Source: Parcubacteria group bacterium
GTDB lineage: Bacteria; Patescibacteriota; Minisyncoccia; UBA6257; JACRHW01
DNA: 54,461 bases
Direction: 5' to 3'
Assembly: GCA_016217555.1 (NCBI GenBank)
Contig: JACRHW010000004.1
Coordinates: forward strand, 1-54,461
Below, piece by piece: positions 1-54,461 of the stretch (its first letter is position 1; every line of letters starts with the position of its first letter). The position numbers were made by a program, and so were the translations under genes. Below the pieces are notes generated by a model that was given only the letters and a program-made list of their open reading frames with translations, was not told the DNA's origin and did no database searches.

Positions 1-131
1 TAAAACTGTTCTGTTTGAGTTCGATGTTGTAATCGAACGAGTTAACTGTTTTACGCGGACACCCTATCCTTTTGTGCCTCACGCGAAGTTCAGGAGTGAA
101 TACGTGTGGGGGTTTTGTGGATGTTCTAGTT

Positions 132-158
132 CTGGATTCCCGCCTGCGCGAGAATGAC
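132..158. repeat. dRS3-like palindrome (family B)
   Basis: A short palindrome with arms ATTCCCGC and a GCGAGAAT-like partner, followed by GACA. The same unit recurs near 16087, 26497, 26816, 30100, 33231, 35039, 35362 and 45952. When translated it gives the peptide CHSREGGNP or its antisense reading. The rest of 1-247 holds no gene that I can support. Confidence 0.7.
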
Positions 159-247
159 AAGAAATAAAAACCTTGACTATTTTCGCAAAACGTACCACAG
201 TGAAGATAGTTCCTTGTGAACTATTGTAGGGTTGGGAGGTAAAAGCT

Positions 248-1177
248 ATGCCGATAACACTCTGTGTGGAACCAAATACACCACCCATGTCTTGGAAGGA
301 TTTTCGCAAGAAAAAACCACCCTTTTCTATGGCACTTGATGGATATGTAAAAGGTGGACCACGATTTAGCTCAAAAGAAGGGTTGCGTCGAAATTTTAAC
401 CATCATGAAGGCGTCGACCGACTCACAACACGTGCAACATGCGGTCAAGTTTTTATAGAGACACAACAGGGTCTGTTTTCATACTTTCAAAAAAATGGAG
501 AACCCGAAGCATTGGTGTATGTAAACGATTGTGATCAAGATGTTTGTTCCTCGTGGATGATTCTTGATCATCCGGAGATGGTCCGTGAACCTATTAATCC
601 ACGTCTCAACCGACTTATACGACTTGTCGACAAACTTGATACCACAAGCGGACTCTGTGAACTCCCTATCAAACTCCCCATATTTGGAGAGCTTGCGTGG
701 ATATTCGACCCCTATCTTCAATTTCGCCTTAGTGGCAATATCGACAACCGAAATGCATTTGAATTCGAACGCACGATACGCGAGGTGGAACGCCGAATCC
801 TAGATCATGTAGCTGGGGTTGGTGAAAGCATTCTTGTGAGTGTTGAATATGAAGTGTTGGGTGGTAAAGACCACTGGGCGATGATTAGAGAAATCGGTTC
901 CCAGGCACGAAGCGCCGCTTTTTCAAAAGGAATTCATGCACTCGTTACAGTACGCGATAGAGCTGATGGAAAATTTAACTACACGTTTTGCAGAGCTGGT
1001 CTGTTTGTCCCTTTCGATATCCCCCTCATTCTCACAACCCTCAATAGCATTGAAGGTCTTACGGGAAAAGCAGATTGCCACGGAGGATGTGATATGACAG
1101 GAGGCACCTCACGAATACTTGGATGTGCTATCCCGCCAAAAGAGCTAGAATGTATTATTAATTCTTTGCATAAGTAA
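248..1177 (+). CDS. hypothetical protein, possibly DHH-phosphoesterase-like
   Basis: A 309-residue protein of unknown function. The start is well placed: GGGAGGT at 234-240 lies 7 nt before the ATG, an unusually good Shine-Dalgarno sequence for this window. No signal peptide or membrane segment is visible. It has an NHHEGVDR segment (about residues 50-57), an acidic DCDQD cluster (about 94-98), LVDKLDTTSG (about 126-135) and a C-terminal glycine-rich GGCDMTGGTSR. This order of His/Asp motifs followed by a glycine-rich tail recalls DHH/DHHA1 phosphoesterases, but the canonical DHH triad is not clear and the assignment is inference only. It is monocistronic, convergent with tyrS, and shares a bidirectional terminator with it. 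Confidence 0.75.
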   Translation: MPITLCVEPNTPPMSWKDFRKKKPPFSMALDGYVKGGPRFSSKEGLRRNFNHHEGVDRLTTRATCGQVFIETQQGLFSYFQKNGEPEALVYVNDCDQDVCSSWMILDHPEMVREPINPRLNRLIRLVDKLDTTSGLCELPIKLPIFGELAWIFDPYLQFRLSGNIDNRNAFEFERTIREVERRILDHVAGVGESILVSVEYEVLGGKDHWAMIREIGSQARSAAFSKGIHALVTVRDRADGKFNYTFCRAGLFVPFDIPLILTTLNSIEGLTGKADCHGGCDMTGGTSRILGCAIPPKELECIINSLHK

Positions 1178-1185
1178 TAAAAAAC

Positions 1186-1213
1186 AAAAATCCGCCCAAT
1201 AAGGCGGATTTTT
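1186..1213. terminator. bidirectional terminator between the hypothetical gene and tyrS
   Basis: Perfect 11-bp stem AAAAATCCGCC / GGCGGATTTTT around a 6-nt loop. It gives a T tract on both strands and lies between the two convergent stop codons. Confidence 0.85.
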
Positions 1214-1224
1214 CTTCAAAAGAA

Positions 1225-2442
1225 TTATGCACCAAAATGAATCTTATAGAAATACCTCTTTCCTACATTGATTATCTTACCCCCCATCTCAGAATTAAAT
1301 ATAAATTGTGGATCAGTAAGTGTTTCACCATCGAGTCGGACTCCCTTTTCCTCAATAAGACGGCGCGCCTCTGCATTTGAATCTGCGCGCCCCACCTCAC
1401 GCAAGAATTCTATAATAGTGGTACCAGTTACCACGTTAATTTCCTGAGCACCAGCAGATGCATCTTTTTTCTGAAACATGCGTACAAAATCCTGTTCAGC
1501 TTTCTCCGCCTCCTCTTCTCCGTGATACAAGGCAACAACATCTTTAGCGAGCTTCATTTTAATATCACGCGGATTAATACCTGTAGCAAGTTGCGTTTCA
1601 TATTCTTTAATTTCTCGAGGATCGACAAACGTATATACCTTGTAGTAGGCAATAATAAGATTGTCAGGAAGCGTCATAATTTTTCCATATTTATCTTCTG
1701 GCGTATCAGTGATTGCCACGAAATTACCAAGAGATTTTGATTGCTTTTCTTTTCCATCCAACCCAGGAGTAATTACTGTCGTCATAATAGACTGCGGAGC
1801 TTGATCGAAAAGAGACTGGTAATGTCGCCCCATCATTTCATTAAAAAGCTGATCAGAACCAATAATGGTAAGATCTGTCTCTAACACATACGAATCATAT
1901 CCCTGTAAAATAGGGTAGAGCATCTCGTGCATATAAATCTCGCTCCCCTCCTTGATACGTTTCTGAAACATATCGCGCTCAATAAGCCTGGCGTGCGTTA
2001 TGTTTCTACAGAGCTTAAGAAATTCGTTGAGGGACATTTTGTCATACCACTCTGAATTTCGACGCACCTCAAACACCCGACTGTCGTCGAGAAGAATTTT
2101 TGTAACTTGCTCTTGGTACAAGACGGCATCTGCTTCAATTTCTTCCAAAGAACGCTCGGGACGTGTTTTGCTTTTTCCTGTAGGGTCTCCAATACGTGTC
2201 GTAAAATCCCCAATGAGAAACACCACCTTGTGCCCCATTTCCTGAAACTCACGCATCTTCCAAAGACTCACTGCGTGCCCAAGATGAATAAGTGGATTCG
2301 TCACATCCACGCCAAACTTAATACGCAACTGCTTTCCTGAAGCAATACGTTCACGCAACTCCCCATCAGTAATAACTCGCTCTACATTATGCGAAAGCGC
2401 ATGCTCAATCCAATTTTTCTTCTCAAATAAATGTTTTTTCAT
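1225..2442 (-). CDS. tyrS: tyrosyl-tRNA synthetase
   Basis: Class I aminoacyl-tRNA synthetase that charges tRNA-Tyr in the cytoplasm. The HIGH-type motif HLGH is at residues 53-56 inside the Rossmann fold, and the KMSKS-type loop reads KQSKS at 233-237. A C-terminal S4-like RNA-binding domain spans about 345-405 (DSNAEARRLIEEKGVRL). At 405 residues it has the usual bacterial length. I start it at the ATG at 2440-2442 (MKKHLFEKKN); a longer frame to 2475 adds eleven unconserved residues that run into the neighbouring terminator. It is followed by the shared terminator at 1186-1213 and appears monocistronic. Confidence 0.96.
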   Translation of the reverse strand: MKKHLFEKKNWIEHALSHNVERVITDGELRERIASGKQLRIKFGVDVTNPLIHLGHAVSLWKMREFQEMGHKVVFLIGDFTTRIGDPTGKSKTRPERSLEEIEADAVLYQEQVTKILLDDSRVFEVRRNSEWYDKMSLNEFLKLCRNITHARLIERDMFQKRIKEGSEIYMHEMLYPILQGYDSYVLETDLTIIGSDQLFNEMMGRHYQSLFDQAPQSIMTTVITPGLDGKEKQSKSLGNFVAITDTPEDKYGKIMTLPDNLIIAYYKVYTFVDPREIKEYETQLATGINPRDIKMKLAKDVVALYHGEEEAEKAEQDFVRMFQKKDASAGAQEINVVTGTTIIEFLREVGRADSNAEARRLIEEKGVRLDGETLTDPQFIFNSEMGGKIINVGKRYFYKIHFGA

Positions 2443-2491
2443 GAATAAATAGTATGCTTTATCATAAAACACCATTTCATGATACGCAACT

Positions 2492-2520
2492 AAAAACCCT
2501 CACGTTTTGTGAGGGTTTTT
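2492..2520 (-). terminator. terminator of the Ca2+-repeat protein gene
   Basis: Perfect 12-bp stem AAAAACCCTCAC / GTGAGGGTTTTT with a 5-nt loop, just past the stop of the leftward gene at 2529. A T run follows on the minus strand. Confidence 0.85.
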
Positions 2521-2528
2521 ATATGAAA

Positions 2529-4112
2529 TTATTTAACCTTGCTTAACCCTAAAAAGTCTTTTGGTAACTTACCGGGACCGAGAGGATTATAGCCATTTTT
2601 AACTTCATCGCCATCCTTGTGCCCGTCACCATCGGTGTCGGGATTTTTGGGATTGGTACCATATAGTAACTCCTGGTCATCAGTGAGACCATCATGATCT
2701 GAGTCAATTGCCTTACCAGGTCCGCGTGGATTATAGCCATTTTTTACTTCATCAAAATCGCTGTGTCCATCACCGTCGGTGTCTGAGTTGTTTGGGTTGG
2801 TGCCAAGTAACGTCTCTTGCGCATTTGTAAGCCCATCACCATCAGTATCATCGCTTGACCCGCTGATTACAAGAGGTTGTGCGCCAGCACCAGAGAGAAG
2901 TTCTTCAAAATTTTTTGCATCAGGAGGAATATTAATGGTAACTGGTTCGTTGATATTTTTTATCACCTCCCTAAGAGTGGCGGTTACTTTTATCTTTGAA
3001 TTTGAAGTAACAATCGCCTGTATCTGGTGTAGAGCGTGATCTGATTTTCCAATCCATAATTCCCCCCTTACATCAATACCCTCCAAAAAGGCATCAATGC
3101 CCTGCAAATCGGCCTCGGTAATTTCTGTTCCATTAATCGCGGGAGAAAGTTCTTTTAGGGTGTTTTTAACTCCATTCTTATCCATAGTAAAAGCGTAATG
3201 ATATGAAGCGATTCCCTCAATTTTCTCATCAGTTAAATGTTGCCCCACCTTAATAAACATCGCCTTCGCAAGAATCATTTTTATCGCATCTGTCTTTTCC
3301 TTTGAAAGACTAAGCCCTGCCTGAAGCCCCATCGATTGGTCTCCATATCCTGATTGTTGAAGTTGTGCCAAGGTAGCTGCAGAATCAAATTTTATCCACT
3401 GATTTTTGAAGGAATCGAAGCTTTGTGTGCCAGGAATACCAAGATTGTTTAATTTAAAATAGAGCGCTTTGTCTATAACACGTACATCAAATCCAAGAAG
3501 TGATCCGCTAAGAGGAAGAATATCTGTTCCAAGAGTAAATGTACCTAAAAGTTTTGGGTTACTTAATTCAGACGAATCCATTGATCCTCCAAATTTCATT
3601 GTAATGCTCCCCTCCCCTGATTTTATTGAAGCGCTATCTCCCCCCGATGGAGGAAGAAATCCTGAAAAATCTTGAGTATTTACGGTTACTTTAATATCAC
3701 CCGAAAAACTATCCGTCTTCACCGCAAGCATTGTTTTAACCATACCCTGAACGATTTGTTCCGGAGTTTGGCTAAAATAAGTATAAGCAAAGACCCCGCC
3801 CCCAACAAGAAGTACTCCTATAACTGAAATAAGAACAATAAGCTTTTTGCTAAATCGTGGTGCGGAACCAGAACGCTCCTCAAACGAGGTAGCACTCTCC
3901 GGCAAGGTCTTCTCTGCCTGAGTACTCACGGGCGAAGAGATAGACGACGAAGCAGTAGGAGAAGAAGCTGGAGAAACAACAAAAGACTTAAGCGCCTCAT
4001 CCACGTCAGCAACCTGCCACCCACTTGATACAAGCGTATTCTTGATAGCCTCCTGAGCCACCCCCTGCTCAAGCTGTGCCTTTATATAGGTAACTAATTC
4101 TTGATGAATCAT
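2529..4112 (-). CDS. membrane-anchored protein with thrombospondin type 3-like Ca2+ repeats
   Basis: A 527-residue protein. Residues 1-45 form a short helical domain (IHQELVTYIKAQLEQG...), followed by a Ser/Pro/Thr-rich stretch and one membrane helix at about 93-115 (LIVLISVIGVLLVGGGVFAY). The middle is a beta-rich domain of unknown family. The C-terminus has four Asp-rich loops of the form DTDGDGLTNAQE, DTDGDGHSDFDE, DSDHDGLTDDQE and DTDGDGHKDGDE. These are typical of calcium-binding thrombospondin type 3 repeats and are arranged as two near-identical pairs ending in GYNP.GPGK. The topology suggests an extracytoplasmic C-terminus. The architecture is common in CPR surface proteins; the role is unknown. 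A TATAAT sits on the minus strand at 4142-4147. Confidence 0.88.
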   Translation of the reverse strand: MIHQELVTYIKAQLEQGVAQEAIKNTLVSSGWQVADVDEALKSFVVSPASSPTASSSISSPVSTQAEKTLPESATSFEERSGSAPRFSKKLIVLISVIGVLLVGGGVFAYTYFSQTPEQIVQGMVKTMLAVKTDSFSGDIKVTVNTQDFSGFLPPSGGDSASIKSGEGSITMKFGGSMDSSELSNPKLLGTFTLGTDILPLSGSLLGFDVRVIDKALYFKLNNLGIPGTQSFDSFKNQWIKFDSAATLAQLQQSGYGDQSMGLQAGLSLSKEKTDAIKMILAKAMFIKVGQHLTDEKIEGIASYHYAFTMDKNGVKNTLKELSPAINGTEITEADLQGIDAFLEGIDVRGELWIGKSDHALHQIQAIVTSNSKIKVTATLREVIKNINEPVTINIPPDAKNFEELLSGAGAQPLVISGSSDDTDGDGLTNAQETLLGTNPNNSDTDGDGHSDFDEVKNGYNPRGPGKAIDSDHDGLTDDQELLYGTNPKNPDTDGDGHKDGDEVKNGYNPLGPGKLPKDFLGLSKVK

Positions 4113-4180
4113 ATAAAATAATAAGATTAGATGACCTTCTTATTATACTGTACATCAAAAAACAACGCTTGTGTACAAAT

Positions 4181-4207
4181 AAAAAACGGCGAGATAATAT
4201 CAGGCCG
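4181..4207 (-). terminator. terminator of the MFS transporter gene
   Basis: On the minus strand CGGC-CT-GATA ... TATC-TC-GCCG forms a bulged hairpin followed by TTTTTTATTT. It lies just past the stop codon at 4217. Confidence 0.7.
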
Positions 4208-4216
4208 CTTATTTTT

Positions 4217-5410
4217 TTATTTTCGCGTTTTACCAAAGAGAATGAGTGTAGAGCAAACAAGAACCGCCCCCGACATTATCCATGCAACAGGAATCGAATA
4301 GTGCTGGGCGACTACGCCACTTACCAAAAGACCAATCATTCCACCGATATGATGCGAAACTGCCTCAAACGATATAAGAGTAGCTCTTTCGTGAGAAGGG
4401 ATATTGTCATTAAGATAAACGTCTTTGAGCGGTACAAACAATCCTCTCGCAACCTCATGAATGAGAAAAATAGAAATTGCGGGAAGAAATTGCTGAAACA
4501 ACACCGTTGTACATATTCCCACACCAATGACGCACTGTGATATGGTTAACGCAACCCTTTCATCTACAATCTTCCTTAGAAACCACGGAGCAAGTGCCGA
4601 ACCAATTATCAAGGCAATAGAAATCCCAGCGAATATGAATCCAAAACTAGTTTTGTTAGGAAGAAATTGTCCAAAAAACGGTTGCCACTGCATATTTGGT
4701 GCCTGAACAGCAAAAAACTGCACAACTCCTAACACAAGGATGAATCTCACGGCGTTGTTGTTTACCCCATAATGAACACTCTTACCTATGGTATTGCCCA
4801 TATGAAGGATTCCCTCTCGAAATGAGAAACTTTTTCTCTCAAACTCATCTTCTCGTATATAGATCACGGCGAGTATCCCTGCAACAAACATAATACATCC
4901 ACCAACAATCCAAGGAAGAGCAATATTCTTACTTGCTAGATAGGCACCAAGTACCGCCGCTATAATTGCGACGGCACTTTTAAGCTGCTGCTCCCTTGCA
5001 AATATCGGTCCCATAGACCCCTCATATCCCTGAAGTTTTAAGTGTTCTATAAGCCACGCCTGAAAAGCGCCACTTGCAAAGGTGCTTCCAATCGCAGCAA
5101 TTACTTCGGCAAGAACAAAAAACCAAAAAGTTGTTGCAGAAGCATACACAAAAAGACCCGTCGACATTAAGAAGCATGAGATCACAAATGACAACTTCCT
5201 TCCAAACACGTCAGCAAAAGCTCCTGTTGGAATTTCACAAATAAACAGTGTCGTAAAAAAGAAAAAATTCACAAGATTTACTTCCAACAGATTAAGACCT
5301 TTTGCCATCAAAAACATTACGTAAACTCCAGCAAAAAGATGTACTCCAAAAGAAGAGGTGCTACGTAATAACAAATATGTTGAAATTGTGTTTCTCGTTT
5401 CTCTGTCCAT
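4217..5410 (-). CDS. MFS transporter
   Basis: Major facilitator superfamily permease of 397 residues with about 12 hydrophobic segments. The family motif A is visible in the loop between helices 2 and 3 as GAFADVFGRK (about residues 63-72). The substrate cannot be told from sequence; the layout resembles drug or small-molecule exporters. The start is supported by AAAGGGAGGGAAGG upstream of the ATG. The 5' leader contains two mutually exclusive perfect inverted repeats (5439-5539, separate entry) that could control expression. It lies alone between a tRNA-Gly gene and its own terminator. Confidence 0.92.
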   Translation of the reverse strand: MDRETRNTISTYLLLRSTSSFGVHLFAGVYVMFLMAKGLNLLEVNLVNFFFFTTLFICEIPTGAFADVFGRKLSFVISCFLMSTGLFVYASATTFWFFVLAEVIAAIGSTFASGAFQAWLIEHLKLQGYEGSMGPIFAREQQLKSAVAIIAAVLGAYLASKNIALPWIVGGCIMFVAGILAVIYIREDEFERKSFSFREGILHMGNTIGKSVHYGVNNNAVRFILVLGVVQFFAVQAPNMQWQPFFGQFLPNKTSFGFIFAGISIALIIGSALAPWFLRKIVDERVALTISQCVIGVGICTTVLFQQFLPAISIFLIHEVARGLFVPLKDVYLNDNIPSHERATLISFEAVSHHIGGMIGLLVSGVVAQHYSIPVAWIMSGAVLVCSTLILFGKTRK

Positions 5411-5438
5411 TTTCCTTCCCTCCCTTTCAAGGTGCTAT

Positions 5439-5539
5439 TTAGATAGATCAAAAACAAAACGCCCCGATCTATCTAACCAAGGCGCTCTTAAGCAATAACA
5501 TTAAAAAATACTATCAGGTTAACATCGCCTTGGTTAGAT
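5439..5539 (-). promoter_or_regulatory. leader with two overlapping, mutually exclusive hairpins
   Basis: Segment 5471-5484 (ATCTAACCAAGGCG) is perfectly complementary to 5526-5539. Segment 5466-5476 is perfectly complementary to 5439-5449 (TTAGATAGATC). The two pairings share 5471-5476, so only one can form at a time. The proximal hairpin ends about 28 nt before the MFS start codon. No T run follows it, so translational control or simple palindrome decay is as likely as attenuation. Confidence 0.5.
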
Positions 5540-5657
5540 AAATAAAACCACAAAGACCCCACACGTGCGTGGAGGCAATAAAAGTATTATTCATCTGGCG
5601 ATTTTCTTTTTTCATAGTAAATTTAATATAACACAATAGCACATAAACATCAATATG

Positions 5658-5728
5658 AGCGGGATACCAGAATCGAACTGGCGCCTTGACCTTGGCAAGG
5701 TCGCGTACTACCACTATACTAATCCCGC
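5658..5728 (-). tRNA. tRNA-Gly(GCC)
   Basis: Reads GCGGGAU ... AUCCCGC on the minus strand. The anticodon loop is UUGCCAA (anticodon GCC) and the T arm contains GUUCGAUUC. Discriminator U. CCA is not encoded. Confidence 0.93.
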
Positions 5729-5745
5729 TTCTTTGTTAGTATTAA

Positions 5746-5760
5746 TCCCCCAAAGGGGGA
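5746..5760 (-). terminator. hairpin after clpP
   Basis: TCCCCC-AAA-GGGGGA, a strong 6-bp hairpin between the clpP stop and tRNA-Gly. It has only a weak T run on the minus strand, so terminator function is tentative. Confidence 0.4.
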
Positions 5761-5801
5761 TATATACAAGATACCAAATACTAAATACTAAATACAAGAG
5801 A

Positions 5802-6389
5802 CTACTTTTTTGTGGATTTAATAATGTCGTCTATAAGACCATATTTTTTAGCTTCTTCTGGAGAGAGGTAAAAATCTCGATCGGTATCTTTTTCAACTTT
5901 AGAAACAGGCTGCCCGGTATGTTTTGCGAGTATCTGATTAAGCTGTCCTTTCATTTTAATAATTTGGCGCGCGGTGATCTCTATCTCTGAAGCTTGTCCC
6001 TCAGCACCCCCCATTATTTGATGGAGCAAAATTTCTGCATTAGGAAGAGTGTAACGCTTCCCCTTCTTGCCTGCACCAAGTAAAACGGCACCCATAGAGG
6101 CAGCAATACCCACGCAAATAGTTGAAACATCTGGCTTAATCGCTTGCATAGTGTCATAGATAGCAAGACCTGCTGTTACCATTCCCCCAGGAGAATTGAT
6201 ATAAAAATGAATGTCTTTTTTAGGGTCGGTGTGCTCAAGATAAAGCATTTGTGCGACGATAGTATTTGCAACCATGTCGTTTATAGGGCCTCCAAGAAAA
6301 ATAATACGCTCCTCAAGAAGACGAGAATAAATGTCATAGGCGCGCTCTCCAAAGTTTGATTTTTCGATTACGGTAGGAATTAAATTCAT
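5802..6389 (-). CDS. clpP: ATP-dependent Clp protease proteolytic subunit
   Basis: Serine peptidase of the barrel-shaped Clp protease, which degrades unfolded proteins fed by an AAA+ partner not present in this window. The catalytic triad is Ser98 (GIAASMG), His123 (LLHQI) and Asp172 (DRDFYLS). The 195-residue length is normal and there is no obvious propeptide. It is the last of a leftward run nusA-tig-clpP. The tig-clpP junction is filled by a palindromic spacer (6399-6495). The pairing with tig is the classic chaperone-protease neighbourhood. Confidence 0.97.
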
Positions 6390-6398
6390 AAGTTTAAC

Positions 6399-6495
6399 AT
6401 ACTAATATACGAATGTTACGAATAAAACGAATCACTACAAATACCGTACGTATTAGTATCCATTAGTATCATTTGCATAATTCGTATATTGGTAT
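6399..6495. repeat. family A palindromic spacer, copy 1
   Basis: About 97 bp with inverted ends ATACTAATATACGAAT / ATTCGTATATTGGTAT and a centre rich in ACGAAT/ATTCGT. It fills the tig-clpP junction, leaving about 10 bp on each side. Confidence 0.85.
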
Positions 6496-6505
6496 AATTT
6501 ATTTT

Positions 6506-7468
6506 TTATTGTTGTTCTAAAAAGGTTAATACCTTCTCTGTCGCCAGCATATTCTTAACATAGAGACGCATTGATGGCAAATCCTCATCTTGAATCTTTT
6601 CTTCAGGATTTTCTTGCCCTGAGCTTGTCGAAGGGTATTTTTTAAGTTCCTCTATTTTCCCCTCTACCTCACTCTCTTCAACAACAATTTTTTCCTCAAC
6701 CGCAATACGCCCCAAAAGAAGCGCGATTGTAATGTTACGTTCCGCCTCGGGTCTCAACTCTTTTTTAAAATCTTCCTCTGTCTTATTAAACTGTGCAAGA
6801 TAGTTAAGAACATTTGCCTGAGCGGGTCCTCCTCTCTTAAATTCGTTGAACACGCGCTCGACTTCTTTCGTAATCATTTCTTCTTCTATATCAGCTTTTG
6901 TTTCCTTGGCGAGCGCATCGAGAAGAAGAAGTCGCAAGCGATGTATTTCACGATCATTTTGTTCGAGACTTAAACCCCTTCGAATATTATCTTCGATATC
7001 CTTACTATCCTTAAATCCCCCTAGTGTCTTTGCAAACTCTTCATTAAAATCTGGAAGTACCTCTTTTTGTATGTTGTTCATCGTAACAGAAAAATGAAGG
7101 GACTTCCCGCATAAATCGGTAAGCCAATAATCCTCTGGTACTGCTACATCAAATGCACGTTTCTCACCTATTTGCATACCAGTTATACGTTCCTCAAATC
7201 CAGGCACAAATTTACCCTTTCCAAGCATAAAGAGATATTTTCTTCCTGCCCCACCCTCGAGGGGAATAAGACCAACGGTGGTATCAAAATCAATATCGGC
7301 GACATCACCAACTTCAATGGGACGATTGAGTGCGATGTATTGTGCGCGCGACCTACGAAGCCAAAGAATTGCCTCCTCGAACTTTGCTTCAGGAACATCA
7401 AGGTTTTTTGTATTCTCCTTATAAAACTTTTTAGCAATGATTTTATAGTCGGGAAGTGTAATTTTCAT
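6506..7468 (-). CDS. tig: trigger factor lacking the ribosome-binding domain
   Basis: Trigger factor-like chaperone/peptidyl-prolyl isomerase, 320 residues from the ATG at 7466-7468. It begins at the segment MKITLPDYK that in full-length trigger factor (about 430 residues) links the N-terminal domain to the PPIase domain. The FKBP-like PPIase core is about 50-140 (GDVADIDF, GKFVPGFEE, FDVAVPEDYW), and the helical C-terminal chaperone region about 140-320. The N-terminal ribosome-docking domain with its GFRxGKxP loop is absent, and only 98 bp separate this start from the nusA stop, so it is not encoded next door. A palindrome-derived insert, YPSTSSGQ, lies at 279-285. A frame to 7528 exists but its hydrophobic start is encoded by the palindromic spacer. 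Co-oriented with nusA and clpP. Confidence 0.9.
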   Translation of the reverse strand: MKITLPDYKIIAKKFYKENTKNLDVPEAKFEEAILWLRRSRAQYIALNRPIEVGDVADIDFDTTVGLIPLEGGAGRKYLFMLGKGKFVPGFEERITGMQIGEKRAFDVAVPEDYWLTDLCGKSLHFSVTMNNIQKEVLPDFNEEFAKTLGGFKDSKDIEDNIRRGLSLEQNDREIHRLRLLLLDALAKETKADIEEEMITKEVERVFNEFKRGGPAQANVLNYLAQFNKTEEDFKKELRPEAERNITIALLLGRIAVEEKIVVEESEVEGKIEELKKYPSTSSGQENPEEKIQDEDLPSMRLYVKNMLATEKVLTFLEQQ

Positions 7469-7480
7469 AAAAAAATAAAT

Positions 7481-7565
7481 ATACCAATATACAAATGTTA
7501 CGAATAAAACGAATCCCAACGAATACATACTACCAAGACCCTTTTCTTATTCGTATATTTGTATG
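7481..7565. repeat. family A palindromic spacer, copy 2
   Basis: Ends ATACCAATATACAAATGTTACG and CTTATTCGTATATTTGTAT. It fills the nusA-tig junction and is shorter in the middle than other copies. Confidence 0.8.
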
Positions 7566-7566
7566 A

Positions 7567-8766
7567 TTATTCTTTAGCCTTTTCTGAACCCTCTGGTCTC
7601 TTCTCCTCTCCGGCAGCAGCGACACCCCCTTCTACGGCCTCCTCTGGCTTATCCATCGAACGCACATCAATCTTCCCATTAGTAAGTCGCGCGGCGAGGC
7701 GCACGTTTTGACCACTCTTTCCAATAGCAAGACTAATTTGATCTGGTAGTACATATACAATAGCCTCTCGTCGAGAATTCACCTCGATCTTCTGCACCTT
7801 AGCAGGCGAAAGTGCATTCATAATAAACTGCGAAGTGTCCTCAGACCATGCAATAATATCAATCTTCTCTCCTCCAAGTTCATTCATAACCGCCATAACA
7901 CGTGTACCTTTTTGTCCCACACATGAACCGATGGGGTCTATCATCTCAACGTTTGAGGCAACGGCAATTTTCGTTCTACTTCCCGCCTCACGCGCGATTT
8001 CTTTAATTTCCACCACCTTGTCATTGATTTCTGGCACCTCGATCTCAAAAAGCTTAGCAACAAACTGAGGATGAGCCCGAGAGAGAATCACTGCGGGTCC
8101 TTTATAATCTTCCTGCACCGCGAGAATATAGAAACGCCTTCGTTCTCCTATACGATATCGTTCTCCGTAGATCGTTTCATTCGGATACATAATTCCAATT
8201 GCCTTTCCGAGCTCAACATAAATAGCACGCCCCTCCACTCGCTGAATAATACCGCTAATTAATGTTCCCTCTTTTTGTTTAAACTCCTGATACACTGTTG
8301 TTTTTTCAGCTTCACGAATTTTTTGTAATACCACCTGCTTTGCGGCTTGTGCTGCAATGCGACCAAAGTCGGCTCGTGCCTCAAGAGGAAAGGTTACCTC
8401 ATCCCCTGGCTGAATACCTGCTTTCATTTTTTCCGCCTCTTCGAGCATGATATGGTGCTCCTCATTAAATACATAACGCTTTATCTCCCCTTCAGCGAGA
8501 GGAGAAACTTCTTGAGCAGCCTCCTCTTCCGCCTCTTCAGGAGTCTTAATCATGCTTTCATCGAGTACTGTTTTTACCTGCCAAAACAAAAACTCACCCG
8601 TTTCAGGATCTAGTTTTGCCTTGATGTGTTCGCCCTTGCTCCCATACTCTTTTCGATACGCAGTAGCAACAGCCGTTTCAATAGCTTCGATAATAGCCTC
8701 TTTACTAATATTTCGTTCCTCTGCTATCTGTTCAATCGCAGAAGAAAAATTTTTTAAATCAAACAT
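7567..8766 (-). CDS. nusA: transcription termination/antitermination factor NusA
   Basis: Binds RNA polymerase and nascent RNA and modulates pausing, termination and antitermination. The 399 residues hold the N-terminal polymerase-binding domain (about 1-125), an S1 domain (about 165-235) and two KH domains. KH1 contains GSCVGQKGTRV and KH2 contains SLAIGKSGQNVRLAARL. A charged Glu/Gly tail follows; the acidic repeats seen in proteobacterial NusA are absent. First gene of the run nusA-tig-clpP. Upstream is a 285-bp gap with a structured palindrome (8808-8931). Confidence 0.96.
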   Translation of the reverse strand: MFDLKNFSSAIEQIAEERNISKEAIIEAIETAVATAYRKEYGSKGEHIKAKLDPETGEFLFWQVKTVLDESMIKTPEEAEEEAAQEVSPLAEGEIKRYVFNEEHHIMLEEAEKMKAGIQPGDEVTFPLEARADFGRIAAQAAKQVVLQKIREAEKTTVYQEFKQKEGTLISGIIQRVEGRAIYVELGKAIGIMYPNETIYGERYRIGERRRFYILAVQEDYKGPAVILSRAHPQFVAKLFEIEVPEINDKVVEIKEIAREAGSRTKIAVASNVEMIDPIGSCVGQKGTRVMAVMNELGGEKIDIIAWSEDTSQFIMNALSPAKVQKIEVNSRREAIVYVLPDQISLAIGKSGQNVRLAARLTNGKIDVRSMDKPEEAVEGGVAAAGEEKRPEGSEKAKE

Positions 8767-8807
8767 GGTTTTAGTAATTAGTTTATTAGTGGTTAGTAAA
8801 TTTTGTT

Positions 8808-8931
8808 AGAAATACATTCTTTTGGATGCAGTACAAGGAAAACGCGAGGAACGGAGTAAGCTGTACACAAGAAGTACTGCGTTGAGTACCGGAGCGTTTG
8901 ACGAAGTAATGCGCCGAAAGAATGTATTTCT
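8808..8931 (-). repeat. family E structured palindromic element, copy 1
   Basis: A 124-bp element with a perfect 15-bp terminal stem AGAAATACATTCTTT / AAAGAATGTATTTCT, an inner AAACGC/GCGTTT pairing and a central GTAC-type hairpin. The partner at 17678-17799 keeps the inner consensus but has different stem sequences. Strand is given as the one in sense with nusA. Confidence 0.7.
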
Positions 8932-8936
8932 CTAAA

Positions 8937-8958
8937 GAAAATCCGCCCCTCGGGCGGA
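8937..8958 (-). terminator. terminator of the 9052-9990 gene
   Basis: Minus strand: TCCGCCC-GAG-GGGCGGA followed by TTTTC, a GC-rich perfect 7-bp stem past the stop of the leftward hypothetical gene. Confidence 0.75.
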
Positions 8959-9051
8959 CATAAACATCCATAACGCTTTCAATCCGAAATCCAATCGTAT
9001 TTAGATAATAGCAAAATTTCCTTTGTTTGTCAAATTTTTCATTTTCTGTTG

Positions 9052-9990
9052 CTAGGACTTACTATCGATTTCATGATATTCAAGATGTTTACAAGAAAAA
9101 TACTCTCTTGATAGAGCTTCTAATTGAGAGAAAAAAGTTGCCTCCTTAAGCGCATTTTTTACCTGTGATGCATGATAAATATGCATTCGTTCAAATGAAC
9201 ATCTGTAGTGTCTGAGACGATCCAAAAGACGAAGGAGATGTGCCTCGTAATAGTAAGGATCGCTAAAAAGGGATTCATTCGCTGTGGCATTTTGAAAAAC
9301 ATATGGTTTTGGCCGCCAACGCAGCGGTAACTCACCATGTTCATCTCTTAACGTACATCCCTCGACACAAAGAATAGGTTTTATAATGGGGCCCGATTCT
9401 TGAGGTAATGTAGACCACATCCATCTAAAAAGATCCCTAAGAATGGTTGAGGAAAGAACCGGCGTGTCAAAAAAACAAGCTTGTGGCTGCATAACAAGAT
9501 CGGTGCGCACACTCCCCCAAGAATACATCGAATCCTTATTTTCTATTCTTTCTTTTTTAACATGAAAGAGAGGACGCCCGGGAAGCATCATTGCCTCTAA
9601 ATTATCCCACTCCTGTTTCATAACACCTTTCGAAAAATCAATACGTGCATTACGTTGTTGCACATAAGGAAGAGGAATAGGTGCATAACGATTTCTTACT
9701 ACTTCACCATCCACGATAAGACCCATAAGTGACATAAAAGATCCGTACGTATCACCACATATCATAACAATACCAACGTCTCTTGTGTTTAAAATAGTTC
9801 TTATGATACGCCTAAAAATATCATATATTTTTCTTGCACGTTCAAAACGATACATCCACGGCTGAAGGATTTTAATTTCCTGCTCATTTTTCTTCATTTC
9901 ATTACGAACACCCGCAATAAGCATACTAAGCGCCTCTTGGGTAATAAGCGGTATCGGTCTTCCATCGTGAAAGACAATATGTACTTGCAC
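9052..9990 (-). CDS. hypothetical protein (GTG start)
   Basis: A 312-residue soluble protein that I do not recognise. It starts with GTG at 9990, supported by AAAGGAGGGG at 9996-10005, one of the best ribosome sites in the window and 5 nt from the start. It contains a hydrophobic strand IVMICGDTYGSFMSLMGLIVDG (about residues 94-115) that could be a Rossmann-like core, several Cys residues, and a basic/aromatic C-terminal half. No signal peptide is seen. It is single-gene, ended by the hairpin at 8937-8958. Confidence 0.75.
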   Translation of the reverse strand: MQVHIVFHDGRPIPLITQEALSMLIAGVRNEMKKNEQEIKILQPWMYRFERARKIYDIFRRIIRTILNTRDVGIVMICGDTYGSFMSLMGLIVDGEVVRNRYAPIPLPYVQQRNARIDFSKGVMKQEWDNLEAMMLPGRPLFHVKKERIENKDSMYSWGSVRTDLVMQPQACFFDTPVLSSTILRDLFRWMWSTLPQESGPIIKPILCVEGCTLRDEHGELPLRWRPKPYVFQNATANESLFSDPYYYEAHLLRLLDRLRHYRCSFERMHIYHASQVKNALKEATFFSQLEALSREYFSCKHLEYHEIDSKS

Positions 9991-10079
9991 AGTAACCCCT
10001 CCTTTCTTAAATTTACAAGGTACTTTTGTTTGTCCTATCTACCCATATTTTTAAGATAAAAGCAATACATTTATCCTAC

Positions 10080-10107
10080 TTGACATGGCTTGCAGAAATA
10101 ATAGAAT
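10080..10107 (+). promoter_or_regulatory. sigma70-type promoter of the small acidic gene
   Basis: TTGACA (10080-10085), 16-nt spacer, TAGAAT (10102-10107). The start of transcription would be near 10114, about 33 nt before the ATG of the short gene. Confidence 0.7.
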
Positions 10108-10146
10108 ACGAACAAATTATCAAAGGTCGTATAAAAAAGCATTGTT

Positions 10147-10314
10147 ATGATTACACTCAAATCGTCTTTATTTATGGTCAACAGTACAAAAAAGCACAAT
10201 GATGACGACGAAGAGAAGTGGTTCGAAGATGGAGAGGAGGGACTCGACCTTGAAGAGGAGGAGGAAGATGGTGGAGAAAAAGAAGATTCTGAAAAAGAAG
10301 AAAGTTCTGAATAA
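10147..10314 (+). CDS. short highly acidic protein
   Basis: A 55-residue open frame starting at the ATG at 10147; an internal ATG at 10174 would give 46 residues. The C-terminal two thirds is almost entirely Asp, Glu, Gly and Lys (DDDEEKWFEDGEEGLDLEEEEEDGG...), with one Trp-Phe pair. It is flanked by a good promoter (10080-10107) and a terminator (10350-10380), so it is an isolated transcription unit. Function unknown; such acidic tails occur in nucleic-acid-mimic or metal-binding proteins, but nothing here decides that. The ribosome site is weak. Confidence 0.5.
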   Translation: MITLKSSLFMVNSTKKHNDDDEEKWFEDGEEGLDLEEEEEDGGEKEDSEKEESSE

Positions 10315-10349
10315 ATGCACGTCTTTGTCTCTTTAGATACAAACCCTTG

Positions 10350-10380
10350 ATCCCATAAGAATTCTCTTGTGGGATTTTAA
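10350..10380 (+). terminator. terminator of the short acidic gene
   Basis: ATCCCATAAGA / TCTTGTGGGAT, an 11-bp stem with one G-T wobble pair and a 4-nt loop, then TTTAATTT. Lies between the acidic gene and PBP1A. Confidence 0.7.
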
Positions 10381-10384
10381 TTTA

Positions 10385-10413
10385 TTGCTCAAAAGCTTAA
10401 AATGATGTACAAT
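10385..10413 (+). promoter_or_regulatory. promoter of the PBP1A gene
   Basis: TTGCTC (10385-10390), 17-nt spacer, TACAAT (10408-10413), giving a leader of about 40 nt before the ATG at 10461. Confidence 0.6.
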
Positions 10414-10460
10414 AATTAAAGGTGTAGTTTCTGTGAAAATAATATAGCTATCTCTATAAA

Positions 10461-12905
10461 ATGAAAAAGAAGAAAAAAATACTACATTCGTTTCTCCTCT
10501 GGGGTCTTTTTTTATTGTTTGTAATTATCAGTGTAGGAAGTATTACCGTACTGTATATTTCTCTCGATCTTCCGCAAGTTGAACATTTCAGTGAGCGCCC
10601 CGTTCCCCAAACAACAAAGATATACGATAGAACGGGTCAGGTACTTTTGTATGATCTCTATGGAGACCAAAAAAGAACAACTATTTCTTTAAAAGAAGTT
10701 CCTCTTTATGTGCAACGTGCCACCCTCGCCTTAGAAGATAAAGATTTTTATAATCACTCCGCCTTTAGCATAAAAGGTATTGCTCGTTCATTACTCGTGA
10801 ATGTACGCGGAGGAGAGGCCCTTCAAGGTGGATCCACAATAACACAACAATTGGTTAAAAATGCCCTCCTTGATCCACAAAAAACAATTTCGAGAAAGAT
10901 AAAAGAGCTAATCCTTGCTTACAAACTTGAACAACAATATTCAAAGGATCAAATCCTTGAACTTTATCTCAACGAAATTCCTTATGGAGGAAACGCGTAC
11001 GGGATTGAGGTAGCAAGCCAAACGTATTTTGATAAATCAACAAAAGATCTTACCCTTGCAGAAGCGGCCACCCTTGCAGCACTCCCTAAGGCACCCACCT
11101 ACTACTCCCCTTATGGAAGTAATACAAAGAAATTATTTGAACGAGAACGTTATGGACTCAAAACAATGAAAGATCTCGGATGGATCACCGATGAAGAATA
11201 TAATAATGCCATTGCCGAAAAAATTACCTTCGTTCCTCAAAAAGTAGCTATTCGCGCCCCTCATTTTGTAATGATGGTTATTAACTATCTTAACACTCAG
11301 TATGGAGAAGATTTTGTACGAAATGCAGGATTAAAAGTAACAACCACGCTTGATTGGCCAACACAACAAATTGCTGAAGACGTTGTTAAAAAAGGGGCGG
11401 AACGTAATACTGAACTTTATAAAGGAACAAACGCTGCTTTACTTAGTGAAGATCCAAAAACAGGTCAGATTATCAGTCTTGTAGGATCTCGAGATTATTT
11501 TGATACAGCTCATGAAGGTAATTTTGATGTAACAACCCAAGGGTTACGCCAACCAGGTTCTTCATTTAAACCTATTGCCTATATTGCCGCCTTCAAAAAG
11601 GGATATTCTCCACAAACTGTTTTATTTGATCTTAAAACAGAGTTCGATACTACAAATGATCCTAATAATAGTTATCAACCAGAAAATTATGATCATATCT
11701 ATGGCGGTCCTGTAACACTCAAACGTGCTCTTGCAAATAGTTTAAACGTCCCAGCAGTAAAGGTGCTTTATCTTGCTGGAATGCAAAATGTAATAGACAC
11801 GGCCAAATCGTTTGGTATCACCACCTTAGGAGATTATCGACGCTATGGTCTCTCCCTTGTTCTCGGAGGAGGTGAGGTACACCTCATCGAAATGGTACAC
11901 GCCTATTCTGTCTTTTCACAGGAGGGTAATCAGCATAAACAACAATTTATTCTCAAGGTTGAATCAAAAGAGGAAAAAACACTCGAAGAATATCAGGATG
12001 AACAACACCAAGTAATAGAACCTGTATATACACAAGAAATCAATGATATTCTATCGGATGATGATGCACGTTCACGATTATTTACCTACCATGGCCCACT
12101 TTATTTTGATGGGTATGATGTTGCTGCAAAAACAGGAACAACCAACGATTATCGAGATGCATGGGTTATTGGATACACTCCAAATATTGTAACCGGTATT
12201 TGGGCAGGAAATAACGACAATACTCCTATGCAAAAAAATGCAGGCAGTATTCTTGCCGCAGTGCCTATTCTTCATGATTTTTATACACAAGTTCTCCCAA
12301 CACGTCCTAAAGAATTTTTTACAAAACCAACTCCCGTCTACAGTAATAAACCGATGTTAAATGGAGAATATATTACCGAAATATCCTCTCCCGATGGATC
12401 AATGCATAACGAAGTACATGATATTCTTTATTATGTAGATAGAAACAACCCACAAGGAGCAGAACCACTCAACCCTAATAGTGATGCACAATTTAAAAAT
12501 TGGGAGGAACCAGTTTTTGCATGGGTCGCACAAAACAATATCCAAATTAAAAAAACGAAAACATCCCCTATTATATCTCCTTTACCACCCTCCTCTCTTT
12601 TTGATGCTATTCAAAAACCTCCTGTCATTATTTCTCTTCCCATCACACTAGAAATAACAAATCCAGAAAATGGAGGTTATATTTATCTTCCTTTTGATGG
12701 AGATGTTTCCTTTAACCAAACTCCACAAAACGTAAAAATATTTTTTAATGATACACTTGTTCAAGACAATACTTCTCCACACATCACAGAACACTTTACT
12801 ATTTCAAGAGGAGAACTTTATATGCAAAACTCTCTTCGTATTGAGGCAACAAACGCTTCAGGAAAAACAACTTCAAAAGAAATAATCTTGTTTGGTAAAA
12901 ACTAG
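10461..12905 (+). CDS. bifunctional penicillin-binding protein 1A
   Basis: Class A PBP that polymerises lipid II and cross-links peptidoglycan at the outer face of the membrane. 814 residues: one membrane anchor at about 10-33; GT51 glycosyltransferase about 55-230 with catalytic Glu92 (EDKDFYNHS) and the GGSTITQQ motif at 123-130; transpeptidase about 320-620 with SxxK at 367-370 (SSFK), SLN at 427-429 and KTG at 557-559. A C-terminal beta-rich tail (about 715-814) resembles an accessory immunoglobulin-like domain. Its own promoter and the upstream terminator make it a single-gene unit, convergent with dnaN. All catalytic residues are intact, so this cell makes cross-linked peptidoglycan. 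Confidence 0.96.
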   Translation: MKKKKKILHSFLLWGLFLLFVIISVGSITVLYISLDLPQVEHFSERPVPQTTKIYDRTGQVLLYDLYGDQKRTTISLKEVPLYVQRATLALEDKDFYNHSAFSIKGIARSLLVNVRGGEALQGGSTITQQLVKNALLDPQKTISRKIKELILAYKLEQQYSKDQILELYLNEIPYGGNAYGIEVASQTYFDKSTKDLTLAEAATLAALPKAPTYYSPYGSNTKKLFERERYGLKTMKDLGWITDEEYNNAIAEKITFVPQKVAIRAPHFVMMVINYLNTQYGEDFVRNAGLKVTTTLDWPTQQIAEDVVKKGAERNTELYKGTNAALLSEDPKTGQIISLVGSRDYFDTAHEGNFDVTTQGLRQPGSSFKPIAYIAAFKKGYSPQTVLFDLKTEFDTTNDPNNSYQPENYDHIYGGPVTLKRALANSLNVPAVKVLYLAGMQNVIDTAKSFGITTLGDYRRYGLSLVLGGGEVHLIEMVHAYSVFSQEGNQHKQQFILKVESKEEKTLEEYQDEQHQVIEPVYTQEINDILSDDDARSRLFTYHGPLYFDGYDVAAKTGTTNDYRDAWVIGYTPNIVTGIWAGNNDNTPMQKNAGSILAAVPILHDFYTQVLPTRPKEFFTKPTPVYSNKPMLNGEYITEISSPDGSMHNEVHDILYYVDRNNPQGAEPLNPNSDAQFKNWEEPVFAWVAQNNIQIKKTKTSPIISPLPPSSLFDAIQKPPVIISLPITLEITNPENGGYIYLPFDGDVSFNQTPQNVKIFFNDTLVQDNTSPHITEHFTISRGELYMQNSLRIEATNASGKTTSKEIILFGKN

Positions 12906-13017
12906 GAATGTATCTGATATACCCTTTTAAACAAATTTATAAAAAATTAACTGTCTTTCAAACTTATTCTTATTATCTTGACATCCATCAAAACACCCAA
13001 TTATGCAATACTAGATA

Positions 13018-14127
13018 CTAGATTTTAATAGGCATCACAATATAATAGGCACTTTTATCTATAAGAGATTCTATTTTAATAGGCTTTTCTCCATTGACGA
13101 TACTTATTTTAAGATTTGCATCATCTATTGCTTTAGCTCCATCCTGAATATAACGAGCATTCATCCTTAAAAATTGTTCTATTCCCTTCACTTGTCCCGG
13201 AACATTTATTTCTCCTGCACCAAATACAGTGTTTGAAGATTTTATTTTAACAACTCCCTCGTCAGGTGCTATATGCATAGTGATATCATTAAGTTTTGAA
13301 CTAAAAACACTTGAAAGACGAACAGCATCAGTAAGACCACTTTTACTTACTAAAAGTTCGGTTTCAAACTCTTTCGGAACAAAATGTTCGTAAGAAGGAT
13401 AAGTACCATCGACAAGATTCGAAATAAGAACAAATCCATCAAGTATAAATACACTCTGATGTGCTTCTATTATTATTTTTAATACTCCTGTCGGTGAAGT
13501 ATCAAGCATGCGCCCAAGAAGTTGTAATGTTTTTGTAGGAATAATACAAGAGATAGCTTCTACCTCACTCTTAAGTATATCTATCTGTTTTTCTGCAAGT
13601 CGAAATCCATCACTTCCTGCAAGTATTAATTTTTTCTTACTCTCATGCATACTCACATACATTCCATTAAGCTCAGGACGAATGGTATTAAAAGATATTG
13701 CAAGAAACACTGTATCTATTCCCTTTTTAAATTGCTTCGCTTCTACCTCAACGTAGGTGGTTTCCTGAATTTTTGGAATAAGAGGAAAATCTGAAATAGA
13801 TACCGTTACTAACTCCCCCTGAAACATATCGGTATGTATCTGTAATTGATTATCTTTTGTACTACATTCTATTTTTTCATCTTTGATATTGTTTATTACC
13901 TGAAATAGTAGAGAACCTGAAACAGCAACCTCCCCCTCCTCTTCTATTTTTCCTGGAATGGTTGCAATAAGAGCTGTTTCTAAATTGGTTGCAATAAGTT
14001 GAATCTTACCCGATTGTGCTTTAATAAGAATATTTTTTAAAATAGGCATTATCTCATTAGTACCTAATGATTTTTCTACAATACTTAATGCATTATTTAA
14101 ATGGTCTCTTAATAAAATACATTTCAT
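13018..14127 (-). CDS. dnaN: DNA polymerase III beta sliding clamp
   Basis: Ring-shaped processivity clamp that tethers DNA polymerase III. 369 residues, normal length, three repeated beta-clamp folds, ending in YIVMPIKI, typical of the C-terminal strand by the protein-binding pocket. Characteristic segments are LLFQVINNIKDEKIE in domain I and GSDGFRLAEKQI in domain II. Transcribed leftward downstream of dnaA, separated from it by 378 bp that carry DnaA boxes. Confidence 0.96.
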   Translation of the reverse strand: MKCILLRDHLNNALSIVEKSLGTNEIMPILKNILIKAQSGKIQLIATNLETALIATIPGKIEEEGEVAVSGSLLFQVINNIKDEKIECSTKDNQLQIHTDMFQGELVTVSISDFPLIPKIQETTYVEVEAKQFKKGIDTVFLAISFNTIRPELNGMYVSMHESKKKLILAGSDGFRLAEKQIDILKSEVEAISCIIPTKTLQLLGRMLDTSPTGVLKIIIEAHQSVFILDGFVLISNLVDGTYPSYEHFVPKEFETELLVSKSGLTDAVRLSSVFSSKLNDITMHIAPDEGVVKIKSSNTVFGAGEINVPGQVKGIEQFLRMNARYIQDGAKAIDDANLKISIVNGEKPIKIESLIDKSAYYIVMPIKI

Positions 14128-14402
14128 ACCGTAACGTTATTATTTAATATATTAAATTAGTAGTTATAGTAATAAAGAAAAGAAATTCTGTGGAAGAAAA
14201 CATTTTTTAAGAAATAGTCTCAAAAAAGTATTCACACTACTATGTGTATAAAAGAGGGATAGATGGAGTATATATATGTGAATAACTTTTCGTTTAAAAA
14301 ATCTTTCTGAAACTTTGTTTTTTATTCCCGTTTTATGCACACACCTTTCCACTACTTATACCCCTCCTTATCCCTACCTTATCCACAATACGAATGTATA
14401 AA
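14128..14402. other. probable chromosomal replication origin (oriC)
   Basis: The dnaA-dnaN gap holds four DnaA boxes at nearly even spacing: GTATTCACA (14228-14236, one mismatch), TTATTCACA on the minus strand (14277-14285), TTATGCACA (14333-14341) and perfect TTATCCACA (14379-14387). A near-pure AT stretch by dnaN (14134-14175) is a candidate unwinding element. Location next to dnaA and between oppositely oriented gene blocks agrees. Assignment is inference. Confidence 0.75.
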
Positions 14403-14500
14403 ATACTAATATACAAATGTTGCGAATGATACTAATCGTACGAATTTTTTTACGTATTCGTACTCATTCGTATCATTTGCATGATTCGTATATTGGTATA
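14403..14500. repeat. family A palindromic spacer, copy 3
   Basis: Ends ATACTAATATACAAATG and ATTCGTATATTGGTAT. It abuts the dnaA stop, between dnaA and the DnaA-box cluster. Confidence 0.8.
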
Positions 14501-14505
14501 GTTTA

Positions 14506-15876
14506 TCAACTATTATGTATTCTTTCTATAATCTCTGAGATCATTCTATTGAGATTTGTGCTTTTTATAATTTCTCTCTCTATTTTGTTATATGCGTGAA
14601 TAGCGGTGGTATGATCTCTGTTTCCAAATTTTGCTCCAATGAAAGGATACGAAGCCTTGAGTTCCTTTCGTAAAAGATACATTGCCACCTGACGAGGGAG
14701 AACTATTTCTTTTTTTCGGTCGTGCCCCATTATTTCCTTTTCATTAATTTCAAAGAAATCAGCAGTCGTCTTGATAATTTTAAGAGGCGATATCATTTTA
14801 ATAGGATTATCAAGATATGCCTGTAAAATACGCTCCATTTCTACCACTTCTGGAGGCACCCCGCGCTGTCGGGTAAGGAAAATGGCCTTCGTAAGCATCC
14901 CTTCAAGCTCTCTTATGTTTTTTTGTACCTTTGTGGCAATGAGGTTGATAATTTCATCAGGAAGTTCCAAATTTTTTTCTATAAGTTTGTTACGTAAAAT
15001 TGCTACACGCATTTCGTATTCGGGAAATTGAATATCCGCAATCATTCCTCCCTCAAAACGAGATTTTAAGCGTTCTTCAAGGGTTGGTAGGGCTCGCGGG
15101 GGGCGGTCAGAAGACAGAATAATCTGCTTATTATTATTAAAGAGTGCGTTAAACGTATGAAAGAATTCCTCCTCGGTACGCTCCCTCCCTCCAATAAACT
15201 GAATATCATCAATGATAAGTACATCAACATCTCTATATTTGTGTTTCATCGCTTCAATTCTCTCGAGGCTTTTATTTTGGAGAGCGGTAACAACATCGTT
15301 CGTAAATTTTTCTGAGGTAACATAAAGTACCTTCACTTTATTGTGATATTGTTTCATTATTTCGTTTCCTGTTGCCTGAAGAAGGTGAGTTTTTCCTACA
15401 CCAACCGTTCCATAAATAAAGAGCGGATTATATTTTTTTCCAATAGCATCACGAATTGCAAAACATGCCGCTGCAGCAAGCTCGTTAGTAGGGCCGACTA
15501 CAAAATGATCAAAGGTGTATCGTGGGTTAAGGCCGGTAGAAGGATCGACCCCTTGTTCTGCAATTTCAAGTTGGAATTCTTCTGTTGGTAGTTGTGTATG
15601 TCTAAGAGGTGTCGCAGTTGCCGTGGTACTTGTGGAAAGGATGACGTACTCGGCATTTTTAATAGAGCTGTCATGGGTGTGAAGGAGACGAATAATTTGC
15701 TTATGGTATTTATTTTCCACCCACTCTTTTGCGAAATTCGATTTTAATGATATTTTTGCAGTTCCTTGATCAACACCAGAGAGGCTACTATGTTTTAACC
15801 ACGTAATAAAATTTGCTTTTGAAATTTGTAATTCTAATTCCCCTAAAATTCGTTGCCACAATTCGTCGAAATTCAT
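14506..15876 (-). CDS. dnaA: chromosomal replication initiator DnaA
   Basis: AAA+ ATPase that binds DnaA boxes and opens the origin. 456 residues. N-terminal domain I about 1-75 (DELWQRILGELELQISKANF), a variable linker, AAA+ domain III from about 120 with Walker A GTVGVGKTH at 156-164 and Walker B LIIDD at 220-224, and helix-turn-helix domain IV with the signature GNRDHTTAIHAYNKIE near the C-terminus. A strong promoter with nearby weak DnaA boxes lies upstream, suggesting the usual autoregulation. Divergent from rpmH, the classic arrangement near bacterial origins. Confidence 0.97.
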   Translation of the reverse strand: MNFDELWQRILGELELQISKANFITWLKHSSLSGVDQGTAKISLKSNFAKEWVENKYHKQIIRLLHTHDSSIKNAEYVILSTSTTATATPLRHTQLPTEEFQLEIAEQGVDPSTGLNPRYTFDHFVVGPTNELAAAACFAIRDAIGKKYNPLFIYGTVGVGKTHLLQATGNEIMKQYHNKVKVLYVTSEKFTNDVVTALQNKSLERIEAMKHKYRDVDVLIIDDIQFIGGRERTEEEFFHTFNALFNNNKQIILSSDRPPRALPTLEERLKSRFEGGMIADIQFPEYEMRVAILRNKLIEKNLELPDEIINLIATKVQKNIRELEGMLTKAIFLTRQRGVPPEVVEMERILQAYLDNPIKMISPLKIIKTTADFFEINEKEIMGHDRKKEIVLPRQVAMYLLRKELKASYPFIGAKFGNRDHTTAIHAYNKIEREIIKSTNLNRMISEIIERIHNS

Positions 15877-15909
15877 GAGAAAAAGAATAAAAAATTATTT
15901 GATACCCGA

Positions 15910-15937
15910 ATTATAGCACCACCTATACCCTAAGCAA
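15910..15937 (-). promoter_or_regulatory. dnaA promoter
   Basis: On the minus strand TTGCTT (15932-15937), 16-nt spacer, TATAAT (15910-15915). Two DnaA-box-like sites, TTCTTCACA (15958-15966) and TTGTTCACA (15969-15977), lie just upstream. Each departs from TTWTNCACA at one position and they could serve autoregulation. Confidence 0.7.
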
Positions 15938-16085
15938 GTCTTGACCAACGAAGAAATTGTGAAGAAATTGTGAACAACTTTATTTTTTGAAATTATGTTG
16001 AAATTTACTCATTTATTGGTGAGTGAATATACAAAACAAAATTAAAATTACACCACACAAATTGTTTTTCTTCTTTTTTTCTTTG

Positions 16086-16136
16086 TCATTCCCGCGATTT
16101 ATGGTGAGCTTAGTCGAACCAAGGCGGGAATCCAGA
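16086..16136. repeat. family B palindrome (long form)
   Basis: CATTCCCGCGA ... AGTCGAACC ... GCGGGAATCC: the dRS3-like arms with a TTAGTCGAAC centre. Another long form is at 45950-45999 and one lies inside the gene at 26219. Confidence 0.7.
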
Positions 16137-16144
16137 ATTCTTCT

Positions 16145-16250
16145 CCACCCAAACCAAAAACTCATCGTAAAGCGGGGTGACCGTTATAGTCCCCCTATTA
16201 TAGCGATACAACCTGACTCCCCCTTGAGGATTCGTTTTTGGTCTGGGTGG
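16145..16250. repeat. palindromic element with CCACCC ends
   Basis: CCACCCAAACCAAAAAC (16145-16161) pairs at 16 of 17 positions with GTTTTTGGTCTGGGTGG (16234-16250). The right end runs into a G-rich tract. Together with the family B repeat it fills most of the dnaA-rpmH gap. Confidence 0.65.
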
Positions 16251-16265
16251 GGGGGGTGGGAGTTA

Positions 16266-16293
16266 TTGAAAAATTAAGAAGAATGTGCATAAT
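16266..16293 (+). promoter_or_regulatory. promoter of rpmH
   Basis: TTGAAA (16266-16271), 16-nt spacer, CATAAT (16288-16293). The ATG at 16302 is only 8 nt past the -10, so the message would be leaderless or nearly so. Confidence 0.5.
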
Positions 16294-16301
16294 ACATATA
16301 T

Positions 16302-16439
16302 ATGCCAAAACGAACCTATCAACCAAAAAAGAAGAAGCGCGCACGAACACACGGGTTTCTTAAACGTTCAGCCACTCCAGGGGGAAGTAAGGTGTTGCAG
16401 AATCGTCGTAGGAAGGGGCGCAAATCTTTGAGTGTATAA
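16302..16439 (+). CDS. rpmH: 50S ribosomal protein L34
   Basis: A 45-residue basic protein beginning [19 protein letters not shown] and ending [11 protein letters not shown], matching the L34 pattern (RTYQP, HGF, R..GR..L). It is a large-subunit protein made next to rnpA in nearly all bacteria, and here it lies divergent from dnaA as usual. The short length is normal. It starts the rightward block rpmH-rnpA-yidC-jag. Confidence 0.96.
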
Positions 16440-16449
16440 AATTCCTTCT

Positions 16450-16533
16450 TGTCATCCTGAACGTAGTGAAGGATCTCCTTCTACTGCACTGGTTATGAAA
16501 TCAAGAGATTTCTCGGCAGGCTCGGAATGACGG
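16450..16533. repeat. family C palindrome (GTCATCCTGA ... GAATGAC)
   Basis: GTCATCCTGAACGTAGTGAAGGATCTC ... inverted as GAGATTTCTCGG ... TCGGAATGAC. Related copies lie at 21972-22055, 22906-22992, 27138-27225 and, in part, 36428-36455. Fills the rpmH-rnpA gap. Confidence 0.7.
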
Positions 16534-16543
16534 AGAGAAATAT

Positions 16544-16888
16544 ATGCTTACCAAACCACACCGGCTTCTTCGGACTCATAATTTTGAGGAGGTGTTTAAA
16601 AAAGGGAAAAAGGCGACGACGCCCTTTTTTGTTGTATATGCAAGAGAGAATGGATTGTCTCTCTCTCGGTTTGCGATTGTAGTATCCCTGAAGGTAAGCA
16701 AAAAGGCAGTGGAACGAAATCTCGTTAAGCGGAGAATACGATCTTTTATACATATTAAGCTGGCTTCTTTTAAAAAAGGGTATGATGTGATAATAAGGGT
16801 ACAGGGCGGTGCGGTGGTTACGCTCCCCTATCAAGAATTAGAAAAGGAACTTATCGAAGTATTTAGTAAGGCACATTTATTTAATTAA
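16544..16888 (+). CDS. rnpA: ribonuclease P protein component
   Basis: Protein cofactor of RNase P, which matures tRNA 5' ends. 114 residues with the family motif SKKAVERNLVKRRIR at about 51-65 (the RNR-type helix contacting RNase P RNA) and the N-terminal LTKPHRLLRTHNFEEVFKKGK typical of RnpA. Start at ATG 16544. Between rpmH and yidC in the canonical order; yidD is missing and its place is taken by a palindromic repeat. Confidence 0.95.
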   Translation: MLTKPHRLLRTHNFEEVFKKGKKATTPFFVVYARENGLSLSRFAIVVSLKVSKKAVERNLVKRRIRSFIHIKLASFKKGYDVIIRVQGGAVVTLPYQELEKELIEVFSKAHLFN

Positions 16889-16986
16889 AAACTCAAAACG
16901 CAAAAGTCAAAACTGCAACTAAAAACGTAAAACTTTTGATTTTTGAGTTAAAGTTTTGCGTTTTGACCTTTAAGTTTTGAATTTTT
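16886..16986. repeat. family G AT-rich palindrome
   Basis: AAAACTCAAAACGCAAAAG ... pairs with ... GTTTTGCGTTTTGACCTTTAAG. Related sequences at 22047-22110, 22851-22898, 22997-23046, 37743-37858 and 41532-41612, and halves at 30155-30187 and 33284-33321. Fills the rnpA-yidC gap. Confidence 0.7.
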
Positions 16987-16989
16987 ACT

Positions 16990-17679
16990 ATGTCATTTCT
17001 CTACAACGAATTTATTTTTCGTCCCCTCATAAATCTTTTATTTTTTGTGTACAACACAATCGCTTTTTCTGATGCGGGTGTTGCTATTCTTTTGTTTACG
17101 ATTATTGTTCGCGTGCTTATCTTCCCCCTCTTCTATAAGAACATGCGCTACCAGCTTGTGATGCAAAAATTACAACCCGAAGTTGTTTGTATCCAAAAAG
17201 AGCTTAAAGATGAGAAGGAAAAGCAGGTGAAGGCGATGATTGATGTATATGCAAAACATAAAATCAATCCTTTTTCTGGATTCGTGTTTATTATCGTACA
17301 AGTTACACTTCTTATTGCACTCTATCAAATTAGCATGACAGCGTTTGATCCTAAAATCGCTTTTTCATACCCCTACTCATTTGTCCACATTGCACTTCCT
17401 CTGGGGCACACCTTTCTTGGTTTTTTTGACATAAGTGTCCCCTATCTTGGCGTAGCTATTCTTGCGGGAATACTACAATTTTTACAGTCACGTTATTTTA
17501 TGCCGCAAACAGCCACAGGAGATGCTGCGCAGATGATGAAGACGATGAATTTCATCTTCCCTTTACTCACGCTTACAATTTTGGTAAAACTACCAGCAGT
17601 GGTAGGGTTGTACTGGGTGGCGAGCTCATTGTTTTCGATGGGAGAGTATATTGTCACTAAAAAACTAATGAAAGAATAG
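16990..17679 (+). CDS. yidC: membrane protein insertase YidC/Oxa1 family
   Basis: Inserts and folds inner-membrane proteins, with or without Sec. 229 residues, the short form without the large periplasmic domain. It has about five hydrophobic helices: near 15-35, a pair around 95-115 and 135-155, and two in the C-terminal part near 155-220. A cytoplasmic amphipathic loop with KLQPEVVCIQKELKDEKEKQ lies between helices 1 and 2. The conserved YQI/F region and a final positively charged tail are present. It lacks a lipobox. Follows rnpA across a palindrome; followed by a structured element and jag. Confidence 0.94.
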   Translation: MSFLYNEFIFRPLINLLFFVYNTIAFSDAGVAILLFTIIVRVLIFPLFYKNMRYQLVMQKLQPEVVCIQKELKDEKEKQVKAMIDVYAKHKINPFSGFVFIIVQVTLLIALYQISMTAFDPKIAFSYPYSFVHIALPLGHTFLGFFDISVPYLGVAILAGILQFLQSRYFMPQTATGDAAQMMKTMNFIFPLLTLTILVKLPAVVGLYWVASSLFSMGEYIVTKKLMKE

Positions 17680-17799
17680 AACCTACATTTTTGGTGTATT
17701 TCTTCGTCAAAAGCTCCGATGCTCGACACGATATCTCTTTAATATCGCTTACTCCACTTCTCGCTTTTTCCTTGAACTACGCTCAAATATGTAAGTTCT
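17678..17799 (+). repeat. family E structured palindromic element, copy 2
   Basis: A 122-bp element filling the yidC-jag gap. Its ends AGAACCTACATTTTTG / CAAATATGTAAGTTCT differ from copy 1 but still pair. The internal CTTCGTCAAA, GCTCCGATGCTC, GCTTACTCC and CTCGC-TTTTTCCTTG blocks match copy 1 on the sense strand. Confidence 0.7.
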
Positions 17800-17821
17800 G
17801 ACCATGACGATATAAAATATT

Positions 17822-18262
17822 ATGGAACAACTCAAAGGACTTATTGAAGAATTTTTGCATAACATGGGTATTAGAAACCCTGGTGTTTCAATTGCTCAGG
17901 GGGGTATGCAGACTAAGGTAAGTATTTCGCTTGATGATGCGGGATACATGATTGGAAAAGAAGGTGAAAACATTCATGATATTGAGAAAATGTTGAAATT
18001 ACTTGCAAAACGAAAGGGGTTCGAGGGAATGTTTTCGATTGACATCAATAACTATCGAGGTGAAAGAGAGACAAAACTCAAGGACTATATTCGCAAGGTA
18101 GCGCGCCAAGTAGTAATGACAAAAAAAGAGATAAAACTTCCTCCTATGAGACCTTTTGAACGCAGAGTAATTCATCTTGAGCTAGCCACCCACCCCGATA
18201 TCGTTACCGAAAGCATCGGTAATGGTGATGAGAGATATGTGGTGGTGAAACCATACCCATAA
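17822..18262 (+). CDS. jag: Jag/KhpB-like RNA-binding protein (KH and R3H)
   Basis: Single-stranded RNA-binding protein. 146 residues: KH-type domain about 20-80 with the loop MIGKEGENIHDIEKML, then R3H domain about 85-146 with the RxxxH core MRPFERRVIHLELATHPDI. The N-terminal Jag_N domain of firmicute Jag is absent, giving the short form. Located after yidC as usual. Role likely in RNA regulation of cell-envelope growth, by family knowledge. Confidence 0.93.
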   Translation: MEQLKGLIEEFLHNMGIRNPGVSIAQGGMQTKVSISLDDAGYMIGKEGENIHDIEKMLKLLAKRKGFEGMFSIDINNYRGERETKLKDYIRKVARQVVMTKKEIKLPPMRPFERRVIHLELATHPDIVTESIGNGDERYVVVKPYP

Positions 18263-18306
18263 CGGAATTTTTAATTACTAATATCTAATTTTCAACAAAA
18301 ATTTTC

Positions 18307-18342
18307 GTCATCCTGAGGTTTTAGCCGAAGGATCCCTCGTTT
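18307..18342. repeat. left half of a family C palindrome flanking the GIY-YIG gene
   Basis: GTCATCCTGAGG ... GCCGAAGGATCCCTCG, ending just before the ATG. The inverted partner is at 18625-18652. In other copies the two halves are separated only by a short spacer. Confidence 0.7.
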
Positions 18343-18624
18343 ATGAAGAAAGAGTATTATGACTACATAGCGATGAATAAGGGAGGGAGTGTTCTTTATA
18401 CAGGCGTCACTAATAATTTGGAGCGACGTATGTATGAACATACACATAAACTGGTTTCTGGATTTACTGCACAGTACAATGTAAACAAACTCGTGTATTA
18501 TGAACTATTCAATAGTCCAGAAGAAGCAATTGTGGCGGAAAAGAAAACAAAAGGGTGGTTACGAAAGAGGAAGATTGAATTAATTCAACAAATAAATCCA
18601 GAAATGAAAGATCTTCTTTTATAG
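18343..18624 (+). CDS. GIY-YIG family endonuclease
   Basis: A 93-residue single-domain nuclease of the URI/UvrC-like GIY-YIG group. The opening reads YYDYIAMNKGGSVLYTGVTNNLERRMYEHTHK: the GIY half is degenerate (YDYIA) and the YIG half is YTGVTN, with catalytic Arg in LERRMYEH and the following His-Lys. Late Glu in EAIVAEKKTKGWLRKRK. There is no DNA-binding extension. It sits precisely between two inverted half-copies of a repeat found elsewhere in the window without a gene, so it may be the coding version of that element. Its cellular role is unknown. Confidence 0.9.
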   Translation: MKKEYYDYIAMNKGGSVLYTGVTNNLERRMYEHTHKLVSGFTAQYNVNKLVYYELFNSPEEAIVAEKKTKGWLRKRKIELIQQINPEMKDLLL

Positions 18625-18652
18625 AGAGATCCTTCACTTCATTCAGGATGAC
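18625..18652. repeat. right half of the family C palindrome
   Basis: GAGATCCTTCACTTCATTCAGGATGAC, the inverted partner of 18307-18335, directly after the GIY-YIG stop codon. Confidence 0.7.
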
Positions 18653-18676
18653 AGTGGTTTTTAGAAAGTAGAAATT

Positions 18677-19873
18677 TTATTGAGCTAGTGGTAACACTAG
18701 CGAATATATATAACCATCTTTTCTGTTTTTGAAGTAGAGTCTTGAGTTGTCTTCGCTTACAGAGGGAAAGATGGCGTCTTCGATTCTTGCATTGGGTGTT
18801 ATCTCATCCGCCGTAAAGGTGATAAGATCTATCCTATATATTTTTTCAGTAAAATCTGTTGCCTGTTTATAATAGTCGTCGGGGAGGTTAAGTCCAGGCA
18901 TGTTTTTGCTCCACTCCATAGGGACGGCGCAATAAAGATATGTTCCCCTATTGTCGATCGTACATTTTTCGGGAATGGTAGTGATATTTAATGTGTGGGT
19001 GATTTTTCCTGATTCGTTAAGGAGGACGAGATTGTAGAGGTTATTAAGGTCTTCGTCTTTTGGGTTTTGAACAAAGGCAAGTACCCTATTTTCTCCTACA
19101 ACAGAGAGGGAGGCACCGAGGAAGTTCGAGAAGTAATCTTTGAGTTCTTTTGTCTGAAGGTTGAGGGAGAGGATGAGGTTTGTGAATCCATTTGTTGGTT
19201 TTTCTGCGATCATTAGGAGGTTTTTATTGATGAGGCGTATGTGAATGTCGAGCGGAGAGAGGGATTTTATAAGACGCTCTTTTTTCTTTGCAATGTCGTA
19301 AATAAAAATACCTGTGGTCGCAAAAGAATCTTTATAGTAGACAAGTTCGGCGTCGCTTAAGAAACGTGCCTCACGCACTCCCTGGGGCAATAATGCCGTG
19401 CTATTTGTTTTAGGGTTGATGAGGGAGAACTTTTTCTGTGCACTTACTGCTCCTTCGCCCACGAGAAGAGTTCCATTGGGAGAGCTAAACATGGCGTTTG
19501 CATCTTGTACAGTAAAGGTGCCTATGCGGACAGGGGTTCCCATTGATGAAGATTCTGTGCTTGATGCTGAGGGCAATAATGCCGTGGTCTCCCCCATCTG
19601 TTTTTCCCATAGTGCACCCGCCTCATCAATAAAATAGAGAACATTATTGCGATAAGTAGATACAGAGACGGGATTTTCTGTCTCTTGTGTAAAAACAACC
19701 TCTGACGGAGGAGAGGTGTCTATCTGCGTCGTTTGATCGCCACTCGTATTAGTGGAGGTGTCTTGTGGTGTGCCAGTAGTCTTTCTGTTGAGAAGGAGGT
19801 AAATAAACACGCCTAACACAAGAAGCAGAAAGGAGGATATGCTCAGTACAATTATTTTTTGTCGTTGTGTCAT
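18677..19873 (-). CDS. membrane-anchored beta-propeller-like hypothetical protein
   Basis: 398 residues. A membrane helix at about 7-28 (IVLSISSFLLLVLGVFIYLLL) and a Thr/Ser/Asp-rich linker precede a repetitive beta-rich extracytoplasmic part with TolB-like blades, e.g. NARIEDAIFPSVSEDNSRLYFKN near the C-terminus. Signal-anchor topology suggests it faces outward. No catalytic motif is seen. It is leftward and lies next to a REP transposase, with no clear operon partner. Family assignment to propellers is inference from repeat spacing. Confidence 0.8.
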   Translation of the reverse strand: MTQRQKIIVLSISSFLLLVLGVFIYLLLNRKTTGTPQDTSTNTSGDQTTQIDTSPPSEVVFTQETENPVSVSTYRNNVLYFIDEAGALWEKQMGETTALLPSASSTESSSMGTPVRIGTFTVQDANAMFSSPNGTLLVGEGAVSAQKKFSLINPKTNSTALLPQGVREARFLSDAELVYYKDSFATTGIFIYDIAKKKERLIKSLSPLDIHIRLINKNLLMIAEKPTNGFTNLILSLNLQTKELKDYFSNFLGASLSVVGENRVLAFVQNPKDEDLNNLYNLVLLNESGKITHTLNITTIPEKCTIDNRGTYLYCAVPMEWSKNMPGLNLPDDYYKQATDFTEKIYRIDLITFTADEITPNARIEDAIFPSVSEDNSRLYFKNRKDGYIYSLVLPLAQ

Positions 19874-19920
19874 GTAATTAATAATAACATTTTAGAGCAA
19901 AGATGTTATTCACAGATAAA

Positions 19921-19940
19921 GGGGACAGCCACCATTGTTT
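19921..19940. repeat. terminal inverted repeat of the REP transposase unit, left
   Basis: GGGGACAGCCACCATTGTTT, perfectly inverted at 20673-20692 and repeated as a solo copy at 33195-33214. Confidence 0.9.
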
Positions 19941-19971
19941 TATATTTTATGTGGTATAATACATTATAATT

Positions 19972-20643
19972 TTAGAATTTCTTTGGTCTGCCTGGATTAC
20001 GCAAGGTCGATTCAAGGTGAAACTTTGTAATCATCTGGTGGACCCATTTTTCTTTCCCAAATGGCGCACCCTTCTGAAGAGAAGTGCGAATAAGAGAAAG
20101 ATCGCCTATCTTGTCCGGCGTATTTATCCAATTTTTGTAATCATAGGGAAGGAGCGTAGGTAGTGAATCAATGAGCCTCTCTTCTTTCTTTTCTCCATGT
20201 ACCCGCCTCCAAGCACTTCCCCATCGCCAGTCTTCGCATTGCCCCACAAGTTTTGCTCTAACAGGATTGCGTTCGACATATTTAATAAGCGTGAGCAGAT
20301 AGGTATCAGTATCAACGAGAAATGATTTATAGCGACCTTGATAGAGATGTCCGGAACCATTTGTTCGTGTTTTTGCATGCACTTTCCTTGTGTGTGCGTT
20401 TGAAACGCGGTGCATAAACATTCCAAGATCTCCATCGTTTTGTGGACGAAGTACTAAATGCCAGTGATTTGGCATTACAACATACGCAAAAATGCGCATA
20501 TCAACGACATCTTTCGTTTCAAGCAAAAGCTGTTCGAATAACGCATAGTCTTCGGGCTCATCGAATATTCCCAAGCGACCATTCGCACGATTAATGACGT
20601 GATAGATTTCTCCACCAACATCAATTCTAGCAGTTCGAGGCAT
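19972..20643 (-). CDS. REP-associated tyrosine transposase (RAYT, Y1_Tnp)
   Basis: HUH single-strand transposase of the IS200-like/RAYT group, 223 residues. The start MPRTARIDVGGEIYHVINRANGR is typical. The metal-binding HUH motif is HWHLVLRP (about 61-68) within VVMPNHWHLV, and the catalytic tyrosine is in the helix TYLLTLIKYVERNPVRA (about 114-130). The C-terminus ends GRPKKF, a typical RAYT tail. It sits inside perfect inverted repeats, one of which recurs alone at 33195. It appears intact, so it may be or recently have been active. Confidence 0.95.
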   Translation of the reverse strand: MPRTARIDVGGEIYHVINRANGRLGIFDEPEDYALFEQLLLETKDVVDMRIFAYVVMPNHWHLVLRPQNDGDLGMFMHRVSNAHTRKVHAKTRTNGSGHLYQGRYKSFLVDTDTYLLTLIKYVERNPVRAKLVGQCEDWRWGSAWRRVHGEKKEERLIDSLPTLLPYDYKNWINTPDKIGDLSLIRTSLQKGAPFGKEKWVHQMITKFHLESTLRNPGRPKKF

Positions 20644-20672
20644 ACTATCTATATTACATCACGCAAAAGATT

Positions 20673-20692
20673 AAACAATGGTGGCTGTCCCC
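20673..20692. repeat. terminal inverted repeat of the REP transposase unit, right
   Basis: AAACAATGGTGGCTGTCCCC, the perfect reverse complement of 19921-19940. Confidence 0.9.
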
Positions 20693-20725
20693 GTTACCCC
20701 GTTACGACCCGTTACCCGTTATTGC

Positions 20726-21976
20726 TTATTTTTTGTTTTTTTGTGTTTGTAGATCAAGCTTTTCTTGATTTAATTTTGATTGTGCGGTTCGCATATATGC
20801 TATTTGTCGTTTAGTTCCGTCAACTAACTTGTTCATGTTTGCCCATTGTGTTTTTATTGGTTGGTATACCCTTGAATTAAAATAATTTACACTACCACCA
20901 TTGACCCCAGCATTATTATTTCCGTCTAATATTACAGGCTGCGTAAGCGAAGAGATGTGATACCATGTGGAGCCTTGTTTCTCTATATGTCCCCCATCTT
21001 TAACGTCTTTGAGTGCATTATTGATTACTGTGGCTTGAGCGTCCGTTATCGATGTTGCAACATTGGAATCATTAAGCAATGGGTCAAGTTGCCTTTTAAG
21101 GGTAGTAAGTTCAGCCGCTTTTATTTCAAAGCTTTTTTGGAGGCTTTCTTGTTCAGCTATTCTAGTTCTAAGCGTTTCAATAGTAGCATTTTTTTGTTCT
21201 ATTGTTTTTGCCTCATTGACTAGCTTATCAACACTTGCTTTATTTGCTGCTACAGCGTCATTGACTTGCGTATTGGTTTGATTTCTTTGATCTGCATTGG
21301 CTTGGTTTACTGAATTATCTGCCGATGGTTGGCTTGGATTTACTTGTACTTTTGATTCTGTGAACTTTGGGAGGGGGCAGAGGGAGTTTTTTGCTGCCGC
21401 TTCCGGGTTATTTAGTTGCCCGGTATCTTTACAATCCCCCTTACCATTTACGCCGCCTAGTATCTTTGGATTTATGGTGCGGAGGAGAAGAAAACTACTA
21501 AGGAGGATAATAACACCAACGATAGCATTAAAAATTTTGTCATTTCCTGCTTGTACACTTCCGATACTTGCTCCCGCCGCCATGCGTTGGAGGCCACCGA
21601 GCGCAATACCAAAGACAGCGATAATCCCCCCAATACCGAAGAGAGTATTAAAAAAGGGTTTAATAAACTTTTCCTGAAGATTTTGGATTGATGAGACGTC
21701 AAGCTCTTTTTGGTCATTATTTACACCAGGGATTATATAGTTTAGGTGGACATTGGGGATGAAGTTGACGCCTCTTCCGTTGCTATCGGCTGGCGCAGCT
21801 ACGCTCGGAGGTATTGGGGACTGATTTGTTGGAAGACTGTTTTGTATCATCTCCCCAGGACTCGGTGCTGGACTATCACCAACCGCAAACGCAAGAGGTG
21901 TTATTTGAAATACAAAAAAGCCGAGTAGGAGGAGGGCTGCGAGAATTGAAGAAGCACTAACTCCCTTAGATGTCAT
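20726..21976 (-). CDS. VirB2/TrbC-like pilin with C-terminal coiled coil
   Basis: 416 residues from the ATG at 21974-21976 (MTSKGVSASS). A signal peptide lies at about 8-30 (ILAALLLLGFFVFQITPLAFA). Two helices follow, FFNTLFGIGGIIAVFGIALGG and FNAIVGVIILLSSFLLL, spaced as in VirB2/TrbC pilins. A long Gln/Asn/Lys-rich coiled coil (about 210-330, e.g. VDKLVNEAKTIEQKNATIETL) and a C-terminal region follow, far longer than ordinary VirB2 (about 100 residues). A frame to 22090 starts MQNYNLKPKN, which is encoded by repeat DNA. Last gene of the secretion cluster. Probable extracellular or envelope filament subunit, or its stalk. Confidence 0.82.
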   Translation of the reverse strand: MTSKGVSASSILAALLLLGFFVFQITPLAFAVGDSPAPSPGEMIQNSLPTNQSPIPPSVAAPADSNGRGVNFIPNVHLNYIIPGVNNDQKELDVSSIQNLQEKFIKPFFNTLFGIGGIIAVFGIALGGLQRMAAGASIGSVQAGNDKIFNAIVGVIILLSSFLLLRTINPKILGGVNGKGDCKDTGQLNNPEAAAKNSLCPLPKFTESKVQVNPSQPSADNSVNQANADQRNQTNTQVNDAVAANKASVDKLVNEAKTIEQKNATIETLRTRIAEQESLQKSFEIKAAELTTLKRQLDPLLNDSNVATSITDAQATVINNALKDVKDGGHIEKQGSTWYHISSLTQPVILDGNNNAGVNGGSVNYFNSRVYQPIKTQWANMNKLVDGTKRQIAYMRTAQSKLNQEKLDLQTQKNKK

Positions 21977-22055
21977 CCTGAACGTAGTGAAGGATATCTT
22001 TATTACTACTTGTTTTGAAAGCGAGAGATTCTTCGGATGATGCCTCAGAATGACA
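21972..22055. repeat. family C palindrome
   Basis: GTCATCCTGAACGTAGTGAAGGATATC ... GAGATTCTTCGG ... TCAGAATGAC. The ATG of the pilin-like gene is read from its left end, and a family G half follows to 22110. Confidence 0.7.
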
Positions 22056-22105
22056 ACGGTATTTTTGGGTTTTAAGTTGTAGTTTTGCATTTTGACTTTT
22101 GAGTT

Positions 22106-22834
22106 CTACAATGTCGTAATGGTTAGCGACTGTGCTGCTTGTTCGCGGGCGTTGCGGAGATTTTGTACGAGTGCGGAGACGATGTTTTGAGAGTAGGCGG
22201 GGGCGTTGCTGGGGATGGTAATAGTGGCATTATCGGGCTTTTCTGGCGATTCATTACTAATCGTGTCGCCTATTTTCCATGCAAAACCTAGTTCAAGAAG
22301 TGAGGTGACATTAAAAAAGAAGGGAAGGGCGTGGAGGTTGAGTGTTTTGGGCGATGTTTTTATCTCGCCACCTTTTAGGAAACTGGTACTTTCCACGAAA
22401 AACACCTCTGGGGCAACTACCTTTACGGGGGCGGTGATGGTCTCTGGAGATCCATCGGGGTAGCGCAAAAAGACCTTTGCGGTATAGATGCCCGGTTTTT
22501 GGCGCACGGTGGTTTGGAGGGTGGGTTTATCCATGCCTTCAAAGAGTTTTACATCGTCGAGGTACCATGCAAAGAAGACATTGGAGAAGGATTCGGAGGG
22601 ATTCAAGGTTACGAGGTTTAGGGTAAGTGTAGACCCTTTTGTAGGAAGTGATCTTCCGAGGTACCCGGGTGGGGCGTAGGTGTTTGCCCTCCATGTAAGG
22701 ATGTGGCTATTTTGAGCATAGGTTAGGTGCCCTATACTTAACCCCACCATTGCCACCAACAGTAAGGTAGCCCTTCGACTTCGCTCAGGGAATATTACGT
22801 CTGTGAATAGCTTTATAAATAGTTGACGCATCAT
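22106..22834 (-). CDS. secreted Ig/PKD-like protein of the secretion cluster
   Basis: 242 residues. The N-terminus has a signal sequence (ATLLLVAMVGLSIGHLTYAQ, cleavage likely after YAQ at about residue 41), preceded by FTDVIFPERSRRA, a segment encoded by a palindromic repeat (CCTTCGACTTCGCTCAGGGA). The mature part has two beta-rich modules (STLTLNLVTLNPSESFSNVFFAWYLD and a second near FFNVTSLLELGFAWKIGD), each with a W/DD pattern like PKD or Ig folds. No catalytic residues. It lies between the VirB4-like ATPase and the pilin-like gene and may be a pilus- or channel-associated exported part. Function unknown. Confidence 0.8.
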   Translation of the reverse strand: MMRQLFIKLFTDVIFPERSRRATLLLVAMVGLSIGHLTYAQNSHILTWRANTYAPPGYLGRSLPTKGSTLTLNLVTLNPSESFSNVFFAWYLDDVKLFEGMDKPTLQTTVRQKPGIYTAKVFLRYPDGSPETITAPVKVVAPEVFFVESTSFLKGGEIKTSPKTLNLHALPFFFNVTSLLELGFAWKIGDTISNESPEKPDNATITIPSNAPAYSQNIVSALVQNLRNAREQAAQSLTITTL

Positions 22835-22850
22835 TATAAGTATAACATTA

Positions 22851-23046
22851 ACTTAAAATTCAAAAGTCAAAACTGCAAGTAAAAACTTAAAACTAGTAAC
22901 ACCATTGTCATTCCGAGCTTGTCGAGGAGTCTCTGGGTGGTGCACAAGCGAGGGATTCTTCGTAGGTTTGCCCAATATGGCGGTAGAATGACAACGATAT
23001 TTTTGAATTTTAAGTTGAAGTTTTGCATTTTGCGTTTTGACTTTTT
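22851..23046. repeat. family G palindrome split by a family C palindrome
   Basis: AACTTAAAATTCAAAAGTCAAAACTGC ... and ... AAGTTTTGCATTTTGCGTTTTGAC form the two arms of family G. Between them (22906-22992) lies a family C unit, GTCATTCCGAGC ... AGAATGAC, apparently inserted. Confidence 0.65.
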
Positions 23047-24835
23047 ATTGTGCTTCTTTTGCTTTTGCTAACATTTCTTCTGGTTTCGTGGTGGCAAGCT
23101 TGTTTTCTGTATAGGAGGCGATGACGTGGATGGCGGCGTGGCGGAGTCCTGCAAAGAGTATTCCCTCTCCTACGCCCGCCTCGAGAAGAATCATTTTTTC
23201 GGCTTCGGTGATGTTGAATGTCGTACCAATTACATCAATCGTGGCGGGAGATTGTTTGAGGAGGAGCTGGAGAGAGGAGTTTGTTACGATAGGCATACCA
23301 AAGGGTGAACGTAAAAAGTCGTTGATGTCCTGTGTAATGGTGGTGATACCGAGATAATATTTTCTTCCGCGTTTTGCCATGCCGAAGAGGAAGTTTGCCC
23401 CGTCAGCGTATTTCATAAGTACCCACGCCTCATCAACGATGAGAAGACGTTTTTTGAACTCTGCTCGAATGAGGCTCCACATGAAGTTGAGGATCATATA
23501 CATAGCAATAGGGCGAAGCTCTTCTTCGAGGTCGCGAATGTTGAAGACGGTAAGACGGTTGCGAATAGAGACGTTCGAGGGGCTGTTGAGGAAACCCGCA
23601 TACGTACCCCGTGTATATTTTTCGAGACGTTTTGCAATATCTGCTCCCCCCTCGATACTCTCAAGCACTGTTTGTAGGTCGCCGAGAAGGGGCGGAGTTT
23701 TTCCTGCAAAGTCGCTGGTCGGAGTGATTTCACGCGCGGCGTATGTTTCAAGAAGGGCTTGGTCGAGAAGTGCCTCCTCGGTTGGTGTGATTTCCCCGAG
23801 CATAATTTTGAGAAGTCCTGTGACGCTAAGGACGTGGGATTTGAGGACGTCGGATGGTGCTTCATCAGGCGGAATGGGAGGGAGATCAAAGGGGTTGACG
23901 CGGTGTTCTGATGAGAGTGAAATTTTAAAATATCCTCCTCCAACTGCCTCCGCAAGAGCCTGGTATTCGTTTTCTGGATCGATAATTAGCACGTCTACGC
24001 CCATCATGAGGCTTCGTAAAATTTCGAGTTTTGTAAAGTATGATTTTCCTGAACCTGATTTTGCAAAGACCACCATGTTGGCATTTTCAAGTGAGAAACG
24101 ATCAAAAATGATAAGCCCATTATTGTGCATGTTGATACCGTAGAGAATGCCTTTGTCTGAGGTAAGTTCTGCGGAGTCGAAAGGAAAGATGGTGGAGATG
24201 GGAAGGGTGTTCATGGGGTTGTAGACCTGTATCTTGTCTATGGCTAGAGGAAGGGTGGTTTGAAACCCCTCAAGGTGTTGGAAGAGAGTTGGTTTTATAT
24301 AGATCATTCTTCCCTCAAGCATTCCAGAGAGTTCGTTTTCATATTTTTCGAGTGATTTTACGTCGGGTGCATAGAGGGTCATATATACTCCAAAATGGAA
24401 GAGCCGTTCTTGTGCTTGCTGAAGCTGATCGCGGAGTTCCTCGATATTTTTATAGGATGATTCGAGGAGGGGGTCGCGTACCAATCCTTTTTCTTGTTGT
24501 TCCATGAGTTGGGACTCGATTTGTGCTACTTTTTTTCGAAGGTTTTTGAGCGCCATTGCGGTGTCGATGGGGTCAAGGTACATTGCGATATCGAACCCCT
24601 TATCGAGATTTACCACAGGAGAGAACCAACCACTCGAAAGAGTATTGGGATAGGAGAAGATAAAAAGAGTTTTTGTATAGAGGGAACCTATCTTGAGGTA
24701 ATCGTTTGATACCTCTATTCCTGGTGGGGCAAGGAGATCCTGAAGAGACTCGGCAGCAAAGGCATGCTGTGAAGGGAGCGCACCAAAAGACTCTGGCTCT
24801 TTTTCTTCTTTTTTTCCAAAAAATGGGAAATTCAT
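23045..24835 (-). CDS. VirB4/TraC-family secretion ATPase
   Basis: Cytoplasmic ATPase that energises type IV secretion or pilus assembly. 596 residues: VirB4 N-terminal region (about 35-235), RecA-like motor with Walker A KSGSGKSYF at 259-267, Walker B LLIVDEAW at 464-471 and a Gln-rich motif in GITTITQDINDFL. Length is close to the lower end of VirB4 proteins. It sits one gene after a separate TraC N-domain-like protein, with a family A palindrome in between. All nucleotide-binding residues are intact. Confidence 0.93.
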   Translation of the reverse strand: MNFPFFGKKEEKEPESFGALPSQHAFAAESLQDLLAPPGIEVSNDYLKIGSLYTKTLFIFSYPNTLSSGWFSPVVNLDKGFDIAMYLDPIDTAMALKNLRKKVAQIESQLMEQQEKGLVRDPLLESSYKNIEELRDQLQQAQERLFHFGVYMTLYAPDVKSLEKYENELSGMLEGRMIYIKPTLFQHLEGFQTTLPLAIDKIQVYNPMNTLPISTIFPFDSAELTSDKGILYGINMHNNGLIIFDRFSLENANMVVFAKSGSGKSYFTKLEILRSLMMGVDVLIIDPENEYQALAEAVGGGYFKISLSSEHRVNPFDLPPIPPDEAPSDVLKSHVLSVTGLLKIMLGEITPTEEALLDQALLETYAAREITPTSDFAGKTPPLLGDLQTVLESIEGGADIAKRLEKYTRGTYAGFLNSPSNVSIRNRLTVFNIRDLEEELRPIAMYMILNFMWSLIRAEFKKRLLIVDEAWVLMKYADGANFLFGMAKRGRKYYLGITTITQDINDFLRSPFGMPIVTNSSLQLLLKQSPATIDVIGTTFNITEAEKMILLEAGVGEGILFAGLRHAAIHVIASYTENKLATTKPEEMLAKAKEAQ

Positions 24836-24844
24836 AAGGTTAAT

Positions 24845-24941
24845 ATACCAATATACAAATGTTACGAATTGTACGAATCACTACAAATACCGTACGTATT
24901 AGTATCCATTAGTATCATTCGCATAATTCGTATATTTGTAT
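24845..24941. repeat. family A palindromic spacer, copy 4
   Basis: 97 bp, ends ATACCAATATACAAATG and CATAATTCGTATATTTGTAT. Almost identical to the copy at 25595-25691. Confidence 0.9.
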
Positions 24942-24946
24942 GTTAA

Positions 24947-25585
24947 TCATGTCAATGATAGTCGTTTTGCGATATCGATGTTGACCTTTTCTGTCTCTTG
25001 TGGATTGTAGAAGTTGTAGAAGAGCTCTACGAGTTCCTCGGTGCCTAGGCGTACTGCATTTACGCCGATGCGTTGTAGTCCCCCCATCACCACATCAGTC
25101 CTCTGGTCGAGCTGGTATTTTTTTGTCTCAAAATCTTCTGAAAGTTCTTCTTTTGATTTTGATTTACCAAAGAGTCCCCCCCCACCAGAAACAGAGATAA
25201 CATCATAAGGCACGGTGACATAAAATCGTTTCGACATAATAGTCGAAGTACTTACCAAATCTCGTATGAAGGCGATATATTCTTCGATTTGAGTATGAAG
25301 AAGGTCGTCTGTTTCTTTTTCTTTTTGCGCATTTACAAGATCAAGGTATTTCACAATATTTAACTTTCTAGAATGGATGACAATTTCTATAGGAAAATCG
25401 AGGGCATTTAAAAATTCTTGGAAGGCTCCTACAATTGCATTTTGTTCGGTCTCTGTTTTGAGGTACACGTTAACACCTTGCACCATCACAATAGCACGCA
25501 GACTTCCATTTTTAAGGATTACCGTTCCATCTCGGAAGGTATCTATTTCAACAAATTGTTGTGTAGGTGATGATTCTTTAGCCAT
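24947..25585 (-). CDS. TraC N-terminal-like protein of the secretion cluster
   Basis: 212 residues, cytoplasmic, no signal. It begins VEIDTFRDGTVILKNGSLRAIVMVQGVNVYLKTE, resembling the N-terminal part of TraC/VirB4-type proteins in Gram-positive and CPR clusters (YFERGHVYTVDGSYVRILEV-like role). A helical middle contains RKLNIVKYLDL, and GGGGLFGKSK is a flexible loop. There is no Walker motif. The downstream VirB4 has its own N-domain, so this is a separate protein, not a broken piece. It probably docks between PrgI-type membrane protein and the ATPase; this is inference from neighbours. Confidence 0.82.
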   Translation of the reverse strand: MAKESSPTQQFVEIDTFRDGTVILKNGSLRAIVMVQGVNVYLKTETEQNAIVGAFQEFLNALDFPIEIVIHSRKLNIVKYLDLVNAQKEKETDDLLHTQIEEYIAFIRDLVSTSTIMSKRFYVTVPYDVISVSGGGGLFGKSKSKEELSEDFETKKYQLDQRTDVVMGGLQRIGVNAVRLGTEELVELFYNFYNPQETEKVNIDIAKRLSLT

Positions 25586-25594
25586 AAATTTAAT

Positions 25595-25691
25595 ATACCA
25601 ATATACAAATGTTACGAATTGTACGAATCACTACAAATACCGTACGTATTAGTATCCATTAGTATCATTCGCATAATTCGTATATTTGTAT
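25595..25691. repeat. family A palindromic spacer, copy 5
   Basis: Near-identical to copy 4, filling the PrgI to TraC-N junction. Confidence 0.9.
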
Positions 25692-25697
25692 GTTAAT

Positions 25698-26096
25698 CTA
25701 TTGTTTTCCTCTTGCGTCGAGGAGATGTGCTATTTGTTCTAGGCGTTCTTCGGATGTTCGTTCTTGTATTGGTTTTTTTTCTTCGATGACCTGTTTTGTT
25801 TCTTTTTTCTCTACGACAAATCCTCGTTGGTAAATATAGAGATGTGGATTCCAGATGTATTTAAACCATGCAAAAAGGATTGTTGAGAACGATCTGCCAT
25901 TTATTTTTATAAACCCGAATGCTGCACTTACTCCCATAATTGCTGCGCTTATCACCATCCATGGTGTCGTTTCGAGAAAGGGATAGAGCATTGCGCACAT
26001 GGCACCCGCAACCACAAACATAAAGAACTGCTTCATTGTGAGAAATGGTGTGATCTTGTCCTCTACATCAATAAATTGTGGCACCATCGCCTGCAT
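25698..26096 (-). CDS. PrgI-family membrane protein
   Basis: 132 residues. The opening VPQFIDVEDKITPFLTMKQFFMFVVAG followed by two tandem membrane helices (about 24-44 and 46-66) and a cytoplasmic KIN....F.....Y..NP..Y..QR tail is the pattern of the PrgI/VirB3-like family. These proteins sit next to VirB4 in Gram-positive conjugation systems and most likely anchor it at the membrane. The Lys/Glu-rich tail after about residue 95 is probably disordered. Upstream of the TraC-like and VirB4 genes in the same operon. Confidence 0.9.
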   Translation of the reverse strand: MQAMVPQFIDVEDKITPFLTMKQFFMFVVAGAMCAMLYPFLETTPWMVISAAIMGVSAAFGFIKINGRSFSTILFAWFKYIWNPHLYIYQRGFVVEKKETKQVIEEKKPIQERTSEERLEQIAHLLDARGKQ

Positions 26097-26105
26097 AAAT
26101 TTAAT

Positions 26106-26217
26106 ATACCAATATACAAATGTTACGAATGATACGAATCACTACGAATACGTATCATTCGATTCTGTTTCTCATTCGTATCCATTAGTATCATTCGCAT
26201 AATTCGTATATTGGTAT
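26106..26217. repeat. family A palindromic spacer, copy 6
   Basis: Ends ATACCAATATACAAATG and CATAATTCGTATATTGGTAT. The centre is longer than in copies 4 and 5. Confidence 0.85.
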
Positions 26218-26218
26218 G

Positions 26219-27637
26219 TTAATCTTTTAAGTTTAACATATTCCCACTTTGAACTATATCACCTGCCGTGTTTGTTGTAGCTCCTGAGGGCGAAGGTTTG
26301 GCAGGAGACGCAGGAAGTCCGACTTCCCCAAATTGACGTCGTACCGAAGGGTCGGTATGATACTCCTCTAAATCCATCACCCGGTGTTCTGTAGGAAGAG
26401 CGTTTTCATGTTCCACTGGTGTTTTATGGAAGGTGTCTCTAGGTAGAGGTTGAACCTCCTTTGGAAGTTCAACCTCTTTAAGTTGAACGTTTCCCTGGAT
26501 TCCCGCCTTAGTTCGACTAAGCTCACTACTAGTCGCGGGAATGAAAGGAGGAATTATATTCCCTGAGCTTGTCGAAGGGGCGTTTTGTGGTTGGTCGGAA
26601 GTCGAACTTCCGGACATTGGAGCGTCGGGAATGACAGGAGGCGTCGTCGGTGCAACTGGCTTGGGGGTTAGTGGTGTGGGCGTTGAGGGCTGGATACTAG
26701 AATTTGGTACTTGCGTCATCGTAGGTGGTTCAGGATGAACATACTTAAACATCACGTGTGGTGTTTGATCGACGGTCGTAGGAAGTCCGACTTCCCCAAG
26801 TTGAACGTTACTCTGGATTCCCGCCTGCGCAGGAATGACAGGGGGGGTGGTAGAAGTTTGACCTCCCAAGTATTGACGTTCGTTTGTTTGTTGGAAGTCG
26901 GACTTCTTTGTATTGATCGGTGGCACACTCTGCGTCTCATACTCCCCAACAGGTGCTTGCGGCGCGCGTCGTATGTCGTCTGTGCCTCGTTGGACTTCGA
27001 GAATTGAGGGGCGTGAGCCTAGCGGTCGTGCAACCTGAAGCGGTGGCGGCGCAATAGGGCGAAACGTTTTCTTGTCATCCTCGGGCTTGCCGCCCATAGC
27101 GAGCCTCGCCTCGACGGGAGGAGTCTTTTTTTCTTCTGTCATCCTGAGGCTTGTGCCGAAGGATCTCTCATCTACCGCTGGTGCTGGAGGCGGGAGATTC
27201 TTCGCCTGCGGACTCAGAATGACTGGCGTGGTCGTCGTTGGTGCGATGGGCTTAATTGTCGGAGCTGGGGTGGTAGCAGTTGGCATCTCTAACCATTCTT
27301 TTTTAGGTGGGTAGGTCAAAAGCACTTCAGTAATCGATTTTTTGTGAGGTATAAAAAGTTCGTGGTTTAGGTCTCCAGCAATTGCAGTGGCAACTATCAT
27401 ACTTACGCCAAGGTCTTTTACAAAAATGTCTTTAAGAATGTCTGGATGAATAAAACCCATAAACACCCAGGAGGTATTTTCCCGAAGTCTGTCGGCTTGT
27501 TTTTCGCTAAGCGAGTATTTTGTGATTATTTTATTTAATACTTCTTGAGTTTCGGCAGAAAAAATTGCCTTTCGAAGATCGTCAGGAATGAGATCAAGGC
27601 GTTCGCGAAATTGTTGTTGAGAAATATTGATTTGCAT
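26219..27637 (-). CDS. hypothetical secretion-cluster protein with repeat-built disordered region
   Basis: 472 residues. Residues 1-110 form a helical folded domain (FRERLDLIPDDLRKAIFSAETQEVLNKI and SLSEKQADRLRENTSW) of a type that recurs in CPR proteins. The remaining three quarters are Pro/Thr/Gln-rich and made from in-frame palindromic DNA repeats: PVIPAQAGIQSNVQLGEVGLP, ELSRTKAGIQGNVQLKEVELP, QFGEVGLPASP and SFGTSLRMTEEK. There is no signal or membrane segment. It lies between VirB6-like and PrgI genes and is likely cytoplasmic, perhaps a scaffold. Function unknown. Confidence 0.8.
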   Translation of the reverse strand: MQINISQQQFRERLDLIPDDLRKAIFSAETQEVLNKIITKYSLSEKQADRLRENTSWVFMGFIHPDILKDIFVKDLGVSMIVATAIAGDLNHELFIPHKKSITEVLLTYPPKKEWLEMPTATTPAPTIKPIAPTTTTPVILSPQAKNLPPPAPAVDERSFGTSLRMTEEKKTPPVEARLAMGGKPEDDKKTFRPIAPPPLQVARPLGSRPSILEVQRGTDDIRRAPQAPVGEYETQSVPPINTKKSDFQQTNERQYLGGQTSTTPPVIPAQAGIQSNVQLGEVGLPTTVDQTPHVMFKYVHPEPPTMTQVPNSSIQPSTPTPLTPKPVAPTTPPVIPDAPMSGSSTSDQPQNAPSTSSGNIIPPFIPATSSELSRTKAGIQGNVQLKEVELPKEVQPLPRDTFHKTPVEHENALPTEHRVMDLEEYHTDPSVRRQFGEVGLPASPAKPSPSGATTNTAGDIVQSGNMLNLKD

Positions 27638-27670
27638 TTGGTTTGTGTTCCAGATTTTTATAGTGGCTTC

Positions 27671-30187
27671 TTATTTTCTACTATTTCGTGGTATTACTAT
27701 TCCCCCGCTTGTTTGTTGCCATCCTTGTGGTACAGGAGCCGTATTTTTTGCTTTTTGTGCTTCGGCGAGATCTCTTTGGGCTTGTGCAAGATCTTGTTGT
27801 GTCTTGATTGTCTCTTGGTGCCGACGTTCGGAGGTAGCCATTTGTTCAGCGCGTTGTTCATCCTTTTCTGTTCGAAGTGCTAGCAGATCTGTTTTGAGCG
27901 ATTCGTTATCGCCGGCCATTTTAGCATACATGTGTTTGTTTGCTACGATATCTTGATAAAATTGAGAATTAACTTTTTTAAGTTGTGCAAATCCATCCTT
28001 ACTACTATGTATGTCAGTAAGTATTCTTTCTGCGTATTGAGAGCCTCCTTGTCTACTTGAGGCGTTACTTAATATTGCTGCTCCACGGCTCGATTCTCGT
28101 ATGGCGGCAAGGCGTTCGCGAGAACCATTTCCTGTTGTTAGGTGTTCCATATTTAGGGATGCAAGTGCTGTAGGGCTCATACCATCGACAACAACTTTCA
28201 TGGCTTGTTGTTTTTCCTCGGATGTTGTTGCCGCGAGGACGCTTTCATGATAATCGGGATGAGATGTTACTAGAGCCTTAAACGTATCGGGCGACTCGTT
28301 TTGTAATTGGGTTCGCACCTCCCTGTTGCCGAGATCTACAGACGCGAGAGTTTTTTCATCTAACCTCCCCTCTTTGTTAAAATGGTCAGCGAGTTTTCCC
28401 TTAGTTACCACATCTCCTGCAATGGCACCCTTGGGCTGCATACTCTTCTTGAGTGCATTTTCGTCAAATTGGCCGGCATGTTTAACAAACCATTCCATGT
28501 TTTCCTTCTTTTTGTCTTTATCCTTTTCTGCACTTGCTGCACGGTAGATAGCTTCTGTTTCTTCTGGCTCAAACTTTTTTCCCTCTTTTACCAGATTTTC
28601 TGCGTGTTTCACATCTAATTTATGCATGGTATCTAGGTCGTGTGTATTCGGGTTTTGTTTTTTCTGATAATTCTTACGCATCTCACCTATTGTCGTACTA
28701 TCTGCTACCTTAAGTCTTTCATCAGTATCGTCGAGCTTGCCTACGCCTGTTTGTATTCCTTTTCCTGCTTTCATTAGTTTACCGCCTATGAATCCTCCTC
28801 GTTTTGCCCCCTCTTGCATTAACTTTCCCCCCATACCTTTTGCTGCCATGCCGAGACCTGACTTTGCAATAGCACCAGCACCTCCTGTTGCGACAGCCAT
28901 AGCTATGTCTAGAACGAATGACGCAAGCTTGTCGAGTCCTTTCCATGCTGCGGCCACCGCAGACATAAGGAGTGTCCCGAGAAGTATCGCAGTGATAGTG
29001 AAGTTTACAAGTGGGGAGGTGATGCCGGCTCCTGGTTTGAAGATTGAACTATACATTGGGCCATAAATTGCAAAAGCAAGATAGATAAAGAAGAGCGATA
29101 CGGTAGGCATAAAACACCAGGTAAGAAATTCTTTCCACCATTTTTGCCAGTCTGCTTTTTTAAAAATAAGGTGAAGCCATATAAGTGGTGAAAGGACGGT
29201 GTATTGAATGAGGTAGACGATGCGGGCAATCATAGGGATAAGAATAACTAAAAAAACAATGATGATGAAAAGTATAAAACCGGGCATTGCCATAAGGGTG
29301 AGGAGTGGTACCCCATTAGTATCTTTTTCTGCAATGCTTGTAATGTTTGATGTGTTAAGAATAAGACCAGCAAGATTTTGTTCTGTGCTCATCTGATTTA
29401 ACATAAACGAGGAGGAGATCGCATTCATATCGAGAAAAAAACCAATAAAAACAAGACTGAAGTTGATAAGGAGTGCCCCCAGAATGACGTCTAAGAAGAG
29501 CTTTCGGTAGGTGTATTGGGTAACATTAAGCATCGTCGCAAACGCCATAAGGATCATCGCGAGGACGAAGCAGAGGTTTACCAAATCTCTTAAAAATTGC
29601 CATGCGACAATGACAGCCGAGAGATCGAGGATAGGGTACTGTATCACCCACTGCATAAACGCGGCAATGACGTTTAACACAACGAGTTCGGCATTAATGA
29701 ATACTATGGCTATAAATCCGGGAAGTTCACACGCAAGCGGGTCAGAAATCCAACTAAAAAACCATGCAAACCAAGAGTCGCTTTTACCACAGTTAACTTT
29801 TAGTCCAACTTTGGCAGTATTCGCTTTATCTATATTGGGCCCATCCCCCGCCGCCGTTGAGCGTGGGGCAGTGTCTGGGGTTTCACCTGCTGCCCTTAAT
29901 TCAGCATCTTGCCTTGCCATATCTGTTCTAGCTAAATCGTCTTGTTGTTGTTGTGTCAGCACTTCTTCACCCTGACCTACAGCCGAAATTCCTGCAAACA
30001 CGGAAGGTGTTGTGGTTTGTACAAAAAATCCAACTAAAAGAAACACCACCAACATTGCTGTCATCCCCGGCTTGATCGGGGATCCAGGAAACGTTGATTC
30101 TGGATTTCCGCCTTCGCGGGAATGACAGAAAGAGGGCCAAGAATGACAGGTTGAATTACTTTTGATGTTTGAGTTATAGTTTTGCAT
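27671..30187 (-). CDS. VirB6/TrbL-like polytopic membrane protein
   Basis: Up to 838 residues. If translation starts at the ATG at 30062-30064 (MTAMLVVFLLVGFFVQTTTPSVFAG, a signal peptide) it has 797. Residues 1-44 of the long form, MQNYNSNIKS ... CHSREGGNPE ..., are encoded by repeats, and neither start has a good ribosome site. The central part has about six to eight membrane helices (GFIAIVFINAELVVLNVIAAFM, FVLAMILMAFATML, LFIIIVFLVILIPMIARIVYLI, LLMSAVAAAW), as in VirB6/TrbL channels. A Gly-rich segment and a 350-residue charged helical cytoplasmic tail follow, ending in a Gln-rich coiled coil. Probable translocation channel of the cluster. Confidence 0.85.
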   Translation of the reverse strand: MQNYNSNIKSNSTCHSWPSFCHSREGGNPESTFPGSPIKPGMTAMLVVFLLVGFFVQTTTPSVFAGISAVGQGEEVLTQQQQDDLARTDMARQDAELRAAGETPDTAPRSTAAGDGPNIDKANTAKVGLKVNCGKSDSWFAWFFSWISDPLACELPGFIAIVFINAELVVLNVIAAFMQWVIQYPILDLSAVIVAWQFLRDLVNLCFVLAMILMAFATMLNVTQYTYRKLFLDVILGALLINFSLVFIGFFLDMNAISSSFMLNQMSTEQNLAGLILNTSNITSIAEKDTNGVPLLTLMAMPGFILFIIIVFLVILIPMIARIVYLIQYTVLSPLIWLHLIFKKADWQKWWKEFLTWCFMPTVSLFFIYLAFAIYGPMYSSIFKPGAGITSPLVNFTITAILLGTLLMSAVAAAWKGLDKLASFVLDIAMAVATGGAGAIAKSGLGMAAKGMGGKLMQEGAKRGGFIGGKLMKAGKGIQTGVGKLDDTDERLKVADSTTIGEMRKNYQKKQNPNTHDLDTMHKLDVKHAENLVKEGKKFEPEETEAIYRAASAEKDKDKKKENMEWFVKHAGQFDENALKKSMQPKGAIAGDVVTKGKLADHFNKEGRLDEKTLASVDLGNREVRTQLQNESPDTFKALVTSHPDYHESVLAATTSEEKQQAMKVVVDGMSPTALASLNMEHLTTGNGSRERLAAIRESSRGAAILSNASSRQGGSQYAERILTDIHSSKDGFAQLKKVNSQFYQDIVANKHMYAKMAGDNESLKTDLLALRTEKDEQRAEQMATSERRHQETIKTQQDLAQAQRDLAEAQKAKNTAPVPQGWQQTSGGIVIPRNSRK
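30100..30127. repeat. family B palindrome at the 5' end of the VirB6-like gene
   Basis: GATTTCCGCCTTCGCGGGAATGACAG; read in the gene's frame it gives CHSREGGNP. Confidence 0.7.
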
Positions 30188-30196
30188 TTCTACTAC

Positions 30197-33190
30197 TTAT
30201 CTAAAAATTCCATAAGAGGCTTGGCACCATAGTTGGTTGTTTTGTGGCGTACATGACTGATTTTGTTGTATGGTGCAAGAGAGTCTATTGAGCTGACCGC
30301 TTACACAGGGGCGATTTGTTTGATTATCGCAGTAGGTTATTCCATCGGGTAATCTGTTATTTACACACAGCGTGTTATCGCAGATTGATCTGTCGAGATG
30401 TCTGTTTTCAAAACAGGTGTCGGCGGGTTTTGTCGTGTAGTTAATAGCTATCGTTTGGTTATTTTGAAGGACGAGATTTTGGAATTCTGTCGATGAGGCG
30501 TTGTTTACAAACATAGTGATGTCGTGGAAGGGATCCACCTTGTAGCTAAGGACCTGAGTGTTATTGAGTGTTTCTGGCCATGCGGTAAACAAATCTCCAA
30601 GAGTGTATGCTTTTTGTGCGAGTGATTGGATGAAAATGTCGCCCGAGGCATCAACGGTGTGAAGAGGGTTAAAACACCCCTGTCCTGTTGCCCCGATATT
30701 TGCGGGAGGTTTTGTTGTCGCTTTTATCGCGCCGGTATTTTCTACGGCGTTAATTTCTAGGTGGGATTTGATACTTACTACTTGTGCGAGTAGTGCATTT
30801 ACAAAACGTGAGCGTTCGGGGATGCTTTGTTCTACCGCTTTAATCTCTGTATCGACACTGGTAAGGAACTGGCTTTCGAGTTGCATGGAGGGTTCGAGTT
30901 GTTGTGGTTTGCTTTGTGAATCTTTGGCGTTGTCTATCCACGCCTGTTCATCGTTGAGTGTCGCTTTGTTATCATCATTATCGACGATGCGTGTTGCAAT
31001 GTTGGGAAGGGCATCGCTTGCAATCTGTCGATTGTCAGAAGGACATCGTGCAATATCTTCATAAATTGTTTTTGCTTGCTGAAGCTTTTGATCAATGACC
31101 CTAAGTTGCTCATTCGCGATCTGTATACGATTTGGTAGGTCGAGATTATTTATCGCGTCTGAATTATATTCTTGTTGTATATCTTGTCCTGTGTTAAATA
31201 GACCGGCTGCTGTTTCGCAATCTGCCTGTGCTGATTTAGGGAGAACGCTACAATCAATTCCCTGTGCTGAGCCTCCTGTGTTGTCTCCAATTGTCATGCC
31301 AGCAAGTCCTCCTCCGCTACCTCCAGAATATCCTCCCCCACTACTGCCGCCACCATTTGAGCTTCCGCCAAACATCCCATCCAACGATCCATTCTGCGAG
31401 ACGAATTGTTCGATAAAATCTTTTGCTGGGTTGTTGCTATCAAGTGAATTACCATATTGTGAGAGTTGTCCAAGAGCATTTTTTTTCAAGATGTCGCCAA
31501 TGTTTGCTGTTTTTCCTCCTTTTTTACCCGTCAACTTGTTAATAATGGAGTTGTCGAGGAAGCTGTTCATCCACTCTTCGATGGTGTTGTTAAGCATCTG
31601 CTTAATATCGATCCCCATAAGTTCGTTCTCTACCTTGTCGTGTGTAGCACCACGAGTTTTTGGCTCCCACCCACACCCATAAGTGCTAAGACCAATACAA
31701 GCATCTTGTGTTTTTGCACCATTACAGACGTCCGCATCTGTCATAAATTCATCATTCGGATCAAGTTGGGTTGTGTTTTGTACAGTCTCTTGAACGTTCG
31801 CAGCACTTTCTATCGCCGTTGCGTGGGAGCCATCGGAGGCACCATCAGTGCTGCCTGTGCCTGTGTTTCCTATTATGGCGGTTTTGCTCAGAACGTATGG
31901 TTCCAAGAGTCGTGCATTTGAGGCGAATTGTTGTGAGGGGTTGTAAAGAAATGCAGCAGTGCCTCTGGCGCCGGTGGGTTTTGTTATTGAATTAGTGTCG
32001 ATGATATTAGGTGAGGTTTTTCCACTGGTGCTACCTGTAAAAGTACCACTTCCAGAGTCCCCAGGGGTAGAATTATTACCAGTAAACACGCAATCCCCAT
32101 CACCAACCATTCCATTTTCCGCAGCGTCTAATCTGGCTACTGCTTTTTCTGCATTTTCTCCGGCATCTGTCCCTGCTTTCCTTGCACGTAAAGGCCCAAG
32201 GGCTTCTATACTAGCAAGGATGTTATAGTTGTTCTTTAGGAGCTGTGCAAGTATCGCTACTGGTTCGTCAGGTTTTGTACTTGGTATGCCATACACTCGA
32301 ACAGATGGAAAATTTTTAACTCTCTGACGGGCTTGTTCGAGCCCCCGTTCTTCTTGTAAATATACTTGCTGATACGTGTTTTGATACGCGTTGAAGTAGG
32401 TGTTGGCGTAGCGGGTGCCCCAGTTGGTGATCCAGCGAGGGGCGCCGTTGTTTTGGAGCAGGCCAAGCATTTTGCTTTTGATCGTCTCCGTCAAAGCAAG
32501 CTTCAACCGTTCAGTAATCTTCTTCAAAATTCCATCAAATTGTATCAACTGCCTTTGTTTTTTGTCTTCCTCGGCAGCCTTCCTTGTATTAGTTGTTATT
32601 TCCTGCTGTTTTACGAGATCTTGCAGTGTGTGTATTTTGATTGAAATTTGATCTAGTGAAGCCGTCACCTTGGCGAGTAGCCCTTCTGCTTCAGCATTGG
32701 CTGCTTGATATTTAGCACAAGCGGGGTCCGTACCCCAGAAGTCACATATTGGTGACCACACTTGCGTTTCAGCCAAGGCAACGGTATACAAGCCAATATT
32801 GGTACTTACTTCTGCTAAGCTGACTGAAATCTCCTGGCAGCTTACTAAGATATCCTTTGTATCTTTTCCAAGCTCTTTTTTATTAAAAGCATCTCGAATC
32901 AGATCAAAAGGTGCATTAAAAATGGTTGTAAAGAGGTCCCCCTTTTTTTCTTTTACTGCAAAGCCGGCTGCTTGTAATGCGGCATCGCTAACGCCTTCCG
33001 CGGATACTATATTACGTAATGAGTCGGTTGAACAAATATCCAATCCCTTGGCTACGTCATTTACTTTTGCCGCATCTACGGGGATTTCTTTTAAAGCACC
33101 CAATATTCCGGCGAGGGCATTTGTTGTGCCTGGTTGGCTCACAAAAAGAACAAAAACGATAAGGACGGTGCACCCAATTTTTTTATACAT
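30197..33190 (-). CDS. large secreted Cys-rich protein of the secretion cluster
   Basis: 997 residues from the ATG at 33188-33190 (MYKKIGCTVLIVFVLFVSQPGTTNALAG, a signal peptide). A longer frame to 33322 adds 44 residues encoded by repeats, including a REP sequence. The mature protein has a helical N-terminal half (coiled coil about 170-260), a Gly/Ser-rich hinge (GGSSNGGGSSGGGYSGGSGG) and a C-terminal tail with about ten Cys in the last 75 residues (CFENRHLDRSICDNTLCVNNR...). An internal DADVCNGAKTQDACIGLSTYGCGW also suggests disulfides and an extracytoplasmic site. It has no enzyme motif. Probable envelope-spanning or tip component. I do not recognise a family. Confidence 0.82.
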   Translation of the reverse strand: MYKKIGCTVLIVFVLFVSQPGTTNALAGILGALKEIPVDAAKVNDVAKGLDICSTDSLRNIVSAEGVSDAALQAAGFAVKEKKGDLFTTIFNAPFDLIRDAFNKKELGKDTKDILVSCQEISVSLAEVSTNIGLYTVALAETQVWSPICDFWGTDPACAKYQAANAEAEGLLAKVTASLDQISIKIHTLQDLVKQQEITTNTRKAAEEDKKQRQLIQFDGILKKITERLKLALTETIKSKMLGLLQNNGAPRWITNWGTRYANTYFNAYQNTYQQVYLQEERGLEQARQRVKNFPSVRVYGIPSTKPDEPVAILAQLLKNNYNILASIEALGPLRARKAGTDAGENAEKAVARLDAAENGMVGDGDCVFTGNNSTPGDSGSGTFTGSTSGKTSPNIIDTNSITKPTGARGTAAFLYNPSQQFASNARLLEPYVLSKTAIIGNTGTGSTDGASDGSHATAIESAANVQETVQNTTQLDPNDEFMTDADVCNGAKTQDACIGLSTYGCGWEPKTRGATHDKVENELMGIDIKQMLNNTIEEWMNSFLDNSIINKLTGKKGGKTANIGDILKKNALGQLSQYGNSLDSNNPAKDFIEQFVSQNGSLDGMFGGSSNGGGSSGGGYSGGSGGGLAGMTIGDNTGGSAQGIDCSVLPKSAQADCETAAGLFNTGQDIQQEYNSDAINNLDLPNRIQIANEQLRVIDQKLQQAKTIYEDIARCPSDNRQIASDALPNIATRIVDNDDNKATLNDEQAWIDNAKDSQSKPQQLEPSMQLESQFLTSVDTEIKAVEQSIPERSRFVNALLAQVVSIKSHLEINAVENTGAIKATTKPPANIGATGQGCFNPLHTVDASGDIFIQSLAQKAYTLGDLFTAWPETLNNTQVLSYKVDPFHDITMFVNNASSTEFQNLVLQNNQTIAINYTTKPADTCFENRHLDRSICDNTLCVNNRLPDGITYCDNQTNRPCVSGQLNRLSCTIQQNQSCTPQNNQLWCQASYGIFR

Positions 33191-33194
33191 TAAT

Positions 33195-33214
33195 GGGGAC
33201 AGCCACCATTGTTT
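33195..33214. repeat. solo REP sequence identical to the RAYT ends
   Basis: GGGGACAGCCACCATTGTTT, 20 of 20 identical to 19921-19940, 5 bp upstream of the preferred start of the large secreted protein and next to a family B palindrome at 33231-33256. Confidence 0.9.
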
Positions 33215-33331
33215 TGGAGATATTGATTCTGGATTCCCGCTTTCGCGGGAATGACAAATAGGGCGTCGGGAAGGACAAACAGTTTTGATTTTTGGGTTGC
33301 AGTTTTGCATTTGGGATTTCATAAGTTATAC

Positions 33332-33419
33332 ATACCAATATACAAATGTTACGAATTGTACGAATCACTACAAATCCTGTACGTATTAGTATCCATTCGT
33401 ATCATTCGCATATTTGTAT
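33332..33419. repeat. family A palindromic spacer, copy 7
   Basis: Ends ATACCAATATACAAATG and CATTCGCATATTTGTAT. It fills most of the gap between the 250-residue membrane protein gene and the next gene. Confidence 0.8.
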
Positions 33420-33422
33420 TCT

Positions 33423-34175
33423 TTAATGCATTAAAGCTAGTTTCTGTGTAAGCACTTGTGTCGTAAGTGCAAACTGTGGTTCTGTTTGTATAAGGAGTTT
33501 AAGCATGAGGGCGGACTTAACAGGATCAGCATCGGTGTTTGCAATGGCGTTATAGGCAAGAGCTCGTGTTTTTGTAATACGAACAAGTTCGTGATGAATA
33601 GGATAGTATTCGGTGGGTACGGAGAGCGCCTCTAGTTTCTTTGCAAGCTCGGTATAAAATTGTGTTGCTTGTGCGGACTCCGCATTTGCATCAAAGCCAG
33701 GAAGCTCTTTTGCGTTTAAGAGTGCTGTCGTTGCCTTAAGGTATGCTTTTTTTTCTTGTGCGGTTGCATTGGATTTCATGCGGGTACGTACGCGTACGGT
33801 TTTTGCAATATCTTGTTTTAAATCTTGCTGGTAGTTATCAGCACTTTCATTTAAATACTTTTGTACAAAGCCAGTAAATTCTTCCGGGCTACTAAATTTT
33901 ATGTCGTCGGGGTTTTGTGCCGAGGTAATTTTTTCTACCACCTTATCGCTAAGCCGATCCCCAAGATCGTCGGTAAGCGAGGAGGCGAGAGTTACCGGAG
34001 TTCTTTTGGTGTTGTTGGAAGTAACGTCTATACCAAAAGGTTTGTACTCTGAAGAATTTGTCTTTCGAAAAAAGAAAAACAGCGCAAAAAGAAGGAAAAG
34101 CGCAACAACACCGATGCTCAAAAACGAAAGCAATTTAGATTTGCCTTGAATTCGATGAAGTAATGTTTTCATCAC
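33423..34175 (-). CDS. hypothetical membrane-anchored protein at the head of the secretion cluster
   Basis: 250 residues. A short basic cytoplasmic start (MMKTLLHRIQGKSK), one membrane helix at about 17-37 (FLSIGVVALFLLFALFFFF), then an all-helical extracytoplasmic region rich in Ala, Lys and Thr (DLKQDIAKTVRVRTRMKSNATAQEKKAYLKA). First gene of the leftward cluster that ends with the pilin-like gene. The topology is like that of VirB8-type proteins but no family motif is visible, so that remains speculation. Confidence 0.78.
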   Translation of the reverse strand: MMKTLLHRIQGKSKLLSFLSIGVVALFLLFALFFFFRKTNSSEYKPFGIDVTSNNTKRTPVTLASSLTDDLGDRLSDKVVEKITSAQNPDDIKFSSPEEFTGFVQKYLNESADNYQQDLKQDIAKTVRVRTRMKSNATAQEKKAYLKATTALLNAKELPGFDANAESAQATQFYTELAKKLEALSVPTEYYPIHHELVRITKTRALAYNAIANTDADPVKSALMLKLLIQTEPQFALTTQVLTQKLALMH

Positions 34176-34199
34176 CTTTTAGTATACCAATAAAAACCC

Positions 34200-34229
34200 G
34201 TGGAAAACCTGTGGATAAGCTGTAGATAG
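34200..34229. promoter_or_regulatory. DnaA-box-like cluster
   Basis: CGTGGAAAA, TGTGGATAA (perfect box, 34210-34218) and TGTAGATAG lie at 10-11 bp intervals, 25 bp upstream of the secretion cluster's first gene. Only the middle one is a full match. Confidence 0.35.
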
Positions 34230-34269
34230 GACGAATTGCTATTATCTAATTCCTAATTTCTAACAAATG

Positions 34270-34301
34270 GCACAAAATCCGCATTTTTGCGGATTTTGTG
34301 C
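34270..34301 (-). terminator. terminator after hicA
   Basis: Perfect 14-bp stem GCACAAAATCCGCA / TGCGGATTTTGTGC with a TTTT loop, past the stop of the leftward hicBA pair. Confidence 0.75.
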
Positions 34302-34328
34302 ACATTCTTCTCAAAAAGTTTTTTGGGG

Positions 34329-34556
34329 TTATAGTAAATTTTCTAATGTCTCAATAGTACAACTAGCATCTCGGAGAATGTATTTTAAAATTTTTGGGTG
34401 CAATATTTTCTTGCCGTGAAAGGGTACTGTTGTACGTTTTCCATCTGGATGTTTATAAATTCTGTGACTTCCGCTTGCACGAGAAAAAACAAAACCAAGT
34501 CGCTCAAGAATTGTGATTATTTGTTTCGCGGTAAGCCGAGGCAATTTATCGGGCAT
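34329..34556 (-). CDS. hicA: HicA-family toxin (YcfA-like mRNA interferase)
   Basis: 75 residues with the dsRBD-like HicA fold: LPRLTAKQIITILERLGFVFSRASGSHRIYKHPDGKRTTVPFHGKK. The catalytic His is in GSHRIYKH (His31). HicA toxins cleave mRNA and are held in check by HicB. It follows hicB by 4 bp in the same operon, so the antitoxin is made first, the reverse of the common hicAB order. Ends at a strong hairpin terminator. Confidence 0.93.
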   Translation of the reverse strand: MPDKLPRLTAKQIITILERLGFVFSRASGSHRIYKHPDGKRTTVPFHGKKILHPKILKYILRDASCTIETLENLL

Positions 34557-34560
34557 ACTC

Positions 34561-34785
34561 CTATACTGCTACTTCGACAGATGAAAGACTTATTGATGTC
34601 AACTCGCCTATCTTTTCACGGGTGGCAATTCTATCTTCGAGATGAAGTTTGATAGCGTCTTTGATATTTTCTATGGATTCTTCGTATGTATTTCCTTGTG
34701 AGTAGCAACCCTGTAATTCCGGGCACACTACAAAAAATCCGTCTCCATCCTGTTCTATAATAATTGAAAAATGGTAGTTTTTCAT
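34561..34785 (-). CDS. hicB: HicB-family antitoxin
   Basis: 74 residues with the degenerate RNase H fold of HicB: YHFSIIIEQDGDGFFVVCPELQGCYSQGNTYEESIENIKDAIKLHLED. The characteristic D.DG.F....PELPG..(S)QG.T..EA..N..EAI pattern is clear. No C-terminal DNA-binding domain is present, so regulation is probably through another factor or absent. Upstream TATAAA lies at 34793-34798 on the minus strand. Confidence 0.93.
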   Translation of the reverse strand: MKNYHFSIIIEQDGDGFFVVCPELQGCYSQGNTYEESIENIKDAIKLHLEDRIATREKIGELTSISLSSVEVAV

Positions 34786-34822
34786 ATATGCATTTATAGC
34801 ATAGTTAAGCGTTAATTTCCAA

Positions 34823-35695
34823 CTATGGTAGTCGAACTACCATAGTTGAGAGGAGGGCGTGCCATTGAGGGAGGGAGAGTTCCTGGGCGCGGGCGAAGGG
34901 GGTGATCCCCTCTTTTTTGAATGCTTGTTCTAGGATTGGTTTTTCGATAGCGAGGCCTTCGGAGAGATTGTTGATGAGGAGTTTGCGGGGATGAGAGAAA
35001 CCGGCCTTGATGAGGGTGAAGAAGTGTTGATTTTCTAGATTCCCGCCTTCGCGGGAATGACAGACTGGGGTGATTTTTATGGTGGCTGAGTCGATTTTTG
35101 GGGGCGGGTCGAAGTCGGATTTCGGGATGGTGAAGAGAAATTCGGGTGTGCCGAAATATTGGACGGAGACGGCCAGGAGATTCATATGAGGGGGTTTTGC
35201 AACGATACGTTCAGCAACTTCTTTTTGGATGGTGAAGACTATTTCTTGTGGGGGGTGTTCGAGCTCAAGCAATATTCGTATAAGAAAGCCAGTGAGGTAG
35301 TAGGGAATGTTGCCGACGACTTTGTAGTTTAGTAGCTTATTAGCGAGATTAAGTGATACTGGATTCCCGCCTTCGCGGGAGTGACAAATAGATGGAATAA
35401 CTTTTAGTGCATCGCCCGGTATAACTTCAATATTTTTATTATCTTTGTATTTTTCTTTGAGGGCTTCGGCGAGGCTTTCGTCTTTTTCAATTAAAATAAG
35501 TTTGGAAAAAGGTAGGCCTTCGACAGGCTCAGGCACTATTTGTCGTTTGTAGTTTAGGATTGCATCGGTGAGTTCTCCGTGTCCAGGACCAATTTCAATA
35601 ATCGTATCCCCTATTTGAGGATTAATGGCAGATGCGATACGTTCCAATATGTTTTTATTGGTGAGAAAGTGTTGACCTAAACGTTGTGTGTTCAT
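34823..35695 (-). CDS. ksgA: 16S rRNA dimethyladenosine transferase with in-frame palindrome inserts
   Basis: Dimethylates two adjacent adenosines near the 3' end of 16S rRNA. 290 residues: LGQHFLTNKNIL start, SAM-binding EIGPGHGELT at 34-43 and catalytic NIPYYLTGF at 129-137. Three inserts made by DNA repeats are visible: PEPVEGLP at 55-62, CHSREGGNP at 104-112 and CHSREGGNL at 212-220. Motifs around them are intact and the frame is kept, so the enzyme is probably functional. The stop region includes a palindrome, CAACTATGGTAG / CTACCATAGTTG, that may terminate transcription. Leftward, before hicBA. Confidence 0.95.
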   Translation of the reverse strand: MNTQRLGQHFLTNKNILERIASAINPQIGDTIIEIGPGHGELTDAILNYKRQIVPEPVEGLPFSKLILIEKDESLAEALKEKYKDNKNIEVIPGDALKVIPSICHSREGGNPVSLNLANKLLNYKVVGNIPYYLTGFLIRILLELEHPPQEIVFTIQKEVAERIVAKPPHMNLLAVSVQYFGTPEFLFTIPKSDFDPPPKIDSATIKITPVCHSREGGNLENQHFFTLIKAGFSHPRKLLINNLSEGLAIEKPILEQAFKKEGITPFARAQELSLPQWHALLSTMVVRLP

Positions 35696-35762
35696 ATTAT
35701 GTTATAAACCTGCTCCAGAAGGTTATATACAAGATACCAGATACAAAATACTAAATACACGT

Positions 35763-37736
35763 TTAGTTGTATTCTATAAAGTCTTCGTCGATATGGGTGT
35801 GGCTCGTGGTGGCGTTAGTGTATTCGATGAGATGTTCTGGTATTTCTGCAATAAAGCGGGAGGGTGGATTCATTTTAAGAGCACCAAATACCTTGCGTTG
35901 GCGCGCGAAGGAGAGATAGAGTGCCTTCTTGGCGCGTGTGAGGGCGACGTAAGCTAAACGACGCTCCTCTTCAAGCGCAATGTCCTCGGACAGGCTTCGT
36001 TCGTGAGGAAGTACTCCTTCTTCGAGGCCAACAACAAATACGATTTCAAACTCTAGGCCCTTTGCGGCATGGATGGTCATAAGTTTGATACCCCTTAGGG
36101 CATCTTTTTCCTGATCGGCATCTTGATAAAGATTTGCTGTTTCGAGGAAGGCGGAGAGATTGTCCATTCTGTCGCCTCCGCGCGCATCGTACTGTGAGGC
36201 GGCATTTATGAGTTCTTGCACATTTTCCCAGCGGCGTATCCCCTCCTCCGTTTTTGGATCGAGATACTCCCTAAATTTTATTTCCCGAATGAGATAGCTG
36301 ATGGTTTCGGTGAGCGTTGATTCGTTTGCTTTTGCACGAAGCATTTCGAGAAATTTGAGAAATTCAAGGAGGGCTGTCTTGTTACGGTACTTGCTGTGTA
36401 AGATGTTATTGGTCTGAGGTGAGTCGAGAGATTCTTCGACTGTTGTCTCAGAATGACGGAAAAGTTTTATTGCTTCTTTGCCAAGCCCACGGGCAGGGAC
36501 GTTGATGATGCGTTCAAGACTAAGAATATCTTTCGGATTGATAATAAGTTTGAGATAGGCAAGGATGTCTTTTACCTCTTTTCTGTCATAAAAACGTGTG
36601 CCACCAATTACTTGGTAAGCAAGACGTGCTTGTATACACATCTCTTCCAAGATGCGTGATTGAGCATTGGTGCGATAAAGAATAGCAATGCGATCGATAT
36701 GAGCGAGTTTGTTTTTAATAAGACCGAGAATAGTATCAATACAAATACGTGCTTCGTGTGAATCACTATCGGATTCTACAAGATAAATAGGAGGACCCGC
36801 TTCATTTTTGGTGAAGAGGTTTTTTTCTTTTCCTACGCTATTGTTTGCAATCACTGCGTTTGCGGCAGAGAGGATGTTTTGTGTAGAGCGATAATTTTCT
36901 TCGAGAAGGATGGTGGTTGCTTCAGGCCAATCCTTTTCGAAATCAAGGAAGATGGTAAAGTCTGCTCCTCGCCAGCTGTAAATGGATTGCGCATCATCCC
37001 CTACCGCACAGATGTTTCTGTGGTCTTGTGCGAGAAGCTTCATGAGGAGATATTGCGAGGGATTAATGTCTTGATATTCGTCGATCAAGATGTAGCGCCA
37101 TCGGGAGGCGTGCTTTTTCAAAATATCTTCGTTGTGTAAAAAGAGAAGCCCTGGTTTTAGAATAAGATCATCAAAATCGAAGGCGTTCATTGTTTCAAGT
37201 CGTTCTTCGTATTTGGTTTGGATGTTGCTTATCACCGATTCATAGAAGTTGTGTTCACTCCGTTCTTTTTCAGGATTATTTTTTCTTATTCCAATAGATG
37301 CGAGGATTTGTTGTGGGGGAAACTTTTCTTTATCAAGATTAAGTTCTTTGGTAATTGTTTTAATGATAGAGAGGGCGTCATTTTCGTCTGCAATAGTAAA
37401 ATAAGGCGTTCTTTTAAATTGTGTCGCCTCCTCGCGAAGGAGTTTTGCGCCAAGACTATGAAAGGTGCCTATAAACGAATTTCCAATTTCCAATTTCCAA
37501 TTTCCAATTAACGAATCTATGCGGTTGCGCATTTCGGCGGCGGCTTTATTGGTGAAGGTTACGGCAAGGATTTGAGAGGGTGGAACCCCTTGTGCAATAA
37601 GGTGGGCAACGCGGTGTGTGAGCGTTTTTGTTTTTCCCGATCCTGCGCCCGCAATAATAAGAAGAGGACCATCGGTTGTTTGTACCGCCCTACGCTGTGA
37701 TGGGTTAAGATTGTCTAGATGGTTGTTGAGGTTCAT
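35763..37736 (-). CDS. UvrD/PcrA-type DNA helicase
   Basis: Superfamily 1A 3'-5' helicase for repair and replication restart. 657 residues from the ATG at 37734-37736 (MNLNNHLDNLNPSQRRAV). Q motif and Walker A IIAGAGSGKTKTL lie in the first 40 residues. Motifs: II in RYILIDEYQDINPSQY, III GDDAQSIYSWRGADF, IV ENYRSTQNIL, V TIHAAKGLEFEIVF and VI VALTRAKKALYLSFA. Slightly shorter than typical UvrD because the C-terminal tail is missing. Two non-conserved inserts come from DNA repeats: GNWKLEIGNS after motif Ia and HSETTVEESLDSPQTN in the 2B region. Confidence 0.95.
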   Translation of the reverse strand: MNLNNHLDNLNPSQRRAVQTTDGPLLIIAGAGSGKTKTLTHRVAHLIAQGVPPSQILAVTFTNKAAAEMRNRIDSLIGNWKLEIGNSFIGTFHSLGAKLLREEATQFKRTPYFTIADENDALSIIKTITKELNLDKEKFPPQQILASIGIRKNNPEKERSEHNFYESVISNIQTKYEERLETMNAFDFDDLILKPGLLFLHNEDILKKHASRWRYILIDEYQDINPSQYLLMKLLAQDHRNICAVGDDAQSIYSWRGADFTIFLDFEKDWPEATTILLEENYRSTQNILSAANAVIANNSVGKEKNLFTKNEAGPPIYLVESDSDSHEARICIDTILGLIKNKLAHIDRIAILYRTNAQSRILEEMCIQARLAYQVIGGTRFYDRKEVKDILAYLKLIINPKDILSLERIINVPARGLGKEAIKLFRHSETTVEESLDSPQTNNILHSKYRNKTALLEFLKFLEMLRAKANESTLTETISYLIREIKFREYLDPKTEEGIRRWENVQELINAASQYDARGGDRMDNLSAFLETANLYQDADQEKDALRGIKLMTIHAAKGLEFEIVFVVGLEEGVLPHERSLSEDIALEEERRLAYVALTRAKKALYLSFARQRKVFGALKMNPPSRFIAEIPEHLIEYTNATTSHTHIDEDFIEYN

Positions 37737-37742
37737 ATATAG

Positions 37743-37858
37743 CATTAAGTCAAAAGTCAAAACGCAAAACTTCAACTAAAAACTTAAAAATGATTTTGAA
37801 TTTTGAAAGAGTTTTAAATTTTGCGTTGTAGTTTTGATTTTTGGTTTTTGAGTTTTGT
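37743..37858. repeat. family G AT-rich palindrome
   Basis: AAGTCAAAAGTCAAAACGC ... against ... GCGTTGTAGTTTTGATTTTTG. Fills the gap between the divergent helicase and M23 peptidase genes. Confidence 0.6.
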
Positions 37859-37923
37859 TGGTGTATTGTAGCAGACTATGATAGACTTAAAAAGACATCG
37901 CGAGGGGTATTTGCCTAATAGCT

Positions 37924-39036
37924 ATGAATGAGACGCGACTACAATCTATAGGTGCTCGATTATGGGGGCTCTTTAAGAAGGAGTCTTTTCCTCTTTTTGT
38001 ACGCATGAGGGCATTTTTGTTGTCATTTTGCAGAAAGTGTCTTACCTTATATCCCGAAGAAGTTTTTTTAAGCACGATAGCGGTTCTCGCTATCGGTTTT
38101 TATTTCTTGCACACCGATACGTTTGATCAAAAGAATCTTACCACGGAGTTGGTGCAATCAGTATTTGCTTATGATTCGAATGATACCTCAGAACAATCCG
38201 CTTTTCTTGGTACCGCAAGTCCGCTAAACCCAGAATATTATGATTCCTCGGGTGAGGATGATTCGGCGCTTCAGACCGAAATTATCGACGACGCCTTGAA
38301 GGCAAATACCGCACCTGTGATGGCAACCACTGACAAAGATGGAGTGAAGGTGTACACCGTACGTAAAGGCGACACCATTGCAGAGATTGCTACGTATTTT
38401 GGAGTAAGTGCCGACACTATTGTTTGGGAAAACAATCTTGCTCGTCGTCAAAAATTACAACAAGGCCAGCATCTCACTATTCTTCCTGTAAGTGGTGTTC
38501 GACACGAGGTGGCAAAAGGAGAGACCCTTGAGAGTATTGCTACACAGTTTGGCGTCGAAGTAGGAGAGATAATTACTTATAACAAGCTTATGCACGGTAC
38601 CATAAAGGAGGGTGATGTTCTTATTCTTCCTGACGGGACGATGCCTTATGTAAAGCAGAACATTTCATCTTCTAAAAATCTTGTAAATATACGAGGATAC
38701 TTTGGAGCACCGACGGTGGGATATAATCAGGGGGTGTTGCATGCGACAAATGCAGTTGATATTGCAAATGCATGTGGTACCAATGTCGTCGCTGCAGCAG
38801 AAGGATTGGTTGTTGAGGCGAAAAGTGGATGGAATGGAGGATATGGAAATTATATAAAGATAGAACACCCCAACGGAGTGTTTACAAAATATGCACATCT
38901 TGCGAGTCTCGTTGCTGGGTATGGGGACTATGTAGCGAAAGGACAGGTGGTGGGGTTGATGGGGAATACGGGCAAGGCTACGGGGTGCCATCTCCACTTT
39001 GAAGTTCTTGGCGCAAAAAACCCATTTACTAAATAA
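37924..39036 (+). CDS. LysM-M23 cell-wall peptidase
   Basis: 370 residues: basic start, membrane helix at about 44-62 (FLSTIAVLAIGFYFLHT), acidic linker, two LysM peptidoglycan-binding domains (YTVRKGDTIAEIATYFGV at about 140 and HEVAKGETLESIATQFGV at about 190), then an M23 (LytM) domain with the zinc ligands in HATNAVDIA and HLHFE. All M23 ligands seem present, so it is likely an active endopeptidase rather than an EnvC-like activator. It faces outside, and acts with PBP1A and the LDT/DD-CPase in wall remodelling. Confidence 0.94.
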   Translation: MNETRLQSIGARLWGLFKKESFPLFVRMRAFLLSFCRKCLTLYPEEVFLSTIAVLAIGFYFLHTDTFDQKNLTTELVQSVFAYDSNDTSEQSAFLGTASPLNPEYYDSSGEDDSALQTEIIDDALKANTAPVMATTDKDGVKVYTVRKGDTIAEIATYFGVSADTIVWENNLARRQKLQQGQHLTILPVSGVRHEVAKGETLESIATQFGVEVGEIITYNKLMHGTIKEGDVLILPDGTMPYVKQNISSSKNLVNIRGYFGAPTVGYNQGVLHATNAVDIANACGTNVVAAAEGLVVEAKSGWNGGYGNYIKIEHPNGVFTKYAHLASLVAGYGDYVAKGQVVGLMGNTGKATGCHLHFEVLGAKNPFTK

Positions 39037-39040
39037 TTTT

Positions 39041-39199
39041 GAATCACAAAACGTATATTTCTCACACGTGAAAATACCCAGCGGTATTTTCACTCTCTCC
39101 GCAAGCGCTTCGTTGTCAATCCAGCTCGTTTCGACTCGGGATTGACAACACCCTGCTCCGCGCTTGCGGAATGGTTCGAAATATGTATTTTGTGATTCA
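39041..39199. repeat. family D structured element, copy 1
   Basis: 159 bp. Terminal stem 39041-39061 / 39178-39198; hairpin 39068-39077 / 39084-39093 with loop CCAGCG; stem 39099-39107 / 39161-39169 (CCGCAAGCG / CGCTTGCGG); inner hairpin 39113-39122 / 39139-39148 (TTGTCAATCC / GGATTGACAA). Stems covary with copies 3-5. Confidence 0.8.
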
Positions 39200-39228
39200 A
39201 GGTAAATAAAGATATTCATTAAATACTG

Positions 39229-39930
39229 ATGACTACTAATCACATGGCACCAAATAAGGGGAAACGGTTAGAAATTAACGTGGGGGGAAATTTGTATTTA
39301 CGATTCCCTATCAAAACACATATTATTGTATCGGGCGATGATGTTTTGGAAGTGGTTAAAAAATATGTGATACCACACGCAAAGGATGGCGATTTTATTT
39401 TTATAAGTGAAAAGATTGTTGCTATCTCGCAAGGGCGCGCATTTCCGATTCGTGATATTAAGGCATCACGGCTTGCGCAGTTTTTAGTACGATTTGTGCA
39501 CAAGTCACCTTATGGTATTGGTCTCGGAAGTCCTTGGACGATGGAGCTTGCTATTCGAGAAGTTGGCGCCATACGAATACTTTTTGCTGCGGGCGTTGCG
39601 GCGGTTACAAAACCTTTTGGAATAAGGGGGTTATTCTATAAAATTTGTGGCAAAGAGGTAGCAGCGATTGATGACCCTTGTGCCTATACATTGCCACCCT
39701 ATAATGAATATGCAAAATTGGGGCCAAGGAATCCTAATGGTGTTGCGTGCGAGCTACAAAAGAAATTACACCATGAGGTTGTCGTTATCGACGCAAACGA
39801 CTTAGGAGTTTCTGTGTTAGGAAAGTCTGATCGTACTATGAGCGATACATTTATCGAAGCGGTATTTAAGGATAATCCGCTAGGTCAATCAAGTGAACAA
39901 ACACCGCTCTGTCTTGTGAGAAAGGTCTAG
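39229..39930 (+). CDS. CofE-like (F420-0:gamma-glutamyl ligase family) protein
   Basis: 233 residues resembling coenzyme F420-0:L-glutamate ligase. The N-terminus has IKTHIIVSGDDVLEVVKKYVIPHAKDGDFIFISEKIVAISQGRAFPI, matching the family's KT..i..GDdl...i......l.dGDil.isekivsisegr. Later GKEVAAIDDPCAYTLPP and NGVACELQKKLHHEVVVIDANDLGVSVLG are typical of CofE-like proteins. True CofE adds Glu to F420-0 with GTP. No other F420 genes are visible and CPR bacteria are not known to make F420, so the substrate is probably another acid. Flanked by structured elements at 39041 and 39935. Confidence 0.88.
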   Translation: MTTNHMAPNKGKRLEINVGGNLYLRFPIKTHIIVSGDDVLEVVKKYVIPHAKDGDFIFISEKIVAISQGRAFPIRDIKASRLAQFLVRFVHKSPYGIGLGSPWTMELAIREVGAIRILFAAGVAAVTKPFGIRGLFYKICGKEVAAIDDPCAYTLPPYNEYAKLGPRNPNGVACELQKKLHHEVVVIDANDLGVSVLGKSDRTMSDTFIEAVFKDNPLGQSSEQTPLCLVRKV

Positions 39931-39934
39931 TACC

Positions 39935-40012
39935 TTGAATTACGAAACACGTATTTCTCACACGTGAAAATACCCAGCGGTATTTTTACTCTCTCCGCAA
40001 GCGCTTCGTCGG
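39935..40012. repeat. family D structured element, copy 2 (3' half missing)
   Basis: Starts TTGAATTACGAAACACG, has the GTGAAAATACCCAGCGG hairpin and CTCTCCGCAAGCGCTTCG, then breaks off and is followed by another palindrome. Confidence 0.75.
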
Positions 40013-40019
40013 TATCTCC

Positions 40020-40142
40020 CCACAACTCTAAGTAAGTCGGTGTTTATCTATAGTCCCTGAGCAACGTCGAAGGGTTTCCTTATGGTAGGCCTTCGACAGG
40101 CTCAGGCACTATCTTATTTTTCACTCAGGGTTGTGAGTTAAT
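40020..40142. repeat. family F palindrome, copy 1
   Basis: Outer arms CACAACTCTAAGT / CACTCAGGGTTGTG and an inner hairpin CCCTGAGC.ACGTCGAAGGG / CCTTCGACAGGCTCAGG. The second copy is at 45770-45893. The inner hairpin also occurs alone inside ksgA, tig and others. Confidence 0.75.
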
Positions 40143-40178
40143 ACATCTGTACAGCCCGTATAGGTCATCGCTACGTAG

Positions 40179-41534
40179 TTAGTAATTATTTTTTATCCAG
40201 TCGTAAAGCGTGCGTACATCAGTTGCATTGTCTTTTGAGTCTAAGATGATAATGGCGATTGGGCGTTTTTTGTCTCCTTTGGGCATTTCAAAGACGGCAA
40301 GCATCGTTTCACCCGCTGATTCTGTTTTACCCACTTTCCCTCCTACAAACTCGGGGTCATCTGAAAAGAGGTTGAAATTTTGGAGATCATCAAAGATGGG
40401 TGCGCCATACGTTGCAGAGCGTAATTTTCCTGTTGTAAATTTTAAAATGAAGCTTCTGTTGTGATAGAGATATTTTGCAAGATTAAAAAGGTCTTCAGCA
40501 GAGGCGGTATTGTCTTTACTAATCCCCGCGGCGTCCACAAAATGTGCGTGTTCCATGCCAATCGCTTTTGCTTTTTGATCCATGAGACTCGTAAAATAAC
40601 TATTTCCCAGAGAGGAGCTTATGGTAAGTGCTGCCTCGTTCGAGGACTCAAGGAGAAGCGGATAGAGAAGCTGAAAAAGTGAGATGTGCTCTCCCGTCTT
40701 AAGCCTTGGTTTTGACGTATATACAAGAGATTGTTTCGGTACGGTCATCACCTTCTCGATATTAATATATTCTGTGGCGACAAGAGCGGTAATGAGTTTG
40801 GTAATAGAGGCGATGGGAATGACTTCTTTTGGAAGATGTTCCGTAAAAACGAAGTTATTATCAAGATCCACCGCAAGGTAGTGAGATGCTGATAATTGTG
40901 GGGGTTCTTTATGATAAGAAAATTGGTCGTTCTCAAATGATTTTTCAAAGACAAGCACGGGGGTTCCTACGCTTGCGAGGTTATATATTTGTTCTGCATC
41001 TCCGGTTGAAAGACGAATACAGCCACCAGAGTAGCTGGATGCTACGGGGGTGCCATCGGGATAATAGGGCCATCCATGGATAAAAAAGTTGCCTTGAAAT
41101 ACCATACTCCACGGTTGATACACCTTTCCAAATCCTGAAAAATGATTTTTCTTTTTTAGCTCTACCTTATAAAGCCCTGCTGGAGTCTCCCACCACGATC
41201 CTTCTCGTCCTTTTGCAAGGATGGGAACCTGAAGTTTTTGGACTCCGTTTTCATAAAATGTAATTTGCATGGCAGAGAGATTTGCTTCGATAAAGGTCGT
41301 GCGATTATCTATAAATTTTTTATGAACATTTTGAAAAAAATCTGCATTTCCAAGGTCAGGCCAACTCCCAAAATTTAAATCAGTATGGTTTCCACCTGCC
41401 GGCCTTGTGTCAAAGGGAAGCCGATAGAGTTCCCTATCATTTTGTGAATACCAGGCATAAAAAAATATACCTCCAGTGAGAAGCGTGAGAATGAGGATGA
41501 CTATATAAAGAGGAATGGGGGTGCGGAGAGTCAT
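40179..41534 (-). CDS. L,D-transpeptidase / D,D-carboxypeptidase fusion
   Basis: 451 residues with two wall enzymes in one chain. A membrane helix at about 8-28 is followed by a YkuD domain (about 85-197) with His153 in HGWPYYPDG and nucleophile Cys172 in SGGCIRLS. Then comes an S11 carboxypeptidase domain (about 215-445) with SITK at 243-246, SSN at 297-299 and KVG in place of KTG at 400-402. D,D-carboxypeptidases convert pentapeptides to tetrapeptides, the donor for L,D-transpeptidases, so the two active sites could work in series. The transpeptidase forms 3-3 cross-links that beta-lactams such as ampicillin do not block well. Exported; leftward, single gene. Confidence 0.95.
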   Translation of the reverse strand: MTLRTPIPLYIVILILTLLTGGIFFYAWYSQNDRELYRLPFDTRPAGGNHTDLNFGSWPDLGNADFFQNVHKKFIDNRTTFIEANLSAMQITFYENGVQKLQVPILAKGREGSWWETPAGLYKVELKKKNHFSGFGKVYQPWSMVFQGNFFIHGWPYYPDGTPVASSYSGGCIRLSTGDAEQIYNLASVGTPVLVFEKSFENDQFSYHKEPPQLSASHYLAVDLDNNFVFTEHLPKEVIPIASITKLITALVATEYINIEKVMTVPKQSLVYTSKPRLKTGEHISLFQLLYPLLLESSNEAALTISSSLGNSYFTSLMDQKAKAIGMEHAHFVDAAGISKDNTASAEDLFNLAKYLYHNRSFILKFTTGKLRSATYGAPIFDDLQNFNLFSDDPEFVGGKVGKTESAGETMLAVFEMPKGDKKRPIAIIILDSKDNATDVRTLYDWIKNNY

Positions 41535-41612
41535 AATAAAAATTCAAAACTTAAAAGTCAAAATGCAAAACTACAACTCAAAAATCAAAAATTTTACGTT
41601 TTGAGTTTTTAT
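41532..41612. repeat. family G AT-rich palindrome
   Basis: AAAATTCAAAACTTAAAAG ... TTACGTTTTGAGTTTTTATTTT. Fills the comM to LDT gap. Confidence 0.6.
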
Positions 41613-41613
41613 T

Positions 41614-43152
41614 TTAATGGGCTGTTTCTATTCTATATTGTAACGCTTCGGTGATGTGTAGAGAAGTTACTGATTCATTTTGTGCCAAGTCTGCTATCGT
41701 ACGTGCAACTTTTAAAATACGATAATAACTTCGTGGGGAGAGGTGATATTTTTTTACTGCAATTTTTAAGATATCTTCCCCTTTTTTATCGATGGGTATG
41801 GTGCGGTCAATGTGAGATGAAGGAATCCCGCTATTTGTAGATATGTTTGTATGTTCGAATCTTTTTTGTTGCAATGCGCGCGCTTTGTGTACACGTGTTG
41901 CGATAGAGGAGGAGGATTCTTGTGGAGTGTCGCTTTTTAGGTCTTCGTAGGAGATGCGAGGAACGAATACTTGGAGATCAATACGGTCAAGGATGGGACC
42001 GGAGAGCTTTCGTTTGTATTTCGTAATATCTCCGCTCGTGCAGGTACAGGGAATTTCCGCATCGTTTAGAAATCCACAAGGGCATGGGTTTGTCGCTGCT
42101 ACAAAAATGAAGCGTGCAGGAAAGGTAAGGGCACCTTTCGAGCGGGATATGGTAACCACACCATCTTCAAGCGGTTGCCTGAGGGATTCAACCACGTTGC
42201 GTTGAAATTCGGTAAATTCATCAAGAAAAAGTACTCCACGGTGTGCGAGGGTGATCTCTCCTGGTTTGGGAGTTTGGCCACCCCCCACAAGTGAGGGAGC
42301 TGATGCGGTGTGATGGGGGGCGCGAAAAGGGCGTTCCGTCATAAGGTGTGCCCCCTCCTTAAGCAGTCCGCTTGCACTATAAATTTCGGTAACTTCAAGC
42401 GCTTCGTTGTATGCAAGTGGAGGGAGGATTGAGGCAAGTGCTCGTGCCGCCATTGTCTTTCCTGTTCCAGGTGGACCAATAAGGAGTACATTGTGTCCCC
42501 CGCTTGCTGCTATTTCGAGTGCTCGTTTTACTGCATACTGACCTTTGAGATAGGAAAAGTCGTGTTCGTCGTGATGATTTTTTGCAACGCTTGTGTAGGG
42601 TACATGGGCCAAGGGGGTGATTACTTTTTTCCCTTCAAGGTGTTCAATAAGCTCTCTGAGATGTGTAATGGGATATATGCTAAGTTCATCAACAACAGTC
42701 GCCTCCTTTGCGTTTTGGTGTGGCACAAAAATTTCATTACATCCCTTTTGTTTCATCGCGAGAGCGATAGGGAGTACCCCTGAGACAGGACGTATGTCGC
42801 CATTTAAGGCGAGCTCACCAATAATTATTTTCTTATCGAGATCAAAAGCTTTGATTTGTTCTGTAGCAACGAGGTAGCCAATACTCATGGCAACATCAAG
42901 ATGCGTCCCCTCTTTTTTGATATCCGCGGGGGCAAGGTTTACTACCACCTTTCTTGTTTGTTTGTTGGGGGGAAGAACACCGCTGTTTTTTAGGGCGAGT
43001 GTAACACGATCTTTTGCTTCATTTACTGCCTTGTCCCCCAACCCAACAATATTAAAACTATAGAGCCCCGGTGCGGTATCTACCTCGACCGTAACAGGAA
43101 TGGCCTTTAATCCAACAATTGTCGCAGAATATATTTTTGCAGTAGTAGACAT
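41614..43152 (-). CDS. comM: ComM/YifB-type Mg chelatase-like AAA+ ATPase
   Basis: Hexameric DNA helicase that, in other bacteria, promotes branch migration during natural transformation. 512 residues from the ATG at 43150-43152 (MSTTAKIYSATIVGLKA). A Lon-protease-like N-domain (about 1-175) precedes the ATPase with Walker A LLIGPPGTGKTMAARAL, Walker B GVLFLDEFTEF, sensor FVAATNPCPCGF and a zinc-type Cys pair PCTC. The C-terminal helical domain includes SPRSYYRILKVARTIADL. A frame to 43284 would add 44 residues, but those are encoded by a structured repeat. Presence of comM suggests DNA uptake. Confidence 0.95.
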   Translation of the reverse strand: MSTTAKIYSATIVGLKAIPVTVEVDTAPGLYSFNIVGLGDKAVNEAKDRVTLALKNSGVLPPNKQTRKVVVNLAPADIKKEGTHLDVAMSIGYLVATEQIKAFDLDKKIIIGELALNGDIRPVSGVLPIALAMKQKGCNEIFVPHQNAKEATVVDELSIYPITHLRELIEHLEGKKVITPLAHVPYTSVAKNHHDEHDFSYLKGQYAVKRALEIAASGGHNVLLIGPPGTGKTMAARALASILPPLAYNEALEVTEIYSASGLLKEGAHLMTERPFRAPHHTASAPSLVGGGQTPKPGEITLAHRGVLFLDEFTEFQRNVVESLRQPLEDGVVTISRSKGALTFPARFIFVAATNPCPCGFLNDAEIPCTCTSGDITKYKRKLSGPILDRIDLQVFVPRISYEDLKSDTPQESSSSIATRVHKARALQQKRFEHTNISTNSGIPSSHIDRTIPIDKKGEDILKIAVKKYHLSPRSYYRILKVARTIADLAQNESVTSLHITEALQYRIETAH

Positions 43153-43162
43153 ACTATAAAAA

Positions 43163-43316
43163 ATTACGAAACGTATATTCCTCACACACAAGAATGCCCA
43201 GCGGCATTCTTGTTCTCTCCGCAGACGCTTCGTTGTCAACCCAATCCGCTCGAAGCGGAGGGTTGACAACACCCTGCTTCGCATCTGCGGAATGGTTCTG
43301 AATATACGTTTCGTAT
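43163..43316. repeat. family D structured element, copy 3
   Basis: Terminal stem ACGAAACGTATATTC / GAATATACGTTTCGT, hairpin CAAGAATGC-CCAGCG-GCATTCTTG, stem CCGCAGA / TCTGCGG, inner TTGTCAACCC / GGGTTGACAA capped by TCCGCT / AGCGGA. Stem sequences differ from copy 1 but keep pairing. Confidence 0.8.
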
Positions 43317-43339
43317 CTTTTGGCAGTACATAGTATTAG

Positions 43340-43354
43340 TCCGCCAAAGGCGGA
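43340..43354. terminator. short GC-rich hairpin
   Basis: TCCGCC-AAA-GGCGGA without a T run, between the dksA-like gene and comM. Function is unclear. Confidence 0.3.
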
Positions 43355-43391
43355 CACGTATCAGATACTAAATACACGATACGAGATATAA

Positions 43392-43748
43392 TTATTCTCC
43401 GCAATCTCTACAGTGAGGGCGTGCAGGGTCGATCTCCAAATCACGTTCAGTGATCTGCTTTTTGCATTTCTCACAAATACCGTAACTATCTTGTTCGATT
43501 TTGCGTAGGGCTGATTCGACGTGATTAAGTCGAGCTTCAAGGACGTTTTGCACGGCAAGTGAGGCACCTAGTGCTTCGGATTCATCAGCTTCTTCGCTCT
43601 CAGGGTCTTCCGTATCTGAACCAAAATCAGGAACCTTTAGTTCATAGCCCGCCTCTGTTTTTGTACTTATTTGACCAAGCTCATGTTCGAGCTCATCCTT
43701 CTCAAATTGTAATTTTTTTATGAGGGTTTCAACAAGTTCTTTGTTCAT
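43392..43748 (-). CDS. DksA/TraR-family C4 zinc-finger protein
   Basis: 118 residues. A helical coiled-coil N-terminal part (MNKELVETLIKKLQFEKDELEHELGQI) and a C-terminal C4 zinc finger, ICEKCKKQITERDLEIDPARPHCRDCGE, with the IPxARLxAxPxA-like core replaced by LEIDPARPHC. DksA-type proteins bind RNA polymerase near the secondary channel. The DxxDxA-type coiled-coil tip is not clear, so the ppGpp-linked role is uncertain. An acidic stretch, SDTEDPESEEADESE, is unusual. Lies between comM and a proline-rich membrane protein. Confidence 0.9.
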   Translation of the reverse strand: MNKELVETLIKKLQFEKDELEHELGQISTKTEAGYELKVPDFGSDTEDPESEEADESEALGASLAVQNVLEARLNHVESALRKIEQDSYGICEKCKKQITERDLEIDPARPHCRDCGE

Positions 43749-43791
43749 ATGTTCCTGTTATACACATAATTTTTAAGATTAGCAAGGGATG

Positions 43792-45144
43792 TTATTGGAG
43801 CCGTACGATGGTTTCTTTAAGTGCCTGGTATGAAGTGGCAATGATGAGTTTATCTCCAAGCCAACCATAATCGAGGGCGACACCGTTTTCAAACGTTCGA
43901 TAGCGAATTTCCGCTGGGCTATTGGGTACCTTTCCGTCAATAAAGTTTGAGGTTGGGGCGCCAGGATCTGCAGTAAATAATTGTGTAATAGAGGTTTGGC
44001 TATCTTGTTCAATAGTTCGCTTGATATTTGCTTTAGTAAGAATAAGATTCTGGTTTTCTGCGTTTGGCCTTAGTTTAAAGATAACTACTGGCCATACTCC
44101 TTTTGTGTCGTGATAAGTGAGTAATGTAAAATCGTCTAGAAAGAGATCGAATGGAAATGAGGTGAGGAAGAGTGCACTAAAATCTTTAAGGGGAATGTTT
44201 TTTGTATTTACATTGGGTACTACTTCATCAAGTGTTCCCTGTTCTTCTTTGGTGAGGGGGGTGGCGAGTGCTTTAATATTTTCAATGGCGAGGGATCCAA
44301 TATCACCAGAGAATACTTTGTTGGCGGGTTTTGCGAGGAAGCTGGTGTGGGTCATCGGGGGTTGTATAACAGCAGTTGACGTGGGTTGTATCACGACTTT
44401 TTCTTCTCGTGGTGGTGTGGGTTGTGGGATGGGAAGAGTTGCCTTGCTTATAAAAAGTGGCGCAATCGTATCATATCCAAAATAAACAACAGCACCGAGA
44501 ATTACGAGAACGAGAACAATCCCTATAAGAAGTTTAGGTGTAGAGCCTTTTGTTGTTGGTACTGTGGATATAGCTGGTTGTGTAGGTGGTGTAAGGGGTT
44601 GTCTCATTTGTGTGGGTGTCTCTGCGACATGTTTTTGTGGAGTTTTCTTTGCATCCTGTATATCCGACTCCATTGTATGAACAACGATGTGAGGCGCCAT
44701 CGGCAAGGCTGGTGTACGTGGAGTTCGTGGTACCCCGCCTTGTGCTGGCATGACGGGCGGATGAATAGGTTGCGTAACAGGAAGAGTAATTGGTGCTGAA
44801 ATGGGTGCGGAATTTTCTGTTTTTGTTGGTTCGGAAATAGGTACAACAGGTTGTATTGATGGTGTGGGTGTTTGTGCCGGTACTCCTGTCGGAGTAGGCG
44901 TCACTTGTGGCGATGCTGTATTAACTTGGGACGGGTTCGCCGTTGCAGTAGATGCTGCTGGCATTGCGGTAGTTGCCTGTGGTGCTGTGCCAGCCGTAGC
45001 CCCTAAGGGCGAAGGCTGGGAGCTTGTTGAATTCAGCGGTGGAGTCGTGTTTTGAACAATCGACTGGGGTGTCGGTGATGCCTCTCCTGGAAGAGTACTT
45101 GGTGTGTCAAGTGACAAATGAAATGGTTTTTGATCGTCAGGCAT
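43792..45144 (-). CDS. hypothetical membrane protein with Pro/Thr-rich N-terminus
   Basis: 450 residues from the ATG at 45142-45144 (MPDDQKPFHLSLD). The first 200 residues are a low-complexity Pro/Thr/Ala/Gln region, followed by one membrane helix (about 208-230, LLIGIVLVLVILGAVVYFGY) and an extracytoplasmic domain of about 220 residues (KVFSGDIGSLAIENIKALATPL ... IIATSYQALKETIVRL) of unknown family. With the N-terminus inside, the disordered arm would be cytoplasmic. The longer frame to 45243, which begins MKIPLGIFTCEE, lies in a structured repeat and is probably an artefact. Confidence 0.8.
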   Translation of the reverse strand: MPDDQKPFHLSLDTPSTLPGEASPTPQSIVQNTTPPLNSTSSQPSPLGATAGTAPQATTAMPAASTATANPSQVNTASPQVTPTPTGVPAQTPTPSIQPVVPISEPTKTENSAPISAPITLPVTQPIHPPVMPAQGGVPRTPRTPALPMAPHIVVHTMESDIQDAKKTPQKHVAETPTQMRQPLTPPTQPAISTVPTTKGSTPKLLIGIVLVLVILGAVVYFGYDTIAPLFISKATLPIPQPTPPREEKVVIQPTSTAVIQPPMTHTSFLAKPANKVFSGDIGSLAIENIKALATPLTKEEQGTLDEVVPNVNTKNIPLKDFSALFLTSFPFDLFLDDFTLLTYHDTKGVWPVVIFKLRPNAENQNLILTKANIKRTIEQDSQTSITQLFTADPGAPTSNFIDGKVPNSPAEIRYRTFENGVALDYGWLGDKLIIATSYQALKETIVRLQ

Positions 45145-45187
45145 TGTGAAAGGGTTTAGGAAGCTTAATAATAAAAACTTGATATAC

Positions 45188-45352
45188 TTTGAATTACGAA
45201 ATATTTCTTCCTCACACGTGAAAATACCCAGCGGTATTTTCACTTTCTCCGCAAGCGCTTCATTGTCAATCCAATTCGCCTAAGGCGAAGGATTGACAAC
45301 ACCCTGCTCCGCGCTTGCGGGATGGTTCGGAATATACATTTCGTAATTCAAA
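45188..45352. repeat. family D structured element, copy 4
   Basis: Outer TTTGAATTACGAAAT / ATTTCGTAATTCAAA, hairpin GTGAAAATAC-CCAGCG-GTATTTTCAC, stem CCGCAAGCG / CGCTTGCGG, inner TTGTCAATCC / GGATTGACAA capped by TTCGCC / GGCGAA. Confidence 0.8.
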
Positions 45353-45425
45353 GATATCTAGTTTTATTGTAACTCATATCGCATGTGCGCAACAATGGGA
45401 TAACTTCGTCGAGATACTTCGGAAA

Positions 45426-45450
45426 TAAAAAAGCCCAGACGATGCTGGGT
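45426..45450 (-). terminator. terminator of the small membrane protein gene
   Basis: Minus strand ACCCAG-CATCGT-CTGGGC followed by TTTTTTATTT, just past the stop at 45468. Confidence 0.8.
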
Positions 45451-45467
45451 CGTAATGTACTATATTG

Positions 45468-45692
45468 TTAATTCCTTTTTACGAAGAAGAGAAGGATAGT
45501 TCCTGCAATTGCCACTCCTGTCACTGCGATACCACCACCGATAGTTATTGAATCGCTGAACCATAGCGTCCATAGTAACATCGTAATCATTCCAGGAAGG
45601 GGAGAATGAACTGGTTGTCCATAATATCCCCCAATATATGCTGCGACTACTATAAACGTGAGAAGCCCTAGAAAGAACAATCCTACTGTCAT
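45468..45692 (-). CDS. small two-helix membrane protein
   Basis: 74 residues with two or three hydrophobic segments (GLFFLGLLTFIVVAAYIGGYY, MITMLLWTLWF and IAVTGVAIAGTILLFFV) and a KRN end. It has no recognisable family. A clean terminator follows, so it is a unit of its own. It is next to repeats on both sides. Function unknown. Confidence 0.65.
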   Translation of the reverse strand: MTVGLFFLGLLTFIVVAAYIGGYYGQPVHSPLPGMITMLLWTLWFSDSITIGGGIAVTGVAIAGTILLFFVKRN

Positions 45693-45769
45693 CGCCTTAA
45701 TCCCCTTTGATTAATGAACTAAAGCAAAAATAGCATGGATTGTATTATTTGTATAGATCACGTTCTAGC

Positions 45770-45893
45770 TCACAACTCTGAGTAAGCTAGTCTTTATCTA
45801 TAATCCCTGAGCGAAGTCGAAGGGTTTCCTTATGGTAGGCCTTCGACAAGCTCAGGCACTATCTTATTTTTCCACTCAGTCTTGTGAGCTGAT
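45770..45893. repeat. family F palindrome, copy 2
   Basis: CTCACAACTCTGAGT / CACTCAGTCTTGTGAG outside, CCCTGAGCGAAGTCGAAGGG / CCTTCGACAAGCTCAGG inside. Together with a family B copy (45950-45999) it explains most of the 362-bp gap 45693-46054. Confidence 0.75.
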
Positions 45894-45949
45894 ACCAAGT
45901 TGGTGGGTAATATGAAAGACAGTTTGTGAATTAGAATAATGAAAGAACT

Positions 45950-45999
45950 GGATTCCCGCCTTAGTTCGACCAAGCTCACTACAAGTCGCGGGAATGACA
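45950..45999. repeat. family B palindrome (long form)
   Basis: TGGATTCCCGCCTTAGTTCGACC ... GTCGCGGGAATGACA, the same layout as 16086-16136 in the other orientation. Confidence 0.7.
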
Positions 46000-46008
46000 C
46001 AAAAAGAA

Positions 46009-46031
46009 ACAAAAACTGCCGGGTGGGCAGT
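46009..46031 (-). terminator. terminator of pnp
   Basis: Minus strand ACTGCC-CACCC-GGCAGT followed by TTTTTG, 24 nt past the pnp stop. Confidence 0.8.
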
Positions 46032-46054
46032 CTTTGTGGGTCAGGATTTTCTAT

Positions 46055-48175
46055 TTATTTTGGTTGGTCTTGGGTGGTGGCTGGAAGAGTGGCTTTGATG
46101 GAGAGGCCGATTTTGCCGTCAGGATCAATACGAAGTACTTTTACGCGTACTATGTCGCCGAGATTAACAATGTCGGTTACTTTTTCCACGCGCTTGTTTG
46201 CCATCTCTGAAATATGCACCATCCCCTCCTTTCCGGGCGATACTTCAACGAGGGCCCCAAAGTCGAAGAGTCTTGTGACTGGCCCTTCTACGATTTCACC
46301 TACAGTAAGTTTCTTCGTGATATTGTTGATGATGGCGACTGCTTGCTCTGCCTGCGCGGCATTTAAGCCAGTAATAAAGATCGTGCCATCGTCTTCTATA
46401 TCAATACTTGTGTTTGTTTTTGCAATAATCTCATTAATTACCTTTCCTCCGCTTCCAATAACATCTCTAATATTCTCTGGGTCAATATGAAGGGTAAAGA
46501 TACGTGGTGCAAAAGGCGAAAGCTCTTCACGGGGTTTGCTGAGCACTTTTTCCATTTCTCCTAAGATATGGAGACGCGCCTTTTTGGTTTGTGCAAGTGT
46601 CTCTTCAATCATCTGTAGGGTAAGCCCGTCAATTTTTACATCAAGCTGAATGGCATTTACGCCATTTTTTGTTCCAGAAACCTTGAAGTCCATATCACCA
46701 TAGTGGTCTTCTGGACCCTGAATATCGGTAAGGATTTTATACTGTCCTGTGGTTGGATCAGACATAAGCCCCATTGCGACTCCCCCAACAAGTTCTTTGA
46801 TAGGTACCCCAGCGTCCATGAGAGCGAGCGCCACGCCACACGTAGAAGCCATGGATGAAGAACCATTTGAGGAGAGAATTTCTGAGACAGCACGGATGGT
46901 GTAAGGAAATATCTCCTTATCAGGAATCATTCTGTGTAATCCTTTTGTTGCGAGGGCGCCGTGTCCGATCTCTCGTCTTCCGGGACCACGAAAAGGACCT
47001 GTCTCCCCCACTGAATATGATGGAAAGTTGTAATGAAGCATGAAGCGACGTTTTGATGAGGATTCCATTCCTTCTACGATCTGTTCGTCACCCGGTGCAC
47101 CTAAGGTTATAGTACAAAGCGCCTGTGTGCTTCCTCGCATGAAGATGGCAGAGCCATGAATACGTGGGAGTACGCCTGCATATATTTCGAGATTTCGTAC
47201 TTCATCAGTTGCCCGGCCATCAGGGCGCTTTTCTTTGGTGATTATGTTTGTGTGCACAACACTATCAATCTCTTCTTCAAGAATATGATTTGCACTTTTG
47301 ATAAGATCTTCTGTAAAACCTTTTTCAGTGAGATGGGAGATAAGGTCTTTTTTAACCTGATTGAGATTATCCTCTTGTTTTGGCTTGTCTTTTTCATAAA
47401 TAGCAGCTTCAAGTCGTGGGGCAACAAACTCTTTTACTGCAGAGAGAAGAGTGGCATCGAATTCCTTAAGAAGTACATCTGCTTTTTTGCCCCCCCTTTC
47501 GTTAATAATTGTAGTTTGAAAATCGATAAGGCGTTTAAGCTCTTTTTCCCCGAGAGAGATGGCTTGCATAAGGTCCTGTTCGGGTGCTTCTTTTCCTTCT
47601 CCATCGATCATGTTTATCTTCCCCTTTGCGAATGAAAGAAAGAGATCAATATCTGCAGTGGCACGTTCCGCGAGAGTAGGGTTCACAATGTACTTGTCTC
47701 CTAGTTTTGCGACACGTACTGCCGCAGCGGGACCCTCCCATGGGATATTTGAACATGCGAGCGAAAGCGAGGCGGCATTAAGCCCAAGCATGTCGGGATC
47801 GTTTGCGCCATCAAAAACAAGTGCGGTGTTTACTACTTGTACATCTCTTCGGAGGCGGTGATTGAAGAGGGGGCGAATGGAACGATCAATCATGCGACCC
47901 GTAAGTACTGCTTCTTCAGAGGGTCTCCCCTCTCGTCGTACAAATCTGCTTCCTAAAATTTTTCCCGTTGCATAAAATTTTTCTTCGTATTCCACCATGA
48001 GGGGAAAATAATCGAGTTCGAGACGATCCTTCTTTCCCATCACCGCAGTACTAAGAAGCACAGTGTCTCCATAACGAATTAATACGGAGCCACTTGCCTG
48101 TTCGGCGAGACGGCTAAATGAAACTTTAAGTTCTCTCCCCCCAATTTCTATTGAATAATCTTTTGTTGGTAACAT
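46055..48175 (-). CDS. pnp: polyribonucleotide nucleotidyltransferase
   Basis: Phosphorolytic 3'-5' exoribonuclease that degrades mRNA in a trimeric ring. 706 residues from the ATG at 48173-48175 (MLPTKDYSIEIGGRELKVSF): two RNase PH domains (about 10-230 and 325-550), a linker helical domain between them, KH (DPENIRDVIGSGGKVINEI) and S1 (GEIVEGPVTRLFDFGALVEVSPGKEGMVHISE). Catalytic-domain segments RPDGRATDEVRNLEI and ILTDIQGPEDHYGDMDFKV are intact. The frame extends to 48238, but that part is repeat DNA. Downstream of rpsO as in many bacteria, with a NYN gene between. Confidence 0.97.
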   Translation of the reverse strand: MLPTKDYSIEIGGRELKVSFSRLAEQASGSVLIRYGDTVLLSTAVMGKKDRLELDYFPLMVEYEEKFYATGKILGSRFVRREGRPSEEAVLTGRMIDRSIRPLFNHRLRRDVQVVNTALVFDGANDPDMLGLNAASLSLACSNIPWEGPAAAVRVAKLGDKYIVNPTLAERATADIDLFLSFAKGKINMIDGEGKEAPEQDLMQAISLGEKELKRLIDFQTTIINERGGKKADVLLKEFDATLLSAVKEFVAPRLEAAIYEKDKPKQEDNLNQVKKDLISHLTEKGFTEDLIKSANHILEEEIDSVVHTNIITKEKRPDGRATDEVRNLEIYAGVLPRIHGSAIFMRGSTQALCTITLGAPGDEQIVEGMESSSKRRFMLHYNFPSYSVGETGPFRGPGRREIGHGALATKGLHRMIPDKEIFPYTIRAVSEILSSNGSSSMASTCGVALALMDAGVPIKELVGGVAMGLMSDPTTGQYKILTDIQGPEDHYGDMDFKVSGTKNGVNAIQLDVKIDGLTLQMIEETLAQTKKARLHILGEMEKVLSKPREELSPFAPRIFTLHIDPENIRDVIGSGGKVINEIIAKTNTSIDIEDDGTIFITGLNAAQAEQAVAIINNITKKLTVGEIVEGPVTRLFDFGALVEVSPGKEGMVHISEMANKRVEKVTDIVNLGDIVRVKVLRIDPDGKIGLSIKATLPATTQDQPK

Positions 48176-48188
48176 GGTGTATTGGTGA

Positions 48189-48339
48189 TTTTGGTAATTG
48201 TTATTCCGACTCGTTCGGATACCCAGCGGTATCTTCACTCATCCGCAGACGTTTCGTTGTCAACCCAACTCATTCTGATTCGGGGTTGACAACACCCTGC
48301 TACGTGTTTGCGGAATGGTCGTCATAACAATTACCAAAA
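48189..48339. repeat. family D structured element, copy 5
   Basis: Outer TTTTGGTAATTGTTAT / ATAACAATTACCAAAA (unlike other copies, yet perfect 16 bp), hairpin GATAC-CCAGCG-GTATC, stem CCGCAGACG / CGTGTTTGCGG, inner TTGTCAACCC / GGGTTGACAA. Fills the NYN-pnp gap. Confidence 0.8.
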
Positions 48340-48354
48340 CCACTCGTTTTTAAT

Positions 48355-48900
48355 TTATGATTGTTGTGCTGGATACCGTTTTGCTTTTTTTCTGATGTTT
48401 AAAAGGAGTTGATCGGCGTGTTCCCCAATATCTACAAATTCATCTGCGGTCTCTTTGAGTTTACCCGAAGAGCTTTTTCCAAAGGCAATTACTTCGACTT
48501 GTTTGCCGATATTTTTGAGATATTCTACAAGAGGGACAAAATCGCCGTCTCCTGTCGCGAGAACGATAGCATCGAGTGAAGGAGCAAGACGGATGGCGTC
48601 AACCGCCATACCGACGTCCCAATCTGCCTTTTTTGCCCCCCCGGGAAATACTTGGAGATCTTTCATTTTGAGTTCGAAGCCTGATTTTTCAAGTGCCTCA
48701 AAAAACGAAGCCTCCCCTGCTGGGATTTCGCTTTTCACCACATAGACAAAAGCACGCACAAGACGTCGTCCTGCCGTTGCTGAGTCGAGTAACTCTTTGA
48801 AATTCACTCGTGCGTTGTATAAATTTTTTGCGGAGTGGTAGAGATTTTGTACGTCAATAAGCACTCCCACGCGCTGGTCACTATATTTAATAACACCCAT
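48355..48900 (-). CDS. NYN domain (LabA/DUF88) ribonuclease-like protein
   Basis: 181 residues with the PIN-like NYN fold. Acidic metal-binding residues are in VLIDVQNLYHS (Asp16), KKADWDVGMAVDAIRL and VLATGDGDFVPLVEYL. Family members are RNases or RNA-processing factors. It sits between rpsO and pnp, which fits a role in RNA decay by context. The start at 48900 (MGVIKYSDQRVGVLID) is preceded by no strong ribosome site. The catalytic Asp set is complete, so an active nuclease is likely. Confidence 0.92.
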   Translation of the reverse strand: MGVIKYSDQRVGVLIDVQNLYHSAKNLYNARVNFKELLDSATAGRRLVRAFVYVVKSEIPAGEASFFEALEKSGFELKMKDLQVFPGGAKKADWDVGMAVDAIRLAPSLDAIVLATGDGDFVPLVEYLKNIGKQVEVIAFGKSSSGKLKETADEFVDIGEHADQLLLNIRKKAKRYPAQQS

Positions 48901-48979
48901 ATATACAATAGAGTCCTTTGAATAGGTGTCGAGTTTTCGATTATCTTACGTTTGATAATCGAGAGAGTATGCCACAAGT

Positions 48980-49055
48980 AAGAAATTTCTAATTTTAAAT
49001 TACTAATTTCTAAACAAATCTAGAATGAGAAACTTAAAATTAGAAATTTGAGGCT
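48980..49055. repeat. AT-rich imperfect palindrome
   Basis: AAATTTCTAATTTTAAATT ... AACTTAAAATTAGAAATTT. The rest of the 214-bp NYN-rpsO gap shows nothing clear. Confidence 0.55.
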
Positions 49056-49114
49056 TTAATGTTACTTCCCGATTTTCGCGTATACTAGTCCTCCTATTTT
49101 AAGACCCTAATACA

Positions 49115-49378
49115 TTATTTTAGACCTAATTTTTTAACTACTTTATTATAACTTCTCTTGTTTGTTTCTCCAAGATAGGTAAGAAGCTTTTTTCTTTTTG
49201 AAACCATGCGCAAAAGACCTCTGCGCGAGCTGTTGTCTTTTGGGTTTGTCTTGAGATGTTTCGTAAGGCTTTCAATTTCCTTTGAAAACAACACCACCTG
49301 CACCTCTGCAGACCCTGTGTCTGTCGCATGTGCGCTATGATCCTTAAATACGTTTTCTTTTTGTCGTTTGGTTAACAT
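49115..49378 (-). CDS. rpsO: 30S ribosomal protein S15
   Basis: Small-subunit protein that binds the central domain of 16S rRNA and often represses its own mRNA. 87 residues with the full S15 pattern: TGSAEVQVVLFSKEIESLTKHLKTNPKDNSSRRGLLRMVSKRKKLLTYL. Normal length. First gene of the rpsO-NYN-pnp run. No internal promoter was identified. Confidence 0.97.
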   Translation of the reverse strand: MLTKRQKENVFKDHSAHATDTGSAEVQVVLFSKEIESLTKHLKTNPKDNSSRRGLLRMVSKRKKLLTYLGETNKRSYNKVVKKLGLK

Positions 49379-49417
49379 GGTGTAATGGTAGCATAATAAC
49401 GAGAAGAATGCAAGAGA

Positions 49418-49849
49418 TTAGGTATTTTTTATAGGTTTCGAGTGGTGTTTGAGCCACGAGGCGATAGCTTCAATATCAAGTCTTTTTTCTATAATTTCCA
49501 AAGCACCTTTTTCTATTTCCCCACGTTCTGCTGTGCTTTTGTAGCCATTATTTTTGAGAAACACAAAAGCCGCCGTCATGCCCGTGCGTTTATTACCATC
49601 TAAAAAGGGATGGTTTTGGATAATTGTTCGGGCATATACTGCTGCTTTGTCGTGTAATGTTGGATAGAGTTCTTTACCAAACACATGTTGTTTGGGTGCA
49701 TTCTCGAGTCCGGCGAGGATACTATGTTCTCGAATACCATGAAGACCCCCTATCTCATCGATGAGCATAGAGTGGATGAGGAGCATGTTGGTTATGGTAA
49801 GGTATCGAACAGAAGCTTGGTTATTCTTTTGCGAGTGCCTCAAGGTCAT
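49418..49849 (-). CDS. Doc/Fic-family toxin
   Basis: About 143 residues. The Fic core HPFLDGNKRTG matches HxFx(D/E)(G/A)N(K/G)R; this variant with Lys (GNKRT) is the Doc type, which phosphorylates elongation factor Tu in phage P1. N-terminal LLIHSMLIDEIGGLHGIREHSILAGLENAP matches the Doc start. The start overlaps the antitoxin frame by about 30 nt, pointing to translational coupling. The neighbour is an AbrB-type antitoxin rather than Phd. The Asp after HPFL fits Doc (HPFxDxNKR). Toxicity is inferred from family. Confidence 0.9.
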   Translation of the reverse strand: MTLRHSQKNNQASVRYLTITNMLLIHSMLIDEIGGLHGIREHSILAGLENAPKQHVFGKELYPTLHDKAAVYARTIIQNHPFLDGNKRTGMTAAFVFLKNNGYKSTAERGEIEKGALEIIEKRLDIEAIASWLKHHSKPIKNT

Positions 49850-50057
49850 CACGGTATCGGTTAATAAAATTCATGGTGAGTCCGGCTATCTTTTCATCCT
49901 CTTTTGATAGATGTTGAGGGATAATTTGTACCACTTTTTTATGGACATCAATTTCCACGGCGACATTATCTCCAATTCTAAGCCCAAGCTCTTCGAGAGA
50001 CTTTTTGGGGATGGTTACTGCGGCGGATGACCCTACTTTTAACACTTTTTGTATCAT
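49821..50057 (-). CDS. AbrB/SpoVT-family antitoxin
   Basis: 78 residues. Residues 1-48 form a SpoVT-AbrB swapped-hairpin DNA-binding domain (MIQKVLKVGSSAAVTIPKKSLEELGLRIGDNVAVEID). The helical C-terminal arm (KEDEKIAGLTMNFINRYRDDLEALAKE) resembles the toxin-neutralising tail of Phd/YhfU-type antitoxins. It overlaps the Doc gene. Its promoter carries a perfect palindrome over the -10 box, the expected operator for such an autorepressor. Confidence 0.9.
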   Translation of the reverse strand: MIQKVLKVGSSAAVTIPKKSLEELGLRIGDNVAVEIDVHKKVVQIIPQHLSKEDEKIAGLTMNFINRYRDDLEALAKE

Positions 50058-50064
50058 AGGTTTT

Positions 50065-50085
50065 GATTATAATATTATTATAATC
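50065..50085. promoter_or_regulatory. operator palindrome over the antitoxin promoter
   Basis: Perfect inverted repeat GATTATAAT-ATT-ATTATAATC overlapping the -10 box of the AbrB-Doc operon. A likely binding site of the AbrB-type antitoxin. Confidence 0.7.
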
Positions 50086-50104
50086 AGTCTTCAGTACATG
50101 TCAA
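50077..50104 (-). promoter_or_regulatory. consensus promoter of the AbrB-Doc operon
   Basis: On the minus strand TTGACA (50099-50104), 16-nt spacer, TATAAT (50077-50082): a perfect match to both hexamers. Confidence 0.8.
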
Positions 50105-50149
50105 GATATTTTTTGGTATACTGGTAATGTACATTGTGCGACACATCAT

Positions 50150-51061
50150 ATGACACACATAGAACAGTTAATTAAGGATTATCTTGATTATTTGGAGATC
50201 GAGAAGAATCGGTCGATAAAAACACGGGATAATTACGAACGTTATCTAGAGCGTTTTTTGGTGTTTTCGAAGATTATAACTCCTGAGGGTATTACGCAGG
50301 AACATGTACGTCAGTTTCGGTTGTGGTTAAATCGGGTGGCTGACGAACATGGAAAAACACTCAAAAGGAATACGCAAAACTATTATGTCATTGCTCTTCG
50401 TAATTTTTTGAAATATTGTGCGAAGCGTGATGTAAAAACTCTTTCGGCTGATAAAATAGAACTTGGGAAGATGCCAGACAGGGACATCGACATTATTGAT
50501 GCAAAAGATTTGGAGCGTATGACCTCTATTAAGGAGACAGATATAAAATCGTTGCGGGATAAGGCTATTTTGGAATTGTTGTTTTCCACAGGACTTCGTG
50601 TTTCTGAACTGTGTGCTCTAAATCGCGATTCCATTGATCTTACGCGCGACGAATTTTCGGTGCGAGGTAAGGGGGGTAAGGTGCGGGTAGTATTTCTTTC
50701 TTCGACAGCAAGAGATGCCCTTAAAGAGTATAAGGGTAGGCGTGATGATATTGAGGATTCGCTCTTTATTTCATTCACCCATTCCGATCCCCCACGAGCA
50801 CGTCATCGTCTTACGACAAGGAGCGTGCAACGCATTGTGCATCACTACGCAGTAAAGGCGGGTATTGCAAAACAGACTACCCCACACAAGTTACGTCACC
50901 TCTTTGCGACTGATTTACTTATGAATGGCGCAGATTTGCGTTCCGTTCAGATGCTTCTTGGTCATGCCAATATTTCAACGACGCAGGTGTATACGCATAT
51001 CACGAATAAAGAACTTAAAGAAATTCATAGGGCATTTCATGGGAAGCGACGAGGGGGGTAA
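50150..51061 (+). CDS. tyrosine recombinase (XerC/XerD-like)
   Basis: 303 residues, typical Xer length. N-terminal SAM-like core-binding domain (about 3-95) and a catalytic domain with Arg150 (TGLRVSEL), Lys near 174-177 (RGKGGKVR), His246 and Arg249 (HKLRH), His272 (LLGHANI) and nucleophile Tyr281 (TQVYTHI). All six catalytic residues are present. It could be the chromosome dimer resolvase or an integrase; the size and VSELCALN pattern favour Xer. It is divergent from the AbrB-Doc operon and close to a tRNA cluster. Confidence 0.93.
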   Translation: MTHIEQLIKDYLDYLEIEKNRSIKTRDNYERYLERFLVFSKIITPEGITQEHVRQFRLWLNRVADEHGKTLKRNTQNYYVIALRNFLKYCAKRDVKTLSADKIELGKMPDRDIDIIDAKDLERMTSIKETDIKSLRDKAILELLFSTGLRVSELCALNRDSIDLTRDEFSVRGKGGKVRVVFLSSTARDALKEYKGRRDDIEDSLFISFTHSDPPRARHRLTTRSVQRIVHHYAVKAGIAKQTTPHKLRHLFATDLLMNGADLRSVQMLLGHANISTTQVYTHITNKELKEIHRAFHGKRRGG

Positions 51062-51111
51062 TTGTTCACTTGAGTTCGTGTCTTATATGGTATATGATTG
51101 GAGGTACGGAT

Positions 51112-51861
51112 ATGGGAAAGAACTATGTACAATTAAAAAAAGAAGCGGTACGATTGCGAAGGCGTGGTTTGAGTTATAATGTGATTAGAAAGAACGTTGG
51201 GGTTTCAAAAAGTACCTTGAGTGTTTGGTTAAAACAAATTTTGTTAAAACCAGAACAACAAAAGCGTTTATATACCAAACAAATCCAGATACTTTCGAGA
51301 GGTTCCAAAAGTCAAAAAGAAAGACGGGCTCGTGAGGTAGAAGGTATTTTACAAAAAGCGATACTGGAAATTTCTACCCCTCTTTCTCAAGACACCTATC
51401 GTCTCATGGGAGCAGCTTTGTATTGGGGTGAGGGAAGCAAAGGAAAGCGTTTTCAATTAACCAATTCTGATCCAGCCATGATAGTATTTATGGTGCATTG
51501 GATTAAGGAGGTGCTCGGTATTCCCCCAGCCTCTCTTAAGGCACGGCTTAACATCTATCCTCAACAAAGCGAAAAAGCGATAAAACGGTTCTGGTCTGAT
51601 CTTACGCACATTCCCCTTGAAAATTTTGGGAAAAGTTATATAAAGCCTTTAAGTACGGGATATAAAAAGAATAATCTCTATTACGGAACGATGCGTGTAG
51701 AAATTCCAAAGAGCGCAGATTTGCAACATAGAATACAGGGATGGATTCGGGCTGCGCTTAAAGAGGTGGTACATGAGATAGAGCATGTAGAATTAAAATG
51801 GCGTATACTCAAAGATGTAGCGCGCCCCGTAAATATAAAAAACAATCCCCCCATAGCTTAG
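51112..51861 (+). CDS. HTH protein with LAGLIDADG-like C-terminal part
   Basis: 249 residues starting at the ATG at 51112, fixed by GGAGG at 51100-51104. N-terminal helix-turn-helix (VRLRRRGLSYNVIRKNVGVSKSTLSVWLKQI, about 8-40), then a basic linker (SRGSKSQKERRAREVEG) and a region LMGAALYWGEGSKGKRFQLTNSDPAMIVFMVHWIKEVLG, whose pattern recalls a single LAGLIDADG half-site. Such HTH-plus-endonuclease-like proteins occur in phages and mobile elements. The endonuclease assignment is inference. The frame could extend to 51070 without a ribosome site. Confidence 0.75.
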   Translation: MGKNYVQLKKEAVRLRRRGLSYNVIRKNVGVSKSTLSVWLKQILLKPEQQKRLYTKQIQILSRGSKSQKERRAREVEGILQKAILEISTPLSQDTYRLMGAALYWGEGSKGKRFQLTNSDPAMIVFMVHWIKEVLGIPPASLKARLNIYPQQSEKAIKRFWSDLTHIPLENFGKSYIKPLSTGYKKNNLYYGTMRVEIPKSADLQHRIQGWIRAALKEVVHEIEHVELKWRILKDVARPVNIKNNPPIA

Positions 51862-51917
51862 TGGTAAAGCACTCGCCTCTTAAGCGATGTACCTAGGTCC
51901 GATTCCTGGTGGGGGGA
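51847..51917 (+). tRNA. tRNA-Lys(CTT)
   Basis: CCCCCCA ... TGGGGGG acceptor, anticodon loop CTCTTAA (anticodon CTT), T stem CTAGG / CCTGG. The T loop is TCCGATT rather than the usual TTCGANT. CCA not encoded. Overlaps the last codons of the gene at 51112. Confidence 0.9.
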
Positions 51918-51925
51918 CAGTATAT

Positions 51926-52010
51926 GCCCGGGTGGCGAAACTGGTATACGCACAGCATTTAAGACGCTGCGCCGAAAGGCATGCGGGTTCGACCCCCGCC
52001 TCGGGCACCA
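51926..52010 (+). tRNA. tRNA-Leu(TAA)
   Basis: GCCCGGG ... CTCGGGC acceptor, anticodon loop TTTAAGA (TAA), long variable arm CGCCGAAAGGCAT (class II), T loop GTTCGACC, encoded CCA. Confidence 0.93.
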
Positions 52011-52019
52011 AGAAAATAA

Positions 52020-52046
52020 GCTGGTTCGAGTCCGACCGGCGGTACT
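52020..52046 (+). pseudogene. tRNA 3'-end fragment
   Basis: GCTGGTTCGAGTCCGACC then GGCGGTAC: the T arm and part of an acceptor strand, with no upstream half. The T-stem pairing has one mismatch. It may be a relic of integration or deletion at a tRNA. Confidence 0.45.
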
Positions 52047-52056
52047 CTCATCTGTT

Positions 52057-52425
52057 ATGAAAAAAATAATTTTTGGAATTTTTCTCTCTGTGGTGGCTGT
52101 TGTTATACCAACATTTTTTGCCTATTCCTATCTCAAGGGGTTTCCCTTTTTTTGGAATACACAATCTGTGTGGAGTGTTGTTTTGGCATTGTGTTGGGTC
52201 CTTGTTGCTGCGGGATATTATCACCAGGGGTGGCTCGTCCATAAGGAACACACATCGAAGGATGTTTCGCTTATACTTCCCTGCACCGTTTTTATAGTAC
52301 AATGTATTTTATTCGTAAAAGGTATTCACTACCAAGACTGGTCTCTTGTGTTTGGTGCTCTTATCGTGAATTCGGGAGTACTATTTAGTATTTATAACAT
52401 TGCTAAGACAAAAAAGTTTTTTTAA
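52057..52425 (+). CDS. small polytopic membrane protein
   Basis: 122 residues with four hydrophobic helices (IIFGIFLSVVAVVIPTFFAYSYL, VWSVVLALCWVLVAAGYYH, VSLILPCTVFIVQCILFV and LVFGALIVNSGVLFSIYNI) and short charged loops. It has no recognised family. It starts 10 bp after the tRNA-fragment and ends before a good terminator at 52527-52552. Probably cotranscribed with the tRNA cluster. Function unknown. Confidence 0.75.
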   Translation: MKKIIFGIFLSVVAVVIPTFFAYSYLKGFPFFWNTQSVWSVVLALCWVLVAAGYYHQGWLVHKEHTSKDVSLILPCTVFIVQCILFVKGIHYQDWSLVFGALIVNSGVLFSIYNIAKTKKFF

Positions 52426-52526
52426 AAATGAAATTTTATGCTTCTTGTGAAAACAAAAATTGGGCTGAGTAGTATAAGATGAAAGACAGACCTCAATTTT
52501 TTTAGGACACCATTTTATATATTAGT

Positions 52527-52552
52527 AACCTACACAATGTGGGTTTTTTCTT
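52527..52552 (+). terminator. terminator after the small membrane protein gene
   Basis: AACCTACA-CAA-TGTGGGTT (8-bp stem with one G-T wobble) followed by TTTTTTC. Confidence 0.75.
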
Positions 52553-52568
52553 TTTATATAACTTCTGT

Positions 52569-52574
52569 TATAAT
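52569..52574 (+). promoter_or_regulatory. -10 box of a leaderless LAGLIDADG gene
   Basis: TATAAT 6 nt before the ATG at 52581, so transcription would begin at about the start codon. No clear -35 box. Confidence 0.5.
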
Positions 52575-52580
52575 AGTGAT

Positions 52581-53585
52581 ATGGCTGAATTAAATATATC
52601 TAAAAATATACAACGAGTTTATTTTGGGAGAGGTCGACAGGAAGAATTTCTAAATAGTATAAAGATAAGGCTTTGTATATCATGGGGTGCGTTTGCAAGA
52701 TCCTTGAATATCAATGCGAAGACATTGCAAACCTGGCGTGAAGAAAAATTTTGCATGACGCTAGAAGCTGTAAAATATCTTTGTAAAGAAGCAAAAATAG
52801 ATTTTCCTGAAAATATAGAGGTACGAGAGCCTTTTTGGTATGTGAAAAAGGCGGCACAGCTTGGAGGAATTGCGGTATATAAAAAATATGGAATTATAGG
52901 TGGTAACCCGGAGTATCGTAAGCAACAATGGCATGCATGGTGGAATAGGGTAGGTAAGCCTAAGAACCGTCATCTACCTATTCAATATCCGTTGCGATCT
53001 TCTCTATTGGCTGAATGGGTCGGTATCATGCTTGGCGATGGTGGTGTTAGTAAGATGCAAGTTACTATCACACTTCATCGCAGAGACGATCGGGAATATA
53101 TATATTTTGTCACTAAACTTATTCGTGAACTTTTTGGAGTGATTCCTGGTCTTTATAACAAAAAAGGTGATGCTGCGATGGATATTGTGGTGTCCAGGGT
53201 GTCTCTTGTTGAATTTTGTACAAAACGACTTGGTTTAGTAAGGGGTAGTAAGACGAGGCAACAGGTGGATATTCCTTATTGGGTTAAAAAGGAAAGGCAA
53301 TATTATGTAAGTTGTGTGCGTGGTCTAATCGATACAGACGGATCTGTTTTTACCCATCGTTATAAGGTAAAAAATAAAGAATATCAATATAAAAAAATAA
53401 TTTTTACAAATCGTTCAGCCCCCCTACTTCAATCGGTGTTTCTTATCCTCAAAAAAGAGGGGTTACATCCACGGAAAACAAATCAAGCCGTTTATATTGA
53501 ATCGCAACATGACGTAAGCTACTATATGAAATCAATTGGTTCCCATAATCCAAAACATTTGCAAAGGTACCAAACATCATTATAA
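52581..53585 (+). CDS. LAGLIDADG homing endonuclease-like protein
   Basis: 334 residues from the ATG at 52581. N-terminal helix-turn-helix-like segment (about 30-55, SWGAFARSLNINAKTLQTWR), then two LAGLIDADG motifs, LAEWVGIMLGDGG (143-155) and VRGLIDTDG (246-254), each ending in the acidic residue needed for metal binding. A two-motif protein should act as a monomer on an asymmetric site. It stands alone between tRNA-Leu and tRNA-Ser, not within an intron or intein. Its 3' end comes within 16 bp of tRNA-Ser and overlaps by 6 nt the antisense recombinase frame. Its message may be leaderless. Confidence 0.9.
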   Translation: MAELNISKNIQRVYFGRGRQEEFLNSIKIRLCISWGAFARSLNINAKTLQTWREEKFCMTLEAVKYLCKEAKIDFPENIEVREPFWYVKKAAQLGGIAVYKKYGIIGGNPEYRKQQWHAWWNRVGKPKNRHLPIQYPLRSSLLAEWVGIMLGDGGVSKMQVTITLHRRDDREYIYFVTKLIRELFGVIPGLYNKKGDAAMDIVVSRVSLVEFCTKRLGLVRGSKTRQQVDIPYWVKKERQYYVSCVRGLIDTDGSVFTHRYKVKNKEYQYKKIIFTNRSAPLLQSVFLILKKEGLHPRKTNQAVYIESQHDVSYYMKSIGSHNPKHLQRYQTSL

Positions 53586-54461
53586 GATGAATAAACCTTT
53601 GGAGAGGTGCCGGAGCGGTTTAACGGAGCATCCTGCTAAGATGTTGACCCTGTAAGGGGTCCGAGGGTTCGAATCCCTCCCTCTCCGCCAAGTTTTACAT
53701 TCAGCGAAATCGTAAGATGTTGCCTCGGTGCGTTGCGCCTCGACATGGTATTTTTCCGCAATTTTGAAGGCATTTTTGAAATCGCACGCCAGCGTGCGGT
53801 CGGCAATGCGGAAGTTCGAACCAATCTTTTTGAGAAAATCCCGAATCCTTTCGGGATTTTCTTGTTGAGCGTATTTTTCGGCTTGGTTGACCTCTTTTAG
53901 AAAGGCAATCATAAGTTCGAACCGATTATTGCTCTCTCGCCCAAAAGCGGATATTTTTTCTTCCAAATCCTTTTTAGCGAGAATGAGCTTGTGCTTTTTA
54001 GCGGCATATTCCGTTTGCGACAAATTGCCGTCCAGTTGTAGATCAAGCAGACGATCAAGTTTTGTTTCTATCTCCACAAGCTCATTTCTCGCTTTTTTGG
54101 CGAAAGAGCTTTCCGCTTGGGCAAGTTTCATTTTTTCTTTTTCAAAATATGCGATTGAAGCATTTGCCCAAGCGGAAGACAAAGAAACTTTTTTGATTTC
54201 CTCTTTTATTTGAGAAGTGATGGCGTCCTCTCTCGCATACCTTTGCGAACAAGGATTTTTCCGTTTGGTGCATCGTAAATAGTTATTCCCTTTTTGTGTT
54301 TCGGTGGTGATGAAACATCCACACTCCCCGCAACGGAAAAATCCTCTATACACATAAGGTTTCAGTTTTGGCGATTTTGGTTTGCTCTTGTTCGCCATCA
54401 CTTCTTGAACAGAATCAAAAAGTTTATTTGTGATAATCGGTTCATGCTTTCCGTCATATAA
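53580..54461 (-). CDS. serine recombinase, C-terminal part (runs off the window)
   Basis: The frame is open to the window edge, reading YDGKHEPIITNKLFDSVQEVM before the first in-window start; that segment is typical of the recombinase domain of large serine recombinases. Then follow a zinc ribbon (FRCGECGCFITTETQKG ... YLRCTKRKNPC) and a long coiled coil (about residues 75-175 of the visible part), both standard in this family. The catalytic N-domain lies outside. The last 30 residues (GRDSNPRTPYRV...) are the antisense translation of tRNA-Ser, so the gene reads through the tRNA. This suggests that its element is inserted at this tRNA. Confidence 0.88.
   Translation of the reverse strand, partial: LYDGKHEPIITNKLFDSVQEVMANKSKPKSPKLKPYVYRGFFRCGECGCFITTETQKGNNYLRCTKRKNPCSQRYAREDAITSQIKEEIKKVSLSSAWANASIAYFEKEKMKLAQAESSFAKKARNELVEIETKLDRLLDLQLDGNLSQTEYAAKKHKLILAKKDLEEKISAFGRESNNRFELMIAFLKEVNQAEKYAQQENPERIRDFLKKIGSNFRIADRTLACDFKNAFKIAEKYHVEAQRTEATSYDFAECKTWRRGRDSNPRTPYRVNILAGCSVKPLRHLSKGLFIL
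53601..53690 (+). tRNA. tRNA-Ser(GCT), probable attachment site
   Basis: GGAGAGG ... CCTCTCC acceptor, anticodon loop CTGCTAA (GCT), long variable arm TGACCCTGTAAGGGGTC, T arm GAGGGTTCGAATCCCTC, encoded CCA. Its 3' half overlaps the antisense end of a serine recombinase gene. Confidence 0.95.

Follow-up and report, generated by a model that had tools for sequence, protein, structure and literature searches.

The minus strand of the window, by which we mean the whole 54,461-nucleotide stretch of DNA analysed here, carries one open frame from position 41534 to position 40179 that runs from ATG to TAA and encodes 451 amino acids; the plus strand of the same interval is full of stop codons. The features of the gene and its product are as follows.

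40179–41534, minus strand: fusion gene, 451 amino acids, with membrane anchor, YkuD and S11 parts (open frame, Pfam, full-length homologues)
41439–41510, minus strand: predicted membrane helix, residues 9–32 (AlphaFold2 helix and hydrophobic sequence)
40950–41297, minus strand: YkuD L,D-transpeptidase domain, residues 80–195 (Pfam PF03734, E 1.5e-16)
40185–40910, minus strand: S11 peptidase domain, residues 209–450 (Pfam PF00768 at 209–414, E 1.2e-27; fold to about residue 450)
41076–41078, minus strand: H153, catalytic histidine of the HGW motif (invariant in 90/90 fusions)
41019–41021, minus strand: C172, catalytic cysteine of SGGCIR (invariant in 90/90 fusions)
40797–40808, minus strand: SxxK motif, S243-I-T-K246 (aligned to DacA S44/K47; kept in 77/90 fusions)
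40638–40646, minus strand: SxN motif, S297-S298-N299 (aligned to DacA S110/N112)
40329–40337, minus strand: KTG box, read as K400-V401-G402 (V401 aligned to DacA T214)
40227–40229, minus strand: N436, at the site of DacA R248 (alignment to DacA)

The Pfam match to PF03734 spans positions 2–146 of 146 (61.7 bits; cut-off 23.4), and that to PF00768 scores 97.4 bits (cut-off 27.6). The AlphaFold2 model, whose mean confidence (mean pLDDT 86.8, pTM 0.72) says nothing on the relative placement of the YkuD and S11 domains, consists of a helix at residues 9–32, a poorly ordered stretch at 33–51 and then two folded domains. Inspection of the sequence by eye revealed no obvious signal-peptidase site; the protein therefore looks membrane-anchored and outward-facing rather than secreted. 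An earlier note on this DNA had described one exported chain with both domains: the single chain holds up, and the predicted helix 9–32 fits an outward orientation, the chain looking anchored rather than secreted. The note's readings of H153, C172, S243, K246, SSN and KVG all agree with the motif positions in the 451-residue translation. On the other strand, past the 3' end of the fusion gene at a distance of approximately 1.1 kb (37924–39036, plus), lies a gene for a LysM-LysM-M23 protein, probably another wall hydrolase; at 39229–39930 (plus) this small Patescibacteria genome has a match to F420_ligase (CofE-like).

Homologues with the same domain order, approximately 30–68% identical over most of their length, are found in dozens of independent assemblies. 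The fusion is therefore not an assembly artefact joining two genes, and the worry over such a sequencing artefact that the earlier note had voiced falls away. A protein scan of 84,980 species genomes returned 73 loci, whose titles name Vogel-, Colwell-, Lipton-, Wolfe-, Kaiser-, Zambryski-, Yonath-, Taylor-, Nomura-, Sung- and Giovannonibacteria, other Patescibacteria, or simply ‘bacterium’. The fusion is carried by 23 of 101 relatives, and when 380 genomes spread evenly over the phylum were sampled, full-length matches were confined to the class of the window; the plasmids scanned yielded no match. The earlier note had suggested seeking the domain pair in CPR and other phyla: many Patescibacteria have it, and outside them the species-genome scan, the phylum sample and the plasmids gave no named other phylum, though an independent YkuD-S11 fusion may exist there. 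Among the open-access papers searched, we found none that describes the fusion. The residue counts given here refer to 90 distinct YkuD-S11 fusions from Patescibacteria; one row, L101, was a spurious YkuD match and was excluded from both counts, 71 and 90 (91 with L101).

Variations on the architecture and its surroundings were also observed. One locus encodes a triple YkuD-S11-PGA_cap fusion (L053, 5755–8193), two others have open frames of about the same length (L058, L064), and another carries S11-PGA_cap without YkuD (L111). A one-strand gene order recurs in which the YkuD-S11 fusion is accompanied by scpA, an scpB-like gene, a stand-alone S11 and an mraY-like gene (L006, L008, L021, L022, L033, L039, L057 and others).

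H153 and C172 are invariant across the 90 fusions, and the active-site form S-G-G-C-x-R is kept in nearly all of them. Judged by these sequences, the YkuD half is the part held by selection everywhere, and we think that the fusion protein is primarily an L,D-transpeptidase, with an attached module that would produce or present the tetrapeptide donor.

The S11 half presents a different balance of kept and altered residues. In alignment with E. coli DacA, residues S243, K246, S297, N299, K400 and G402 correspond to S44, K47, S110, N112, K213 and G215, while V401 falls on T214 and N436 on R248. We take T214 and R248 to bind the C-terminal carboxylate of the substrate in PBP5-like enzymes; R248 is presumably the carboxylate-binding residue in both PBP5 and K15, and the structure matches of the S11 part include 1esi, in which K15, a related enzyme, carries the R248L mutation. 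The window protein thus has KVG where an S11 peptidase has a K-T/S-G box, and asparagine where a DacA-type D,D-carboxypeptidase has arginine. By fold and profile it still belongs to S11, which does not in itself make it a classical active S11 peptidase.

Nor is KVG a peculiarity of the window protein. In the 71 fused S11 domains that retain all of SxxK, SxN and K-G, position 401 is V, I, M, N, S, T, A or R, with V the commonest. Threonine or serine occupies it in 14 of these 71 domains, their motifs otherwise intact, compared with 60 of the 65 S11 domains that stand alone in the phylum (Fisher p 6e-19), and arginine occupies position 436 in 26 of 71 against 61 of 65 (Fisher p 5e-13); both tests ignore shared descent, and the stand-alone set, collected by similarity to the fusion protein, may bias the comparison. 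On the tree, position 401 (T/S versus other) requires at least 14 changes and position 436 (R versus other) requires 12. Coupled loss of T401 and R436 was considered and dropped, an independent-pairs test on the tree not being significant; by count, 10 of 14 T/S proteins keep the arginine and 38 of 49 with a hydrophobic residue are without it. The fused domains are almost a single group in the S11 tree, inside which five stand-alone domains also fall. Early-branching fusions mostly have T, S or N at 401 together with Arg at 436, while a large derived group that includes the window protein mostly has V, I or M at 401 and no Arg at 436. The suspicion, raised in the earlier note, that KVG matters is thus supported and widened: the window protein and most of its relatives have changed both the Thr of KTG and the Arg at R248.

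Structural and profile comparisons place the S11 half near endopeptidases. Among the structures matched by the S11 part are both D,D-endopeptidases (6muq, 6azi) and D,D-carboxypeptidases (3mfd, 4k91); the top Foldseek matches are 6muq, 6azi and 3mfd (E about 5e-17 to 8e-17), with the murein D,D-endopeptidases 6muq and 6azi on top. The best NCBIfam match of the fusion is the D-Ala-D-Ala endopeptidase NF008668 (PRK11669), at 93 bits far below the cut-off of 294. By fold and by this sub-threshold profile, the closest S11 relatives are enzymes like E. coli PBP7/PbpG, an S11 murein D,D-endopeptidase, which likewise has no Arg at the R248 position (His); unlike the fused S11 domain, with which it shares approximately 27% identity, PbpG keeps KTG and is unfused. 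Since SxxK, SxN and K-G are retained, the S11 site of the window protein is probably still active, and it probably recognises its substrate differently, in a manner more endopeptidase-like than that of DacA. The label D,D-carboxypeptidase given in the earlier note is therefore half right: the S11 domain is genuine, whereas its residue pattern fits an altered or endopeptidase-like specificity better than that of a carboxypeptidase.

Beyond these altered anchors, the S11 active site itself has been lost repeatedly. The serine or lysine is gone from 13 of 90 fusions in which the domain is still present, for example L041 (LLSK), L048 (AFGQ), L070 (GLSA) and L110 (EIVS), versus none of the 65 stand-alone S11 domains. 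When the motif columns are left out in building the tree, six changes are needed, at least four of them on supported branches. The dead domain of L041 retains the S11 fold, and the L041/L044 S11 pair, the one unsaturated pair (dS 0.49), gives a dN/dS of about 0.11, which suggests that the dead domain is kept for some purpose. Catalysis by S11 is therefore not essential to the fusion. The earlier note had seen an inactive S11 domain as fatal to its proposal; the S11 site of the window protein, with SxxK, SxN and K-G kept, is probably active, while the S11 halves of the 13 relatives cannot be serine peptidases. The sequences point to a history in which the S11 half, at first a normal D,D-peptidase, altered its substrate anchors and later lost catalysis in several lineages.

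The same YkuD subfamily has a second partner. Matches to YkuD without S11, considered as further degenerate S11 fusions, were ruled out as such because their C-terminal half is an M23 metallopeptidase; this joining occurs in 17 of 101 relatives (L137–L153), in Paceibacteria genomes of the window's order without the YkuD-S11 fusion. The two architectures share the YkuD subfamily, the single chain and a C-terminal peptidoglycan peptidase, but the M23 partner is unrelated to S11 and no genome of the 101 carries both (23 versus 17; Fisher p 0.008, with no correction for descent). A single change separates S11 and M23 partners on the YkuD tree. The M23 family is known for D,D-endopeptidases. Whether the enzyme is a D,D-carboxypeptidase or a D,D-endopeptidase (S11 or M23), its action leaves a tetrapeptide stem, which L,D-transpeptidases use as donor. 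Either partner would thus leave the tetrapeptide donor, and the swap points to tetrapeptide release as the shared step.

A separate observation concerns the genetic code of some of these genomes. In-frame TGA codons occur at conserved tryptophan positions in YkuD-M23 genes and neighbouring trmD- and mraY-like genes, and also inside S11 (L105, L142, L152, L153; L201:1501-1575), and UGA is likely recoded to tryptophan in four genomes of one family of the window's order (G027, G046, G062, G077). None of these four has a prfB (RF2) match above the cut-off, two of them being only 55–68% complete, and prfB matches are present in the window's own genome (G000) and in G063, G078 and G025. In addition to tRNA-Trp(CCA), G027 encodes a tRNA of normal length that has the anticodon UCA and G73. 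A 2021 screen (10.7554/eLife.71402) listed bacterial UGA to Trp only for Mycoplasmatales, Entomoplasmatales and insect symbionts; it gives Gracilibacteria and Absconditabacteria for UGA to Gly. In G025, which is 99% complete, release-factor genes contain in-frame TAG and one TGA (G025:C9:7196-8209, G025:C8:4098-4862); these in-frame stops may reflect a frameshift, a sequencing error or recoding.

The genome that carries the fusion gene encodes other wall enzymes as well. Elsewhere in the same genome, a stand-alone S11 protein (G000:C13:74625-75275) shares SxxK and SxN with the fused domain and differs from it in having KTG and Arg intact and no YkuD half; the fused S11 is therefore not the only one in the cell. 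A separate S11 is likewise present in 22 of the 23 relatives that carry the YkuD-S11 fusion. A second YkuD protein is present too, single-domain and bearing the canonical SHGC motif. The genome further encodes a D-Ala-D-Ala ligase and three PBP transpeptidase domains, of which one lies in the window at 11451–12248; from the PBP domains and the ligase, 4-3 cross-links and pentapeptides are to be expected.

Taken together, a model emerges for the fusion protein, the activity, substrate and coupling of which we infer. The best explanation, one to which we give about an even chance, is a membrane-anchored L,D-transpeptidase with its own active, donor-supplying S11 module. The S11 module would cleave after D-Ala4 of the stem peptide to leave a tetrapeptide, either by trimming pentapeptides or, likelier given the residues, by opening 4-3 cross-links; the YkuD cysteine would then take the tetrapeptide stem at mDAP3 and form an adjacent 3-3 cross-link. 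With T214 replaced by V and R248 by N, the window S11 would no longer grip the C-terminal carboxylate of its substrate in the manner of DacA, though acyl-enzyme chemistry would probably still be used, in keeping with the retention of SxxK, SxN and K-G in 71 domains while position 401 varies. In some relatives, the S11 module would be a non-catalytic binding or structural part and the donor would come from a separate S11 enzyme. E. coli offers a precedent: L,D-transpeptidation driven by YcbB/LdtD depends there on PBP5/DacA, which makes its tetrapeptide donor (PMC5089857). The dependence of an L,D-transpeptidase on a D,D-carboxypeptidase would be similar here, with one chain in place of two proteins and V401/N436 in place of T214/R248. 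The earlier note's idea that the S11 product feeds YkuD therefore has a genuine, conserved fusion and the E. coli donor logic behind it (PMC5089857).

Several observations count against the best explanation: i) the 13 relatives without the S11 nucleophile or lysine keep the domain, ii) the separate S11 with KTG and Arg could supply the donor, and iii) YkuD activity could alternatively be that of an L,D-carboxypeptidase or of protein attachment to the wall. It also counts against this reading that, to our knowledge, PBP7-type endopeptidases do not typically have a hydrophobic residue at this place in their KTG box. A more elaborate form, which we put forward only tentatively, is a one-chain cross-link converter: S11 (or M23) would open 4-3 cross-links and YkuD would make 3-3 cross-links from the freed tetrapeptide, with two unrelated endopeptidase types recruited to the same L,D-transpeptidase and S11 turning, in several lineages, into a module that reads stem peptides without catalysis.

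The alternative that survives best, possible if somewhat doubtful, is that the S11 half is a pseudoenzyme or nearly so even in the window protein, a module that binds or positions stem peptides for YkuD and is losing catalysis. The independent losses confined to fused domains, the retained fold and purifying selection of dead domains and the eroded anchors of most fused members all speak for this; the dN/dS, however, comes from a single unsaturated pair, 71 fused domains keep SxxK, SxN and K-G together, and a binding-only role would predict drift of the Ser and Lys in KVG lineages as well. Distinctly less probable is the proposal of the earlier note, a plain D,D-carboxypeptidase coupled to the L,D-transpeptidase with KVG of little consequence: it shares the donor logic of DacA and YcbB (PMC5089857), all catalytic motifs are present and early-branching fusions mostly have T, S or N with Arg, but the window protein and most of the family have replaced the equivalents of T214 and R248, both of which are still found in the stand-alone paralogue. 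It is very improbable that YkuD acts outside 3-3 cross-linking, for example in L,D-carboxypeptidase trimming or surface-protein anchoring, with S11 merely binding the wall; L,D-carboxypeptidase, endopeptidase and protein-anchoring activities are reported for YkuD proteins (PMC12729407), but the near-universal S-G-G-C-x-R form and the alternative fusion to a peptidoglycan endopeptidase, which suggests work on cross-links, argue against it.

Very little work has been done on how Patescibacteria remodel their walls. If donor production and 3-3 cross-linking are physically linked, as in the membrane-anchored L,D-transpeptidase with its own S11 module favoured here, this would illustrate how steps performed elsewhere by separate enzymes are coupled in a minimal genome. 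The S11 sites that have died repeatedly while their fold was kept provide a natural series on the post-enzyme role of the penicillin-binding fold.
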